Program-made: the position numbers and the translations under genes
Shown here: piece after piece, positions 1-64,000 of the stretch
Position numbering within the stretch: position 1 is the first letter of the stretch
Layout of the letters: each line of letters starts with the position of its first letter
Notes under the pieces: generated by a model
Database searches by the model: none
Seen by the model: only the letters and a program-made list of their open reading frames with translations
Told to the model about the DNA's origin: nothing
DNA from: Rhexocercosporidium sp. MPI-PUGE-AT-0058
Lineage: Eukaryota; Ascomycota; Leotiomycetes; Helotiales
DNA: 64,000 nucleotides
Reading direction: 5' to 3'
Assembly: GCA_020746875.1 (NCBI GenBank)
Contig: JAGTJL010000019.1
Coordinates: forward strand, 1,054,001-1,118,000

Positions 1-1317
1 CTCCCGCACACCACCCCATCTCCCGTCTCTTGCCCCTCCCTCTTCTTCCCCGTGATTGTGGGGATTCGAGAGAGCGAGAGAGTGTGAAAGAGTCAGTGAG
101 GGAGCGTGGGAGTTGAGCCGAGTCGAGTCCAGTTGAGTTATCTGAGAAGAGATTTTCGAGAGCAGTTCGTTCGGCAGCCAGTACGAACAGTGTGGGTGAA
201 GTGCATCTATTAGGCCTCTGCCTCCAGGACCAACATTCGTCGGCACCAGCTCTCCTGGCATACCTTGACTTCCAGAGTCGACACCAGCAACTCTTTCCAG
301 CAGGCTGGTATCAAGTCCGCAGGCTTGATATTGAAGTGCGCTGCACTCAATTCATATCTGGATCCTTCCCTAATAGATACCCCCCTCCCTCTTCCTACCA
401 ATATATTCTCGATCCTGCACGACACATCTGTCTAATCAGGGGGACTGCCTTACCTCATCTTCCAGAGCACTGTCACCAGAATCACCCACCACTACAAAAA
501 GATCCTCGGCTGGTTCAATCACAACCCTTACCAGCCTCGAACGACAATACGGTTGTGAGAATAGAAGCAGGAGTCGGCGAATGAGGAAGGATATTCAAAG
601 GTGCAAATGATTGAAGGTAAGCAAGCATCATTCAACTCATCTCTCACTGAATCCTCTCATCCCGCATAGTATGCATGCCTGTTCGTTTTATTTCTATACA
701 TGTCTGTTCTCGTCTGCCCTTCGGCGTATATATATAGTGTCGTATCGCGCGTCAGCTTTCAGCTCTAGGACAGACCCCTAGCCGCCGCATGAGGCCCTCG
801 AGTACCTGTTTAACGTCTGCTATTTTACTCCGCAAATCATCACTTGTGTTTTTCTGTTTTACTGTGTTGCACAAGGCAGGTTCCGTCGTGGTGCAGGCTC
901 TATCGTCGCTCCTATTGGTGTCTTCGCCGCGAAGGTCGGACTCGCAGTGTGTGTTCCTCTTCGTCGAACGGGATCTCCAGGTGCCGTATACGTACGACGT
1001 CAAATGCCCTACCATTCACTGCCCTGTATTTCTTCTGCGAGCATTGACTTTTGCACCGGGCCTTGCCGCCAGCGTCATCGCCACATGTTTACGCCGCTCA
1101 TTGTGTGGCTGCTCAATCGACGCCTTGTCTTCGTCGTCTCTTGCTATTCACAATCTCTTCTCGTCTTGTCTCGTCCACTCCTCTTCTCCGACCTGCGGCA
1201 CACTTATCACTCACTCGATCAATTCAGTCGCCCTCGGGAGAATAGCAATGGCAATAACCGCTTCTAACCTTGATCCTAATAGTTCTTACCAACCCAAACT
1301 TGACGCTCAATCACTTA
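1..1317 (+). promoter_or_regulatory. Upstream region / probable long 5' leader of the vib-1-like gene
   Basis: No convincing coding sequence lies here. The segment is pyrimidine-rich with several short overlapping frames of no recognisable family, as expected of a long 5' leader with small upstream ORFs. A consensus donor (gtaagc) near 615 suggests the leader may be spliced. Long leaders are common for fungal developmental regulators; where transcription starts cannot be seen from sequence. Confidence 0.4.
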
Positions 1318-3707
1318 ATGGGCTCGCAATCTGGTAACTACCAAGACCTAGCCGCTTCATCAGGCCATTCACCTTCCTGTATCATCGGATCCGACGTGGA
1401 GCCTGACAGCTCTTCCAGAAACGAGTACTCAAGTTCTCACTCCCAGCCCTTGAGTACGGACATGGGTATGCAGCAATACATGAACAGAATTTCTACAGAC
1501 GATGTGCGGTGAGTCTTACTCCTCTGTCCCTACTCATCTTCTTCCCATTGGTCCTGGCGCTTCGTGGTGTGTCCCAGCCACCTGGCATTTAGGCACATCC
1601 GCATCTTCCGTGCGCTATTCCTTACTGTTCAGCGATATTCCGCCATCCATCTTATCGTTGGCGTCCCGGTGCCTAAGATCGGGATGCCACGAATTTATCC
1701 TACATAGAAGCTCGTCAGCCGTTGCACGGCTCAAGCCTCAACCTGTCAGATCTCCACCCGCTCTGCTGCACCAGCATCACGCGAGTAGTCCCGCTCGTTC
1801 TGTATTACGAACGGTTGAGTTGGCGGTCCATCGTCCTACATCCTACATATGCAGTTCAACTGGGCATCGATTCCGATAGCCATGATGCTTCCTCCATCAA
1901 ACCTTAATTGCTGTCTCACGGTTATGCATTACAGCGTGGTGGCTGATTCTATAGTTTAGATTCCCTTCGGATACCGGTACCTCCCACAGCCCTGTTTACT
2001 CCCTTGAACCTGCAGTACAGAATACAAACCCGTCATCCACGTTAGCATTTGCACCTTACACACAAATCTACCAGCAGCCCCTGAACGGATCCACGTACGC
2101 CAGTGGGGGCACCTATCACTTTTCTCCCAGCAGTTCTCTGTTTTCTATTCCTGATCTGACCAAACCACGATTGAGCTCCTTGTAAGCTTAAACTTCCCCC
2201 CTTACCTGCCCCCTTTTATGTATCAGGATACACCAGCTTGAGACCCCCTCGCCCTCGCCCTCCCCCATAGTGTAATCAGAGAATAATGTCATATTCGCAT
2301 AGTACATCCTCAGGGCTGGCACCACTGTCCCGCTCACCAGCGTTACCCCATCCCTCAACACCAATAAATACCCGAGATCTATACGCCGGAGCACAACCCC
2401 ACCTGCGTCGGCCATCAGATCTCCTAAGATCTCCGTCTCTTCCACAGAGTGTGAGAGGCGTGCCACTGTCACCATCTTCGACCAGCGGGTTTACAAGTCC
2501 CATCTCCAATATGGATGGATCTCTCGGCGGGGCGCCATGCCCCCCACTATATCCCACGGAGGTCTCGTACTCCCTCCAGACGTCCGATGGGCAAGTCATC
2601 AAGCCCGAGATATTCGGCAAGATCGACAAAGGCTTTTTCATGGCCGATAATGACTGGACTTGCTATCGAAGGAACTACTTTTCCCTTAATTGCTCGTACA
2701 CCCTCACGCCCACCATCCCAAATGGATCGATGTATCTTGTGCAACATAACGGTCCTGGTCCTCAGGTCCACGGTTTTGCCATGTCTATAGCAGCTGTTGT
2801 TGATGGCAGAGAAGGGAAGTCTATTGAACTTGTCCAACACACCCCTAAGCGCGACAAAGGGCCCCAAGAAAAGCCCGCGCGCATAACTCTCGCGCCGCGT
2901 CCCCCAGCCTCCCATGGAATGTATGGAGACTCGTCCATGAGCTCTCGTTCCGGTCTTTACGATTCCCCAGGTTTCTCACAGAACCCGAATCAACCAGCTG
3001 TCGAAGCAACTTTCGAACGTATACAGTTCAAAAATGCCACGGCCAACAATGGTAAGCGGAGAGCAGCACAGCAGTACTACCATCTGCTAGTCGAGCTCTT
3101 CGCAGATGTAGGAAATCAGCATCCGGACCGCTGGGTCAAAATCGCTTCACGAATGTCGGAGCCTATGGTAGTTCGAGGTCGTTCACCAGGCCACTATCAA
3201 GGCGAACGGCGAGGAAGCAATGGTAGTGCCGGACCAGGAGGTTCATCTGGACAAGGTGGCGGCTCTTACACCCCTTCTGGCTCGGCATCCCGAACTCCAG
3301 GAGATATGAGCATGGGCAGCAGTTCCATGCTCCCTGGCTCAGGATACAGCTCCTACGACAACAGAGGTAGCGGACACTATCGCTCTGCGATCCAAACTCC
3401 TCACGAACCCGTGATGACCCAGGAAGAGGAGAAGTCCATCGTGGAACCTCCCTGTTACATGTACTACCCGCATACTATATATGAGGGCCACGAGCAAAAA
3501 TACACCCTTCCCAGTGTAAGCGAGTACACAACCAGCAAAATCAAGCACGAGTACGGTAACTCGGGCAGCTACGTGTTACCAAGCATTGCCAGCTCGGGTG
3601 ATAGCCTTGGTTTCGGGAGACAGTGTGGGAGATGGGATGGTGTGGATGGGAGTCGGGGGTATTACCCTACTTCCGTGCTGCAGCATGAGTTGAACATGTC
3701 GGTGTGA
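1318..3707 (+). CDS. vib-1: NDT80/PhoG-like transcription factor, VIB-1 type
   Basis: Predicted protein of about 612 aa from three exons: 1318-1508, 1960-2181 and about 2282-3707. Exon 1 ends in the middle of an Arg codon at a GTGAGT donor and exon 2 resumes in phase. The last acceptor is not a strong consensus and is the least certain edge. The NDT80/PhoG DNA-binding domain occupies the middle of the protein, with the signatures FFMADNDWTCYRRNYF, LVQHTPKRDKGP, FERIQFKNATANNGKRRA and QQYYHLLVELFADV. The flanks are Ser/Pro/Gly-rich and probably disordered. In Neurospora, VIB-1 is a nuclear regulator needed for heterokaryon-incompatibility cell death, extracellular proteases and cellulase expression; the Aspergillus relative is XprG. 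Those roles are family knowledge. Here it shares the window with HET and NLR genes, which is suggestive but not proof of a functional link. Confidence 0.9.
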
Positions 3708-6700
3708 GGGGTGAGAGGGAGGAGGAAATTCATTTTTTACGGAGGCTTCATTGTCTTTTTGACGCGCGCGCAGCACGAGGCGAGGAGGAGGAAGGGAAGA
3801 CAGGTGGCCGAGGAAAGGAGGAGGGAGGAAGAGTCTAGATGCGAGGACTGGAGACTGCTGGTGAACACTTAAGTATCCCATGCAGTTCTTCGACGGCATC
3901 AACAGATCTCGCTTCGATCCCAATCCCCTGCCTCATGGCATATCCCGGCGCGCCATTTCTTTTTTGTCTGGTTATTTGAATTTTTGCTTTACATATTTCG
4001 CGCCATCATCATCCTCATCATTCGCCACCAATAGTCGTTCTGCTGGTATGCATACTTTGCAGCATTGTCGGAAACTTATCAACAGTCACCTACGGACTGG
4101 GCGTACGGGAAACAACCTTCAACCAAGGCCTAAGAAAGGAGGACACGAAACGGCGACCCGGGCAAGGGCACCCAGGCGCAGGGAGAATAAGGAAAATGGG
4201 AATCGGCGCAACGGAAATCTATCTTGGACAAGAAAGGTTGGGCTAGGCATGTCATGAAGTGATACCCAAGGATCATGGGAATATTCGGCATTTTTGGGAT
4301 TGGCTTAGGGTCTGAGCCCGGACGGAAATCCTGGACCAGGCTGGATTATGGGGTCTTGGGATTGGCAAATGGAGGATCTTAAAAAGCGAGTTTGTATTGT
4401 TTTATTTTGTTTGTGTCTTCTCTTCTTCTCTGTCCGCATGTGTGGGTGCAGATTCGGGGCAACTAGTTTCCCCAGGTGTTCCATATTCACCCTCGTCTGT
4501 CTGTTTGTTGGTTCTTGATTTGTCTGCGCTGCGCTGGGGCTAATCGCCTTGGGGTTTCTGTTGTTTTGTTTTGATTCGGGGACGGGGAGTGGGGCTTTTC
4601 GAGTAAGGGAAAGACGGATGTTGAGGAGTGAGGAGGAGGATCCGCCACTTGGTTTGCAACCGCTTCTGGGCTGTCGTCTTGATGTTTGTTGTTGGTGCTG
4701 TTGCCCATGTCGTGTAATGGAAGTGTGTTTGTTGTTTGGTATATTGCTTGCTTCTTTATCGGTCGGTTGTGTGCGTACCGGCCGATGTTAGCAGTTCATG
4801 CGAGAAAGGGAGGACTTGTGGGGATGTGTGTGGGGGAAGATACAGTAGGATTAAAACAGGAACGGGTCGTCGATGTGAGGAAGATAGCAGAGAGAGGGCT
4901 GAGAAGAGATGAAAAGGGGTGGGTAATGACACGATAGGAGGTAGCTAGTCGAATTTTACCGGCGGTTGTTTTTGTGTGTGCCTTTCGTTTTCCTCGTGGT
5001 GACTTGACTTGAACTGCCTTAATCGGATACGATATTGTGCCACATATCTGACATCCCTCTGCAACGACATCTTCCTAGAGTATCTTCCAACGCAACGTAT
5101 GATCCTCCCCGACCCCTCTCAGTTGTACTATCTCCTTTCCCGCAAGTTCCAAATTCTATGTCCGAGGACGATCCTGATCTGTCCCGTGCTGGGACTGTTG
5201 CCTTCTCTGTATTCTCTTTTCGACCATGTAGATAGGTATTCTTCGTAGAGATCTGTGGCGTCGCTATTCGCAGATGTAGTTGCTGCAATGTGCCTTCTAT
5301 TGTCCCTCGTTTGTTCACGGCATCAAATGGAGTTGAGCGCTCTTTGTGCGGGATACGAGCTCCATGATCTCCCTGGCGATTTAGCAAAACGTCCCAATGG
5401 TGTATGCAAAGAGCGATTGATCCATGGGGTACAACATAAGACAAGATAATGCGAAGTGTTCCTGCAAAAAGAGGGGGTGCAGCATCTAAAATATCAAAAT
5501 GAGGATTTGAACGACGAGAGTAAACAAACGCGCCCAGTGAAAAGGCTAAAGCAGCAAGACACGCTGCTCCTCGTTATTGGGTGTGCAGTGTTGGTGGCTT
5601 TCGTGTAACACATCCAATCTGTTTTGAGTTTCTTGGATGCATGGGTGATGAGTGAGCAATGGAGCCAGCCGACATCAGTGAGTCCACCTAAGGTTCGTCA
5701 CCAACGATCAGGTACTTCGGACAAAAAATGCTGAAAGCATAGCTGTTGGAAGAGGTAACGATGGATGGTTAGTATTCTGCTACAGTCTGCAGATGTTTTG
5801 GTAAGAAGCTGCCCACTGCAATGGATCGTCTTCCTCCCTGAACTTTGGAATACGACGCTGATGATACAGTACGCGGTTACAGTGTAGAATGTTGGGATTA
5901 CACAGTCTCCAGAATTGGGTCATTTACATCAAGCAGACAGATAGAAGCGAACACTCCCAACCTCAAGACGAAATCGAAGACGATGTTCAAGAACAGTGGA
6001 ACTTGATGCTTCCTCGCCGGGCACATTCGTTAGCCAAGTCGCGATGACTGAATAGAATGCCTCGAAACTCCAGTCCCACTTCGCCTTCGTCAAGAACCTC
6101 GAAGACCTCTCTCCTGTCAAAAGTACTCTAAACAATTGGATGGACACATACATACACAAACAAGCTGTAGCTGGAGGAACCCGTCGCGATCGGGGTGGAA
6201 GGTAGGAGCGAGACAACAGACGTAACCTCTCCCGTTTATTCGCTGTGTGGATATACGCAGGCTGGCATTGAAAGCTCGAAATAACTGGAGTTCTAGATGG
6301 AGAAGAAGATGTGGAAGCGGAGTCATTCAGGGATATTACAAGTGTTGCTTGAGGGAGCCCGAGGGCTCCTAGACATCCAGACACCCATCGTTACATTGAG
6401 GGGTATATGATATGAGCGAAATTCGGAACAGAGATACTTCAGGGCGGAGGAGTTGATGGGACAGCAACGTTTGAAAACCAAGTCTACTTCCATTCATTTC
6501 CCAGAGGCAAATAGTCTGAACAATTTACTTAGCTATCTTTTGTCGATTGTGCGATACCTCTTTTGTCCCTTTGCCAAATCGGGTCTCTCTCCTTTCCCAA
6601 CTTTTAATTTCAAGCTGATTTTTCTTGTTTTGGTTCGTCGTTTCCTTCAAAGCTCCACCATTGTAGTTGAAATTTCTTTTCTTGGGCCAACTCTCGGGAA

Positions 6701-8779
6701 GACACTTGCAACCTTCCACATCACACTTTACTGACCCGATTGCGGCATCGTCATTTTGATTTTGTGTGGTAAGTGCCCCATCGCACTACTCGTTTCTTTT
6801 TCTTTCTTTCATCAGAAACCTACCTAAGCAAAGGCACACAGACCTCTGTTCCTGTCAGGCTACGGTACGTACTGCCTTTCAGTAAGATATCCGAATACTC
6901 TCATGTTATCGATTGTCCAGGAAGAAAATTGTTCCTAGTTTTTCAATGGTTTCATTTTTCTCACTATCAAGACCCCAAGCCTCTTCCGTATCGGGTGGAA
7001 CTTTCCCGCACCCGTTCAAGCCGCAGATCCGGAAACTCTCCAATGGCTGGGTTGCTTTCCATCCTATCCGAGTGATAGGTCATTTTCACATGTGCTAGTA
7101 GGATGATCATTTGTTTGTTGGACCTTTGGATATCGACGAGGCTGATGGCTTATGGCTGGTCGGGAAGGAGCTCAAGCGAGTTTATATGCGTACAAGCTAA
7201 GCAGATGCATAAGATTTCGACAACATGATGAAGCCTGAGTAGCTGGAAGGAAGAGCTAATTTGGTTCAAGAAAAGACCGAGTGTTTCCTCCCCGTCCCAG
7301 TCTTGTACAATCCTGGAGCGCAGTCGATTAATTGATTGTCTTTTGTATTTACTATAATAATAATTACAATGACTCTCGCGTCTGATATTCCACCGTTTGA
7401 TGTAAAATCCAACCCCGTTACCCCGCAAAATTGAGACCGTCTTCTACTTCTTCATCGTTCATCTGCATCCTCTTTTCACCAATATCTCAACAATGACCAC
7501 CCCACCCAAATCCTACAACTCCATCATCACAATCCCGATCCCACCACCGACAGCCGCCTCGTCTGAAAGTCAAATATATGTCAAAGCCCGCCTCACCCCC
7601 CTCCACACCCTCCCGAGGCCAATGAAATGGTTTCAAGATGGAAGCTATGGCTTGGCGAAGAGATGGTGTCGTTTGGTATCGAGTCAGATAGGATGAAAAG
7701 CCGGCACGGTCTTATATGATCGTGTGCATCGAAAGCACAAATCTGGAGCGTAGGCGGATGGGAAGGCACAGCCCAGCAAAATAGAAAAGGCGAAGAAAGG
7801 CAACTTTGGGCTAGAACTTAAGCGTGAGTCCTTCTTTCGTCATATCTTTTCCGCCGTCGATTGGAAACTTGACAAGTTTTACAAAGTGTCTTTGATATGT
7901 ATCAGTTTTGTCGCTATGCTCGGCTTGGCTTAGTAGGCGTATATTGAGCTCCATGACGCGAGAGATGTCGCCATGGCTACATCCAGCGGGATGTTTTTGT
8001 TCGGCTTTGGTGCTTCGTACTCTATCTTCTAATTCGCTTAGTTTTCTTGCCCTGTTCTGGCCGAGCTAGAGTTTAGGCCCCATTCTGATGATCTCCCATG
8101 TGCAGTAGCAACGAATCCACCCTCTCGGTGTCGGGATATGAGCGTACCGAATGTGGTTGCAGTGATATTGACAGGTGGGAGATTTTTCTGCGTTTGCACG
8201 ACCGCAAACTATGTGTTGTCAGTGATCAGCGATTTCCAATATTGGGGAGGGGAGGAGTTTCCAAATCTGCAGATAGAGAAGGAGTAAAAGCAACTAACGG
8301 CAGCAGTACCAAACTCGAACAAATGCCATCGAAAAAACAGGTTTCTCTTTTGGACGAATAGCTTTTTCTCCGTGCTTATAGCATGGCATGCGACGTTCTC
8401 CTTTTCTGATTTTAACGAGGTGTTGTGACGGTTCCAGTTGTGGTTTTGCTTCTGTGTGGCTGTGACACGGACTAGATTTCTACGTCACCAAATTCCTTTT
8501 ATGTTGGTGCTTGGTGCTTATATAGTTCATTTGCAATAAACATGACTACCCAAGTTAGTAATTGACCCTAGGTTCTTTACCTGGAACTTATGTACGTGCA
8601 ATGTAAACAGTGAAGTTGATGTTTAAGCCACTAAACAACACCTGCATCTTGTAATTAGAGTGACACTCGTAACTTACGTGTTGGAAGGCATCCTCATCGA
8701 TGAGACTCACCTTAAAGCCAGTTCAGGAATGATTCTAATTCTCATGCAAGATTCTCCACTGTAATTACACTTAACTTTC
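3708..8779. other. About 5 kb without a convincing gene
   Basis: The segment lies between the 3' end of the vib-1-like gene and the 3' end of the CorA-like gene. I checked both strands. The frames present are short, low in recognisable motifs, and do not chain through splice sites into a family I know. The first few hundred bases are likely 3' UTR. The only slightly gene-like start is at 7493 and is listed separately. Confidence 0.5.
7493..7696 (+). CDS. Short ORF, possibly a first exon or gene remnant; not recognised
   Basis: A 67-codon frame begins at an ATG preceded by a pyrimidine-rich stretch and a CAACA context, as at many fungal start codons. The first 45 codons are Pro/Thr/Ser-rich and C-rich at third positions, which looks coding. 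The frame then stops and I found no continuing exon. It could be the remnant of a truncated gene or a chance frame. No function is proposed. Confidence 0.2.
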   Translation: MTTPPKSYNSIITIPIPPPTAASSESQIYVKARLTPLHTLPRPMKWFQDGSYGLAKRWCRLVSSQIG

Positions 8780-10446
8780 TCAAGTTGCTAAGCCATCAAC
8801 CTGCACCTTTCCATCTCGCACGTTTCCCACCCCAGGAATATGAAGCCAGATGCTTTCATCCATGTTTTTTCTCTGTCTCTTCCCAGCTTCTTTGTTATAC
8901 AAGAACCAAGCAGCAAACACGACAGCAGAGAAAGCTATGGAGCAACCGACATATACCTTCCAATTGCTGTCGGTGTCCAACGTGAAAATGCTCGCGCTCC
9001 AGATTGTCTAAACACTCCTATCAATGCTACGTTTTAGACAGTCAAATATCTTTGATTACTTACAGTCACTAAGTTGAGTGGTAAAAATACTAGAGTTATG
9101 ATTGTAATTGTTTTCATACTCCTGCTATCTTGGGCAGCAAGCCTAGCGATGCTTGTAGAGCTTCCTGCCAGAAACAGACTGACACTGCTGTCTCTTTGAG
9201 CAATAAGGCTAAAAGTCTACCGTAAAGGTCAGTTAAGCGATTGAAGTGGCCGAAGACAAAGATGGCCCATAGTTAAACTTACAACATTGATCTGCGATTG
9301 AACCCGGCTGAGCAGCTCCTTCAATTTCTCCCTGCTGTTCCGGCAGACCTCGTGATTATACTCGTTCTGCTCTGTTAAATTGCTCATTTGACCAGCTTTG
9401 AGTGGCAAGTAGCCCGCAACTTGCTCTAATGAGTTCACAGTAATAAGAGTCTCGGAGCAGAACGCCCCAAGCTGGTTGGCGAATGCCATTACAGTGTGAG
9501 CCAGACACAACTCCACATTGAGCGCATGCAACTCCTGTAAAATAGAACTGTAGTCCCCCCGCCTCAGATTATTTGGAACCTGCCTTGCCCAACTCGTAGG
9601 ATGCATTCCGGTAGCGTTTTCTACTCGATCTACAGCATCCCATATTTTATACAGCCATTCTGTATTTGTTTCAACTAGTCTTGCGAGAATTATCGTGAGA
9701 ATATGGGCGGGATACAGCGCTAGTGTACTGGCTTTAGCTATGCATCTTGCATGCAGATCCAGTGCTAGATCCTCATTCCTTGAGCTCAACAAGCACACTG
9801 ATGAGCGATCAGACAAACGCGTACGAATGGTACAGGTGACTATTTGACTGTTCCGAGCACCTCTTATTATCGTTGCTACGTATTCTCAGAATGAATAGCA
9901 GATATTCGGGAAAGTAAAATCTTACAAACCGCCGCAGGAGTAATCTCATCTTCAGCGTAATGGACATGGCGAGAAAGATGAGGGTGTCTGAGCAAGTAGA
10001 TAGTTGTGAGTTGCCTTGGAAATCCGCAAGCCTGAATCAATTTGGCCAGTACTGATCGAGATACACCCAAAGCGTCCGTACCAGAGGTAGACGTGACACC
10101 GTCTCCTGTTGTTGTGCTGAGACATATAAGGCTTGAATATCCACATTTGAGACGGGAACTCACATCAAGACCAGTGGAGCTTGTTTTGGTGAACTACTCG
10201 GCTGTGGGGTCGGTGTGCCCGTGGCAGGAGTCTCAACAAGGCAGTCCTGTGGGTACGTCAAATCAGCATATTCGAGAGACTATAGAGCTAGGACACACTT
10301 ACCAAGGAGGCCAGCTTCGCTATAATCTCATCCTCACCCAGCCAGCTATCATCGTTGGAAATGCTACGATTATCAAAATACTTTAGTCGTGTTTGGTCGG
10401 CGCACGCGATGGTGCTAGTCAGGGCTTGACAGGAAGGCGTGGTCAT
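8780..10446 (-). CDS. CorA-like (Mg2+ transporter-like) fungal membrane protein
   Basis: Six exons read right to left give about 463 aa: start ATG 10446-10444, internal edges near 9926/9875, 9283/9216 and 9064/9007, and a stop at 8780. All phases close when the acceptors ending GTAG (9217) and TTTAG (9008) are used. The C-terminal third has the hallmark of the fungal CorA-like family: a helical stretch, then SLIAQRDS, a Ser/Ala-rich segment, RSMKTITIITLVFLP (first membrane helix), a short loop, and VYVGCSIAFSAVVFAAWFLY (second helix), followed by basic residues. CorA proteins are pentameric Mg2+ channels with a GMN motif in the loop. I do not see GMN here (the loop reads TIWSASIF), so ion transport is uncertain. 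Many ascomycetes carry such divergent copies without a known role. It is transcribed in the same direction as the four genes that follow. Confidence 0.65.
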
Positions 10447-10819
10447 TGTAGTTGGAGAGTCAGACAAAGGCGTCGCAAGAGGCTATGTTAATCTTTCCTA
10501 CTGCTAGGAGATGAGAGTGGATTTGTTGAGGCGAAACGGCACGTAGGTGCTAAGTGGTAGTAGTTGATTGTGGCTTATGTATATGTCGTGGCATTGTACT
10601 TCGGACGCTGCATGGTTGCTGCATCATGCACATGTCCCAGAAGAGCTGACTGCAACTTGTGTCCCTAAATCAATGTACATTTGACACTTCAACCTCGGCA
10701 ACATGGACGCCCGAAGGTTTTTTCCAATCAAAAATCGTTATTTCGTCGTGGTGTGCGTTAGGTGAAATCGACTACTCGATAGTAGTAAACCGCTTCTGAG
10801 GTCTGCCAATTGTCCGAAT

Positions 10820-11954
10820 TTATCGTTTCCAGTTCTTTATTTTGTGGGCCATTGAGCGACGGATATCTGCAGTGACCAAGACATAACATGCAGAGTGGCT
10901 TGACATTAGGATCGGAGGTATTTCCTTCTGGACATATGTATCGGTAGGTCTAGAACATTTAGCTGCGACCTTGAACTTACTTGGTTCCGTTTGACTGACC
11001 TTCGAGATGTCTAAATTTTCATCCAAAATATGGGCCTCGTAGACGCGGGTTTGCCGGAGCCCTGCCTGTACACGCTTGAAACAGCTATAGCAGTGATGGC
11101 ACTTTCCATTTTTGCAGTTATGTTGATCATCGGCCAAGAATTCTGAGCAGAGGCACATCTTCTTGGAGGAGTCGTGCGATGCTATGCAGTTGTCGCGGCC
11201 GCACGTGGGATAAATACGTCTTACGGAAAGAGCGTTTGCTACATGTTTCTCTGGTGGTGTGGTCCGTACAGAGGTGATACATCTCTGCAGAACGCAATGT
11301 TGGCAGTCCTGTTGCCTTTGATTAGCTAAAGTCCGTCGAAGTTATCAAATAAGCCGTTAGCTACGCCAAGTAATTTCACTGGATGAGGAAGTCTCGAAAA
11401 GGCGTGACGAGGGATGAACGTACCTTGCAGAGCTGCTTATCGCAGCTGATACATCGTCTGTCAGTATCAAACTCATGATATGTATCGGAGACAGGGCAAG
11501 CCTGCAGCGAAATTGAAAACCAAAACGTCACCACTTCAGGACCAATGTGGAAGCCAGCTGATTCTAACATCTCGCCGAAGCGTTTAAATGTCAATTGTCT
11601 GCACATCGAGACCACGAATGGTCTGAGACTCTGCCATGTATGATAGCGTATCGAATGTTCTGATGAGTTTGCTACAATGGCAGCCAGTGGTGTAATGTGC
11701 AGGCTGGATACCGAGCTTCCAACAGAAAAATTGTATTCCGAGTCAGAGGAGCCATCGCATCCAACGCTCAATTCGGGATCTACTGGCGCAACTTCTCCGG
11801 TTGTCACTTCTGGTGCTTTGTCGTTTTCAAGACTTTCTTCCATAGTTTCTTCGAGAGCTTTAACTATGTTTTCTTTTCGAATTATCTCTTGGTAATGTAA
11901 ACATGAAGCAATCAGGCCATGCCACGCGTACTGGGGTAATGAGTATTGAGACAT
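10820..11954 (-). CDS. Cys/His-rich protein, tandem family copy A (unknown function)
   Basis: Two exons, 11954-11424 and 11308-10820, encode about 339 aa with no internal stop. The N-terminal third is acidic (EETMEESLEND). The first Cys cluster is at the end of exon 1, with the pattern H-x-F-x3-RRCISCDKQLCK. Exon 2 opens with DCQHCVLQRC, then CGRDNC, MCLC and HCYSC. The same blocks in the same order occur in copies B, C and D, so this is a gene family. Paired CxxC and H-C-x2-C motifs suggest zinc binding; I do not recognise the domain. No signal peptide or membrane helix is apparent. Copy A differs from the others in reading straight through the position of their first intron and in a longer C-terminal tail. 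The ATG at 11952-11954 was chosen because it precedes a hydrophobic/acidic start resembling copy D. Confidence 0.6.
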
Positions 11955-12164
11955 TTTCGCTTGGATGATTCCAAAAAGCTTGGAAGTAGATAGCTGAAAT
12001 AATATTAAAAGGAGAAAATGTAAGATTTCTATGTAAGTAAAACTGGGATATAGAAAAATACTGGGGGGCATTTTGTGCCGGAAGCTAAAAGTCGGGGCGG
12101 ACTTAAGCCTCGAGCCCGGGAGATGGTGATATGGGGCACTACAAGCTAAGCGACACCTAAGCAA

Positions 12165-13190
12165 GCACTACCTGATGCTCTCGGAGATAGTTGAGCCCTA
12201 GAAACCATATTCGTAGTCTGATGCACACTAATGATGGCATAAATAATGACCTTTATTTGAGATTGTGACCCAGAAATAAGTCGTTTCCCCAATATTCTGG
12301 CTTTGATCTTTTTGGCCCTTCCGGGAAGGTTCATCGAGGTTGAAAAAAAAAAAAAATACATACTAAAAGCTGCTGATATGGGTCATTGAAAAATGGAACT
12401 CGCGAGTGGTATCAAGGCTTCAGAAATCCTGTTACTTGTGATTCTACATTATTGGATTGAGTTGCAAGACTTGCAGCTAAACGATTTAGAATGGGATTCA
12501 CAGCCTCCATTTGACTTCTCAAAGCTCAATAAATCTCCTGGACTAGACTTCGCACTGATGTTATCGGTCACAAATTACACGGTGACGACGTAGAAACTAC
12601 AATGCTATTTTAAGCCTAGTTACAGAAAGCCTCCTTTCTATTTTATTTTTCTGAGAGTAGGATGACAAGCGAGAAATCAAATGGGATGGGAAGTTCACAG
12701 AGACAAAATAACGGTTAATAGTCTTATCAGTTTTATTCTGGCTTTGCTATGAAAGAAAAAATTAGGTCCTCCTGCGAGCCTGTTTCGTAGCACAGCAATC
12801 AACCGTAAAGCAAAGCAGTTGTATCCGCCCATCTCCTTGCTCTCCCCATCCTAGCTATCAAGATACTATCCCCTCTTCTTGGATAATAAACGCATTTCAT
12901 CAGGCCTCAAACCAGCCCTTGGACTCACCTTCTGCTCAAAGTGCAGAAATCACGTACAGTCTCCATTATTCCAGCTACCGCTACCCTCGTGACCTCCGTT
13001 GATGTATCTGTTGCACTTGGAATTCATGGCAGCACGCAGCCACTTCCCGGGACGCTGGACTTAGTGGAAGTTGTTTATCGTATAGGGCTTAGACCTCATT
13101 AGAAGTCGGAGGTCTGATGGCTTGCCGCAGTTTGCAAATGTACCCCTGCGATTGGGTAGCAACGAACCTTTGTTCGAAGTAATGGGGCTA
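12165..13190. other. Spacer between family copies A and B
   Basis: About 1 kb with no supported gene on either strand. It holds an A-run near 12345-12358 and AT-rich sequence around 12600-12780. It may contain the promoter of copy A. Confidence 0.4.
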
Positions 13191-13197
13191 AATACTT

Positions 13198-14439
13198 TTA
13201 ACGTTTCAACAACACGAATACCACTATCACTGCGAATTCTGCGCAGGGTCCGAATTGAAGTATTTGGTTCACTAAGCAACAAACTTGTCTCCAATAGGCA
13301 CTCCTAACAGTAATGAAGCAGTCGGCTTCCGTTTCTTCAACCGGCAACTCCTCATTCCCAGGGCGATCAATATTTCCATGCAATTGTAGACAGTCGTAGG
13401 TGGTGGCAGGCGGTCACGGCAGACTTGTAGTAGACAGGTAGACTAAGTGCGGAGCCCTGGGAGAGAGTTGGAACGATCAAACTGATCCCGTGATGCTTCT
13501 TCGGTGGAGGCAAAGTGCTCACAGTTAGGTAAAATCGATGTTCGGCAGCACTAAAAACAAACTAGGTCAGCTTAAGTAGGAGAAATACCTGCCATATCAC
13601 AGTCTCCAATTTCTAAATCTACAGAATCCTAAATCTGGATCGGATTTTGACGAAGCGCAATTTATTCCAAATATAAAGACGCTTCCGAATGAATTAAAAG
13701 GCGGGAAAAGACTTACAGTGCATAGTTGCTTCTTGCATGTCACACAGCGTTGATGTGCAGAGAACTTATTCAAAGTACCGTTGATCTCGTACTTTCTCAG
13801 AACAAGATTCATTAGTTGCAGTGTATACGTATCGTCTATCAGGACAAGACCAACGCTGTGCAGAACATGAAACAATCTCATATATGTGATGCGCGCAGCA
13901 AGCTTCCTTAGATTAGCTAACTCTAGTAGTCTAGCAAGGTGTTTGCGTTTCATTGCAAAGCGAGAGAGATAGAATGGGGCTTGGAGATGAGGAATGAAAC
14001 TGATTGAGGACGCGGTCGATGAATTGCAATGGCCACAAAGGGTTGGAAGTGCAATAAATGATACTGGACTGCACTAGATGGGTAGGGATTGGAAGACTTA
14101 CCTGAGGGTTTCTTCAGATCTTCCAGCGTGTCCGTCGTTGTTAGTGCGGTAGGCGAAAGTCAGTTTCATCTGTATTTGATGCCGAGGAGGACTCGAGGAA
14201 GAGCAGCTGAAAATCGAATTACAACCAGGCCCGGCACTATCTTGCTCTGGATTCCCTTAACTTCAGTCATCTTGATCCACATCCTGTATCTCCGCCTCGA
14301 CTTCCTCCAGATTGTCTCCATCCACTGCATGCTGTTCCATTTGAGAAGTTTCCTCGGCATTGTCCGATCTATCAAACATCTCGTCTACCAAGAGAAGCTG
14401 GGGCAGGATGATTTGGATGCTTTCGGTCATCAAAGGCAT
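13198..14439 (-). pseudogene. Cys/His-rich family copy B, decayed
   Basis: Exon 1 (14439-14102) begins MPLMTESIQIILPQ, like the start of copy D, and turns acidic. It has an in-frame TGA at 14265-14263 and TAA at 14259-14257, yet the frame continues afterwards and reaches a GTAAGT donor in the same phase as copy D. Exon 2 ends in the conserved block HQRCVTCKKQLCT. Downstream, pieces of the third exon can still be read: a NCMEILIALGMR stretch near 13380, then after a frame change HYC-stop-ECLLE (TAG in place of a codon between the two Cys) near 13310. At least three nonsense codons and one frameshift make a working product unlikely. The preserved splice phases suggest the decay is fairly recent. 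Confidence 0.6.
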
Positions 14440-14889
14440 GAGATAAAGATCTGGTTACTGGTGACTGTCTACACACGCCAAGGCAAAAGACAGGGTGATG
14501 CTCAGCCATGTTGCACGTGAGACAAGAGATGTTCTGACTTTGGAGGAAGTGGCTTGGACTTCGACAGTAATGTGTCTGATTTGAAGAGGTGACGCGGTCA
14601 TGAAAGGAAGATGTTTAGTGTTGCAAAGCTGCGAAAAGAAAGGAAGGGAGGCACAAGGCTGGGGTTCTTGGTTGGCAGACTTAAAGCGAGCACAACAACA
14701 CTAGCGCCGTCGTAGCTCGAGAAAGTGACAAGGATTTCACCTGCGGTTAAAGGTGGTGAATGATCAGCGGATTGAAAAGATGGGAAACATTTTAAATAAT
14801 CGTTATTAGTATATGGCACATCTGTGGTTAGATGATGTTGCTCGATTGGTGTCATTGTCTTCTTCAAAAGTAAATTCAGGACAGATATA

Positions 14890-16259
14890 TTACTGTGGAT
14901 AAAGAAAGTGTTAGCAGGTATTAAATGAAGTTGATAGACGACTTGTTAATCAAGGAAAATCAAGGGAGGATACTTACTGCTAGTACTTTATCGCCTGTAG
15001 CCGTTTGGAATATCAAGAGTCTAGTGTTTTCCATATACAGACCCAGCTCCACATATTTAATGCATTCCCTGCAATGGAAGAAGCCCCAGAGTTTGGTATC
15101 ACCTGCAAGTCTGTCACCAGCGAGGGCATTCATGCATTCACATCGCTTGATTGTGTCTGGAACCCAAGGCTGGCAGAGTGGTTGGTCACACACACTATGG
15201 AAACGACGTGCGGCAATGGAATCCCGCCGCTGAAGACCGTTTTGCGCTGCGGAAGTTTCTGAGACGTAGAGTTGACAATCCATCACGAGAGACTGCTGAC
15301 AATGCTAGAGAAGATATTGGCTAGAATTTTGCGGTAAGCAAGGGTGCTGTTAACTAGTTAGGGACGTCTTCTCCAACTACTCCCGATGCAATATAGGACA
15401 ACAGTCAAGAAACTGGTAATGCAACCACCTCTTCAAGTGAATCAAAGAGAAAATAGGAAATCCAAATTACAAAACACAGCTGCTTAGCGCAGCGAACACA
15501 TCTCTGAAGCTGATCAAATTGATGTCTGGCACCCGTTTCTTCGCAAGTTTGCAGAGTGAGGGGAATCAGTTTGCTCCACATTATCTGTCTAAATGGCGAT
15601 GGGAAGTTGGCGGGTTGAAAAGCTTCTTGTAGTTCCTCCTTGGTGATAGGCGGAGTTCTTTCCCTAGAAGGGTGGATTAGTTATATTTTCTTCAAGTTAC
15701 TGCTCAAGGTATTGAGAAAAAGAGCTACAGAAGTGGAACGAAGTGGTGTAGGATTTAAGTAAGGCTGTTGCTGGCTTTGGTAAACTCGTAAAAGGACTGG
15801 CAATGGAATATTAATTAGGGGAAGAAAGGAGGGTAGCGAACAGCGGACATGGTTACGAAAGGACTTTAATGAAGGAGATGAACAAGGACCTAAAGCGATT
15901 GAGTCGAGGAGTCGACAACTCAAACAACGTAAGAAGGCTTACATACGAGGATCAATCAAATCCTTGATTGTATAATCCTCCTCTCATTCAGCAGGATTGA
16001 CAACAGGCAAGGGAGGAGCAGACGGAAAGCCAAAGAACGGCGCATGCTCGCTCGTGATGCTGGGCACAGACTCCACGCCATCAAATACCGAGTTGTATTC
16101 TGTATTAGACACCACGTCCTCCCGAGTTTTGTTGTTGGTCTTGTCTTCGCCTGGATTGACAAATTGGTCGCGAAAAAGTCGCACGTGGGGGACGAGACGG
16201 TCGAGGTCTTCTTGGGTGATTCCAAGTTCAGCCATTGTTGGATTTGTGTTATTTGACAA
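14890..16259 (-). pseudogene. Cys/His-rich family copy C, one in-frame TGA
   Basis: Exons 16259-15943, 15663-15471 and 15292-14978, with a stop formed right after the last junction (14892-14890), would give about 275 codons, almost the same as copy D (276 aa). The blocks are in family order: GVESVPSITSE, then HQFDQLQRCVRCAKQLCF, RRDSIAARR, IKRCECMNAL and GFFHCRECIKY. One TGA interrupts exon 1 at 15986-15984, in the phrase PAE-stop-EEDYTIKDL, where copy D reads on without interruption. All splice phases remain intact. It may be a very young pseudogene, an allele, or a sequencing error. The start could also be the ATG at 16235. Confidence 0.55.
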
Positions 16260-17390
16260 GGGTGGAATGAGGGCGGTAGGTAAGTCTGGGCGAATGTGTG
16301 TGCACTTAGCTGTGCTTTGAGGAAGGCAGCAGTTGGGCTCTTCGAGAGTGTAAAGCCGGCGATGAACATGGTGCTAGAGTGCTGAGAGGGCGTGAGATTG
16401 GCGTGTTCGTGCTTTCAAAGCTGATTTCAATGCAGACGCTGTGATTTGAGTGTTGAAATTCAAGTCGAAAGCAATCTAAAAGTGCGCAATGAAGAAGAAA
16501 CGGCAGAAGTCGGAGTTCGAGATTGCAGACTTGGCACAGGGCTGCGATAATCAACAAAGTAAGCGAGCGGCCTCCGCACACGTCTGATTGGCCAACAAGA
16601 CAAGAAGGATAACAAGAGTATGCTAGACTAGGAAGGTCAGTGACAGCAGGGGTCCGTGAGATACAATAACTGCATGAGGCTGATTGAGCTTTCGTTTATA
16701 ATTATACAGGGCTGGGAAGGGGGAGCTGGGCAGTGTGACAATAAACAACATTGAATAGTGCTAGATAGAGGATGAATGACCATGTTGAAGTCATTGCAGC
16801 ATCTGGTAAAGAAACGATCTTGAAGACTATACTGATTTTATCGCCAAACATCTGAATATGATGACGTCTTAGTAGGCAACTTAAATAACAGATAATGGAA
16901 GCGTCGTAAAAAGAAAATGCAGATTCATCTCCAAGTACAGTCAACCATCACTGGCTTCAAAGTCTACAAGACACCACCGATAGCATTCTTCGACATTAAA
17001 CACTACACAACAGCATGCATCCAAAATGCAGGTATCCAAAAATATTTTCCAACCAGGATATCCAAAAACCACTTTCAAACTGAGAGCTAGCTTGCCATTC
17101 TCGAGGAACATTTCGAGTATCCGAATCGCTTTGTGGGGTATCATTCGGACCACAGGACAAGACTTATTGATCAAGAAGCATTGACCCACCACAGGACCTC
17201 TCCATTGTTCCACCCCGCTTGACCTTCTCCACCTCCATTGACAGGATTCAGTCCCTTCATCGCTACCCGCGGCATTTGCCCTGGCACAGAGAATGTGTCG
17301 AAAGCATTCAGTGTGTATGGCATACACACACCAAGGCAAATTTTGCAGAGGCGGGGTAGCTCTGCAGCGGCGGGGTTTCCGCAAGCACAC
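16260..17390. other. Spacer between family copies C and D
   Basis: About 1.1 kb with no gene I can support. Just downstream of the copy D stop, the minus strand has a 78-codon stop-free stretch with several Cys (KCACGNP, LCKICLGVC). It is out of frame with copy D and starts without an ATG, so I treat it as a possible decayed family fragment. Confidence 0.35.
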
Positions 17391-18749
17391 TTATACTCGT
17401 AGATAGTCCTGTCAGTATCTATACCAAAAGCAGCTTAGTGATATGGAGAGGAATCCAAGAAATGTAAACATACCGCCAGAATCTCAAGACCCTGAGGTGT
17501 GATGAACTCCAGTCGGGTCATATTATGCACTCTCATATCCGCAAGTGAATACGTAAGACATTCTTCGCAATGATAGAATCCATCAATTTCCATATTCCGA
17601 ACGTTAGTCGCGGACAGCAGCTTTTCCATACATTCACAACGGTGGGTGGTGATTGGATGGTTGTCGATACATGCTGTGTTGTGGCAAGTGCTTGATATTC
17701 GGGATGCGGCTATTGAGTTGTGTCTGTGGCACCCGACGAGTGCTGCTGAATCCGGAGATGCGAAGCGGGTGCATTGGGAGAGGATACTGTGACGGCAGCT
17801 CTGAGGTAATGTTAGTGAATTATGCTATGATGGGGGGTTTGGGCATGGAATGGACGGTAGATGGTTAATAGAGCAGTGTTATTCGCTCTAGTCGTTGAAT
17901 GACAATATGTGGTATGAGCTTGACAGCGAAGAGAATGATGGCAGCAGATATTGTCCAATCTCCTACGCTCTAAGATATCTTGGAATGAAGGCGAGACTTA
18001 CAGAGCAAAGCTGTCGATCACAGCGTAGACAGCGGTGGTCTTCCTGGAAAGTATGTCGAGCGCCAGAAACCACGCAGGCCTTCAAGGTAAGTATGTCTAG
18101 TCTACTGATGACCACTGGTCCTAATCCTGCGGCGATATGAAGCTTTTGTAGATGTTCTAGACTGACGCGTTGAGCGATGAAGCTGTATTAAGTTAGTCTG
18201 GTCCTTGAATTAGTTGCGAGTGAGCGCAGTGAACAAGCAAGAGGGAAAGATGGAATAGGTGAAGCTGGGAATGAATTCTAGGGTGTGCTATGCCCAGATT
18301 GAAGGCAATGAGGAGTTTGTAACTGTGAACTTGAATTGCTAAAGTATGAAGTTGAACATTGAGGCTTGCAGGAAAGTACGAGCAAGATTCCGGGAGGAGT
18401 GTGTGCCCAGCTGCGGCCAGAAGGGGAAGGGAAGCGTCACTAACCTCAAGAGATCCGTCAAATCTTTCCTGGTGTACCATATTCCTGCTGCAGGAACAAC
18501 AGCAGGTGGGTTTACTAGACCAACCTCGGAAGGGGAGGTGGACGCAGTATCCTCAGCTCCATCAAAGACGGATTCTTGCTCCGCGCTAGTGCAAGAAGCT
18601 GCTCCGTCATCCTCCGCCTCCTTGAACTCTTCACTTTCTTCCTCCTCGACAGCTGGAGACTGGGTGTCCGAGGCTACAAGGCGTTGCTTGACGCGCGCAA
18701 AGTATGGGATGAGATCTTGGAGGATGAATTGTGGGATTTGAGTAGCCAT
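17391..18749 (-). CDS. Cys/His-rich protein, tandem family copy D (unknown function)
   Basis: Four exons (18749-18445, 18182-18002, 17800-17474, 17408-17391) encode about 276 aa, and every junction keeps phase. The N-terminus is MATQIPQFILQDLIPYFARV followed by an acidic Glu/Ala-rich stretch to about residue 60. The middle has SLEHLQKLHIAAGLGPVV. The first Cys block is HRCLRCDRQLCS, at the exon 2/3 junction. Exon 3 has SCRHSILSQC, RHNSIAASRISSTC, HRCECMEKLL and GFYHCEEC. The invariant spacing with copies A-C, CxxC-x3-LC then CxCM-x(about 16)-HCxxC, points to a metal-binding fold; zinc is an inference. No export signal or membrane span is visible. This is the best-preserved copy with the full four-exon layout, and a good reference for the family. 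Confidence 0.65.
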
Positions 18750-19242
18750 CTTGTAATTCGGATGGAGCCGGGAAGGTGGGGAGGGAGGTGGGGATGTTTA
18801 TAGCTCGGAGTTGCGGGCTGTTGTTGGCTGGAGGGTGCGAAGTGAGGTCGAAGGGGACGTCTAGTTTGGGCAGAGGATGGAGGGCAGGTTGACTCGACGA
18901 AGTAGGTCTTGTTCTTGGGGGTTGATTTGTAAATAGACTCGGTTGCACTTGTTTGTTCGAGGCGCAGACAGGAGACCTGGGTTCGAAGCAAAGGTAATGT
19001 GTGAGAGAAAGAATTGAGAAATATGGAAATTGTGAAGATGGTGGGGGATGAAAGAACAAGAAGAGGACTAGAAGAACAAGGCTGGCTATTGACTTCTCAC
19101 GTGCCGAGCGAGCAAGCGGGCGGGTAGGTAGTTAAGTCTAACCCGACGGGAGCTACTAACTCCTAGAGATGCAAGCAGAACAGCAACCAGTCCAAAGCTA
19201 TTTTCCGAGAGACTTATACATATACATACCGAGACAATGGCC

Positions 19243-21083
19243 TCAAGCCCGCCAGATGGCATCGGCCATCTTAACCGCCTCTAGCATCGCATCAACATCA
19301 TGCACCCGCACAATATCCGCACCTCCCTGCACCGCAGCCGCAACAGTCACCGAAGTCCCCATAACCCTCTCATTGGCATTCTTTACACTAGTGATCTTCC
19401 CAATAAAATTCTTGCGGCTCGATCCAATAAGCCACGGCAAGCCTCTCAGGCCAGGCCAATCCCTCAATTCGTCGAAGCAGCGGAGGATTTCGACGTTCTG
19501 CTCAGCGGTCTTTGCGAATCCGATGCCTGGATCGAGAATTATCCGCCAACGACGAACACCTGCTGCTTCGGCGGCTGCTACACGACCGAGAAGCTCGGAT
19601 GCGATAGTTGGGATTAGGCCGGATGGATACGAGGTGAGTCTGGACATCGTTTGGGGAGTCCCGCGCATATGCATAAGAACGACTGTCACGCCGAGTTCGG
19701 CCATGGTGGATAGCATATCAGGATCCATGGTTCCAGCAGATACATCGTTGATGATACTCGCTCCCGCCTTGACCGCGGCTCTGGCAACAGATGCGCGGTA
19801 TGTGTCGACACTGATGTTCAAGCAGGATTGGGGAATGAGCTGTTCCTTAATGACTTCTAAAACACGAGAAGTCTCTTCTTCGACCGACACTTCCTGCACA
19901 CCAGGTGCTGTGCTCTGCCCGCCGGCATCCATGATAGGATCCTCATAGACATGGTATGGCTTAGTTAAAGAGTCTGAATTGGATGTGCTGATGGGAGTTT
20001 CCCCAGGGCGAACCAATTCCCCCCTCCGCCCGAGTCTTTTGATTTAGGTGCTCTAAATTTCTTAAGGTCTACCTCACTTGCTTTGCCATTGTTGGAAAAA
20101 GAATCTGGAGATGCATTCAGGATGGCCATGATGCGCGTGCTGCGCCGTGGGTCGAGACTGCGCAGAGGTTCCGAAGCACCAGGCAGTGGAGTGACAGTAG
20201 TCATGACGGACTTTGAAGATGGAAGTTCATTCAAGTAGTCTTGCGTGACTTTCCAAGGGTTCTTAGGGTCCAAAGGTTTCCCAGGTATCAACCTGAAAGC
20301 ATCAATCCAGGTTCAAAATCCGAAGGAGGGAAGACTTACTCTGCCAGTGGCCTGAGAACAAACTCCCGCTCAAACATCAAGGGATGTGGGACTTGAAGTC
20401 TAGCATTGTCCACTACTTGATCATCGTATAGTAGGATGTCAAGGTCGATATTTCTTGGTCCCTTGTCTACAACCTTCACACGGCCAGATTCATTTTCAAT
20501 GGATTGGAGGGCATCTAGGAGAGCAAGTGGTTCCAGAGACGTTTCTACCTATAATAAGTAAGTGAGAACCAAGATATAGTATATGTAGAATGTGCAAGAC
20601 CAGCCCATGATAGACTCTTAACATTCTCAGCCATCACGTGCAAGGAACACAACTCACCTCAGCAACACCATTTAAGAAGCGGTCCTGATCCTTAACATAC
20701 ATCGGCTCTGTCTCCCATAAACAACTCGTTCTCTTAACAAGAATCTCCTTCTCAGGCATCATGTTGAGTGCTTTCTCAATCCATTCTACCCGATTCCCGA
20801 GATTGCTACCAAGAGCAATATATACCAAATGTTTCTGCCCTGGCTTCGAATATTCGGCGATTTTCGATATATCCGACGCATCGTTGCTCGTAGGCGTAGA
20901 GCCAGGGAGGCCGTGAGGTGTCCATAGTGATGACTTCAGGGGCCCATTGCTCGAACTTTGATGCCATCGAATAGTCAATGGAATTGCCCCCTTCCGGACA
21001 ATCGAAGCTGTCTTGGCTACAACCCTACAGTTGGTTGCCAGAAACCTCCCCCCAATCTTTCCTCCCACTCGGAAAGGCTTCAT
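19243..21083 (-). CDS. FOL1: Bifunctional folate-synthesis enzyme: HPPK - dihydropteroate synthase
   Basis: Four exons (21083-20658, 20548-20340, 20292-20078, 19973-19243) encode about 526 aa. Residues 1-60 look like a mitochondrial targeting peptide (basic, Ser-rich, ending near IRWHQSSS). The HPPK part has YIALGSNLGNRVEWIEKAL, WETEPMYV and GPRNIDLDILLYDD, and pyrophosphorylates 6-hydroxymethyl-dihydropterin. The DHPS part has LNASPDSFS, SVDTYRASV, ASIINDVSAG, LMHMRGTP, ILDPGIGFAKT and IGSSRKNFIGK, and condenses the pterin with p-aminobenzoate. The last intron (20077-19974, 104 nt) is needed because the frame otherwise breaks at a G-rich run. It removes a Gly-rich stretch and restores near-normal spacing between the first two DHPS loops. 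There is no dihydroneopterin aldolase domain. Loop 2 reads GGQSTAPG where many DHPS enzymes have STRPG, and loop 1 reads DSFSNNG where DSFSDGG is usual. Confidence 0.88.
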
Positions 21084-21617
21084 TAGTAGTGTTATGGCGC
21101 AGTCACGGCCATTATGGATGAGATGAGAGGTTGAAGCTTCTCAGCCGAGATCCACTCACCTGCAATTTTCACATGCAGTCACGTGTCAGATCTTAACTTG
21201 AACGTTTCAGTAATCTCACTTTGATAATCGTGCTTATGGTCTGGTACTTGAGCCCATTATATAGCCGCTACTCAGCAATTGCCCTTTTCAAACAGCAACT
21301 AAACACTCGGCTTGACAAGCACATGTTAGCCTGACCCAAACGGAAATGCTGGATCAGGTCGATTATGTCAGCCACCCTCACATCACCTGACACAGCGGCG
21401 GACTCGAACGAGCCGAGGCATTTCCCCAGATTCAGCGGTTAGCTTGGTTCCAGGATCCGAGGGGCTTCCCTCCATCTTTCTTCCCCCATAAAATCAATCT
21501 TCTCCTCATTCTCTCCTTTTACACATCATCCTTCTTACCACGAAGTCATCCTCCCTTTGTCCACCGATTGCATTGTTTCTATCACACATATCCGCATAAT
21601 CCACACAAACCGTCAAG

Positions 21618-22914
21618 ATGGCCTCCAAACGTACGTACAAAGCAAAGCAATCCAAACAATCACATGCCAACCATCAATACACCGCAAACTGACATCTAAA
21701 TCGCAGAACAACTCCGTACAACGGTCACCGACCTTCTCAAGATCCCTCATCCTGTCCTGCTCGCTGGTATGAACGTTGCCGCCGGCCCCAAGCTCGCAGC
21801 AGCCGTCACAAATGCCGGAGGACTTGGTGTTATTGGAGGCGTTGGATACACACCAGACATGCTCCGCGAGCAGATCGCAGAACTCAAGTCTTTCCTTACA
21901 GACAAAAACGCTCCATTCGGTGTCGATTTGCTCCTCCCCCAGGTCGGTGGATCTGCCCGTAAGACAAAGTAAGCACAAACCGGCCAGATTACATCTGCTT
22001 GCTCCCGAGGCATGACTTGATTAGTATTCAAAGGAGCCAAGCTAATTCACATTAATTACAAACAGCTACGATTATACCAAAGGCAAGCTCAACGAGCTTG
22101 TTGATATCATTATCGACAGTGGTGCCAAGCTCTTCGTTTCCGCCGTCGGAGTTCCCCCCCAACATGTCGTTGACCGACTCCACAAAGCTGGCATTCTATA
22201 CATGAATATGATTGGACACCCCAAGCACGTCAAGAAGTGCCTCGATTTGGGCGTCGATATTATCTGCGCACAAGGAGGAGAGGGAGGTGGACACACTGGA
22301 GATGTTCCCACAACCGTCTTGATCCCAGCTGTTGTTGAGCTGTGCAAGGGCAAGAAGAGCCCAATGACCGGGCAACCCGTACAGGTTGTTGCCGCTGGTG
22401 GTATTTACAACGGCCAAACTGTCGCCGCTGCTCTTATGCTCGGCGCCAGCGCCGTCTGGGTCGGTACTCGTTTCATCCTAACTGATGAGGCCGGAGCCCC
22501 CAAGGCTCACCAAGAAGCCGTCCGCACAGCTGGCCACGACGATAATGTCCGCACAATCATCTTCACTGGAAGACCATTGCGGGTACGAAATAACGCATAT
22601 ATCTCGAACTGGGAGACCAACCGCGCTGCGGAGATCAAGGAGCTCACTAGCAAGGGTGTCATTCCTGTTGAGCACGATTTCGAGACTTTGGGTGATGATA
22701 TTGATGATGAAGTATGTTCTAGCCCTCGCCTCACTAGCCCTAAAAGACCTTTACTAACTATAAGCAGACTATGGATAATGCCCGCCCCTTCCTGATGGGT
22801 AAGGCTGCCGCGGTTGTGAACGAGAAGAAGAGTGCCAAGGCTGTTGTCGACGAGTTAGTTACTGATGCCGTTGCTTGGATCCATAAGGGCGAGAAGATGG
22901 TCGCAAAATTGTAG
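21618..22914 (+). CDS. Nitronate monooxygenase (2-nitropropane dioxygenase family)
   Basis: Four exons (21618-21630, 21707-21968, 22066-22711, 22768-22914) encode about 355 aa. The first exon holds only MASK plus one base; all later phases close. It is an FMN-dependent TIM-barrel enzyme that oxidises alkyl nitronates. Visible family features are LLAGMNVAAGP near the start, AGGLGVIGGVGY, the glycine-rich GGEGGGHTGDVPT with the His thought to act as catalytic base, VVAAGGIYNGQTVAAAL for phosphate binding, and GASAVWVGTRFILT. The length is typical. No targeting signal is apparent, so cytosolic location is likely. The pyrimidine-rich stretch upstream (21480-21600) resembles a fungal promoter/leader. 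Its start lies about 535 bp from that of the folate gene in divergent orientation, so they may share a control region. Confidence 0.9.
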
Positions 22915-24552
22915 ATGAAGTTTGCAAACGAGTGGGGATTTGAGCATTGCCAGGGTGGCATTCTTGGATAGTGTATGAATTAGAGTCTGCATGCAAACGA
23001 AAATTATCATCTACTTCCTCTCTTTCTCGTATCATCTACCTTTATGCGCGAGTTCTATCAATATGTGTGTCCTTGTTTCATGCTTCTATCTTTCCCAGAG
23101 CCTGATGCTGTTGTATATATACATTCTGCTTGTTATTTCCATTCGGTAAAATTGCCACGCCTTCCCACACTCGCTCCATGGCTAACTCTACGCCTGCATT
23201 CCCAATTTTACAAATACCGCCTTTTCTCGGAACGATTTCGATTCCGCAGACGCCAAAATCCTGTGCTCTTCTTACATGGGCCACGGCGAAATATTCGAAC
23301 TTCAATGGGATGTGTCTACCTCTCACTCTCCACCTCAATCTCAGGAACAACAGATGAGCGACTGAACAATCTCCACATCACTCCAGGATGAGAGGACATG
23401 CTTGTCTCGTCTACAGCGAACGCAAAACCCTTGCTTCTAGATAAAACTGTTGACATCTTCAATCTACTACCCCATTCCTAACCTTTGTCCACTATGTCGA
23501 CATGTCAAGGCTGTACGGAGAGTAGAACTCGCGTGGTTGCTTTGACCATAATAGATAGACGATGGTGCCGCTTGTTTTGGAATGCTTACTGTGTTTCTTG
23601 TAGTTAGAGTATCTCCGCAGAAGAAGGGAAAAGTTTTGGCGACTTCTAGTTCTTGCCTTCCTCCTGATCTATCATATGAAGGGCTGGGCTGCATATCATC
23701 TTTCTTTACTCTGCAGCACCAATCTTTTTTTTTTTTAAATATATATATCTATGTAACATGTAGCTATTCTTAACATCTGCGGGTATCGTATATTAGAGCC
23801 CACCCCTTTCCGAGCAGATAATACGTAGTTGGTTTGTAGCAACGGCTTTCTTGTATGTAGCGCATTGTCCTGCCTTAGACGTCTGGTTAAACAGATAATC
23901 CCGTTTCAATACATTAACTCTCAAAATAGCTAAATAAGAACAGTTTGTTAGACAAGAAGGAACCTTCGAGCGAATCTCGAAGAGTATGTTGATGTTGCCG
24001 GGCGAAGCCGAGAAGATTATAACGTCTGGAGGCGGTCAGTCAATATGAAAGTTTTCGGCTCTTATAGTCTTCGGATAGTGAATGGGCCGTAAATCAGCGA
24101 CTCGGAGGCGAGGATCATGTCTCAGGAGCTCCGGTAGCGCCACATTGCGCTGTTGTTCTCCCAAACTTTATTCATGACCTGGCGCAGCTAATCGTCGGCT
24201 TCGCTTTTAAGGAAGCGAGCTACGGAGGGAGCCGCCCCGTAAGCGAGGCCGCGATCATCAACAATACCGGCCGGTATCCTACTGTAATTCATACGGAGGC
24301 CCGTCGACCAGTTTCATCCGAAAGCTTATTGGGATGTTCACCACTACAAAGCACGGTGACCATGCTCCTTGCGAAATTATGCATTCGCATTCGCTGAATA
24401 ATGTGCGACGTATTTCCCCTTCAATTGACAAAACGACCTATCGATTCAATCATATATCGAGTATGGACTACTGTGGCCAATTCATTTTTACTTAAACTTG
24501 GCTCGCAATTTGCCCTGACCGTGATCAAGAGCAATCATTTGCAAATATAGCG
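22915..24552. other. Intergenic, no gene seen
   Basis: About 1.6 kb. Frames on both strands are short and show no family motifs. A T-run and (TA)n stretch sit near 23727-23750. The first part is probably the 3' UTR of the nitronate monooxygenase gene. Confidence 0.4.
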
Positions 24553-25686
24553 ATGGCACTGTATGATTCTTTCTATTATTCTTTGCCCCGCGGTATTGCC
24601 ATTCAATAATTATGTCTCTCATGCTGACCTGTGTCTAATTAATCCTTCTAATAGAACACGATTTTCTGACACTCTGGTAATTTCCAGCAGCAACAATCCT
24701 TCCAACAGCAGTTTTCCCAAGCTAGATTACAACATACGCGCCAAGAAATGGAGAATTGTCTTTTTCTGTACTTGCACAGCGCTGGACTCGGTTGCCATAC
24801 CAATTGTCCTATACATAATTTTGAACTATATGACAGATCTAGATAAATCTACTGGTAAGAACACGCTTTCCTGGGCTGCACTGACTGACCCATTTCAGTC
24901 TACTTGATCCTCTCAGGGACCCTCTACGGCACACTAATCTTCGAATTCTTGCAGCGGATGTGGAGACTATGGAAAAAGAGCTCGAATTGTCGAGTAGCCA
25001 ACACGGGGCGCTGGGATGTGAGTGATATATCCTGATCTAGGAAGAGTGCTAATGAATCGCTTAACAGTTTGACTGGTTCCATTGGAACAGCGCGTTAATT
25101 TTGATAGTAATCATTGCAGAGATTGCAACAGCAACAAGTACCGACGAACCTATGGTTCGGCTTCTCGCCATGCCATCCTCTTCCATCCTGTTTGTTTTCA
25201 GCATCGAAGTTCTTCTCATTGAGCTGATGCGCGCATTTCGTATCAAAGCACCATTTAGAGTCTCCTCAGTGGCGAAGGGAGAATATTTGCGGCCGGCACT
25301 GTTCACGCTGATAGAGGATGTCGTTGCTGTTGATGGAAATGGTGGCTCTGCATACCGTGTGAAATTGAATACTCGATATGAGGCCAGTAGGGACTTTCGA
25401 CGTCTGTTGGTGTTCATGACTTGGTTTTGGATGGTGCCGTCTTTGTTGGTTGCGGTTGCAACGAGCGTGGTGGTATTCTGGCCTCATTTGTTACAAAGAG
25501 ATTTTGCTTACATCGTATGTATATCCTTGTGATTCTACTTTGACTTTACTGATGATGGAGAAGATTGGATGGTCCGCTCCAGCTGTTTTTGTCACATTCT
25601 GGGCAGCTGTTACCATTCTAATAGTTCAATTCGCCCTCAGGAAAGAAAAGCGGAATTGGGCCAATGATGAGAATCTACTCTTGTAA
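24553..25686 (+). CDS. Conserved fungal integral membrane protein, unknown function
   Basis: Five exons (24553-24560, 24655-24854, 24899-25017, 25068-25514, 25564-25686) encode about 298 aa, with all phases closing. The very short first exon contributes only MA plus two bases before a GTATGA donor. The protein has several membrane helices: around IVFFCTCTALDSVAIPIVLY, VYLILSGTLYGTLIF, ALILIVIIAEIATA, LAMPSSSILFVFSIEVLLIE, MVPSLLVAVATSVVVF and APAVFVTFWAAVTILIVQF. Conserved landmarks shared by a fungal family I have seen are FDWFHWN, LRPALFTLIEDVVAVDG and LNTRYEAS. The family has no established function. It is neighboured by the P450-reductase gene 850 bp downstream on the same strand; no functional tie is visible. 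Confidence 0.7.
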
Positions 25687-26539
25687 ATAGTTCTAGGATA
25701 CGGCAGCATTAGAAGTACTTGAAGCTTTCATTTAAATTTTGTTATCAATATTTTGCATGTGTGCTTAAACATAACTGCTGTGTCAGATTTCACTGTGCTC
25801 AGCAGCTCAGCACATTCAAATGACGTCTACTTGGTATTTGGAGGAAATAAACGCTTACACTGTCTCTATCAGTACGAGCCTCAGCAAGGACTTGTGGACA
25901 TTCGTGCGATCGAAACTGGCAAACTTGTGGGGGAGGATCTATTAGAACCACTCTACTGGGAGGGGGTTACGTCCCTCACCTACCAAGTACACCGCAACTG
26001 AGCTGCCCTGGTCACTTACTGCATCCTACTGTAATCTACCAAAAGTTTGATGTCGCAGCACTTCTCTTGAATGCTTACTACCCTGCAGCGCTTCGGGTCT
26101 TTAATCCATTGTAATTTAAGTGCCATGGTTTCCGAACAACCAAAGTTCTGTCTGCAGCCGCTGCGCCACCACATGTTCGAAGCAGCTTAACTTTGACAGA
26201 ATCAGCTCAAAGGAACCGGATTAATAGAAACGGAAATCTTAAAATAAGAGCATTGAATGGCGGGATAATACTCATGAACTCAAAAATCGCTGGGTGACGT
26301 TTCGCGTGGCCGGCCGGCCGGTTGGTCCGGGCAGATCGCTCCACCCAACTCTTCCGCGCCCGTCAACAAGGAGTACACAAACAAGAGGACCAACGATCAG
26401 GTATAACTGGTAATCTATCCTGCCTGCACAGGATATTAATACAAGTTGTCATCCGGTCTTTTACATACCAACAAATCATCACTCAATTATCTTTACTCGT
26501 TGATTTACTTCTTGATTGGCAGGTTCTTGCGTGCTGGAG
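25687..26539 (+). other. Intergenic; upstream region of the P450-reductase gene
   Basis: An 82-codon ORF at 25753-26001 has no recognisable motif. A (GGCC)n-like GC-rich palindromic stretch lies near 26308-26322. Nothing else is supported. Confidence 0.4.
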
Positions 26540-29500
26540 ATGGCTGTCCCCCAAACTATACCTATTCCGGGTCCTTCTCGTAAGTCACTCCCTTGGATAT
26601 TGGATCATACTCACCTCTGTTCAAGCCTTACCAGTCCTTGGAAACAGTTTGGACATCGACATCAGTGCGGGCTTAGATTCATTAAACAGACTTTCGGAGA
26701 AGTATGGTAGGTCACGAAGCTTATGGATCTCTCTTCCTCATCGCCACTAACGGCACGCTTCTGAAGGGCCTATATTTCAGCTGAGTTTTGCTGGCGAAAG
26801 TCAAATCGTGATCACAAGTCAAGAGTTGATGGATGAACTGTGCGATGGATCACGTTTCGTCAAAGTTGTTACTAGCTCCCTAGAACGGCTTCGTGACGGA
26901 GTTGGAGATGCTCTGTTCACTGCACACGAAGGGGAGGCTAACTGGGGGATTGCGCACCGGATTCTCATGCCCATTTTTGGAACAGCAAAGATACGAGACA
27001 TGTTTCCACAGATGAAAGATATTGCAGACCAGCTGTGTTTGAAGTGGTACGTGGCGATGAATCAGCAAATCGGAATGAGTTACTGATGTTTTGTAGGGCA
27101 CGGTACGGATCGGAACATTCCTTGGCAGCCACGGAAGATTTCACGAGATTGACTCTGGATACCATAGCTTTATGCTCGATGGATTTTCGTTTCAATAGCT
27201 TCTATCGGGACGGGAGTTTGCACCCTTTCATTATCAGCATGGGTGGATTTCTGAAAGAGGCAGATAAGCGATCAACTCTTCCGAATTTTGTCAACGACCT
27301 CCGGATAAAATCGACAAAGAACTACAAGCACGATATTGCAACGCTGAAGAAGACTAGCCAAGGAATCCTTGATAGCCGTCGTGCTCATCCAGTGGAGACA
27401 GATGATTTGCTCAACGCGCTTCTCTTGGGAAAGGATCCAGTGACTGGTCAAGGGCTGAATGACGAGGCTATTATCAACAATCTGATCACCTTTCTGGTTG
27501 CCGGACACGAAACAACGTCGGGACTGCTGTCTTTTGTACTATACTATCTGCTCAAACATCCAGAAGAGTACAAGCGAGCGCAAAATGAGGTCGACAATAC
27601 CATCGGGACGAACAGCATAACAATCGAGCATTTGTCCAAGCTTCCGTTCATCACAGCAGCCGTGAGAGAGACTTTGCGGTTGATGCCAACAGCACCTGGA
27701 TTTACAGTTGCTGCACGTGAAGACACTATCATTGGAGGGAAGTTCCACGTCCAGAAAGGACTGCCACTGACTTTGATCCTTGGTCAAATTCAACGCGACG
27801 AAAGCTGTTGGGGTCCCGATGCCAAAGAGTGGAAGCCTGAAAGAATGCTGGGGGAGAATTTCGATAAGATCAAACCAAACTCTTGGAAGCCGTTCGGAAA
27901 TGGCACCCGAGGATGTATAGGGAGGGCATTTGCCTGGCAAGAAACTCTGCTTGTAAGTTTCTCCGTCACCTGATAGGTTGCTCAGATCTAATGCCGATAG
28001 GTGCTTGCAATGCTTCTGAAGACCTTCGATATCAAACTTGACGATCCAACATACGAACTCCGGATTAAAGAGTCTCTGACCATAAAGCCAGACGGCTTTA
28101 GAGTCCGTGCAACGTTGAGGCATCATATCAATCCAGCCACTCTAGCCCAAAACCTGCATTCCGGCTCAAACTCGCCAGCACCAAGATCTCTCGCCAGCGA
28201 GCCATCAATGGAGAGCGTGAGGTCCCGGGCTGCGGAAGCCAAGTCCGCTGGAAAATCTTTGAATATTGTGTTCGGGTCCAACGGTGGAACGTGTGAAGCC
28301 CTTGCTCATCGTCTAGCAAGCAACGCTTCGAAACACAAATTTAAGGTGGCGTCAGTTGGTACAATGGACAGCGCCGTGGAATCTCTGTCGTCTGATCAGC
28401 TCTTGATTGTCGTTACTGCCTCGTACGACGGAGAGCCTGCAGACAATGCTAGAAAATTTGTGAGAATGCTGCAAAACTCGAAGGATAGTGTGGCCGGAGT
28501 CTCCTACGCTGTCTTTGGCTGCGGTAAGTTAACATGTCCGCTTCATCGAAGACTACTGATCAGACATAGGGAGTCGAGACTGGCACCAAACCTTTCACTA
28601 TATTCCTATTCTTGTCGATGACTTGCTTCATAAAGCTGGCGGTACAAGAATGATTCCAGTCGCAAAGTCTGATGTCAGCACCAGTGATGCATTCTCGGAT
28701 TTCGAAACATGGGAAGAGACTCAGTTGTGGCCTGCTCTCGTATCAAACTTCGTGGTCGGAGCTTCAACGGACTCCGCAATCTCGGATGCCCCGGGAGTTC
28801 AAGTAAATATCACTCATCCGAGGCAAGTCCTTCTACATCAAAATGTTGCGGAAGGTGTCGTGACTCGCTCGGAAACTCTGACACAGAGCGGTCCTGTGAA
28901 AAAGCACCTTGAAATCCGCTTACCGCCAGGCATGACTTACCAGACTGGGGACTACATTTCAGTCCTTCCACTGAATCCATCGAAGACTGTGCAACGAGCA
29001 CTAGCCTGCTTTCAACTTCCTAAAGATAGTGTTTTGGAAATCGAATCTGCTATCTCAACTTCGTTGCCGCTGACAATTCCAATATCAGCTTCTGATCTGC
29101 TCGGATCGTATGTCGAGCTAACGCAGCCAGCTACTCCCAGGGTAAGACCTTCTTCAACAAAATTCGAAAAGCTATTGCTGACATTCCACAGGATGTCAAG
29201 AATCTTGCAGCACTAGCTTCATCCGAGCCGACTCAGAGATATCTCTTGGACTTAGCCACCTCCTTGATGACTCCCGAAGGCCGTTACAGCCGAGCGTCGA
29301 TCCTTGATCTCCTCGAAAAGTTCGGGGACATCAATTTACCCATCGGGTCGTTCCTGGAAATGCTTACACCCCTACGAGCTCGCACATATTCCATCTCATC
29401 GGCGCCATCGTGGAATGCATCACACGCAACGCTGACAATCTCCGTTCTCAATGAACCGGCACGATTCGGCCACCGGCAGTTCCTCGGAGTAGCCTCGAAT

Positions 29501-30031
29501 TACCTGTCCGAGGTACAAGAAGGGGATGTGATTCGTGTTATGACACGCCCTTCCAACCCAGCCTTTCATCCACCTGAGGACCCAGAATCTTTCCCGATTA
29601 TTATGGTGGCTTCGGGCTCTGGACTTGCGCCGTTCCGAGGCTTTTTACAAGAGCGGATGCTTCAGCTCCAAGCAGGATCGAAACTCAAGCCTGCTCTCTT
29701 GTTTTTCGGTTGTCGCTCTGCTGTCCAAGATGATTTATATCGGACCGAGCTGGATGAGTTGGAAGAAGCTGGAACTGTGAAAGTTTTCCGGGCGTATAGC
29801 ACTGGCTCAGAGTCAATGCATGTTCAAGAGAGGCTATGGAAAAGCAACGCGCTGGTCAAAGAGCTGTGGGATGATGGAGCTAAGATGTTTGTTTGCGGGA
29901 GAGTGGACATGGTGGAAGGCGTTAAGGGTGTGCTGGGTAAGATACTGGCAGGTGGTCGAGAGGGACAAGAGTCTAAGGAGATGGTGACTAAGTTGAAGTC
30001 TTCTCGTTTCGTTGTAGAGGTTTTTTCTTGA
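26540..30031 (+). CDS. Self-sufficient cytochrome P450 : NADPH-P450 reductase fusion (CYP505 type)
   Basis: Seven exons (26540-26579, 26626-26706, 26767-27046, 27097-27952, 28001-28523, 28570-29141, 29192-30031) give about 1063 aa, the usual length of BM3/P450foxy-like enzymes. P450 half: proline-rich start IPIPGPSPLPVLGN, I-helix [17 protein letters not shown] (ExxR), and heme loop [15 protein letters not shown] with the Cys ligand. Reductase half: FMN domain with [15 protein letters not shown] and [15 protein letters not shown] domain with [11 protein letters not shown], and NADPH domain with [16 protein letters not shown] and FFGCRS. The family carries out subterminal hydroxylation of fatty acids using electrons from its own reductase. 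No N-terminal membrane anchor is present, so it should be soluble, as for CYP505. The terminal stacking residue is Phe (FVVEVFS), where CPR-type enzymes have Trp. The FMN loop SNGGT in place of SNTGT is mildly unusual. Confidence 0.92.
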
Positions 30032-31065
30032 TACTCTAGACTTTTAGCAATGTAAGATTTTCGGTTTTAAGATCTTGCGAGCATCCGAAGTTTGGTAAAA
30101 GTGACCTTGCACTAGTTCACTGTCATCCACTAGAGCTGTCACGGTTATTTATGAGTGACGAGAGAGAACTCATTTTTAGTGGGCCGAGATTTCATTGTGG
30201 GGAAAGTGATGTTACTAGTTTCACGTTTAAATTTCTAGGAAAACTTCTTCCAGTCAACAATTTCAAGATAAGGACGCTGGGAAAATAAGCGAGTTCGCCT
30301 GGAACGCCCTGAATTAAAGTGAGCGTAGGGCTAGGATTACCCCGCACTTAGCTGAAACTTTGCGCTGTAGGGTGTGGCCATAGGGTGTTTTGGTGAAGAA
30401 ATACCCCACTTCTAGCTGAAATTCCGAGGAAAGAATAACTGCATTCTTCTTTCTCGATTCTCGTTCATGTACGACACATGTACGACTCTAGAGACTACAC
30501 TAGCTGCACATCTGCAACTCACCTGACAGGACTGGTGGGTAGACTTCCTCATCTCTACCGAATTTGAGACTCATTATTGGGATAGTTCCTCACCTTATCA
30601 TGACTCCTGACTCCAGTCTAGTAATTTGAAACCAATTCCATCTGGTGGCTGAGGCGTGTATGACACCAAAATCTCCTCTAGCAATTCGTACGTCTCTACA
30701 ACGTATTTATCAAGACATTAAAATTTCTACGTATTATTTCCTGATCGTGGCACTATACCCGGGACTTTTGATGGGGAAAAAAAGCCTTAAGATTACCTAA
30801 TTACAAAAATGTTTGAACATATCATTGGATGTGCGTATGGACCGCAGCTTTTCCTTGGCGTGCTGCACGAGTGCGGCGGGCAGAGCCACAGAAATATAAC
30901 GTGTGGACTGAGACCATGCAACTTCTCGATCCTGCTCATCTAGCGACTTTCTCGACGACGCCCTCCCTAAAAGGCTCTGGTATACAAGCAAACTGGTTCC
31001 TCCACCGTTACAATCAATGTTCGGGAACCAAGACAAGGAAAAAGACAAGGTTGAAGTTACCTAGA
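30032..31065. other. Intergenic, no gene seen
   Basis: About 1 kb. Two imperfect copies of a roughly 22-nt segment (TACCCC, then AGCTGAAA) occur at about 30338-30359 and 30402-30423. The rest is unremarkable 3' UTR and promoter sequence. Confidence 0.35.
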
Positions 31066-32975
31066 ATGCGTCCACAAAAAGTTGATCTTGGCCTGGACGA
31101 GGTCGTGTCCCCATGGGGAAGACAAGTCCAAGACGGCCCTCAGAACGAGTTTTCAGTCGATTGGAAGGCTCATTTAAGAGAAGATCCAAATCGTCAAAGA
31201 ATCTACCAAACCCTCGACCTAGGCATCGCAGAGTTCCGCATTTTGGTTCTTCTTCCGTCCGCCGAAGAATCATCCACACTAGAATGCCGATTGCGACTAG
31301 CTTCTTTCGACTCATGTGAGAGCTTCGAAGCTCTATCATATGTATGGGGGATCCGGAATTCACATCTGTCATAACGCTGAATGATGTACCATTTTCGATC
31401 ACGCCGCGTCTTGAGGAAGCACTGCGCCATCTCAGATATCAGGACACACCCCGAATACTTTGGGTGGATGCATTATGCATTGATCAAGCAAACAATAGCG
31501 AGCGGCGGTACCAAGTTGGTTTGATGCGACAAATATACTCTAATTGCACTTCTGGGATCTTGTGGTTGGGATCGGATGAGGAGGGTATTTTGGCTCGCGC
31601 GATGACTGTATTGACTAATATTGAAGGACATGACATCGAGAGTCTCGGTTTCGATATTGAACCTGGATTTGATCGTGGTCCGGATGAAGACGACCGCCCG
31701 GAATACAAATTGCATTGGAAGGACTGGAGAGCAATCCAGGAGCTACTAGTGAAGAACCCTGTGTGGAAGAGGGTGTGGATTATGCAAGAGCTATCACTTG
31801 CACCGAAGTTCGCATTGACATCGGGCAAGGCAATCCTGGACTGGAGTGTCATTGAATCCCTTCTTGGGATGGACAGGCACTACACAGATGCTTTCCACGC
31901 GACTTTCGGCCATGGCAGCGTGTCAAGATTGGCATCCGATACGTTCTCTACTGCCCAAATTATCAAGAGTCAACGAAAGCTTTGTCGCGAGGAAATCGAT
32001 ACAACTGGAACCACCCTTCTTGATGTGTTGGCTAGATTTCGATTTACCGAGTCCACAGATCCCAGAGACAAAGTTTTTGCGCTGTTAGGTCTCGCTTCAG
32101 ATCCGCTAGGTATCACGGCTGACTACTCCATGGACGTTGATGCAGTTTTCACCGATGCAGCAGTTAGAATAATTAATAAGCTCCAGAATCTCGATATCAT
32201 CTGCCAAAGTCAATGGCAGTCTTTCAGTAATCCCAAGCGGCGTCAAGGTCTTCCTAGTTGGGTTCCCGATTTCTCATGGCCTGGGACGGGTACCTTCTTA
32301 TTTGCTCAGAGGGCGATATTTGGCGCTGGTCGGCCGGTATGCAAAACTCCCATGAAGTTGACATCGGGAAAGATGTCCCTCAACGGACATTTTGTCTCGT
32401 CCTTGACCATGCATAATACGACTTCCCAGGCAAATCTCACAAACCGCTTTGGTCACATAAGCGTTGAAGAAAGTTGGGCAAAAATTATGCAGTGGTGGAC
32501 CAAATGTCAAGCCGTTAACGAACAAACGTATCTCAAGGAAGATTCCTTCCAAGCGTTTTGGAGGACTATTGCTGCGGACCGCAAACGTCCATACCGACAA
32601 CATATGCAGCGATTGTCCAAGGAAGACATCGCAGCAGACAATGCTTTGATTCGTGCAATTCAAGATGGGACAGAAGAGCATGATATGTTGGGTGACATGC
32701 GTTGCTATGGCATGATTCTGGAAATGTTATCGACTTCGCGATTCTGCCTAACGGATTCGAAGCACTTCTCCATGGTTCCTGTTGGCTCCGAGACTGGAGA
32801 CATGCTAGTAGTGCTGGATGGAGCAAAGGTCCCCCTTGTACTGCGGCCGGTTCCTTGTGATGAGCCTGCGAATATAAGTGCTTTTTCAGTTGTCGGTGGG
32901 GCTTATGTTCATGGCTTGATGGATGGAGAGGCGATTACAGGTGCTTTTGAGGAGAGGGCTTTTACCATTTCCTAG
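31066..32975 (+). pseudogene. HET-domain (heterokaryon incompatibility) protein with a 1-nt frameshift
   Basis: The first segment (from ATG 31066) runs MRPQKVDLGLDEVV and carries IRILV-like and ECRLRLASFDSCESFEALSYVWG, the opening of the HET domain. The next expected residues, DPEFTSVITLNDVPFSI, are in another frame (ORF from 31344). The switch is at a run of five G (31346-31350), where six would restore a single frame of about 636 aa. Later HET motifs are intact: LRHLRYQDTPRILWVDALCIDQ, ERRYQVGLMRQIY, GILWLGS, WIMQELSLA, and LLDVLARFRFTESTDPRDKVFALLGLA. The C-terminus has AYVHGLMDGEA, which is typical. HET proteins trigger cell death after fusion of unlike strains. It may be a true null allele, a phase-variable run, or a base-calling error. 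No intron explains the shift, because it falls inside the motif. Confidence 0.75.
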
Positions 32976-33220
32976 AAATGTTCGGACTCTTCGTTATTGA
33001 CAGGAGTAAGATCTCTTGTTGCTGACTCTGAGATCGTTGAAATGGAATATCGTAGACACAACACCGGGTTAGCATGTTTATTTATGCTGTAGGCTTTGCA
33101 TAGTCGCTTTACGCTAAGGGACATTCTGTTGATCTTGATTGCTTTCATTCGTCGCTTCACGAATCATAAAATTGTTTCTAGTTGACGTACTGCTTCTTCG
33201 TTTCAAGTCCTTCCTCGAGC

Positions 33221-34246
33221 TCAGGCCCATGGATCAAGAATAAGCTTGACACCACTAACCCCCTTCTGCATACGATCAAGCACCCCATTAATAGAACCAA
33301 GACCACCATCAACCTTCTCAACAGGCAATGGAACAATTCTCTCACTAGCTAAACTCTGAGGAAGATACGTATCAAAAGCCCATTCAAGCAACCCTTTATT
33401 CTCCTCCTCGAGTAAAGTCGTCGACCAAGACTCGAAAACACGAGACACCCCCTCTGGAAGCGTTTCCGGACCGGAGGCAGGCTGGAGAGCGTACAACTTA
33501 CCACCACCCTGTGCTGCGACGACAGAACCTGTGATAGCGAGAGTATCCGGCGTGGAGATCGTGTCGACGATTAAGTCATAGGGACCCTCACCAACGAGCG
33601 CTTTGATGACTGAATCATTGTTCTGGGTGTGATCGATAATCTTGACCGCACCGAGCTTCGAAACAAAAGCATTGTTCCTAGGAGAAGTAGTGGTGACCAC
33701 CGTGTATCCAGCTTGAGCAACGTATTGCACACCAAGAGCCCCAACACTCGACGAACCTCCATAGATCAAAACCTTCTTCCCCTTAGGATTTGACTTTCCG
33801 TCCAAACTCGGCCGATCCAAACCCGCACGCCCAGTGAAGAGTCCAACAATAGTTGGTAAATTCCCCGTCAAGCTTGCCGCAATCTCAACATCGACACCTG
33901 GCGCAAGCTTGCTAGTGGTAGTCTCATGAACGAGTACATATCTCTGGAAAGCTCCATACTGGTTTCCAAGCGAGCCGAATTTCTTTACGGCGGCCACTTT
34001 GTCCCCGACATTGAAGTTCTTGACTTCAGAGCCGACGGCTTCGACTGTTCCCCCGAATGATGAACCGAGAATAGCTGGATATTGTAGTGGGAAGATGGCC
34101 AGTTTTGCTATCTTGTACTCGATGGGGTTAAAAGCGATGACTTCGCTTTTGATGAGTAGCTCGTGAGGGCCGGGCGTGTAAAGCTCGACTTCTTGGACGA
34201 CCAGCAGGCTCTTTGCGGAAGGGACGATGGCTGCTAAGTTCGACAT
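33221..34246 (-). CDS. Zinc-less MDR-superfamily oxidoreductase (alcohol dehydrogenase / trans-enoyl reductase-like)
   Basis: Single exon, 341 aa. The GroES-like N-terminal half has YTPGPHELLIKSEVIAFNPIEYK, ILGSSFGGTVEAVGSEV and FNVGDKVAAV. The Rossmann half has KVLIYGGSSSVGALGVQYVAQAGYTVVTT (NADPH-binding glycine pattern) and ends VSGVKLILDPWA. The catalytic zinc Cys and the structural Cys cluster of true alcohol dehydrogenases are missing, which places it with fungal CipB/LovC-like NADPH-dependent reductases. The substrate is unknown. Some relatives act in trans with polyketide synthases, but no synthase lies in this window, so a stand-alone quinone or enoyl reductase is equally likely. It shares the strand with the NmrA-like gene upstream. 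Confidence 0.85.
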   Translation of the reverse strand: MSNLAAIVPSAKSLLVVQEVELYTPGPHELLIKSEVIAFNPIEYKIAKLAIFPLQYPAILGSSFGGTVEAVGSEVKNFNVGDKVAAVKKFGSLGNQYGAFQRYVLVHETTTSKLAPGVDVEIAASLTGNLPTIVGLFTGRAGLDRPSLDGKSNPKGKKVLIYGGSSSVGALGVQYVAQAGYTVVTTTSPRNNAFVSKLGAVKIIDHTQNNDSVIKALVGEGPYDLIVDTISTPDTLAITGSVVAAQGGGKLYALQPASGPETLPEGVSRVFESWSTTLLEEENKGLLEWAFDTYLPQSLASERIVPLPVEKVDGGLGSINGVLDRMQKGVSGVKLILDPWA

Positions 34247-34903
34247 GGCTTTTCTTGGTTTTTGATAATCGCGGTTGAGATATTTTCGTTCGAAGTTGCC
34301 AAGAGAGCAAGAGACTGGGTATGGATATGTAGTTGAAATTCCTGAACGGAGCAGGAACTCACCATGATTATATATATTTCAACTTCACAATAGTGACAGT
34401 CGGGTTCCATTACCGATCCTTGGACTACAATTAGCACAGTATTGCGACAAAAAGCCAAAGGATTGCAAAGCAAATGCTGTTTGTAAGCATATGTCTCGAA
34501 TCATGTGATGTGAAATTTACGAGGCGATTGGTTGAATCGCAGTATCTTGTTTTGAATTGCAAGAGATCATCTCGGTCTATTCGATCTTGGATAAACGCGA
34601 GGCCGAGCTCAAGTTTTCCGAAAGTCGAGACCATATACTACGTCGTTGGATGCTGTATGTAATACTGTGTCAAGGCTGACAATGAGCCGCGCCATGAGAT
34701 TAATAACCAAGGGTTCTCGCTTACGAGATGGGTTGCGTTATGGATGGAAATTTCGGACTTAACGCGGCGAGCAATTCGAAGGGCATGCGTCATGCCACAA
34801 CACAAGAACGAAATCGAGACAGATCCTCAAACAGTTGGTAGAATTCATTAATACGCAAATGAAGTTCCCAACAATCCCCTCTTCACATTTATCTTTCAAT
34901 AGT
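34247..34903. other. Intergenic, no gene seen
   Basis: About 650 bp between two minus-strand genes. It should contain the promoter of the MDR oxidoreductase and the 3' UTR of the NmrA-like gene. No coding stretch is supported. Confidence 0.4.
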
Positions 34904-35943
34904 CTAAACAATCTCACCTCTTACAACCTTCCCAACAACGTCCTCCAACCTCTCCCCTCCAACATCAAGCAATTCATTCCCCTCCTTTGCGTTCACCAAC
35001 TTCGCTCCTTCCTTCCCAGAGAAGATCCAAGCCCTAACCCAAATATAAAATGCCTCCAAGAACTCTCCTTTCTCCAAGCTACCGCCCGCAATGTCCAACT
35101 GCTCCTTCGAACTCGTCTTCTCAAGTTCCCACTTGGTGCCAGTCACTTTCTCAAGAGCAGCCACAATCTCGTTCTGCGAAACAGAGAAAGACTCGATTTC
35201 GATGAGTTTATTGCGTGTTGTTTCTTCCGCCGTGGTTAGGATAGCAACGACAGCTTGCCCAACTGTTGACAGAATCGTGACGCTGAACTTCGAGTCGCCT
35301 GAATCCCAAATTTTTGCACTGCTTGTTGGCGGTAGGCCGATGTCCAGGAAAGAAGCTTGGAGTGCCCTAGAGTAAAGTCAACCTCCAATCCATCAGACAG
35401 ATTGGAGTATGTCTGCATTTCGTCACTTACCAATCGAAGAAAACCCCCGTGTTCAACGCCGTCCAACAAAACTCCCTCCCCTCTCTCCCCGCCACCTCGA
35501 CTTTCTCATCCAGCAACCTCACAATATCTCTCTTCCCCTCATAAACCTCCTCCATCGGTGTCCCCTCAACAATCATATCATGGCTCGCCCATTCATTCGG
35601 CATATATCTCTTTACCCCAGCTTCGTACGCAGCCTCAATCAAACCCCCTTGCAGCTGTGCAGCTTCATCGTTGAGAGTGCAGATCAGAACATCTTGGCCT
35701 CGAAGAGCTGTTACGAGTGAGGAGCGTGATGAGAGGTCGGCTCTTTTGATGGTTACCCCTGGTGGGAATGTGGCTTTTGAGGTTGGGCGGGAGAGGGCTG
35801 AGACCTTAAATTGACCAGAAGAGAGGAGTGCAGCTACAATTGGGGAGCCAATCGTGCCACTTGCCTGCATTTTATCAGAATGAAACAGCAATTACACGTC
35901 GTGGTGTACTCACTCCGGCAACGATGACGTTCTTGAATGTCAT
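34904..35943 (-). CDS. NmrA-like / isoflavone-reductase-like NAD(P)-binding protein
   Basis: Three exons (35943-35914, 35864-35431, 35366-34904) encode about 308 aa. The first exon supplies MTFKNVIVAG and the second continues ASGTIGSPIVAALLSS, together giving the GxxGxxG Rossmann loop, followed by KVSALSRPTSKATFPPGV for NADP phosphate recognition. Further landmarks are LRGQDVLICTLN, AGVKRYMPNEWASHD and the Trp codon split across the second intron (TG/G). It belongs to the atypical short-chain dehydrogenases. Members are either reductases of phenolic substrates or, like NmrA, redox-sensing regulators. The catalytic Lys and Tyr of reductases are not obvious, so either role is possible. Confidence 0.82.
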
Positions 35944-38140
35944 TTTGGACTTGACGCACTGGTGCTGCGAAGCTGGATGGAATCCGATGGTTGTCAAATA
36001 GAGGATGCTTTTTTGGAATTTTCAACGATATCGAAGTTCGTAGAAGGAACTGAGAGAGGCTCCGCACAATTATATTCTTACAGCTCGCTTCTCCCACTTC
36101 ATGTTGATGACTGCCTACCAAAAGAAAATCTCATCTACCTTTTCATTTCTGCGCCAGCTTGCAGGACACGCAATCCCCAAGAAAATACGTTCACCATTGA
36201 GCTTCTGATATCAGGTCAAGTAAGCCTTCTTACCTTTTAGTTATCATCTCCAGCCACTTGTGTTCCAGTCCCAACACATCTTGGCATGCTCGGAGTAATC
36301 CCAACCCAGCCAAGCCCGGTTTGTGAAAGCCACATTCTTAGACCGATACGTAATCTGACAGATCTACTTGAATGAACAGGCTGACTATGTAGAACTACGA
36401 AGGTTCTTGCAAATTTTTGGATCAAGCAATTGCGATCTAGAGTATCTACTCGTAAAATTCCGGTGGTTCATTGCAGCCTTGAGTGCCAAGCGAGCAGTCG
36501 TCAACAAACATCAATGATGATGAAGCGAGTTACCAAGAGATATGTGTCAAGTGCAAGCCTCCTTTGTCGGAATATGTAACTATCACCTTCGGAAAGAAAT
36601 AATGCGAACACAGATCGAACCTGGTCTTGGCACTTAGCCTCAACATATTTCTATAGACAAGAGTTACCAAACCGTCTCACCCATTCTTTGGCCATTCCCT
36701 GACACTAAGTTAGGAGTCAAGTATATGTTAGCTGGGTAATATACGTCCATTCGTTTAATCGCTAATCACTTGGTACCATGAGCTTAGAGGGTGGAAATGG
36801 ACAGAAAATGTTTCATTTTGCTGCTTGTCAAATTCACGCAGAACAAACAACACGCGCATTCCTATCGCAGGATGAAGTGTAAGAATAGATCCAAAGCCGC
36901 CTTCCCCACCTCTGCTAACACCACATAACAATAACATAGACACTGGGAACACCTATGTCATGTTGTAAATGAGTGTACGTCCGTTTGAGACCCAAAAGCT
37001 ATCCATGACAGCAATTATACTTGTACCTAGCTCACGAGCATTATGCGTGCTGATCTGCCTCCCTCTACTGTATTAACCATGTCTTACATGTTTTAGAGCT
37101 CGCTATTAGAATTACCAGAACCTAATTCCTAACGCCGCCCCTCCTCCCCACCTCCTCCCCCTTCAACAATCATAAATACACCGCACATCCTTATTGCTGT
37201 AGACAAAAACGCCTTTCTCTCCTAAATCCTCACTAATACAGACCTTACACGTTCATTCGTTACGACGCCCAAGCAACCTTTCACTTCCTCAATGCCGCAT
37301 TAACCAGACTATCAATCTTCATCAATAAGCAGTATCAAATGCCTTACCCCAGGGCTTCTCTCAACTTCTTCACACCAATTTCACTTTCAACAACTAACAA
37401 AACCATTCTTTTGACACCACCTTCCCTATTGACAACAACTCCCACCCCCAGCAACAGCCTTATCTCCAACGTGACGATAATTTCCACCCAACTACCCTCT
37501 CGGCCCTCACGACCTCGCCACCATCCAACCTTCCAGCGCGTACCAAGCATCAACACACCACTCCCTCCCAACACACGACTACATTACCTCTCAACACTCT
37601 TGATCCACAGAACCCTCCATCCAAGCCTTTGCTTTCGGTTTTTTTCTGATTATCGCATACCTGGAGAACAATCAGTTCTCTAGCACGATGCTTAAACTAA
37701 CTGAAAGAGCGCCATGTCGCACAATGCCTTAGCTACCTCATCAAAGCGTTACTAGCTAAAGAATGAATCACAAATCGTGTTTAGGGAAAAGGTTGAGAAT
37801 AAGATTGGACTTTCTGACCCCCTTTTTCTCGAGAAAAGGTCACGATTCGCATCAATCACCCCGAATAGTCGGCAGCACGGTGATTGCATTATCTATAAGC
37901 TACAAATCAATGGCACTTAACAGCCAACACGTTTTTCTCTTGCGCTACACATGAAGCAATGTTGAAAATATTTAAACAAAAGGTTCACCTTGTCACCCCA
38001 ATTCATGTACAGTAGAAGCCCTACCAACAAGCCAAGCGAATAACAGACTCAACAAACGAATGGCTGAACACTTCGCAGCCTCCATACAGCAATTCAAATC
38101 CCACATCATGCCCCACTACCACAGCAAGTCAAACGCACGT
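35944..38140. other. Intergenic, about 2.2 kb, no gene seen
   Basis: Both strands were checked. A Pro/Thr/Ser-rich frame at 37339-37683 is low-complexity (CT-rich DNA at 37130-37620) and lacks family motifs. The remainder has only short frames. Confidence 0.4.
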
Positions 38141-41100
38141 CTAAACATTCTTGAAGTGACTCTTCGCATGCTTTAGTGCGCCAAGTCTATCACAGAACCC
38201 CTTCGGACATTCAGGGAAGAAGTATTGCCAAGCTTTGAACTTGCGAGGCAGGATAATTGAGTGCCGACTCTCCAAATGCTTCGAGATGTCGGAGTTTATT
38301 GACCGCTTCTGTTGACATACGAAACATTTGTAGGGTTGCCAATTAGACTCCGGAGCGCATTCCTCGTAGGAATCTGGCTTGTCGTAGCTTCCTTCGGTTC
38401 GAGCTACAAATTGAGCATTCTCGATAGAGGCGGTCAATTGTGTCATTTCTTCCTCAGTGGCATAACGTAAGGCTTTCTCGGTAGGTTTTCGCGGCCTCGT
38501 AGTAGCCGCTTGCATCACCGCCTTCATCGCAACTGACTCGACCGAATCGTCATCTGCCACAGTACCGACTCGAGCATTCTTTAGTTCAGATCGACGCACA
38601 AGTCGTTTCTTTCTTGGAGGGGCCAGAGATGGCTCTTCGGCTTCTATATGCGGTGCAGGGATCACTCTAGAAAGTAGCGACGGACAATCGACTACGATGG
38701 TATCATCCATCTCAATATCTGAAGGAATATCGGAAGGATTATATGGTTGAGAGTCAGGTCGTGGACGCGATCTCTTTCTTTGCACAGGTGGGATGACAGA
38801 ATCGAACCGGATGGTACCTTTGGCGAAGAGTTTGGTATGATTGAAGATTGCTTTCCTGCTACTGAGTAAAATATTGATGGAGACCAAAGATGATCATCAG
38901 GGGTTTCCCGATTGTGCATCGTTAACTCTGGCTCGTCGTACGATCGATCGTCGTTTCGAGCAGATCGTGAATCGGAGTGAGCAACTGAAGGCGTGGGAAT
39001 TTTTGGTCTATCGATCGATGTATAGTCGAAGGGCAAATATGATTCGATGATCTCTCCTTCCTCCAAGGAGCCGGAAGGAGCAATGGCATTTGATATTCTA
39101 GGTTTCTGATCCATCTCAGAGGCACAGGACTCAAAGCCAGGGCGCATCTTGACAGTGGCGATTTGGATCTAGTTATAAGGGGGTTTGCTGATCAAAGAAG
39201 CTGCTACAAACGACTTTTTCTGATCAATATGGTTAGCTAACTGCACTGCCATCGAGGTTTGGGGTGTCCCTACAAAGTACAGCCCCAAGGATGAACTTTT
39301 CGCTGATTTTTCGGAATCGATCCTTTCAGTTGATGTGATATTTGCAAGAGATCTAGTAGCTGCGAGGAAATCGTCCAAATCGGGGTCGACCCTTAGAGGC
39401 CCAGAAGCGTAGGTGCCCGAAATGTACTCTCCAAGATCTGGATCCCTACTGAAGGGACTGTATGATGTCGGAGCATTGAAATGTCTTCGGATTTTACGTG
39501 AAACAGTCGGTGCTGCTTTCGATTTAAATTTTGGTTTGATATCTTGTGAAGACGCGGAAGTTGACGATTGGTGACGAAGAGGAGGGATCGGTTGGGGAGA
39601 CTTGAGTTTTGACAGTTGGTGACTGGCAATATAAATTAGCAGCTGTAAGATCCGAAAACTGGTCAGAGTGTTGCAGCTTACAGGTTCAGCGCTGATTGTG
39701 GGGGATCTGTTTACTCCTGTCTCGATCTTTCCTGGGTTTCCAGCTAAGTTGCCAGATATCCCATGATCTGCGGCATCCTCGTCAGAAACTGCTTCCAAAT
39801 ATTGTAAACCAAGCAAGCCGAGAGGACCAGATGCTTTAAACAATAGAAGTAGTTTCTTCTCAGCAATAGTATTGTTCAAAGCAGGTTGATGAGCGGGCAT
39901 TGGTGGCTGGGAACTACCATTCAACTTCCGAGCAGTATGTGCAATCTTGCCCGTTCTGATGAAAAGCACAGTGGGTTTGACAGGTCTGATTGCAGTCACG
40001 GCTTTGGATATAACATGATTATCACAATTCTGTGTGGCGGTGAGACTTGATGCCTCCGATTGAGCTTGGATTTTTCCTGTCCTGGAATTGGCACCAGACT
40101 CAGTTTGAGGATCAATCTTGGCGTTTTTGTCGATAGAAGAACCGATTGCTGCATCCTTTTGGGCCGACTTCACAGCAGATCTAGCATCTAGCTCTTCACG
40201 TTTGACCTTAATCGGAAATGCTAGATGGGCTGAAGCTGTTTTAGGAGTGCTGGTTGCAAGATTCGGCATGGCTGGTGTACGATCTGGGTCGACATTCTCT
40301 TTGCCTCGTTGAGATTGGACTGCCTGGACTTCTTTCTCACTCGCCGACTTCTTCTCAACATTGCGAGGTTGCAAAACGCGACCTTGGCCTCCTGTTTCCG
40401 TCTTGATCTTCGCTTGCTTCGCTTGAGTTGGCAGGACATCCTTCTTCCGATTCGAGATATCCTCAAAACGCTTCTTTGCCGCTGCAACTTGTGTTTTCAT
40501 GGTGTCCAGACTTGGCGTCGGCTTTTGTTGACTCGTGCTTACTGTAGTGTCCTGTATTGACTTCGGACTTTCATTTGTAGACTGGGAAGTACCAAATCTG
40601 GGTTGTGCCGCAGACAATTCTCTATGCTCGGCCGAACTAGGTTCTGATGTTGCTTTCTGGAACGATGAGCGAGGTTGAAATGCATCAATTTTAGATCTTA
40701 CATTGGAGCTAATAAAGGCGGAGATATTGTTTGCTGCGAGCGGTTTCTGACAGGAGAAGGGGGATGTCATAGGACGCAGAGAGCGCCATCTGGCTGTGTA
40801 TCTAGGGCCTTTGCGATATTTTGGGGCATGTACGTTAGTGCAGAAGGGCTACTGCCGGATACCAAGACGTCACTTGGACCAGAACAGTGGTCTGTAAAGT
40901 TTGTAGAGCTGTGGTGAATGGACACTGGTCAGCAAGACCTTGAAGATGATGCCATATGGGAATTGGGTACCGCGTACCTTTTAACTGAGCTTGTCACTTG
41001 CGCTGAGTTTTCAGCAGCCGGTCTGGACAGGAGATGCGGCAGTTTAGTGGATATTGGCGGCATTCGAGATTCGTGCAATGGACCGTGCTTGATCGTTGGC

Positions 41101-41868
41101 CATGCGGAGGCTGGCGGTTGGGGATTCTGCTGGGTGGGCTGGTGCGGGACTTGACCCCCATACTGCTGGTATGACGGTGTTTGGAACTTGGACACATTTG
41201 GAAGATGTGAAGAGTACGTATACTGCGCTTGCTGTGGCTGGGCAGCTTGGTTGGTGTACGACTGGGTAGGCGAATACTGAGAAGGTGTATTGACCGTATA
41301 CATTAACGCATTTCCATTTCGAGCGGGAACATTCTGGTATTGCGGTTGGTATCCATACGGTTGCAATGCCCGTCCTTGGGAGACTGTTGGCGGTGTAGAT
41401 TGGGGTTGGACAGGACCGGTTTGAGTATGTGGAGAGTTGTGATAGAGACTGGAAAAGGCCTCTGCTGGTTGTGAGTGTTGATAGGAGGGATATGGTGTTG
41501 TCTGTAAACAATTGCCGAGGTACTGATGGTACATCTACTGATTATAACCTTGTGCTAGCGCGTACGGTACTTGACTGGGTGCCACTTGCTGAGAGTAGGG
41601 AGTGTAGTTCATCCTCTGCTGCGATGTACCTACCGGTTGTCCATATTGGGCAAAAGGAAGAGGAGGAACAACGTATGGAACTAGAGGTTGAACAACAGTA
41701 TAGTAGCCTGCCTAGGGTGCATCAGACCCCATTTAGTATTGAGATGGGCTATAAATAATAGTGATTAGCCCATTTCCTGGAAACGATGGCATCCAGAAAG
41801 CTAGGTGGAGTATTGCCGCCTCTTGGTAGACGCGTCGAGCGTTCATCGAGCACGACTCACTTAGACAT
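38141..41868 (-). pseudogene. Long Q/P-rich protein with C-terminal zinc-finger-like end; four in-frame stops and a frameshift
   Basis: A continuous coding trace runs right to left. Exon 1 is 41868-41861 (MS plus two bases). After a GTGAGT...TATTTATAG intron, exon 2 begins at 41748 and reads NPSQY-TAA-MGSDAP-TAG-AGYYTVVQPLVPYV and so on to AQGYNQ-TAG-MYHQYLGN (stops at 41735-41733, 41714-41712 and 41537-41535). A 202-codon Gln/Pro/Tyr-rich stretch follows, then an intron near 40.9-40.75 kb, then 533 codons rich in Ser/Lys (to 39172). A fourth TAG (39171-39169) is followed in the same frame by IQIATVKMRPGFESC, and SLEEGEIIESY. A frame change near 38820-38860 leads to a last segment with KCFVCQQKR, KHLESRHS and LGALKHAKSH, a possible C2H2-like finger. 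All four stops are one C-to-T change from Gln. Alternatively, 2-3 shorter genes start at internal ATGs (41534, 40770, 39147). Confidence 0.5.
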
Positions 41869-42363
41869 CCTCGGAGGCCTTTGTTCGAGGATGTGTTGGC
41901 TTTCAAGCTATCAGACCCCCCAAGGCAGCGTTGACTGTTGAAAGTACAAACTCTACCTAATTGCACTGCCTATGGAAGACAAGGTGGTCGGGGAAAGTTC
42001 TTGGTATGACGAGATGATGAGGCGCAGGAGGTGGGGAGGAGACGAGAAAGGTTGGAGAATATTGAAGGTTGTCAACAGGTTGTTCGAAGGTGAATAGGAG
42101 TGCAGGTGGTGAGTCTGCAAGTGAGGATGCGGCTCAACTCGGCCCTCCTGTGCTGTTCCTTCCTTCCAAAACTGGAAGTTCCGGGTTCATGCGCTAGTGC
42201 TCGTCGAGTTTCCCACCCATATATACCAATAGGTAGAAGCTCAAGTCGCAAAATACCGTGGTCTGTACACAGTACCTATTCTAACATTAGACCGTTAAGG
42301 CTGCACATGTCAATTTAAACATATACCCGGATTGGACAATATCGGATCTCTCGGATACCTTTG
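41869..42363. other. Intergenic
   Basis: About 500 bp. It holds the upstream region of the Q/P-rich gene (C/T-rich on the minus strand) and the end of the Zn2Cys6 gene. No gene is supported. Confidence 0.35.
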
Positions 42364-44365
42364 TCACCTCCCAAACGGTGCCCCTCTAGACACACTGTCA
42401 ACACCATACACAACATCCTTACTCCACCCTCCATTCTTCTGCAGAATCTGTATCCTAGGAACACTACTCTGCTTCCCCACCAGTTCATCCCTAACCGCCT
42501 CTGCCACAGCCTGCGGCCACTCCACCAGATGCTGCAGATACGGTGGCGTGGAATCGTAAATCGAAGTCATCCACGCGAGGTTCATCCTCGCGGGCGTATT
42601 CTTCGTCCTACCTGCCCACTCCCGATCGAGGATCGGCAACATAATGAGCTGTAAAGCGAGGAAATGCGCGATCAGGATATGCGAGACGTGGTTTTCTGGG
42701 TCGATAAAATCTCGGAAGAGGTCGTTGGACATCCGATTTAAGCTTTGGTAGATGAAGATGAATTTGAAATAACCTGGATGGATGTCAATCGAAGTGAAGG
42801 GGTTGTTAGTTGAGGTGGGATAAGACTGACCATGTAAGGAGGACACTCTCACAGCATCAATACAAACGGTCATGGCAGTAAAAAAAACCTTATGAACCGG
42901 CACATCAAAATACGGCGGCAGCTTCACCAACGACCTCTCCGCACACTCAAGCAACTCCCCATTGATAACCGGCAGATCCGTCAACCTCTTCTCCATAAAC
43001 GAGAAATGATCATTCGACGTCAAAAAGAACGCCATCGGCACCTTCTCGTCTCTCAGCTGATTACTCAAAAGCGCACACCCGCGCACGAATTGAAAGAACT
43101 CGTGGATGCCGTCTTTCATGTACGAGGACTGAAATGTGAGAAGGTAGCATGCGGCGAGGAGAGCGTCGCCGTCGCTGCCGGATCGGGAGGTCATTTGGAG
43201 TCCTTCGTTAGATCCTTTGATTGCGAGGACGCGGTGGTGGATTGCTTGGGCACCAAGGTCGGCTCCGGTGAGGAGTTCGAGGTGGGATGCTGCAAGACCG
43301 AGAATGGCGTGCATCAGGTACTCATTCTTGATATGTTAGTAAAATATGAGTCTTGAACTTGGCCCTTGAAGATGGTAAGGTGTGGAAACTCACATGATGT
43401 GCAACCAACGGCACCTGAGATAACCAAGCCGTATCGTTTCCAACCGGTAGATGTGGGTACGCATCAAGCAGATAATGATGAAACAGCCTCATATCAGTCA
43501 ACGTGAAGACCGTCGGCGTAACCTGCAGATTGACAGAAGTGATCGGACTCGGAGAATACAACGCCGATTCTCGTAACGCCGATAATGTTTTAGGAGCTGG
43601 GTATTTGCAATCGAGATTCTTCCTCGTACAGTTGCGACATGCGGGTTGGTTTTCTTGACACTGTGGGGTTGTTAGCTCTGGCTCTACCAGATACGGTATT
43701 TTTGAGACATCTTAGGCGCGAAGCAGACTGACCTTTATTTTCCTCCGTTTGCAATTATAGCACCCCCCTCGACTCTTCTTATGACCTTTCCTCGGTCTAT
43801 GAGACGGCAATCCATCTTCAAGGATATCCTCCGGTTCAGCAGTCTGCTCCAGACTGCGCTGAAGACCTGCATCCCCCGTCCATGAATTAGAGGAGGACCC
43901 ACGCGACGACACCCTGCGCCGAATAACAAGGCCCCCGTTTCTCATCTCGGCTTCCTCAGGTGGTGAATCCGAGAGATCAGACGATTTAGGCGTGAGCACA
44001 TTCGAGGACGAGCCCGAACCAGATCCAGAGCCTGAGCCATTCCCACTCCTCGACCCATTAAATCCAGTTCCCATGCCTGGATCCAAACCCAGATGACTCG
44101 GCCAATTCGAGGAGAAAGCAGCATCGTTCATCGTGCTATCGGCGTTGATACAAGCACCTTGCTTGAAAGCTCGAAAGTCATCTACAAGAGAGCGATAATC
44201 ATTATCGAAGTTGACATCTGGCTGCATTTTGACTTTTGTCTCCCAAAGTCTTGCTGGTTCGTTTTCGGGTCTGATTGTGGCGGAATTAAGTCGTGATGCA
44301 TGTGAGGTCGGGGATGCTGGAAAGCTTATAAGGACCGGGGCCCGATTCGCCCGGTAGCGTGTCAC
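42364..44365 (-). CDS. Zn(II)2Cys6 fungal transcription factor
   Basis: Three exons (44365-43733, 43660-43394, 43326-42364) encode about 620 aa. The DNA-binding zinc cluster spans the first intron: GGCYNCKRRKIK in exon 1, then CQENQPACRNCTRKNLDC in exon 2, matching Cx2Cx6Cx6Cx2Cx6C, with the basic linker RPRKGHKKSR in front. The rest resembles the fungal-specific regulatory region (DMRLFHHYLLDAYPHL; MHAILGLAASHLELL), as in sterol-uptake-type regulators (UPC2/ECM22-like architecture), although the usual cluster position at the extreme N-terminus differs: here it follows about 200 Ser/Gly-rich residues. It should be nuclear; targets are unknown. Translation may instead begin at the ATG near 44227 (MQPDVNFDND), shortening the N-terminus by 46 residues. 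Confidence 0.88.
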
Positions 44366-45350
44366 GTGGATGCATAGAGATCCTTGAACATCCTCTGGTT
44401 CACTTCGATAGGGAGATTTGTGGGATTTTGCACTGCCGGCGGGAGTGCGTCATCAGTCTTGAGTGAGAACTAGAATAATCAAGCTTCGTGGGAGTCAGCA
44501 TCTTACTTGCATGGGGACTTTATTGTTGCCGAGTGGCAAGCTATGCGTATAGAGCAGGACACCAAGCTCCCAGAGGGGATTAGCGTTTTCAGTATCTGAC
44601 GACAAAATTTTCTTACTTTGCTTTTCTCCTTCCGTCTAAGAAAAGCATTGCTTTTACTTGGCCGTACATATCAAGATTCTCCGACTGAAGAAATTACCTA
44701 GATATCCGGACAAAAACATTATGATATTACCGAGGAACGAAATCGAGCGTTGAAGACCCGAGGTGCGAAGTAAAGTAGGGGTAAGTTAGACATGATATCT
44801 TGCTGGTAGATTTGGTCTAATTCTTGATAGAAACCCCCTTTGATGCCAGCTTTTGGTTTCAAGAGTGTCGCTGTCTACTGCTGGGTTGAAAGCAGCGACT
44901 AGTGCCACTGTGCAGGTTGGGTAGCCGAGAAGTCCTTGGCGAGAACTGTGCATGACTATTCTTCCTCCACTTCAAGTAAAGCTCGGTATTTGGATTTGAG
45001 CACTTTCTTGAGGTATCTCTTATTTCTTGTCTCTGTAAAAAAAATTCAGTTTCACAGCGTCGAACCATTGACTTCGGATCCCGACTTGATTATTGACTCG
45101 TGTTTCTCCAAACATTGTTTCTCTTCCATTGACTGCCATTCAATCCAGCAGAGGTTTCCATCAACACTCAAAAGTTTCAATCAATCGTCACCACAGTTCT
45201 GTCATGCAAAACACTCGATCGATCACATATCATCCATTCAACCCAGCAGCATGTCCGAATTTACCCCCCACGTCAATGTAGCGCCTCCACTCCCTCCTCT
45301 CTCAAATCTGCTCCGCCAACTATTCTTCAACACAACATCACAAGATCCAT
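44366..45350. other. Intergenic, about 1 kb, no gene seen
   Basis: This is the promoter region of the Zn2Cys6 gene and the downstream part of the RTA1-like gene. A plus-strand frame at 44936-45484 overlaps the last exon of the RTA1-like gene and is a Ser/Pro-rich shadow. Confidence 0.4.
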
Positions 45351-46516
45351 TTACACCTCCTCCGCCCTTACTTGACCGCCTTCACCCACCTCAAGTGGCA
45401 CATCATCACGAGCGTCCTCCTTCGCTGCCCTCCTTCCTCGACCAAAATACGCAGCCGGATGCCAAATACAAAAAACCACAATAGCAGGAACCATCGGCAC
45501 ACTCTCAAAGACATAAAACATCCACTCATGCGTAAACGGATATCCAAATATCCCAAGCGCGAATTCGATGAGCCGATAGACTGATCGGACCTAGGGCATT
45601 CAAATAGCATATCAGTACTTGTATCCAATGACGAGGAATCAAGCTGAGTAATGATATCTCGCCCTTGGAATACTTACCAGAATCAGCGAACAGGAAATCC
45701 ACACCGCTCTCACAACAACTTTCCATCCTGCTCCAGCACATTCTTTCTGTTCCCTTCGTGCCAAGTGCTGGAACTTGCTCAAGACAGCGAGGAAGACAAC
45801 AAGACTAAAAACCTGCACAGCTAAACCGGCGATCAGGACATTCTCACCGATTTTGACCTACCCACCACACATCTCGTCAGCATTAATCCCTGCAAAGCAA
45901 CACCACTTTTCATTTTCTCATTCAAACCATCGAGGAAACAACAAAAGATAAAAGGCAAGAACTCACCAAATCACCCTCCCAGTTATTGCTTGACGCAATT
46001 CCACTCCCACTCACCTGCACTAGGAACGTGAAGATATCGCTCGTCACAAAGATCTTCGTCAAATTCTTGAGCGGGAGATGGTAGATACGCGTTACATTCA
46101 CCGGGAGGACTCGCGTGCAGAGTCGGGTAAGGAGGAGGTAGTTCCCAGCTGCGATGAAGAGAGGTGCGAGGACTATGAGGGAGGAGGATACTGCGTATGG
46201 TGGCTGTATAATTGTCAGTAAGGACCCAATGCTCGTACTGTCCCATGCTTAGACCTCGGTAATCAAAAAAGGAAATGTCTCTTGGACGTACAATCGAATC
46301 CTGCCGTTTGATACTCACAGCCCTACTCACGTACCCACCAACCTCGAACGCAGCGCCTACAATCACGACGCTGAAATAGTATGCTCTATATCTAAATACT
46401 GTCAAGTAGGATTGCCAAACCAATGGCACTGCATAGATGACTGCGAAGACGATGGCTAGTGCGAGGGAGGGATTGAACAGCCAGATGCTGTCGGGGTTGG
46501 AGTTCGAGCCTGGCAT
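45351..46516 (-). CDS. RTA1-like membrane protein (lipid-translocating exporter family)
   Basis: Four exons (46516-46319, 46203-45967, 45857-45678, 45590-45351), all in phase 0, give about 284 aa. Membrane helices: LALAIVFAVIYAVPLVW, YYFSVVIVGAAFEVGGYVSRA, SSSLIVLAPLFIAAGNYLLL, TSDIFTFLVQVSGSGIAS, VLIAGLAVQVFSLVVFLAVL, VVRAVWISCSLIL, and HEWMFYVFESVPMVPAIVVF with the typical ending CIWHPAAYF. The family (yeast Rta1, Rsb1 and related) has seven helices. It has been linked to resistance to aminocholesterol drugs and to sphingoid-base translocation. The segment between exons 1 and 2 is shorter than in most relatives, so a tiny exon may have been missed in the 46318-46204 intron. Confidence 0.85.
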
Positions 46517-47541
46517 GTTTGAAGTTGAGTTTGGTAACTCGATGGTTTCTTGGAGCGTAGTTTGGCTTGGCTTTGATGAATGGTGAGGAGGAGTAGCAGC
46601 ATGTAACTTTATGTTGGAAATGCTTGATACTCAGATGTCCGGAGAAGCAAAACCTGATGTCCATGCCTTTTCATTTATACATTCCCTCCACTCTGTCCTC
46701 CCTCTTCCCCTCCCTTACAACTCCTTACAATCGCTTTTCCTGACCCAATTTCCAAACGCGAAATCCCATCAAAACATAATACGTATCTACAGCCTCATTA
46801 CCACCATGACGCCTCGCTTCGCATTTTCCCTTTTTACCCGCTCCAAACCGGGATCCAACCACTCAAACAATCAGCCTCAGACATGGATTTCCGTATGCGC
46901 ATTCCACAAAAGTATCATTGGTGTAATTACCGAACATGATGATGTGGTCCTCGGATTCTGTCGCATTTGGATGATGCGTGACTGAAGTGTGACGCTGAAT
47001 AAGCTTGGCGGATGTAAGACGGGGGATTTTGGGGGTGGTGAGGAGGTCAGTGCCTGGAATTCTTGGAGGGTTGGGACTTCAGGCGTTGAGCCTCTGAGGG
47101 TCCAGGTTAATTCCAAAGAGGAAAGAATTGGTGATATTGTTAGATTGTGGAGAGAAACATATTTTCTGAGTTTGGGCCGTAGACATTAACCTGCCAGTGG
47201 AAAAAGAAAGCACAAGCATAAGGACAACAGCTGCTGTGCTAGATGTTCCTTCGTCCCAAGCCCACGGCTAAGTTTGTAGCACAGGTTGGAAGTATTCTAA
47301 TTGGGTGTTCTAAGCAATCCACGAGCCACGAAAATCAAAAAGTCGGCATAATTCTGATCATTCCGGTCATCGTCATCTCGAGATTCGCTGTCATCGGCCG
47401 TGGATTCTCTTATACATGCAAATCTACCTAACACAGCATATCCTTGATTCACATCCAATTAAACATTTATTCCGTGGATGGGGAATACATACTCTCCATA
47501 TAACCCTACTACAGACCAACAAACACTCGCTCGAACTCGCT
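46517..47541. other. Intergenic up to the transposon
   Basis: About 1 kb with no supported gene. ORFs at 46611-46985 and elsewhere lack motifs. It includes the promoter of the RTA1-like gene. Confidence 0.35.
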
Positions 47542-47549
47542 GTCAGCAA
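47542..47549 (+). repeat. Target-site duplication, left copy (8 bp)
   Basis: GTCAGCAA lies directly before the left inverted end of the hAT element; the identical 8-mer follows the right end at 50546-50553. Eight-bp duplications are characteristic of hAT insertion. Confidence 0.85.
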
Positions 47550-47571
47550 TAGAGTGTTTGATAAGCCAGCC
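47550..47571 (+). repeat. Left terminal inverted repeat of the hAT element
   Basis: The end reads TAGAGTGTTTGATAAGCC. Its complement matches the right end at 17 of the first 18 positions beyond the outermost base (GAGT versus GAGC is the inner difference). Subterminal CAGTCAG-type repeats follow in the next 80 bp. Confidence 0.85.
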
Positions 47572-48299
47572 GGCTTATAAGCTAGCCAATCAGCTGGCGA
47601 TTTGACGTCAGTCAGTCAGCTCAGCCCTAGCCTTAAGTCAATTAATTGAAATATTCTCAGCTAATCATTAGCTTATAAGCTAGGATTATATTTAGATTTA
47701 ATTTTAGAGTCAGTTTAATAAAAAGAGTAATAATAATTTGATGTTTTAACTTACCGATTTGGCGATACCGAGACGAAATTATGACCTTCGATAAGATAAA
47801 ATTAAGCGGTGAGAGTAGGTAGGATATTTAAAAAAGCTATTAGCTAGTATTATAGGCATATATTAAGTGATTAATTTTATCTAAAATCATTAACAACGCT
47901 ATATCTCTTTATACCTTACCTATTACCGTTAATAGAGCTGCCTCTAAGGCTTCCGGAGCATTATCTGCTGTCTTTACAGCTAATATATTCGGCCGTATAA
48001 TAGCAACTTCTAGTGTTTCGGCACTATCGGTACTAATAGCTCCCACACCTCTTCGTAATACTTACTAGCGGCCTCCACGTATATACAACGAGTATTACAA
48101 CCCTTACGAGCCTAAGCGCGAAAATCTACCTTTAGATTATTCTCCTTACGTTAATAATCAGCCGTTATTTAACGATAAAGCGATAGATTTAAGGAAATTA
48201 CCTCGTGGAAAGACGCTAGCTCCTGTAAACAAGAAACCGAGGAGGTCTTAAGTATAAGAGTTAGAATACATATTAATTAATCTTACTCACCCTAAGAAG

Positions 48300-50400
48300 C
48301 ATTAATATTAAGCCTGTAAAAGTTATAAGTTATAGAACAAATAATAATAAGTTATAAGCCTAAACTAACGATATTAAGTCACCACGATTAACGATTTTCT
48401 CGGCATAAAAAGCACCTCTTTAACGCCAATAGTCTGAAGAACGCGAAGAAGCACTTATTATAAGTCCACTACTTAAATAAAAGAGGTGATATATAGCGAA
48501 TGGAAGCTATAAGGCAACTTGCGCAAGCCTTTGAGTTTATGGACGGTGATCTAAACCGTGTAATTCCCTTTCGACAAAAAGAGTTCAAGAATGCCTTCTT
48601 AAAATAAGTTATCCTAAACGACATAAAAGCACAAAAAGCCGCCTTAAAGCACCTTAAAACGCTATTCCGGATAACTAACGATGCTACTGTTAATTCTATG
48701 CCTTTAACTAGCTTAACTGTTAGCATTTAGATTAATTAAATGTTTATATACTTTAAACTATAATTAATTATAAAGGTTTTAAGTGCACAATCTAAGATAT
48801 CGATTACCTTTAATAGGTGGGGTTTTAAAAGAGACAAAATCAATATAATAGCTATAGTCCTTCACTTTATTAATAGTAAAGGACAGCTCGTCACTCGACT
48901 CGCAGGTCTTCTAGAGCTTCTAGGACATGGAAAAACAAGCATTGGTACGTATAAACTAAGTACCGGGCATTAGTTTTGACTTTAAATAAAGCAATGTTTA
49001 ATTATCCTTCCTCTTTTATAACGATTCGGCATTATTATACAGAACCTCGGCTGGTTTGTCTTTAATAACGCAACGAATAACGATATAACTCTTGTGAAAC
49101 TTATAAAAGTATATAAATTCGACCCTAAACAACGCCGATTACGTTATATAAGCTATATCCTTAATTTAATCGCGGAAGCATACTTATTTAGTCAAGATAG
49201 CGCAAGCTTTAAAAGAGATTATAAGACCGCAAGGCCATTAGCGCGACGTTAACTTTAGAAACAACGTGAAAAGCTTAGAAAGTTATACAACTTAATAGTA
49301 TATATAATAGCGTCTGGGAAACGTATTAAACTCTTTATTGAGTTATAGAAGGAATGGAACGAAAGTAAAGCTGTAAGACGTAGTTTAAAGCTCGTTTTAG
49401 ACGGAGGAATACGCTGGAATGCCTTATATGCTATAATTACGCGCGCTTTCCTGCTCCGCGAAGCTCTCGATTGATACGCGTTAAAACTAAGAGTATTAAA
49501 AGACTTAGAAGACGTAGAAATTAATATAAAAGACTACTTAAGAGACGAGGAATAATCAACTTTAGAGCTCATCTCTAAGCACCTTGAACTTCTCTTTTAT
49601 ATTACTAAAGCACTTAAAAGAAATACTAAATTAACTAAAGATATAAGAAAGCCATCGCATAACGCGTTATAAGAGGTTTTACCTGCTTTTAAAGGCCTTT
49701 TATAGCACTTTGAAGGTCTATAACAACAGGCGGAGAACGGCGACTTCGGTAGAAATCTACGCATACAATAGTCGATTACTCTAGCATAGCAAAAAGCATA
49801 AAAATATTACGTTAAGACTGACTTATTTATTACGTAGTAAGCTGCCGTAATACTTTACCCGCGTTAGAAATAAGCATACTTTAAAGAGAGATAGACGGGG
49901 CCAGAGCGATTATACGTGATTAATAGCAAGAAAGCACTCAAGACGTTATAAGAAAAGGAGTATAAGTCTGAGCCTGCCATACGGCAAGAAACTGCCTCTC
50001 CAGAGCCAGAGCAATAAATTAATTATTTAAAGGCTATATTGAATAGCCTAGCACCTACGATAAGAAGGAATGCTGCTACACGTACTTCAAGTCGAAGAGA
50101 TCAACTAGCACAGTACTTAGAAAAACCAACCTGCTCTATACCGCTATTTGAGTACTGGAAGTCTAAATAGGCTTTATAGCCACAGTTATCTGCGATAGCG
50201 TTTAACTTTCTGGCCGTCCCCGCTATAAGCTCTAAGTATAAGCGTGTTTTTTCCTCTTGCTCTAAGTAAACAACGCTAGAGGTCTTAAATCTATCGGCAG
50301 ATATACTTTAGCATAAGGAATACTTAAAGAATTAGCAGCATAAAGGTGCTATTAAGTTATTATCATGCCATAATACTATTTAGTTAAGAATATAATTTTT
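48300..50400 (+). pseudogene. hAT transposase remnant
   Basis: This is the decayed coding region of the element. Several blocks align in order with the catalytic and C-terminal (hATC) parts of Restless/Tam3-like transposases, as listed under the element. Exact ends cannot be set because there are nonsense codons throughout. In KSK-stop-AL-stop-PQLS the two TAGs probably stand for Trp or Gln codons. Confidence 0.7.
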
Positions 50401-50523
50401 TACCGCTTTAATTTTGACCCCTGCAGCTGATTCGCAGCTTAAAAGTTACTTAGTTAAGTCAGCCAGCTATCAATTTGTATATAAGTCAGTCAGTTGAGAA
50501 ATCTGTTCAGCTGATGGCTGACT

Positions 50524-50545
50524 GATTGGCTTATCAAACGCTCTG
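50524..50545 (-). repeat. Right terminal inverted repeat of the hAT element
   Basis: The end reads GGCTTATCAAACGCTCTG on the plus strand, the inverted partner of the left end. Confidence 0.85.
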
Positions 50546-50553
50546 GTCAGCAA
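50546..50553 (+). repeat. Target-site duplication, right copy (8 bp)
   Basis: GTCAGCAA, identical to 47542-47549. Confidence 0.85.
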
Positions 50554-51750
50554 CCTCCTTTACATCGTTTCCAGGTCTTCCATTTCACTTTGCTACGAAG
50601 CTTTTTCTTAAACTCTTGACTCCACTTGTCTTTTTGTTCACCCCATTTGGCGTCCTATTTCGCTGGCTTCTATTTGAGTTGAGGTAAGGCGAAGGAAGAG
50701 CCATCTCGAAACACTTAAGTAAATAATTGCATGTACAGGAATCCAAGCTCCGCCATGATTTCATCGGAAAGGGAATGGAGATCAACTACACCACCTCATG
50801 ACAGCCCAGATCTTGTCTTTGTTACATCAATCGTTGGGAGAGAGCTCTAACATTCGATATTTCGTGCCCAATTGATGTTGTGCGTCAAGGATAACGGGGA
50901 TGAGGAAGAGTAAGGGGGAATCTTTTTCATCAAATCGTGAATCTCGAGCATGCTTCGTACCTTAGTTTCTAATAACATTCTATTGTCAACTATTGAGTGC
51001 TCTCATCTTTCATCGATTCAATGTCTATTGTTTCAGCTTTCCTTTACTACGGGGAAAATAGTGAGAATGTAGTGACAGCATAGAATGGATAGGAATAAGA
51101 AAAGAAGTTCTTGATCATGCATCAACCTTCCTCCTGCCCACAGTCTTTCCTCTTTACCTAATATCTAACAATTAAGTGGACTAGAATGATCGATGGTTGT
51201 ATCTTTGATTCTCACGTTGAAGTAGAATGCCTATCATTGATACCCTCTCCCTTCCAAGGCACTACTAACTGTGCGGTTCGCATTGCTTTCGCTGCTCCGC
51301 CACTCGCTTGAAATCCGAGGGCATGCAAATCGAACAATTGAACCCCTCTCTCAGACTGCGATAAAGCAGCATTTCACAACAATCGCTGTCATGTCGAGAA
51401 CCATTATCCTGAGTCCAACGAAAAGTTTGCGTCTCACGATGCGCTGACACAATTTGTTGTTGATTGTCCGCGTCTCGCCGTCAAGGTTATCACAAGTAAA
51501 AAGATGCTGCTCAAACGAGTTCATCGGGGATAGAAACTTATATTCACTACATAAATCTCAAAATAGGTACATGAGCGGGGTATCTATCAAGTCAATTGAA
51601 GCTTTGCTGACAAGGATTTCAAACGAAGCGAGAAAAAGTAAACAACATGAGCGCCTGGGTCAAAAAAGAAATTTCGTGTACTGTAGACGACAGGTTGCTC
51701 CTGAGCAGTAAGAGCGAATTCCGAAAGAAAGTTCAATTGATAAAATCCAA
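50554..51750. other. Intergenic between the transposon and the cell-death cluster
   Basis: About 1.2 kb with no supported gene. It should include the 3' UTR of the gasdermin-like gene. Confidence 0.4.
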
Positions 51751-52890
51751 TCAAGCACAGATGGTGAAAGCAAGGTCGTCCTCGTGTTCGGTCATGTGAA
51801 CTTCCTTAGATACCGGAAGTACACCAGTCAACCTTCTGGTCGGTGAGCCGAAAAGTGTGGGGAGGTCTCCAACGATAGGTCCTGAAGGGAGAAAAAGTTC
51901 CCCGTCCTTGGGGTCTAGATACGCGGGTGAGACCTTAATTCTGTCGCTCCTTTTGGGGGGCTTCTGTTGGAGAACGTACTGGCGAACCATTTGGGAGATT
52001 TTGTACCATACTCCTTGCACTTCTGGAGGTGCGGGAACTAGTCGGAGTTTGAGGTAAGAGCAAGCCATTATTACCTCGCCTTCATATGTGCCGTGAAACG
52101 CCTCCCACTTCGTCACAGCGACATCTGCATTGACATTGGCCGCTGGGGATGGTTGTCCTTCTTGCAGACCCGGCGGCTTGAGTTGAATGCCACCACGCCA
52201 TTCCTGTAATGTCTTTTGCGATTTCTCGAGGTCAGTGAAAGTGAGCATGCTAACGATGATGGCAACTCTTCCATTTTCTTGCAATCGTAATAGCTCCAAA
52301 ATTGGGTTCGCATATTCATCACGTCTCAGTAGCTCGGTGATTCGATCTTGCGGATTCGGTATGCCAATTCTTCGGAATGAGCTTGCTGATATATCGGTAT
52401 CTCTGGTATGCTCGTAACTGGTGTATAGCCGTAGCATGTTTTCAACTGCCACCTGTGCCTTCACATTGATGGCTTTCCGCTTCAGGATTTCGACATCTCG
52501 ACAGACAATGGCCCTTTTTGGGTAGAGATCCTGGTCCAAATCCAGAAGGTCTACACCTCGGCTTTCTCCTGGCCCTGTGAGCGCATTCGCTCTATCGCCA
52601 TCGCTGTGTTCCCGGCTTGTGGGATGAGGTGTATCGACTTCTGTCTTCGCACTCGCAGAGTCGACTGTGGGTGCATCTCCCTTGCCATCGGAAGAAACCT
52701 GGAGATGATCGTCCGTTTCATCCACCTTAGAGACCGAATGTCCGTTATTGGGAAGTTGAGGTCGCATTCTCCCCCCAAGAGGATTTCGGAGCTGGTTGAG
52801 CGGTATTGCCCGGCCTAGCAACGTAACAATATGGTAATCTGAAAGTGGCTCACTGAGAGCAAAATAAGGGAGATCGTTTGACTTAGTCAT
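51751..52890 (-). CDS. Probable gasdermin-like pore-forming protein (RCD-1/HET-Q1 type)
   Basis: Single exon, 379 aa. No single motif proves the family. The order of features agrees with fungal gasdermins: an N-terminal LLGRAIPLNQL segment, a variable polar insert (about residues 45-110), a region of amphipathic pattern (AINVKAQVAVENML), then IPNPQDRITELLRRDEY, the hydrophobic strand GRVAIIVSMLTFTDLEKS, and EGEVIMACSYLKLRLV, followed by a polar C-terminal tail of about 80 residues. In known systems, removal of a short C-terminal segment by a protease lets the N-terminal part form membrane pores and kill the cell. Its start codon lies 676 bp from that of a CHAT protease gene in divergent orientation, and an NLR follows. 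That context is the one described for fungal gasdermins and raises my confidence. Alternative: an unrelated effector with similar secondary structure. Confidence 0.6.
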   Translation of the reverse strand: MTKSNDLPYFALSEPLSDYHIVTLLGRAIPLNQLRNPLGGRMRPQLPNNGHSVSKVDETDDHLQVSSDGKGDAPTVDSASAKTEVDTPHPTSREHSDGDRANALTGPGESRGVDLLDLDQDLYPKRAIVCRDVEILKRKAINVKAQVAVENMLRLYTSYEHTRDTDISASSFRRIGIPNPQDRITELLRRDEYANPILELLRLQENGRVAIIVSMLTFTDLEKSQKTLQEWRGGIQLKPPGLQEGQPSPAANVNADVAVTKWEAFHGTYEGEVIMACSYLKLRLVPAPPEVQGVWYKISQMVRQYVLQQKPPKRSDRIKVSPAYLDPKDGELFLPSGPIVGDLPTLFGSPTRRLTGVLPVSKEVHMTEHEDDLAFTICA

Positions 52891-53566
52891 GTTGAGGAGT
52901 ATATTTTGGATCGTGTTTATGATTCTTCGTATTCAAAAATTGAAATCTTTGTCCACGACAAACAATGTAAAGCGGATAGGTGAAAAAATGGACCGAAGGT
53001 CGTGTTTTATTGAATTGGGAATGGCAGCCACGAATCAAGCTCAGCCTTACTACCGGATTTTCAGAGGCACTTTTGTGGCTGGTGCACCTGAGGTATGGGT
53101 GGCAAAAGCAGCCGTGAATTTTGCATTTGTCTTCAGCCCCCCCTCGCCACCTCATCATCGTGAAGCCTCGATGACATTCTGCTTCTCAAGTCTCCAGTCA
53201 GGGGCGGGCGGGTGACGGACTGCGAAGCCTGGCTACCTAGAAAAAGCACTGAATAGCTATTCTGGATGCAGGCGAGACCAAGCCACAAACCTCAGCTTCT
53301 CGTACGATTTTGCACAGAGTCACAGCCTATGCAACCATCTCCAAGCATCACAAAGGCCACTCGATCTTTTGAGACCAGTTCGTGTTTTCGTTTTACCGCC
53401 GAACCATGACAGCCTCACTGACAGCCACATGGTCCGCCCGGCTCCCTAGGTCGATTGTGAATAACCTGTTGGGACACTCGTTCAACCCCAAAGACTAGGA
53501 CGGAGGCTCAGTTGCATTGAAGATCCGAATTATTCTGGTCTTTGTACGGTCGACAGTCCCTCAGCC
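52891..53566. promoter_or_regulatory. Shared divergent promoter region (gasdermin-like / CHAT)
   Basis: 676 bp between two divergent start codons. Short ORFs overlap it (for example 52889-53215) but have no motifs. Co-regulation of the two genes from this interval is plausible, not shown. Confidence 0.4.
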
Positions 53567-55993
53567 ATGATGAGCGTGGTTCGTCCAATCAAAAAGCTTG
53601 TGATATATTGCGACTCGGCAGTATCCACGACGCCACGCGCTTGGAGAGTGAAGCTGGGCATTGAAGACCCCGACACCAAGGAGATCAAATACATCAAAGA
53701 CAAGGACAGTGACGAAGATGCTCATTTTGATCTTGTGGACCCGTGGGATAAGCCACGCTACGATCAAGAGATGACACCAGAGTGGACTGGGGCCAAATTC
53801 AGAGTAGGTACTTGTCGATGCTTGTCTTGCGTGAAGAGGTTTTTGACTGTTTTACGCTTAGAAACAAGAGAATAGTGAGGTTCCAAAGAAATTGCAGGAT
53901 TACGGCAAGAGTCTTTACGATCGGCTGGGATTACAGGAAGTGTTAAATGGATGTGGCTGCGACAGGATATCAATACACGAAGACATCCACCCCACTCAAA
54001 GCTCGAATGAACAAACACCGCCCCTCAGACGTGCGAGCATTCATTCTCTGCTATGGGAAGTCTTTGAACATCCCAAGATTTGGAGTGAAAAATGTGCAGC
54101 AAAATCTGAAGATCTTCCACCGCGCATTACAAGAGTGCTCACGAGACAATTAATTGATGATACTCTGGTACGCAATAGAACCTGTCGCATCCTACTCGTA
54201 ATTTCCAGAAGTTTTCAGTACATGGTGATAGACTCCATGGTAAAGCCTGCAGATGCAAAACCCGGTCTCATTCAGAGCACGCTTCTTGAAATTGGAAATT
54301 ACCTAGAGAAAAAGGGCCTTGGATCTCGTTTCACGCTCGACGTTGTTCGACCTGGGACTTTTGTTCAATTTGAAAATTTCTTGAATGGGGAAACAAATGC
54401 TGGACGGAAGTATGACATTGTTCATTTTGATCTTCATGGCTCAATCAGGTGAGAACATTTCCGAGCCCGGCCCCTGCTGTTTCTATCCAAAACTAACAAC
54501 GAATTAGCAAGGAAAGTTCATTACTTCGCTTCGGCACATCAAATCACAACCTACCACACCTTTCAGTCGAAGATGACACGAAATTCGTTGTTCCTGATGC
54601 CGCGGGGTACCAAGACATTAACGTGCACAAGGTTGCGAAGGAGCTTCAAGATCATGGTGTCACTCGCGTTGCACTGAATGCATGCTTGTCATCTTGCGCA
54701 CAAAATCAGACGCTGCCAAGTATGGCTGAGATCTTCATAGAGCATGGAGTTACATCCGTTTCTGCAATGAGCTACATGATCTCGGATGAAACCGCCAAAA
54801 TCTATTACGATGCATTCTATCAAGCCTTGATTCTTGGTGAAAAGGGTTTCCATGAAGCTGCAGCAAAAGGCCGGGAAGCATTGCGTCTAGAATCCCCAGG
54901 GCCCAAGGATTGGTTGAACCCAACCAATTACCGCAATAGGGTAATTACCTTCAACAACAAGCTCTTGCCAGGTCGCCCACACATCATACGATGGATTTGG
55001 CTAGCCGGTCTCCTGGGATATCTTCATGCATGTCCCTGGCCGGACACGTCCTATCGGTTCATGATCCCGTCAAAATTCTTGTCTCCAATCCATTCCTGGC
55101 CTGTGACCTCCCCCAACAATGGATGGTCTCTCCGCTTGAAGACATTAGAATCATGGCTAGTACTTGCTACCCTGTTTAGCTGTCTCATAGTCTATCGCCA
55201 TCAAGTACCCTCACGAGCGCTGGCGCTGCAGCGGTATCTGGTTGACCGAGCAGCCCAGAAATTTTCTCGGGCAGATCATTACGCTGCATATTCTGCTTTT
55301 CACAAGGAACGAATAATCGTGAGGAAACGCGAGCGTCGAGCGTCGAACCTCGAGTTGTCGATTGAACATATGGCAATCGAGGATCACCTTCACTGGAAAA
55401 AGAGACTCTACCTATGGGGGGACGACAATGAATATTTGAATACTACTATAGTGAACTTAGCAAGGCTATGGATACGGACAGGCTTCATTGACGAAGCTTA
55501 TATCAAGGATGCGACCGATTTTCTAGGATTTCTGTCTCTGCCTCACTTGACCAAAAGCATTTTCAATGGTGGAGTCCTTCCTGATCGGCACCGAAAAGTG
55601 CGCGGCCCTCGAGCCCTACTTGTCATCCAAAACATTGACAAGTTTGTGGTGAGTCTGAAGAATCGTCAAGTCGAGCTGGCGAAAAAGTTGCAGCAAGGAA
55701 AAAATGTCGGGTCAACAAAAAAGGCCCAGCTGGTCAAGAATTTTGAGCTGGCAAATGCAGACGAGACGCAAAGGATGAATTCATGGATTAAGAGCCACAG
55801 CGCAGGATCAGACTGCCTCAACACCTATTTAGTGATCACTGGAGATAAGGACAATAATTGGTGGAAGAGTCTAGTCTGGGGACCCGATATAAACCCGAGT
55901 TGGGGGGATGCTTTCCCATATAACCCGAATATCTTCGAATGGGGGAGTAGTGAGGCTGATCTGATTCGTCCACCTCCAGATCCCTATACATAA
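53567..55993 (+). CDS. CHAT-domain (caspase/separase-like) protease with membrane segments
   Basis: Three exons (53567-53803, 53862-54448, 54508-55993) encode about 769 aa. The CHAT domain spans roughly residues 165-400. The catalytic His lies in YDIVHFDLHGSIS (H271 before the Gly) and the catalytic Cys in VALNACLSSC (C334), the HG and AC pattern of clan CD proteases; ARK-like SISKESSLLRFG lies between them. After the domain come two hydrophobic stretches, near 431-451 (IIRWIWLAGLLGYLHA) and 484-502 (WLVLATLFSCLIVY), so the C-terminal 270 residues may be membrane-tethered. The tail is basic and helical (KKLQQGKNVG). CHAT enzymes cleave gasdermins in bacteria and are found next to gasdermin genes in fungi. 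Here the neighbour upstream looks like one, making it the likely substrate. It ends 35 bp from the convergent NLR stop codon. Confidence 0.8.
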
Positions 55994-56028
55994 CTTATTG
56001 GAGAGGTATATAATTCACTTCGCATCCT

Positions 56029-59000
56029 TTATCTTGGTGGAGAAATGTGGTATCTCGTGGCCACACTCTTCGCTTCATCATCCTGTCCCAATTTGAGAAG
56101 CACACAGTGAAGCTGTTTCGCAACGGCTTGCGTTTTCGTCTTCGAAGTGCTCAAAAAACCTGATACGAGTTCCTTCGAACTTGTGTAAGCATTGAGAACA
56201 GCTTTGAGGTCCTCGGCGGCCTTCTGTAGCTCTCCCTGCTGCCTGTAAATTTCTGCCCTGCTCATGCGAATTTTGATCACATCTGGATGCCTGTGTCCAA
56301 ACCATTCTTCCAATCGTGTCAAGGATTCAGAATACAATCTCAAAGACTCGCTAAATCTTTTCTGGCGGTTGTACAGAGTGGCTAGCTTGACGGTGCTGAG
56401 TTGCGTATTGGGATGATCCAATCCTAGCCGCTGCTGGTTTTGAGTTTGCGCCTTGGTGTAAAATCTCTCGGCATCTTGAAGTCTACCCAGCGCTATGGCT
56501 ATAAAACCCATCATCTCGAGCGACTCTGTGACTTGAGGATCATGTGGTCCATATAGTGCTTCGTATGAGAAAAGAACCCTTCGCATGATCGGATCCGCTG
56601 CTTCGAAGTCGCCTTGCTCGATTAGAAATGACATTAGGACTTTCAACGTGCTGAGGGTGAGTGCATCAACCGGCCCCAATTTGTCTTCGAATTGGATTAC
56701 AGAAAGCCTGGCCTGGTCTATCGCTTCATCGATAAGGCCAGACTGATACTTGAGGCGAATCTTCAAAAAGCTTCGGGAAGGGTCTTCCATTGTTTCTTTC
56801 CTCGAATCCTCATGACCTAATGATGGGTCCATGTTCCAAACCTTTTCGGCCTTTGAGGTATCTTTCGTTTCCAACAGAATATGTAGCAGCCTCATCGACG
56901 TCTTTTTTGAGTAATCGCCATTCTCCAGCTTTCGATAGGCACAATCTCCAAATTTGTCTGCAGCGAAGTAATGACCACGACGATGACAGAGCTCTGCAAC
57001 ATCAACCCAATTCTGGGCAGATAGGTAAGATTGCGAAGAACTGTCATTGGTATCAATCTGATAGTTTGCCATCAAATTAACTACGCTCTTCTGGGTTAAA
57101 GAGCCTAGGGCCCCATTGCCGACCCTAGTTAGAGTTCCCCTTGCAAATGAAGCCATGCATCGCCAGGCTCGTTGTACTGCAGCAGCTCGCTCTTGTTGAT
57201 CAAGTTGACCGAGTCGCCAGTGCGCGATCAAATCATTCGCGAAGACATAGCGGTGATTGTAGTCGCGCGAGACTAGCTTCTGTTCTTCGAGTCTTGCCAT
57301 CCCATGCTCCAGTTCTGAATCTGTCTGGAGGTCAGCATCAAGCGAAAAAGGAGGGCAGAGTATGCTAAATACCATTCGTAACACCGAAAGTATCGGGACG
57401 AGCCAAAAATACCTCCCAAGGGATAGCTTCTCCTGGAAACACACAGCAACAATCCAGTAACCTCCGCTCGTGCTTCTTTAATTGCAAGATACGAGACTCC
57501 CAGTTTTGAAGTACAGAAGGTACGGTTGTAAGGGCACGACTTTGAATTCTCTGGTCAGGACCTGTTTCGTTAGCTCCTACAAACGTTCTGGAGTATTGTC
57601 CAAGCGTCATTCCAGTAGAGGAGATTTGTGAGGCGATTCGGACCAGCTGAAGAGGGTTACCGTCGCAAGATTTCACAATTTTGCTGATTTTCGCCGCTTA
57701 TGCAAGTCAGTACAGTTGATACGGCTCATTCTCGCACTGCAACCTACCTTGTACTTTCTCCTCCATCGGCGTCCCAACGAGCTCTAAAAGTAAAGCCTTG
57801 GAGCTTTCGGAGACCAGGCCTGGAAGGTGTATGTTTTGAATAGCACTAAAATCCAGAGCCTGACGTCTTGTAATCACAACATGACCATGATTATGCTTAT
57901 TGACTGGGACCAAATGAAAGATATCCATCACATCTTCCATATCTACAGCATCCAGAATGAGTAGCCATCCATCATTTCCTTTTCGATTGAACCACTCAAT
58001 GACAGCTCTTGTAGCGATCTTAGGTAAGGTGTTGCCGAGCCTAATCTCCTCATCTGTAAAGTGGTTGATTAACTCTTGAAGACCGAGAGTAGTTGCGGCC
58101 TTAAATTGAGCTTCAGCTCTTGTCGAACCTGAGCATTCAATCACGCGAGTGTAGTGTTCCAGCAGCTTCTGGGCGATTGAAAAGAAACCCATTTCAATTG
58201 CTCGCGCGCTTTCGCCAAAGATCCAAAAAATTGAGCTAAACTCAGTTTGATGCGCATGGGCATACTGGAACACAAGTTGAGTTTTTCCAACCCCAGGCGG
58301 ACCACTGACAACAATCAAAGAGCCAAACTTCGTGTTTGTATGGCTAATAAGGAGAGCTTGATGGATCGAATCCAGTTCAGCGTTTCTACCTATAAAGACT
58401 GGATTTGGGGCCGGCAAAGCGGGGTCGATGTTGAAGAAAGCGTCGCCGTCTTCGCCTATCGAGGAGGTGACTGCTATTTCTCAATTTTTAGGAATAACGA
58501 TTAATGTTATAGATTCAAAGTAGACTTACCATGATTCGAGCTGTACTTCGTCCAGGTGTCCTGACAGAGTGTTTCGGAGCCTTGACAAAGATCGGCCAGC
58601 ACAGTCACAAACTTTTTATAGCCCTTATCATCCGAGGAAGTGAATCGGCCCATGGAAGCATGATGTTTCGGAAAGCGTTTGACCTTGTATCCCTCAACGC
58701 TTCGACAGTCACTTACCTGCATGATCCATTAGCCGAAAAGGGTTTATGGTTGTGGTAGTGGAAACTACGTACCATTTGCGCACTAGCTCCCAGTGTTGGA
58801 TCAAATCCGCGCACAGGAATTTCGGATGTCGCTGCAATGAAAGGTTGAAGCATGTTCTTCAGAGATCTCGAGTCATCCTCTAGAGTGGCAGTATCTGATT
58901 CGTTACCAGCACCCGAGTCTTTCACGATGCGGATGAAAGATCTGGTCCATTCGTCGTCCGTCACTCCTCTGAATGGCGTTCCCAGGAATATCACGCCCGT

Positions 59001-59552
59001 AGTTGATAGACATATAGCACGCAATCGTTCGTCTGCCGACGCAGACGATAGAATGAAGGCGCTCTCAATAATAATCCCGCCTAGCTCATGGCCGACAAAG
59101 ATGATAGGTCTTCTGCACTCTGAAACTTTCGTTCTCACATTACACAGTGCCTCTGCAAGTTCGATGGCTTGGTGGTACAACGTTCTCGTTGTGAGGTATC
59201 TGGAGGATGGAAACTTTGTATTGTAGCCGTAGGAAAAGATCCTCACCGGGCATGGCATATTCTTGTCATCGGGGAGCAAATCGCGCGGCCAAAACTTTCC
59301 CTGGCCAGGCTTCTCCTCAGATGTCCATGTCGATTCACGATTTCCACTAAGACCATGCACCAAGCAGAGGTCCACCTCAGCGTTCGTAGGAGCGACGATG
59401 CACTTCAATCCAAATTTGTCAAGTCCATTTGTGCTTAGTCGGCGAGCTCGAGCTCGAAGGGCCCAATCGAAAAGTGCTTGTGTAATATCTCTGCCCAGGC
59501 CCACAGCGGCAGTGACAGAGTTTACGACGTCAATGCTCATCGCGCCAAACAA
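56029..59552 (-). CDS. NLR: SesB-like hydrolase fold - NB-ARC-like NTPase - TPR repeats
   Basis: Five exons (59552-58773, 58716-58530, 58473-57748, 57696 to about 57373, about 57338 to 56029) give about 1,110 aa. N-terminal domain: alpha/beta-hydrolase of SesB type with CLVHGLSGNRESTWT, WPRDLLPDD, RIFSYGYNTKFPSS and IIFVGHELGGIIIES. The nucleophile elbow reads GHELG where GHSLG is usual, so hydrolase activity is doubtful. The NTPase domain has VFIGRNAEL, VVSGPPGVGKTQLVFQYA (Walker A), GWLLILDAVDME (Walker B), HVVITRR and CDGNPLQLVRIASQI. The C-terminal part has kinesin-light-chain-like TPRs, for example LGRLQDAERFYTKAQTQNQQRLGLDHPNTQ and FSESLRLYSESLTRLEEWFGHRHPDV. Fungal NLRs of this build sense non-self or cell-surface changes and switch on an effector. 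Context suggests this one controls the adjacent CHAT/gasdermin pair. Start at ATG 59552; the ATG 12 bp downstream is an alternative. Confidence 0.85.
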
Positions 59553-60205
59553 ATCAGATGCAAGAACATGCCATCGAATGTTGAGGGGTAGTGGTGTCGG
59601 CTGGTCAAGTGCTGGGCATCATATCTGACTTCGAGAAGTCGAGAGGTTAGCCTGTACTTGGGTTCTCGATGACTCTGTTCTTAGGTCAAAGAGTGAAGGT
59701 CAGCATTGCGGTGTATAACCTTTGTCGTATGATAGAATCAATGCGAAGAAAGCCTGATTCTAGGGAATGTTCGTGGCGTGAACACAGCCACCACGGCTGG
59801 CTGACAGCTTTGTGACGCAGCCACGCACCACACTGAAACTTACCATTCATTGGCTGATCACTGACATGTGCAACGACTTTATGTTAGAACATGCTGGCGT
59901 TATTCAGCCTTTTTTGGCCTACGAGTACATGTGTGCATGGTTCTATGGGCCAGAGTTGAGACCAAATTCCACGTTCAGGATGCCACGGAAAGACCATGTG
60001 AACAATAGGATGCCACACAGCTGTTAGAATCTCCCCATCCCTACGGCGAGAAACAAAGAAAAAATTACCTCAATCCCTATCTTAGCCCGCGAGTGCATAA
60101 ATGCCCGTGCATATGATAGATGACTTGATCATTCTGGCGCATTCAACGGCCCAAAAAACCACTGGTCGTTATGCCCCGCCGTGAGATTGCTTCAACCAAA
60201 GAATC
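59553..60205. other. Intergenic
   Basis: 650 bp: promoter region of the NLR and 3' region of the P450. No gene is supported. Confidence 0.4.
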
Positions 60206-61978
60206 CTACGCTCTCTCGTATGCAGTCAACCAGAATTCCGATTGGAAGAAGAGACCGTAACAGATAGATCTCATGGGCTTCATCGGATTGACGACGTTAA
60301 AGTCAAATTGTCGGAAAAGCTATATCAAAATCAGTAGTATCCACAAGAAAAAACTTGGGAAAACGTACCTCAACAAACAGCTTATTCAATTCCATCCATG
60401 CAACATTGCTTCCCAGACATTTCCACTTCCCGTAACCAAAGATCAACTCTAGCGTAGAGTCCATGTCGCGAAGTTTGTCTTCACCTTTGTCAAGCCATCT
60501 CTCAGGCCTATACACCGCGGGATCATCACCCCACAGCTTCTTATTGTGGAATACCCCATACATTCCATACCCGATCTTCGTTCCTCCAGGGATGAAAACC
60601 CCATCGATGGTATCGCCGCCTGGCGGCACTTCTTTGGACATCAATCCCACCACAGGTGGGAAGATACGAAGTCCTTCCTTGATGATGGCTTGCAGATATG
60701 GCATCTTTCGTGCTTCTGAATCTGTGATGGGAGAAGACGTAGTGTGGCTTGCGATTTCATTACGGAGCTTTGCAACTACTCGTGGGCTCATGACTAGGTA
60801 CGACATGATTGCTCGCATTGCTGTGGCGGTTGTATCCGAACCAGCCAGACTGAACTTATTAGCTCAAATGCCTGGAATGTATGAAGCCACAACACCTACA
60901 TCTGTAGAACTGTTTCCGACTCTGCTTGGTCTTGTGTGAGTCCATGAGCAACAAACGAGCCGAGCATATCTTTCTCGATCTTTTTGTCGGGACCAAATCT
61001 CTTCGCAACAACGCCATTCGTGATACTGAGGAAGTGTCAGTATACACTTGACAAAGATGTTCTCAACATTAGGAAGTCGTACCCTAAAATCTTTCCCATT
61101 CCCAAAGGGTCTTTATCAGAAGGCAAAATTGCCTTCAAAATACTCAAACGCAGGACCCAGTTGAGCCAGGGAAAGATCGTAACTAACAACGCAGAGGAGA
61201 AGACATTTTCGACGGTAGCAATAAAGTCGTACAAGTCCGAGTCAGTTCTAAGATACCCAAATGCTTCTCTGTATGCTGCATCGGAAATGACATCCAGGGT
61301 CAGATACTGCGCTTTTCTTGCAAAGTCCATTGGTTTTGTGTGGGTTTCATTTGACAAATACTTTGTTCTGATGAGGTTGACCAAAGCTTGAATATTGCGA
61401 TCTACTGTGCCTTCGAGATCTTCATTTTCCTTCCCCGAGTACTGATGTTATTGTTAGATTAATCGGTTGATGCTTCAAACTAAACTCACACCTGGAGCCA
61501 TCATCGCTCTCAACTCATTATGTTTCTTCTCGTCTCGTTCCGAAGAGACATTGTCTTTCACGGGATCAAATCGAACACCAACATACCAATCTGACCGAGT
61601 GTATGGTGATCTCACAGCCATCATGCGTTTGATGATAGCGGGGTCGCCAGCAACAAGGTCATTTGGTCCAACTCGAGCAAGCGACCCTAATATTCGTCAA
61701 CCCCGCTGTCCGTACCGCCTCACTTGAAATTTAAGTTGTTACATAACAAACATACCGTATTTCTCATTTACCGCTTGAAGGTCATAGTGCATGTCACCAG
61801 CCGATATCTTCTTCGCGAGCCAAAACCGAGTCAACGCAGCAATCTTTGGTCCTTTGAAATGTCGCAGTCGGTACCAACCTTGGAAAACTCGCACCGAGTG
61901 CCATGTTACCAGAGCTGCAAAAGATACCAGGATCCAGTGGCTGGCAACAAAAGCCAGAGATTTCGCTACGGTACTCAT
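60206..61978 (-). CDS. Cytochrome P450, pisatin-demethylase-like
   Basis: About seven exons read right to left, with starts and ends in phase; protein of about 500 aa, the normal length. It opens with a membrane anchor (LAFVASHWILVSFAALVTW), then FKGPKIAALTRFWLAKK. Further features: LARVGPNDLVAGDP, I-helix LAGSDTTATAMRAI, IKEGLRIFPP (ExxR), the PERW motif YRPERWLD, and heme loop LIFGYGKWKCLGSNVAWMELNK with its Cys ligand. The last exon (RQFDFNVVNPMKPM to WLTAYERA, stop at 60206) is recognised as the family's usual ending. Relatives detoxify plant phenolics such as pisatin or act in secondary metabolism. It is an endoplasmic-reticulum enzyme that relies on a separate reductase. The substrate cannot be told from sequence. 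Confidence 0.88.
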
Positions 61979-62881
61979 AGCTATTTAAGACGATCGTCCC
62001 TGGTGCAGTTTTGGTACTTTGGGTTGAATGGTGGAAGAGAGAAAGCTGTTGTTCCTCGTGGTGTCGAGGAAGTTCCTCCGCTTCTAAGAAGGCTAAGGAT
62101 CGGGGCATGTTTCCTATTCGATGTTGGTCTCCGTTACACTTTGAAGGTGTGTGGGTACTACCATGTATTGGTAGCAGGTTGATAGCCCACTCGCTGGCTT
62201 CTACTTTAAGACACTGCAAATAAAATCTTCAGGGTGTCAGAACCAATTAATTTGTACAAGGCACAATAATCCGAACTTTTGCGCCTTTGATTAATGACAC
62301 AGATTTTACGTATTAAAGATAGAAAAAGTATAAAGCGGATTGGCTCATTAATTTGTATTAAGTGGAATCTTCTAGCATACGCCCAGATGCCGATGCCGAT
62401 GCCAAGTCTTTGATACTTCGGGCATGTGCTAAAGTAAGAATGTTGGGGATAAGGCTATGGGCGGCCCGTCGGGAGTAGCTCCACCGCACTGGCGGAAGAT
62501 GATTCCAGAACATTTATATAACAATGACAGAAATGGCTGTGATTGTTGTAGTGTGTGAAAGGAAATGGTGGTGACCGTGGTGACCGTGGTGTCAGAATGG
62601 GACCAATTTTCTTTGACTTGATTCTTGCCATTCGGGAACTTTTGAGTTCATATATCGAAATCTGTCGCGGAAGAATCTCTTTGTCTTTTATTTTATCGTA
62701 CACCATAACTTTTGGGTGTTCAATTTTAGTCCCAAGTGGGATCTCCGACGTCCACGCCAACAGGAAGCAAGTTTAGAAATCGTCCTCTGAACTCACTAGC
62801 TCGACCTTGCATCGTACAAAAAGTCCAGGCACGAAGCTTCAACTCAGCCAGATTCCCACAAAAGCTTAAGTTTCCGTAGCC
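61979..62881. other. Intergenic, no gene seen
   Basis: About 900 bp; the promoter of the P450 lies at the left end. An imperfect 9-nt tandem duplication (GTGACCGTG) occurs near 62570. Nothing else is supported. Confidence 0.4.
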
Positions 62882-63518
62882 CTATCCTAGCAAAATATCC
62901 ACATCACCCGAACTCTGGCCCTCTAGTCTCGCAATCTCTCTCTTCAACACATCCGCCTTGAAAGCTCGAAAAGCTTTCTCGATCCTCGCCTTCCTCTCCG
63001 GATCACTCGTGATACTCCTCTTAGCAGCATACGATCCAGTCAAAAGTCCCAATTCACCACCAAGGAACAGCCCACCGGCTGAGAACAGCATGTAGGCTGC
63101 GAAGTCACCAAGAGTTGTGGGTTTTAGCATTGGCGTAATATCGGGGATTGGCTCTATTTTCTCGTCAATATCGATTCGCATCTTGACTGGAATCAAACAA
63201 GGGGACTTTAATGAAACCACATTAAGGGAAGAACTGACCAGTTCGTCCGCCGGCAAACTGTACATGGGTAGGTTTCTCCATCGCTCTGAACGCCTTGAAA
63301 TACCTCGCTCGAGCACTCCTCACTCTGAAAGCCAACACAGCACCAAGACCCAGGCCGACGAGTGAGCCTACAGTAGTGAAAGTTCCGAATTTCTGGGCGG
63401 CACTGTTGAGTGCATCGCGATCCGATTGTTGGAGGTCATGCTTCATGTGATCTTCTGCTAGCTGGGCCAATTCCTTGCTTGCATTTTTGCGAGAGATGGC
63501 GAGCGATTCAAAAGACAT
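62882..63518 (-). CDS. Small fungal protein with two hydrophobic segments, unknown function
   Basis: Two exons (63518-63239, 63186-62882) encode about 194 aa, and the junction closes in phase (a Val codon split 1/2). The N-terminal half is helical and charged (RKNASKELAQLAEDHMKHDL), then comes a Gly-rich hydrophobic stretch TTVGSLVGLGLGAVLAFRV followed by basic residues. The second half has DFAAYMLFSAGGLFLGGELGLLTGSYAA, a possible second membrane span, and ends in a charged helix. The glycine zipper look of both hydrophobic parts suggests insertion into an organelle membrane, possibly mitochondrial. I do not recognise the family by name, though similar proteins occur across ascomycetes. Start chosen at the first ATG after a stop in frame. 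Confidence 0.65.
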
Positions 63519-64000
63519 TTTGGGAGGTGTGTTTGGGTATGAAGTTGAGGAATTGAGGCTCGAGGTGAATTAAAATGATTGAAGATGGGATATGCTGGAC
63601 GATTGAAGATTTAGAAGAAGTTTTCAAGAGGGTGAAGTGGAATTCTCGGAGGGCTAGGATGAACATTTGATGATGACGTCGATGCCTATGGTCACGTGTA
63701 TCTACCGCCAAACAAGATATTTGATGGGTTTGTCACGGAGTTTTAGAATTAGTTTCGAGGTATTTTATTGTGAATCCAAATTGCCCTTTTTGTCGTCTAT
63801 AAAGGATTCCTGACAAGTGTTTATTATTGTTTTGGTTTTTGTTTTGGTGAAGCGAGGTATCGCAACCTGCGAAGTGGGCTACTATGACAGCCCAGGAACT
63901 TCATCGACAAAACCGCCATCCATCAGTATCCGCCTTGTTCTCTGCACCATATACTTTTGGCCGGAAAAATTCTTGGATTTACGATTGACATCTCGGTAAC
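63519..64000. other. Right edge of the window, no gene seen
   Basis: Contains the promoter of the small membrane protein. A gene on the plus strand may begin beyond the window. Confidence 0.35.

Follow-up and report, generated by a model that had tools for sequence, protein, structure and literature searches.

Three neighbouring genes of a filamentous fungus raise the question of whether they work together as a small cell-death circuit. The window analysed here, a stretch of 64,000 nucleotides, corresponds to C11:1054001-1118000 of a 62.7-Mb fungal genome; the source genus, Rhexocercosporidium, is an ascomycete of the Helotiales. An earlier note, made from the letters alone, had recognized in this window a gasdermin-like protein, a CHAT protease and an NLR, and had proposed that the NLR senses, the CHAT enzyme cuts and the gasdermin-like protein opens pores. 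Our analyses leave about even chances that the cluster is a three-component, pyroptosis-like gasdermin/CHAT/NLR cell-death module. This reading is based on a CHAT domain in which the His-Cys dyad is present, on an NB-ARC-TPR receptor whose P-loop is intact, and on the pairwise linkage of the genes in relatives; the gasdermin fold is its missing piece.

Gene models and layout of the cluster

Gene models confirm the presence of three genes on the strands originally claimed (-, +, -), with exactly the spacings reported between the divergent start codons (676 bp) and the convergent stop codons (35 bp). The NLR starts at an ATG at 59540, 12 nt inside the claimed end at 59552. The features, in window coordinates, are:

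51751..52890, minus strand: gasdermin-like 379-aa protein, single exon (ORF 52890-51754, stop codon 51751-51753)
52891..53566, no strand: intergenic region of 676 bp separating the divergent start codons of the gasdermin-like and CHAT genes
53567..55993, plus strand: CHAT protease, 769 aa, 3 exons (53567-53803, 53862-54448, 54508-55993)
55994..56028, no strand: gap of 35 bp separating the stop codons of the convergent CHAT and NLR genes
56029..59540, minus strand: NLR, 1098 aa, five exons (59540-58773, 58716-58530, 58473-57748, 57696-57373, 57320-56029)
58773..59540, minus strand: NLR exon 1, 256 aa, hydrolase-type domain with the nucleophile elbow GHELGG, in which Glu152 replaces Ser

The two introns of the CHAT gene measure 58 and 59 nt, and the spliced model is 100% identical over its full 769 aa to BKA65DRAFT_119938 (NCBI name; Rhexocercosporidium sp. 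MPI-PUGE-AT-0058). The NLR has four introns (56, 56, 51 and 52 nt); its model comes from a simple scoring of 60 open splice combinations, in which four variants of 1095-1098 aa, differing at the acceptor sites of introns 2 and 4, tied for best. A frame break in the NLR near 57373-57320 was considered and rejected, as a consistent 52-nt intron accounts for the region. The 676-bp divergent region is a possible shared promoter.

The surroundings of the cluster are varied. An AT-rich stretch at 47600-50545 has a signature resembling RIP, with a composite index of 0.94-0.96 between 48 and 50 kb, and is multi-copy: at least 59 places in the genome match it, itself included, and identity to the other copies is 65-89% (from 40 scored candidates out of 81). 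It is probably a mutated transposon relic, with the gasdermin-like gene about 1.2 kb away. An ORF with an incompatibility-type HET domain (PF06985, E 2e-23) occupies 31320-32972 on the plus strand, some 19 kb from the module. At 26942-30028 (plus strand) a P450 ORF is followed by flavodoxin, FAD- and NAD-binding ORFs, in what looks like a self-sufficient P450-reductase fusion, and another P450 lies on the flank of the module (60306-60863, minus strand).

The CHAT protease

The CHAT assignment is upheld by Pfam, PF12770 scoring 30.3 bits in the window protein against a cut-off of 24, and the catalytic residues are at exactly the claimed positions, so that the domain and the His-Cys dyad (His271/Cys334) by which a CHAT protease is recognized are both present. 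A protein search in which only the 7994 candidates sharing most words were scored yielded 10 proteins including the window protein, four of them at 50-76% identity and five at 29-34%, the latter including proteins of Annulohypoxylon, Rostrohypoxylon and Fusarium. The column of the catalytic Cys is invariant in the 10 aligned sequences; the His column is uncovered in 4 of the 10, the closest relatives, which are fragments beginning downstream of the His.

Past its CHAT domain the protein has hydrophobic stretches at residues 434-452 and 485-503, followed by a long conserved C-terminal region that is kept in all 10 aligned sequences. This region has no Pfam match, and a PDB sequence search with the CHAT family returned no hit or chance-level hits only. 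Three motifs picked out in it by eye (LYLWGDDN, LLVIQNID, TYLVITG) presumably recall a degenerate AAA-type NTPase, a reading to which the Pfam and PDB sequence searches lend no support.

The earlier note had also described the CHAT protein as apparently membrane-bound. Over 19 residues, hydropathy reaches at best 1.66 in the window protein, against 1.81-2.71 in its nine relatives; as a control, the longest ORFs at seven further CHAT loci (L002-L008 of the same genome; L009 was left out), some of them truncated at the locus ends, have maxima of 1.18-1.82. Eight of the nine relatives exceed this control maximum and the window protein lies below it. On hydropathy grounds the family is therefore likely to be membrane-anchored, and for the window protein anchoring is plausible but unproven; the description is thus supported by the relatives, where the signal is clearer, but not by the window protein, which does not stand out from other CHAT ORFs.

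The NLR and its N-terminal domain

The NLR consists, in order, of an alpha/beta-hydrolase-like domain, an NB-ARC/AAA_16 domain and TPR repeats. Scores are above the Pfam cut-offs for both NB-ARC (33.8 bits, cut-off 23.5) and TPR_12 (74.0 bits, cut-off 30.1), in agreement with the original assignment as an NTPase-TPR NLR, and the P-loop (GPPGVGKT) is intact. The protein thus has the build by which fungal NLRs are recognized, namely NB-ARC or NACHT in the centre and repeats at the C-terminus.

The hydrolase-type N-terminal domain was absent from the first description. Pfam DUF676 matches it below the cut-off only. Exon 1 has at least 14 matching places in the genome. One is exon 1 itself and two belong to a single gene, which together with the remaining 11 makes at least 12 other genes related to it. 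The nucleophile elbow contains Ser in all 12 of these genes and Glu (Glu152) in the window NLR; the count leaves out one secondary alignment of L038 (E 0.64). The serine nucleophile that characterizes the elbow of SesB-like alpha/beta-hydrolases is thus lacking here, and the NLR N-terminus, judging from the elbow, probably has no serine hydrolase activity.

Relatives of the NLR were searched with its last exon as query, full-length annotated proteins being outside the reach of this search. The identities of the matches drop from 53% straight to 28%, and a narrow group of NLRs therefore appears to accompany the module; on their sequences these are probably orthologues.

The 379-aa protein and its family

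The family of the 379-aa protein comprises six sequences including that of the window (P0001-P0006). They share a conserved core (residues 123-320 approximately), a variable low-complexity insert (about 45-118) and a variable linker (about 341-370), beyond which the extreme C-terminus is again conserved, with D371, D372, L373 and F375 invariant in all six. The 'gasdermin-like order of segments' noted earlier is an interpretation of this architecture.

Profile and structure searches did not connect the family to known gasdermins. Pfam returned two chance-level matches only for the six members (E 0.14 and 0.24); its Gasdermin model, which may not recognize fungal gasdermins, matched none of them and nothing in the genome, and PADLOC matched none of the six. 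A PDB sequence search with the family gave nothing below E 0.9 in a library that may be without an RCD-1 chain. AlphaFold predictions on the six-sequence alignment, which holds few relatives, had a pLDDT of 34.9 for the 379-aa protein and 32.6 for the shorter relative P0006, and the best Foldseek match to the low-confidence model of the former had an E value of 4. Because homology to known gasdermins was not found, the protein is classed as gasdermin-like only, and not as a member of that family.

A profile of the family was also run against 2669 ORFs of at least 40 aa, taken from 15 stretches around eight other CHAT places of the genome and from the window. Apart from the window protein, a single ORF reached significance (L024:2881-3777, 299 aa, E 9e-5, 19.1 bits), followed at E 2.1 by the next in rank; the best of 20 shuffled ORF sets reached 10.1 bits, and reversed ORFs 6.9 bits. 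The match is modest and covers only residues 141-286 or so. This paralog and related features are:

L024:2920-3777, plus strand: C23 paralog (286 aa from the first ATG), on C23 near 2.927 Mb, found with the family profile
L024:2-2611, minus strand: CHAT-TPR gene divergent to the C23 paralog
L030:1591-2025 (C33:112458-112892), minus strand: third distant relative, found in the C23 protein search (E 1e-11, 22% identity)

The first ATGs of the C23 paralog and the CHAT-TPR gene are 308 bp apart and divergent, a layout like that of the window. Profile-profile comparison, in the same register, gives P 3.8e-5 and a probability of 71%, and by eye the C-termini are alike (...AFTICA in the window protein, ...VFVILA in the paralog). 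In the reverse direction, a profile built from the two paralogs (C23 and C33) gave five family members E values of only 0.02-0.32, the C23 protein search did not recover the window gene at E <=10, and a search with P0006 recovered the window gene only and not the C23 gene. The family profile had no match to the C33 ORF at E <=1. PDB sequence searches with these two paralogs yielded nothing above chance level. The C33 relative has two stops inside, perhaps an intron; neither CHAT nor S8 occurs on its contig among the matches listed, and its three neighbouring ORFs have no Pfam match.

About 7 kb past the end of the C23 CHAT gene there are ankyrin repeats, and a neighbouring ORF shows NACHT-like motifs by eye. 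Elsewhere in the genome two CHAT matches lie about 5 kb apart on opposite strands (C45:57257-58234, minus; C45:63190-64122, plus), near which the family profile finds no significant gasdermin-like ORF (best E 2.1). The genome holds at least 37 S8-protease loci.

Linkage of the genes in relatives

Linkage in other fungi was deduced from the searches, which give the size of the longest contig of each match; equal values across searches were read as a shared contig. As a positive control, the window pair P0001 and P0007 both report 1436741, the true size of C11, and the shared-contig reading therefore works. On contigs referred to here by this value, gasdermin-like and CHAT relatives occur together on 39304 (P0002 and P0009) and on 6336 (P0003 and P0010), a gasdermin-like protein and an NLR on 12314 (P0004 and P0019), and a CHAT protein and an NLR on 11069 (P0011 and P0020). 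The source labels are identical in three of these four pairs and overlap in the fourth (jgi vs jgi,ena), identities are similar within pairs, and the linked proteins are 50-76% identical to those of the window.

Paired in this way are three of the five gasdermin-like relatives (unpaired P0005, P0006), three of the nine CHAT relatives (unpaired P0008, P0012-P0016) and two of the eight NLR matches (unpaired P0017, P0018, P0021-P0024). The search with the last exon of the NLR gave no match on contig 39304 or 6336. The expected linkage of the trio in related genomes is thus borne out pair by pair, each of the possible pairs recurring on a shared contig, but not for the trio as such: the search matches include no relative in which a single contig carries all three.

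The context typical of fungal gasdermins (about 80% of them, by the reviews), a protease gene within 10 kb, is present in the window, where the CHAT gene is 676 bp away; it recurs on contigs 39304 and 6336, and at the distant paralog beside the second CHAT gene. We regard the 379-aa protein as a probable, though unproven, gasdermin.

Proposed mechanism and alternative explanations

The persistence of gene pairs in relatives makes it probable that the three genes constitute a small defence circuit based on self-destruction, and the earlier interpretation of the cluster is borne out in part and strengthened by this recurrent linkage. It gains further from the CHAT and NLR assignments and from the paralog beside a second CHAT gene, while its gasdermin part is without a PDB or Pfam match. 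Starting from the observed families and pairwise linkage, we infer all of the functional steps as follows. The NLR would sense a trigger via its TPR repeats (non-self fusion, a virus or a bacterium being candidates) and then oligomerise; its hydrolase-type N-terminus, devoid of the serine nucleophile, would be a docking or signalling part and not an enzyme. Oligomerisation would gather the CHAT protease, possibly at the membrane, though signalling between these two proteins is suggested solely by their linkage. The protease would then cut the gasdermin-like protein in the variable linker ahead of the conserved C-terminal tail, and the freed N-terminal part would form membrane pores, so that the hyphal compartment dies.

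These observations can also be interpreted in other ways. We consider it rather unlikely that the module has only two genes, with the CHAT protein both sensing, through its conserved C-terminal region, and cutting, and with the NLR as an independent neighbour. Such an arrangement would agree with the fungal systems reviewed in the consulted part of PMC10197012, which are mostly two-gene systems with the sensor fused to the protease, with the retention of the long CHAT C-terminus throughout the alignment, and with the two gasdermin-like and CHAT contigs that have no NLR match; it is at odds with the sharing of contig 11069 by CHAT and NLR and of contig 12314 by gasdermin-like protein and NLR, and with the narrowness of the group of close NLR relatives, whose identities equal those of their partners. 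It is also conceivable, but in our judgement unlikely, that the 379-aa protein is some other substrate or partner of CHAT in an NLR-CHAT pathway, for example a regulator, and not a gasdermin. PDB, Pfam and structural matches are indeed absent, the reverse profile searches to the C23 paralog are not significant, and the protein, at 379 aa with a variable insert, exceeds the 244-278 aa of RCD-1 and HET-Q1 (as given in the extracts of PMC12881547 and PMC10989679); against this, the divergent pairing with CHAT fits the published context of fungal gasdermins, and the distant 286-aa paralog is equally placed beside a second, TPR-bearing CHAT gene.

Finally, the three genes could be unrelated chance neighbours from families that are common in filamentous ascomycetes, as the at least nine CHAT matches of this genome, the 12 or more other genes related to NLR exon 1 and the separate HET-domain gene inside the window might lead one to suppose. 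This we hold to be very improbable, because the linkage of pairs recurs in relatives, where it persists at only 50-76% protein identity.

Comparison with known systems

According to the sections of two reviews available to us (PMC10197012, PMC12881547), protease genes adjoin about 80% of fungal gasdermin genes, 19% of which are near CHAT, a subset of fungal receptors are protease-NLR fusions, and in Podospora a TPR-bearing CHAT protease activates the adjoining gasdermin; HET-Q1 is activated by the loss of about 5 kDa at its C-terminus (same sources and PMC10989679). The three-gene module proposed here resembles these gasdermin and protease pairs (HET-Q1/HET-Q2 and the Podospora CHAT pair; Clave et al. 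2022, as covered in the reviewed portions of PMC10197012, PMC12881547 and PMC10989679) in that a pore-former-like gene stands beside a protease gene, with a short conserved C-terminal tail as a possible inhibitor in both, and it has the CHAT class in common with the Podospora pair. Compared with the two-gene clusters as they are summarized there, Pfam detects neither TPR nor NB in the window CHAT protein, whose gene is linked to a separate NLR gene; the 379-aa protein carries a variable insert (about 75 aa) and matches no gasdermin in Pfam or among PDB sequences. The same parts, a receptor, a caspase-like protease and a gasdermin, make up the 'contracted pyroptotic-like pathways' outlined in PMC10197012, in which fungal NLRs with N-terminal CHAT or S8 stand beside gasdermins; in that outline protease and receptor are one protein, whereas the window encodes them separately, with a hydrolase-type domain at the N-terminus of the NLR instead.

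The earlier remark that a separate CHAT and NLR would be an unusual arrangement is a fair one, as the reviews, in the extracts at hand, describe protease-receptor fusions and two- or three-gene clusters (PMC10197012, PMC12881547). No description of a cluster of stand-alone CHAT, NLR and gasdermin was found in the searched portions of the literature (including PMC9815663, PMC11138114 and PMC11760362), though Clave et al. 2022 may already list trios, and the search found no paper naming both Rhexocercosporidium and gasdermin. With respect to these portions of the reviews, which describe protease and receptor as fused, the probable novelty is the separation of sensor, protease and pore-former. 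Control of the gasdermin-activating proteases is named as future work in the part of PMC12881547 consulted, and separate genes for receptor, protease and pore-former would allow it to be tested gene by gene. The receptor with its changed nucleophile suggests a route from an effector-bearing to a signalling NLR. On a tentative and more doubtful view, the cluster would be a fungal inflammasome in three proteins, with a nucleophile-less receptor as adaptor, a caspase-like protease that stands alone and is associated with the membrane, and a gasdermin family too divergent for current profiles to recognize, all co-inherited among related fungi.

In the animal inflammasome (NLR, caspase-1, GSDMD), receptor, caspase-clan protease and pore-former are likewise three separate proteins; CHAT is related to caspases at the clan level only, the window genes are clustered, and no adaptor was identified for the window module, unlike in the animal system. 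Homology between the two circuits is not claimed.

The PP cluster of Chaetomium globosum comprises an NLR, HELLP and the SesB lipase. It works with a HeLo-type killer and amyloid signalling and, unlike the window, is not known to include a CHAT protease or a gasdermin-like protein. The likeness lies in the clustering, as three genes, of an NLR, a membrane-attacking protein and an enzyme, and the portion of PMC12881547 that deals with this PP-amyloid system presents it as a three-gene cluster with a necroptosis-like mode of action.
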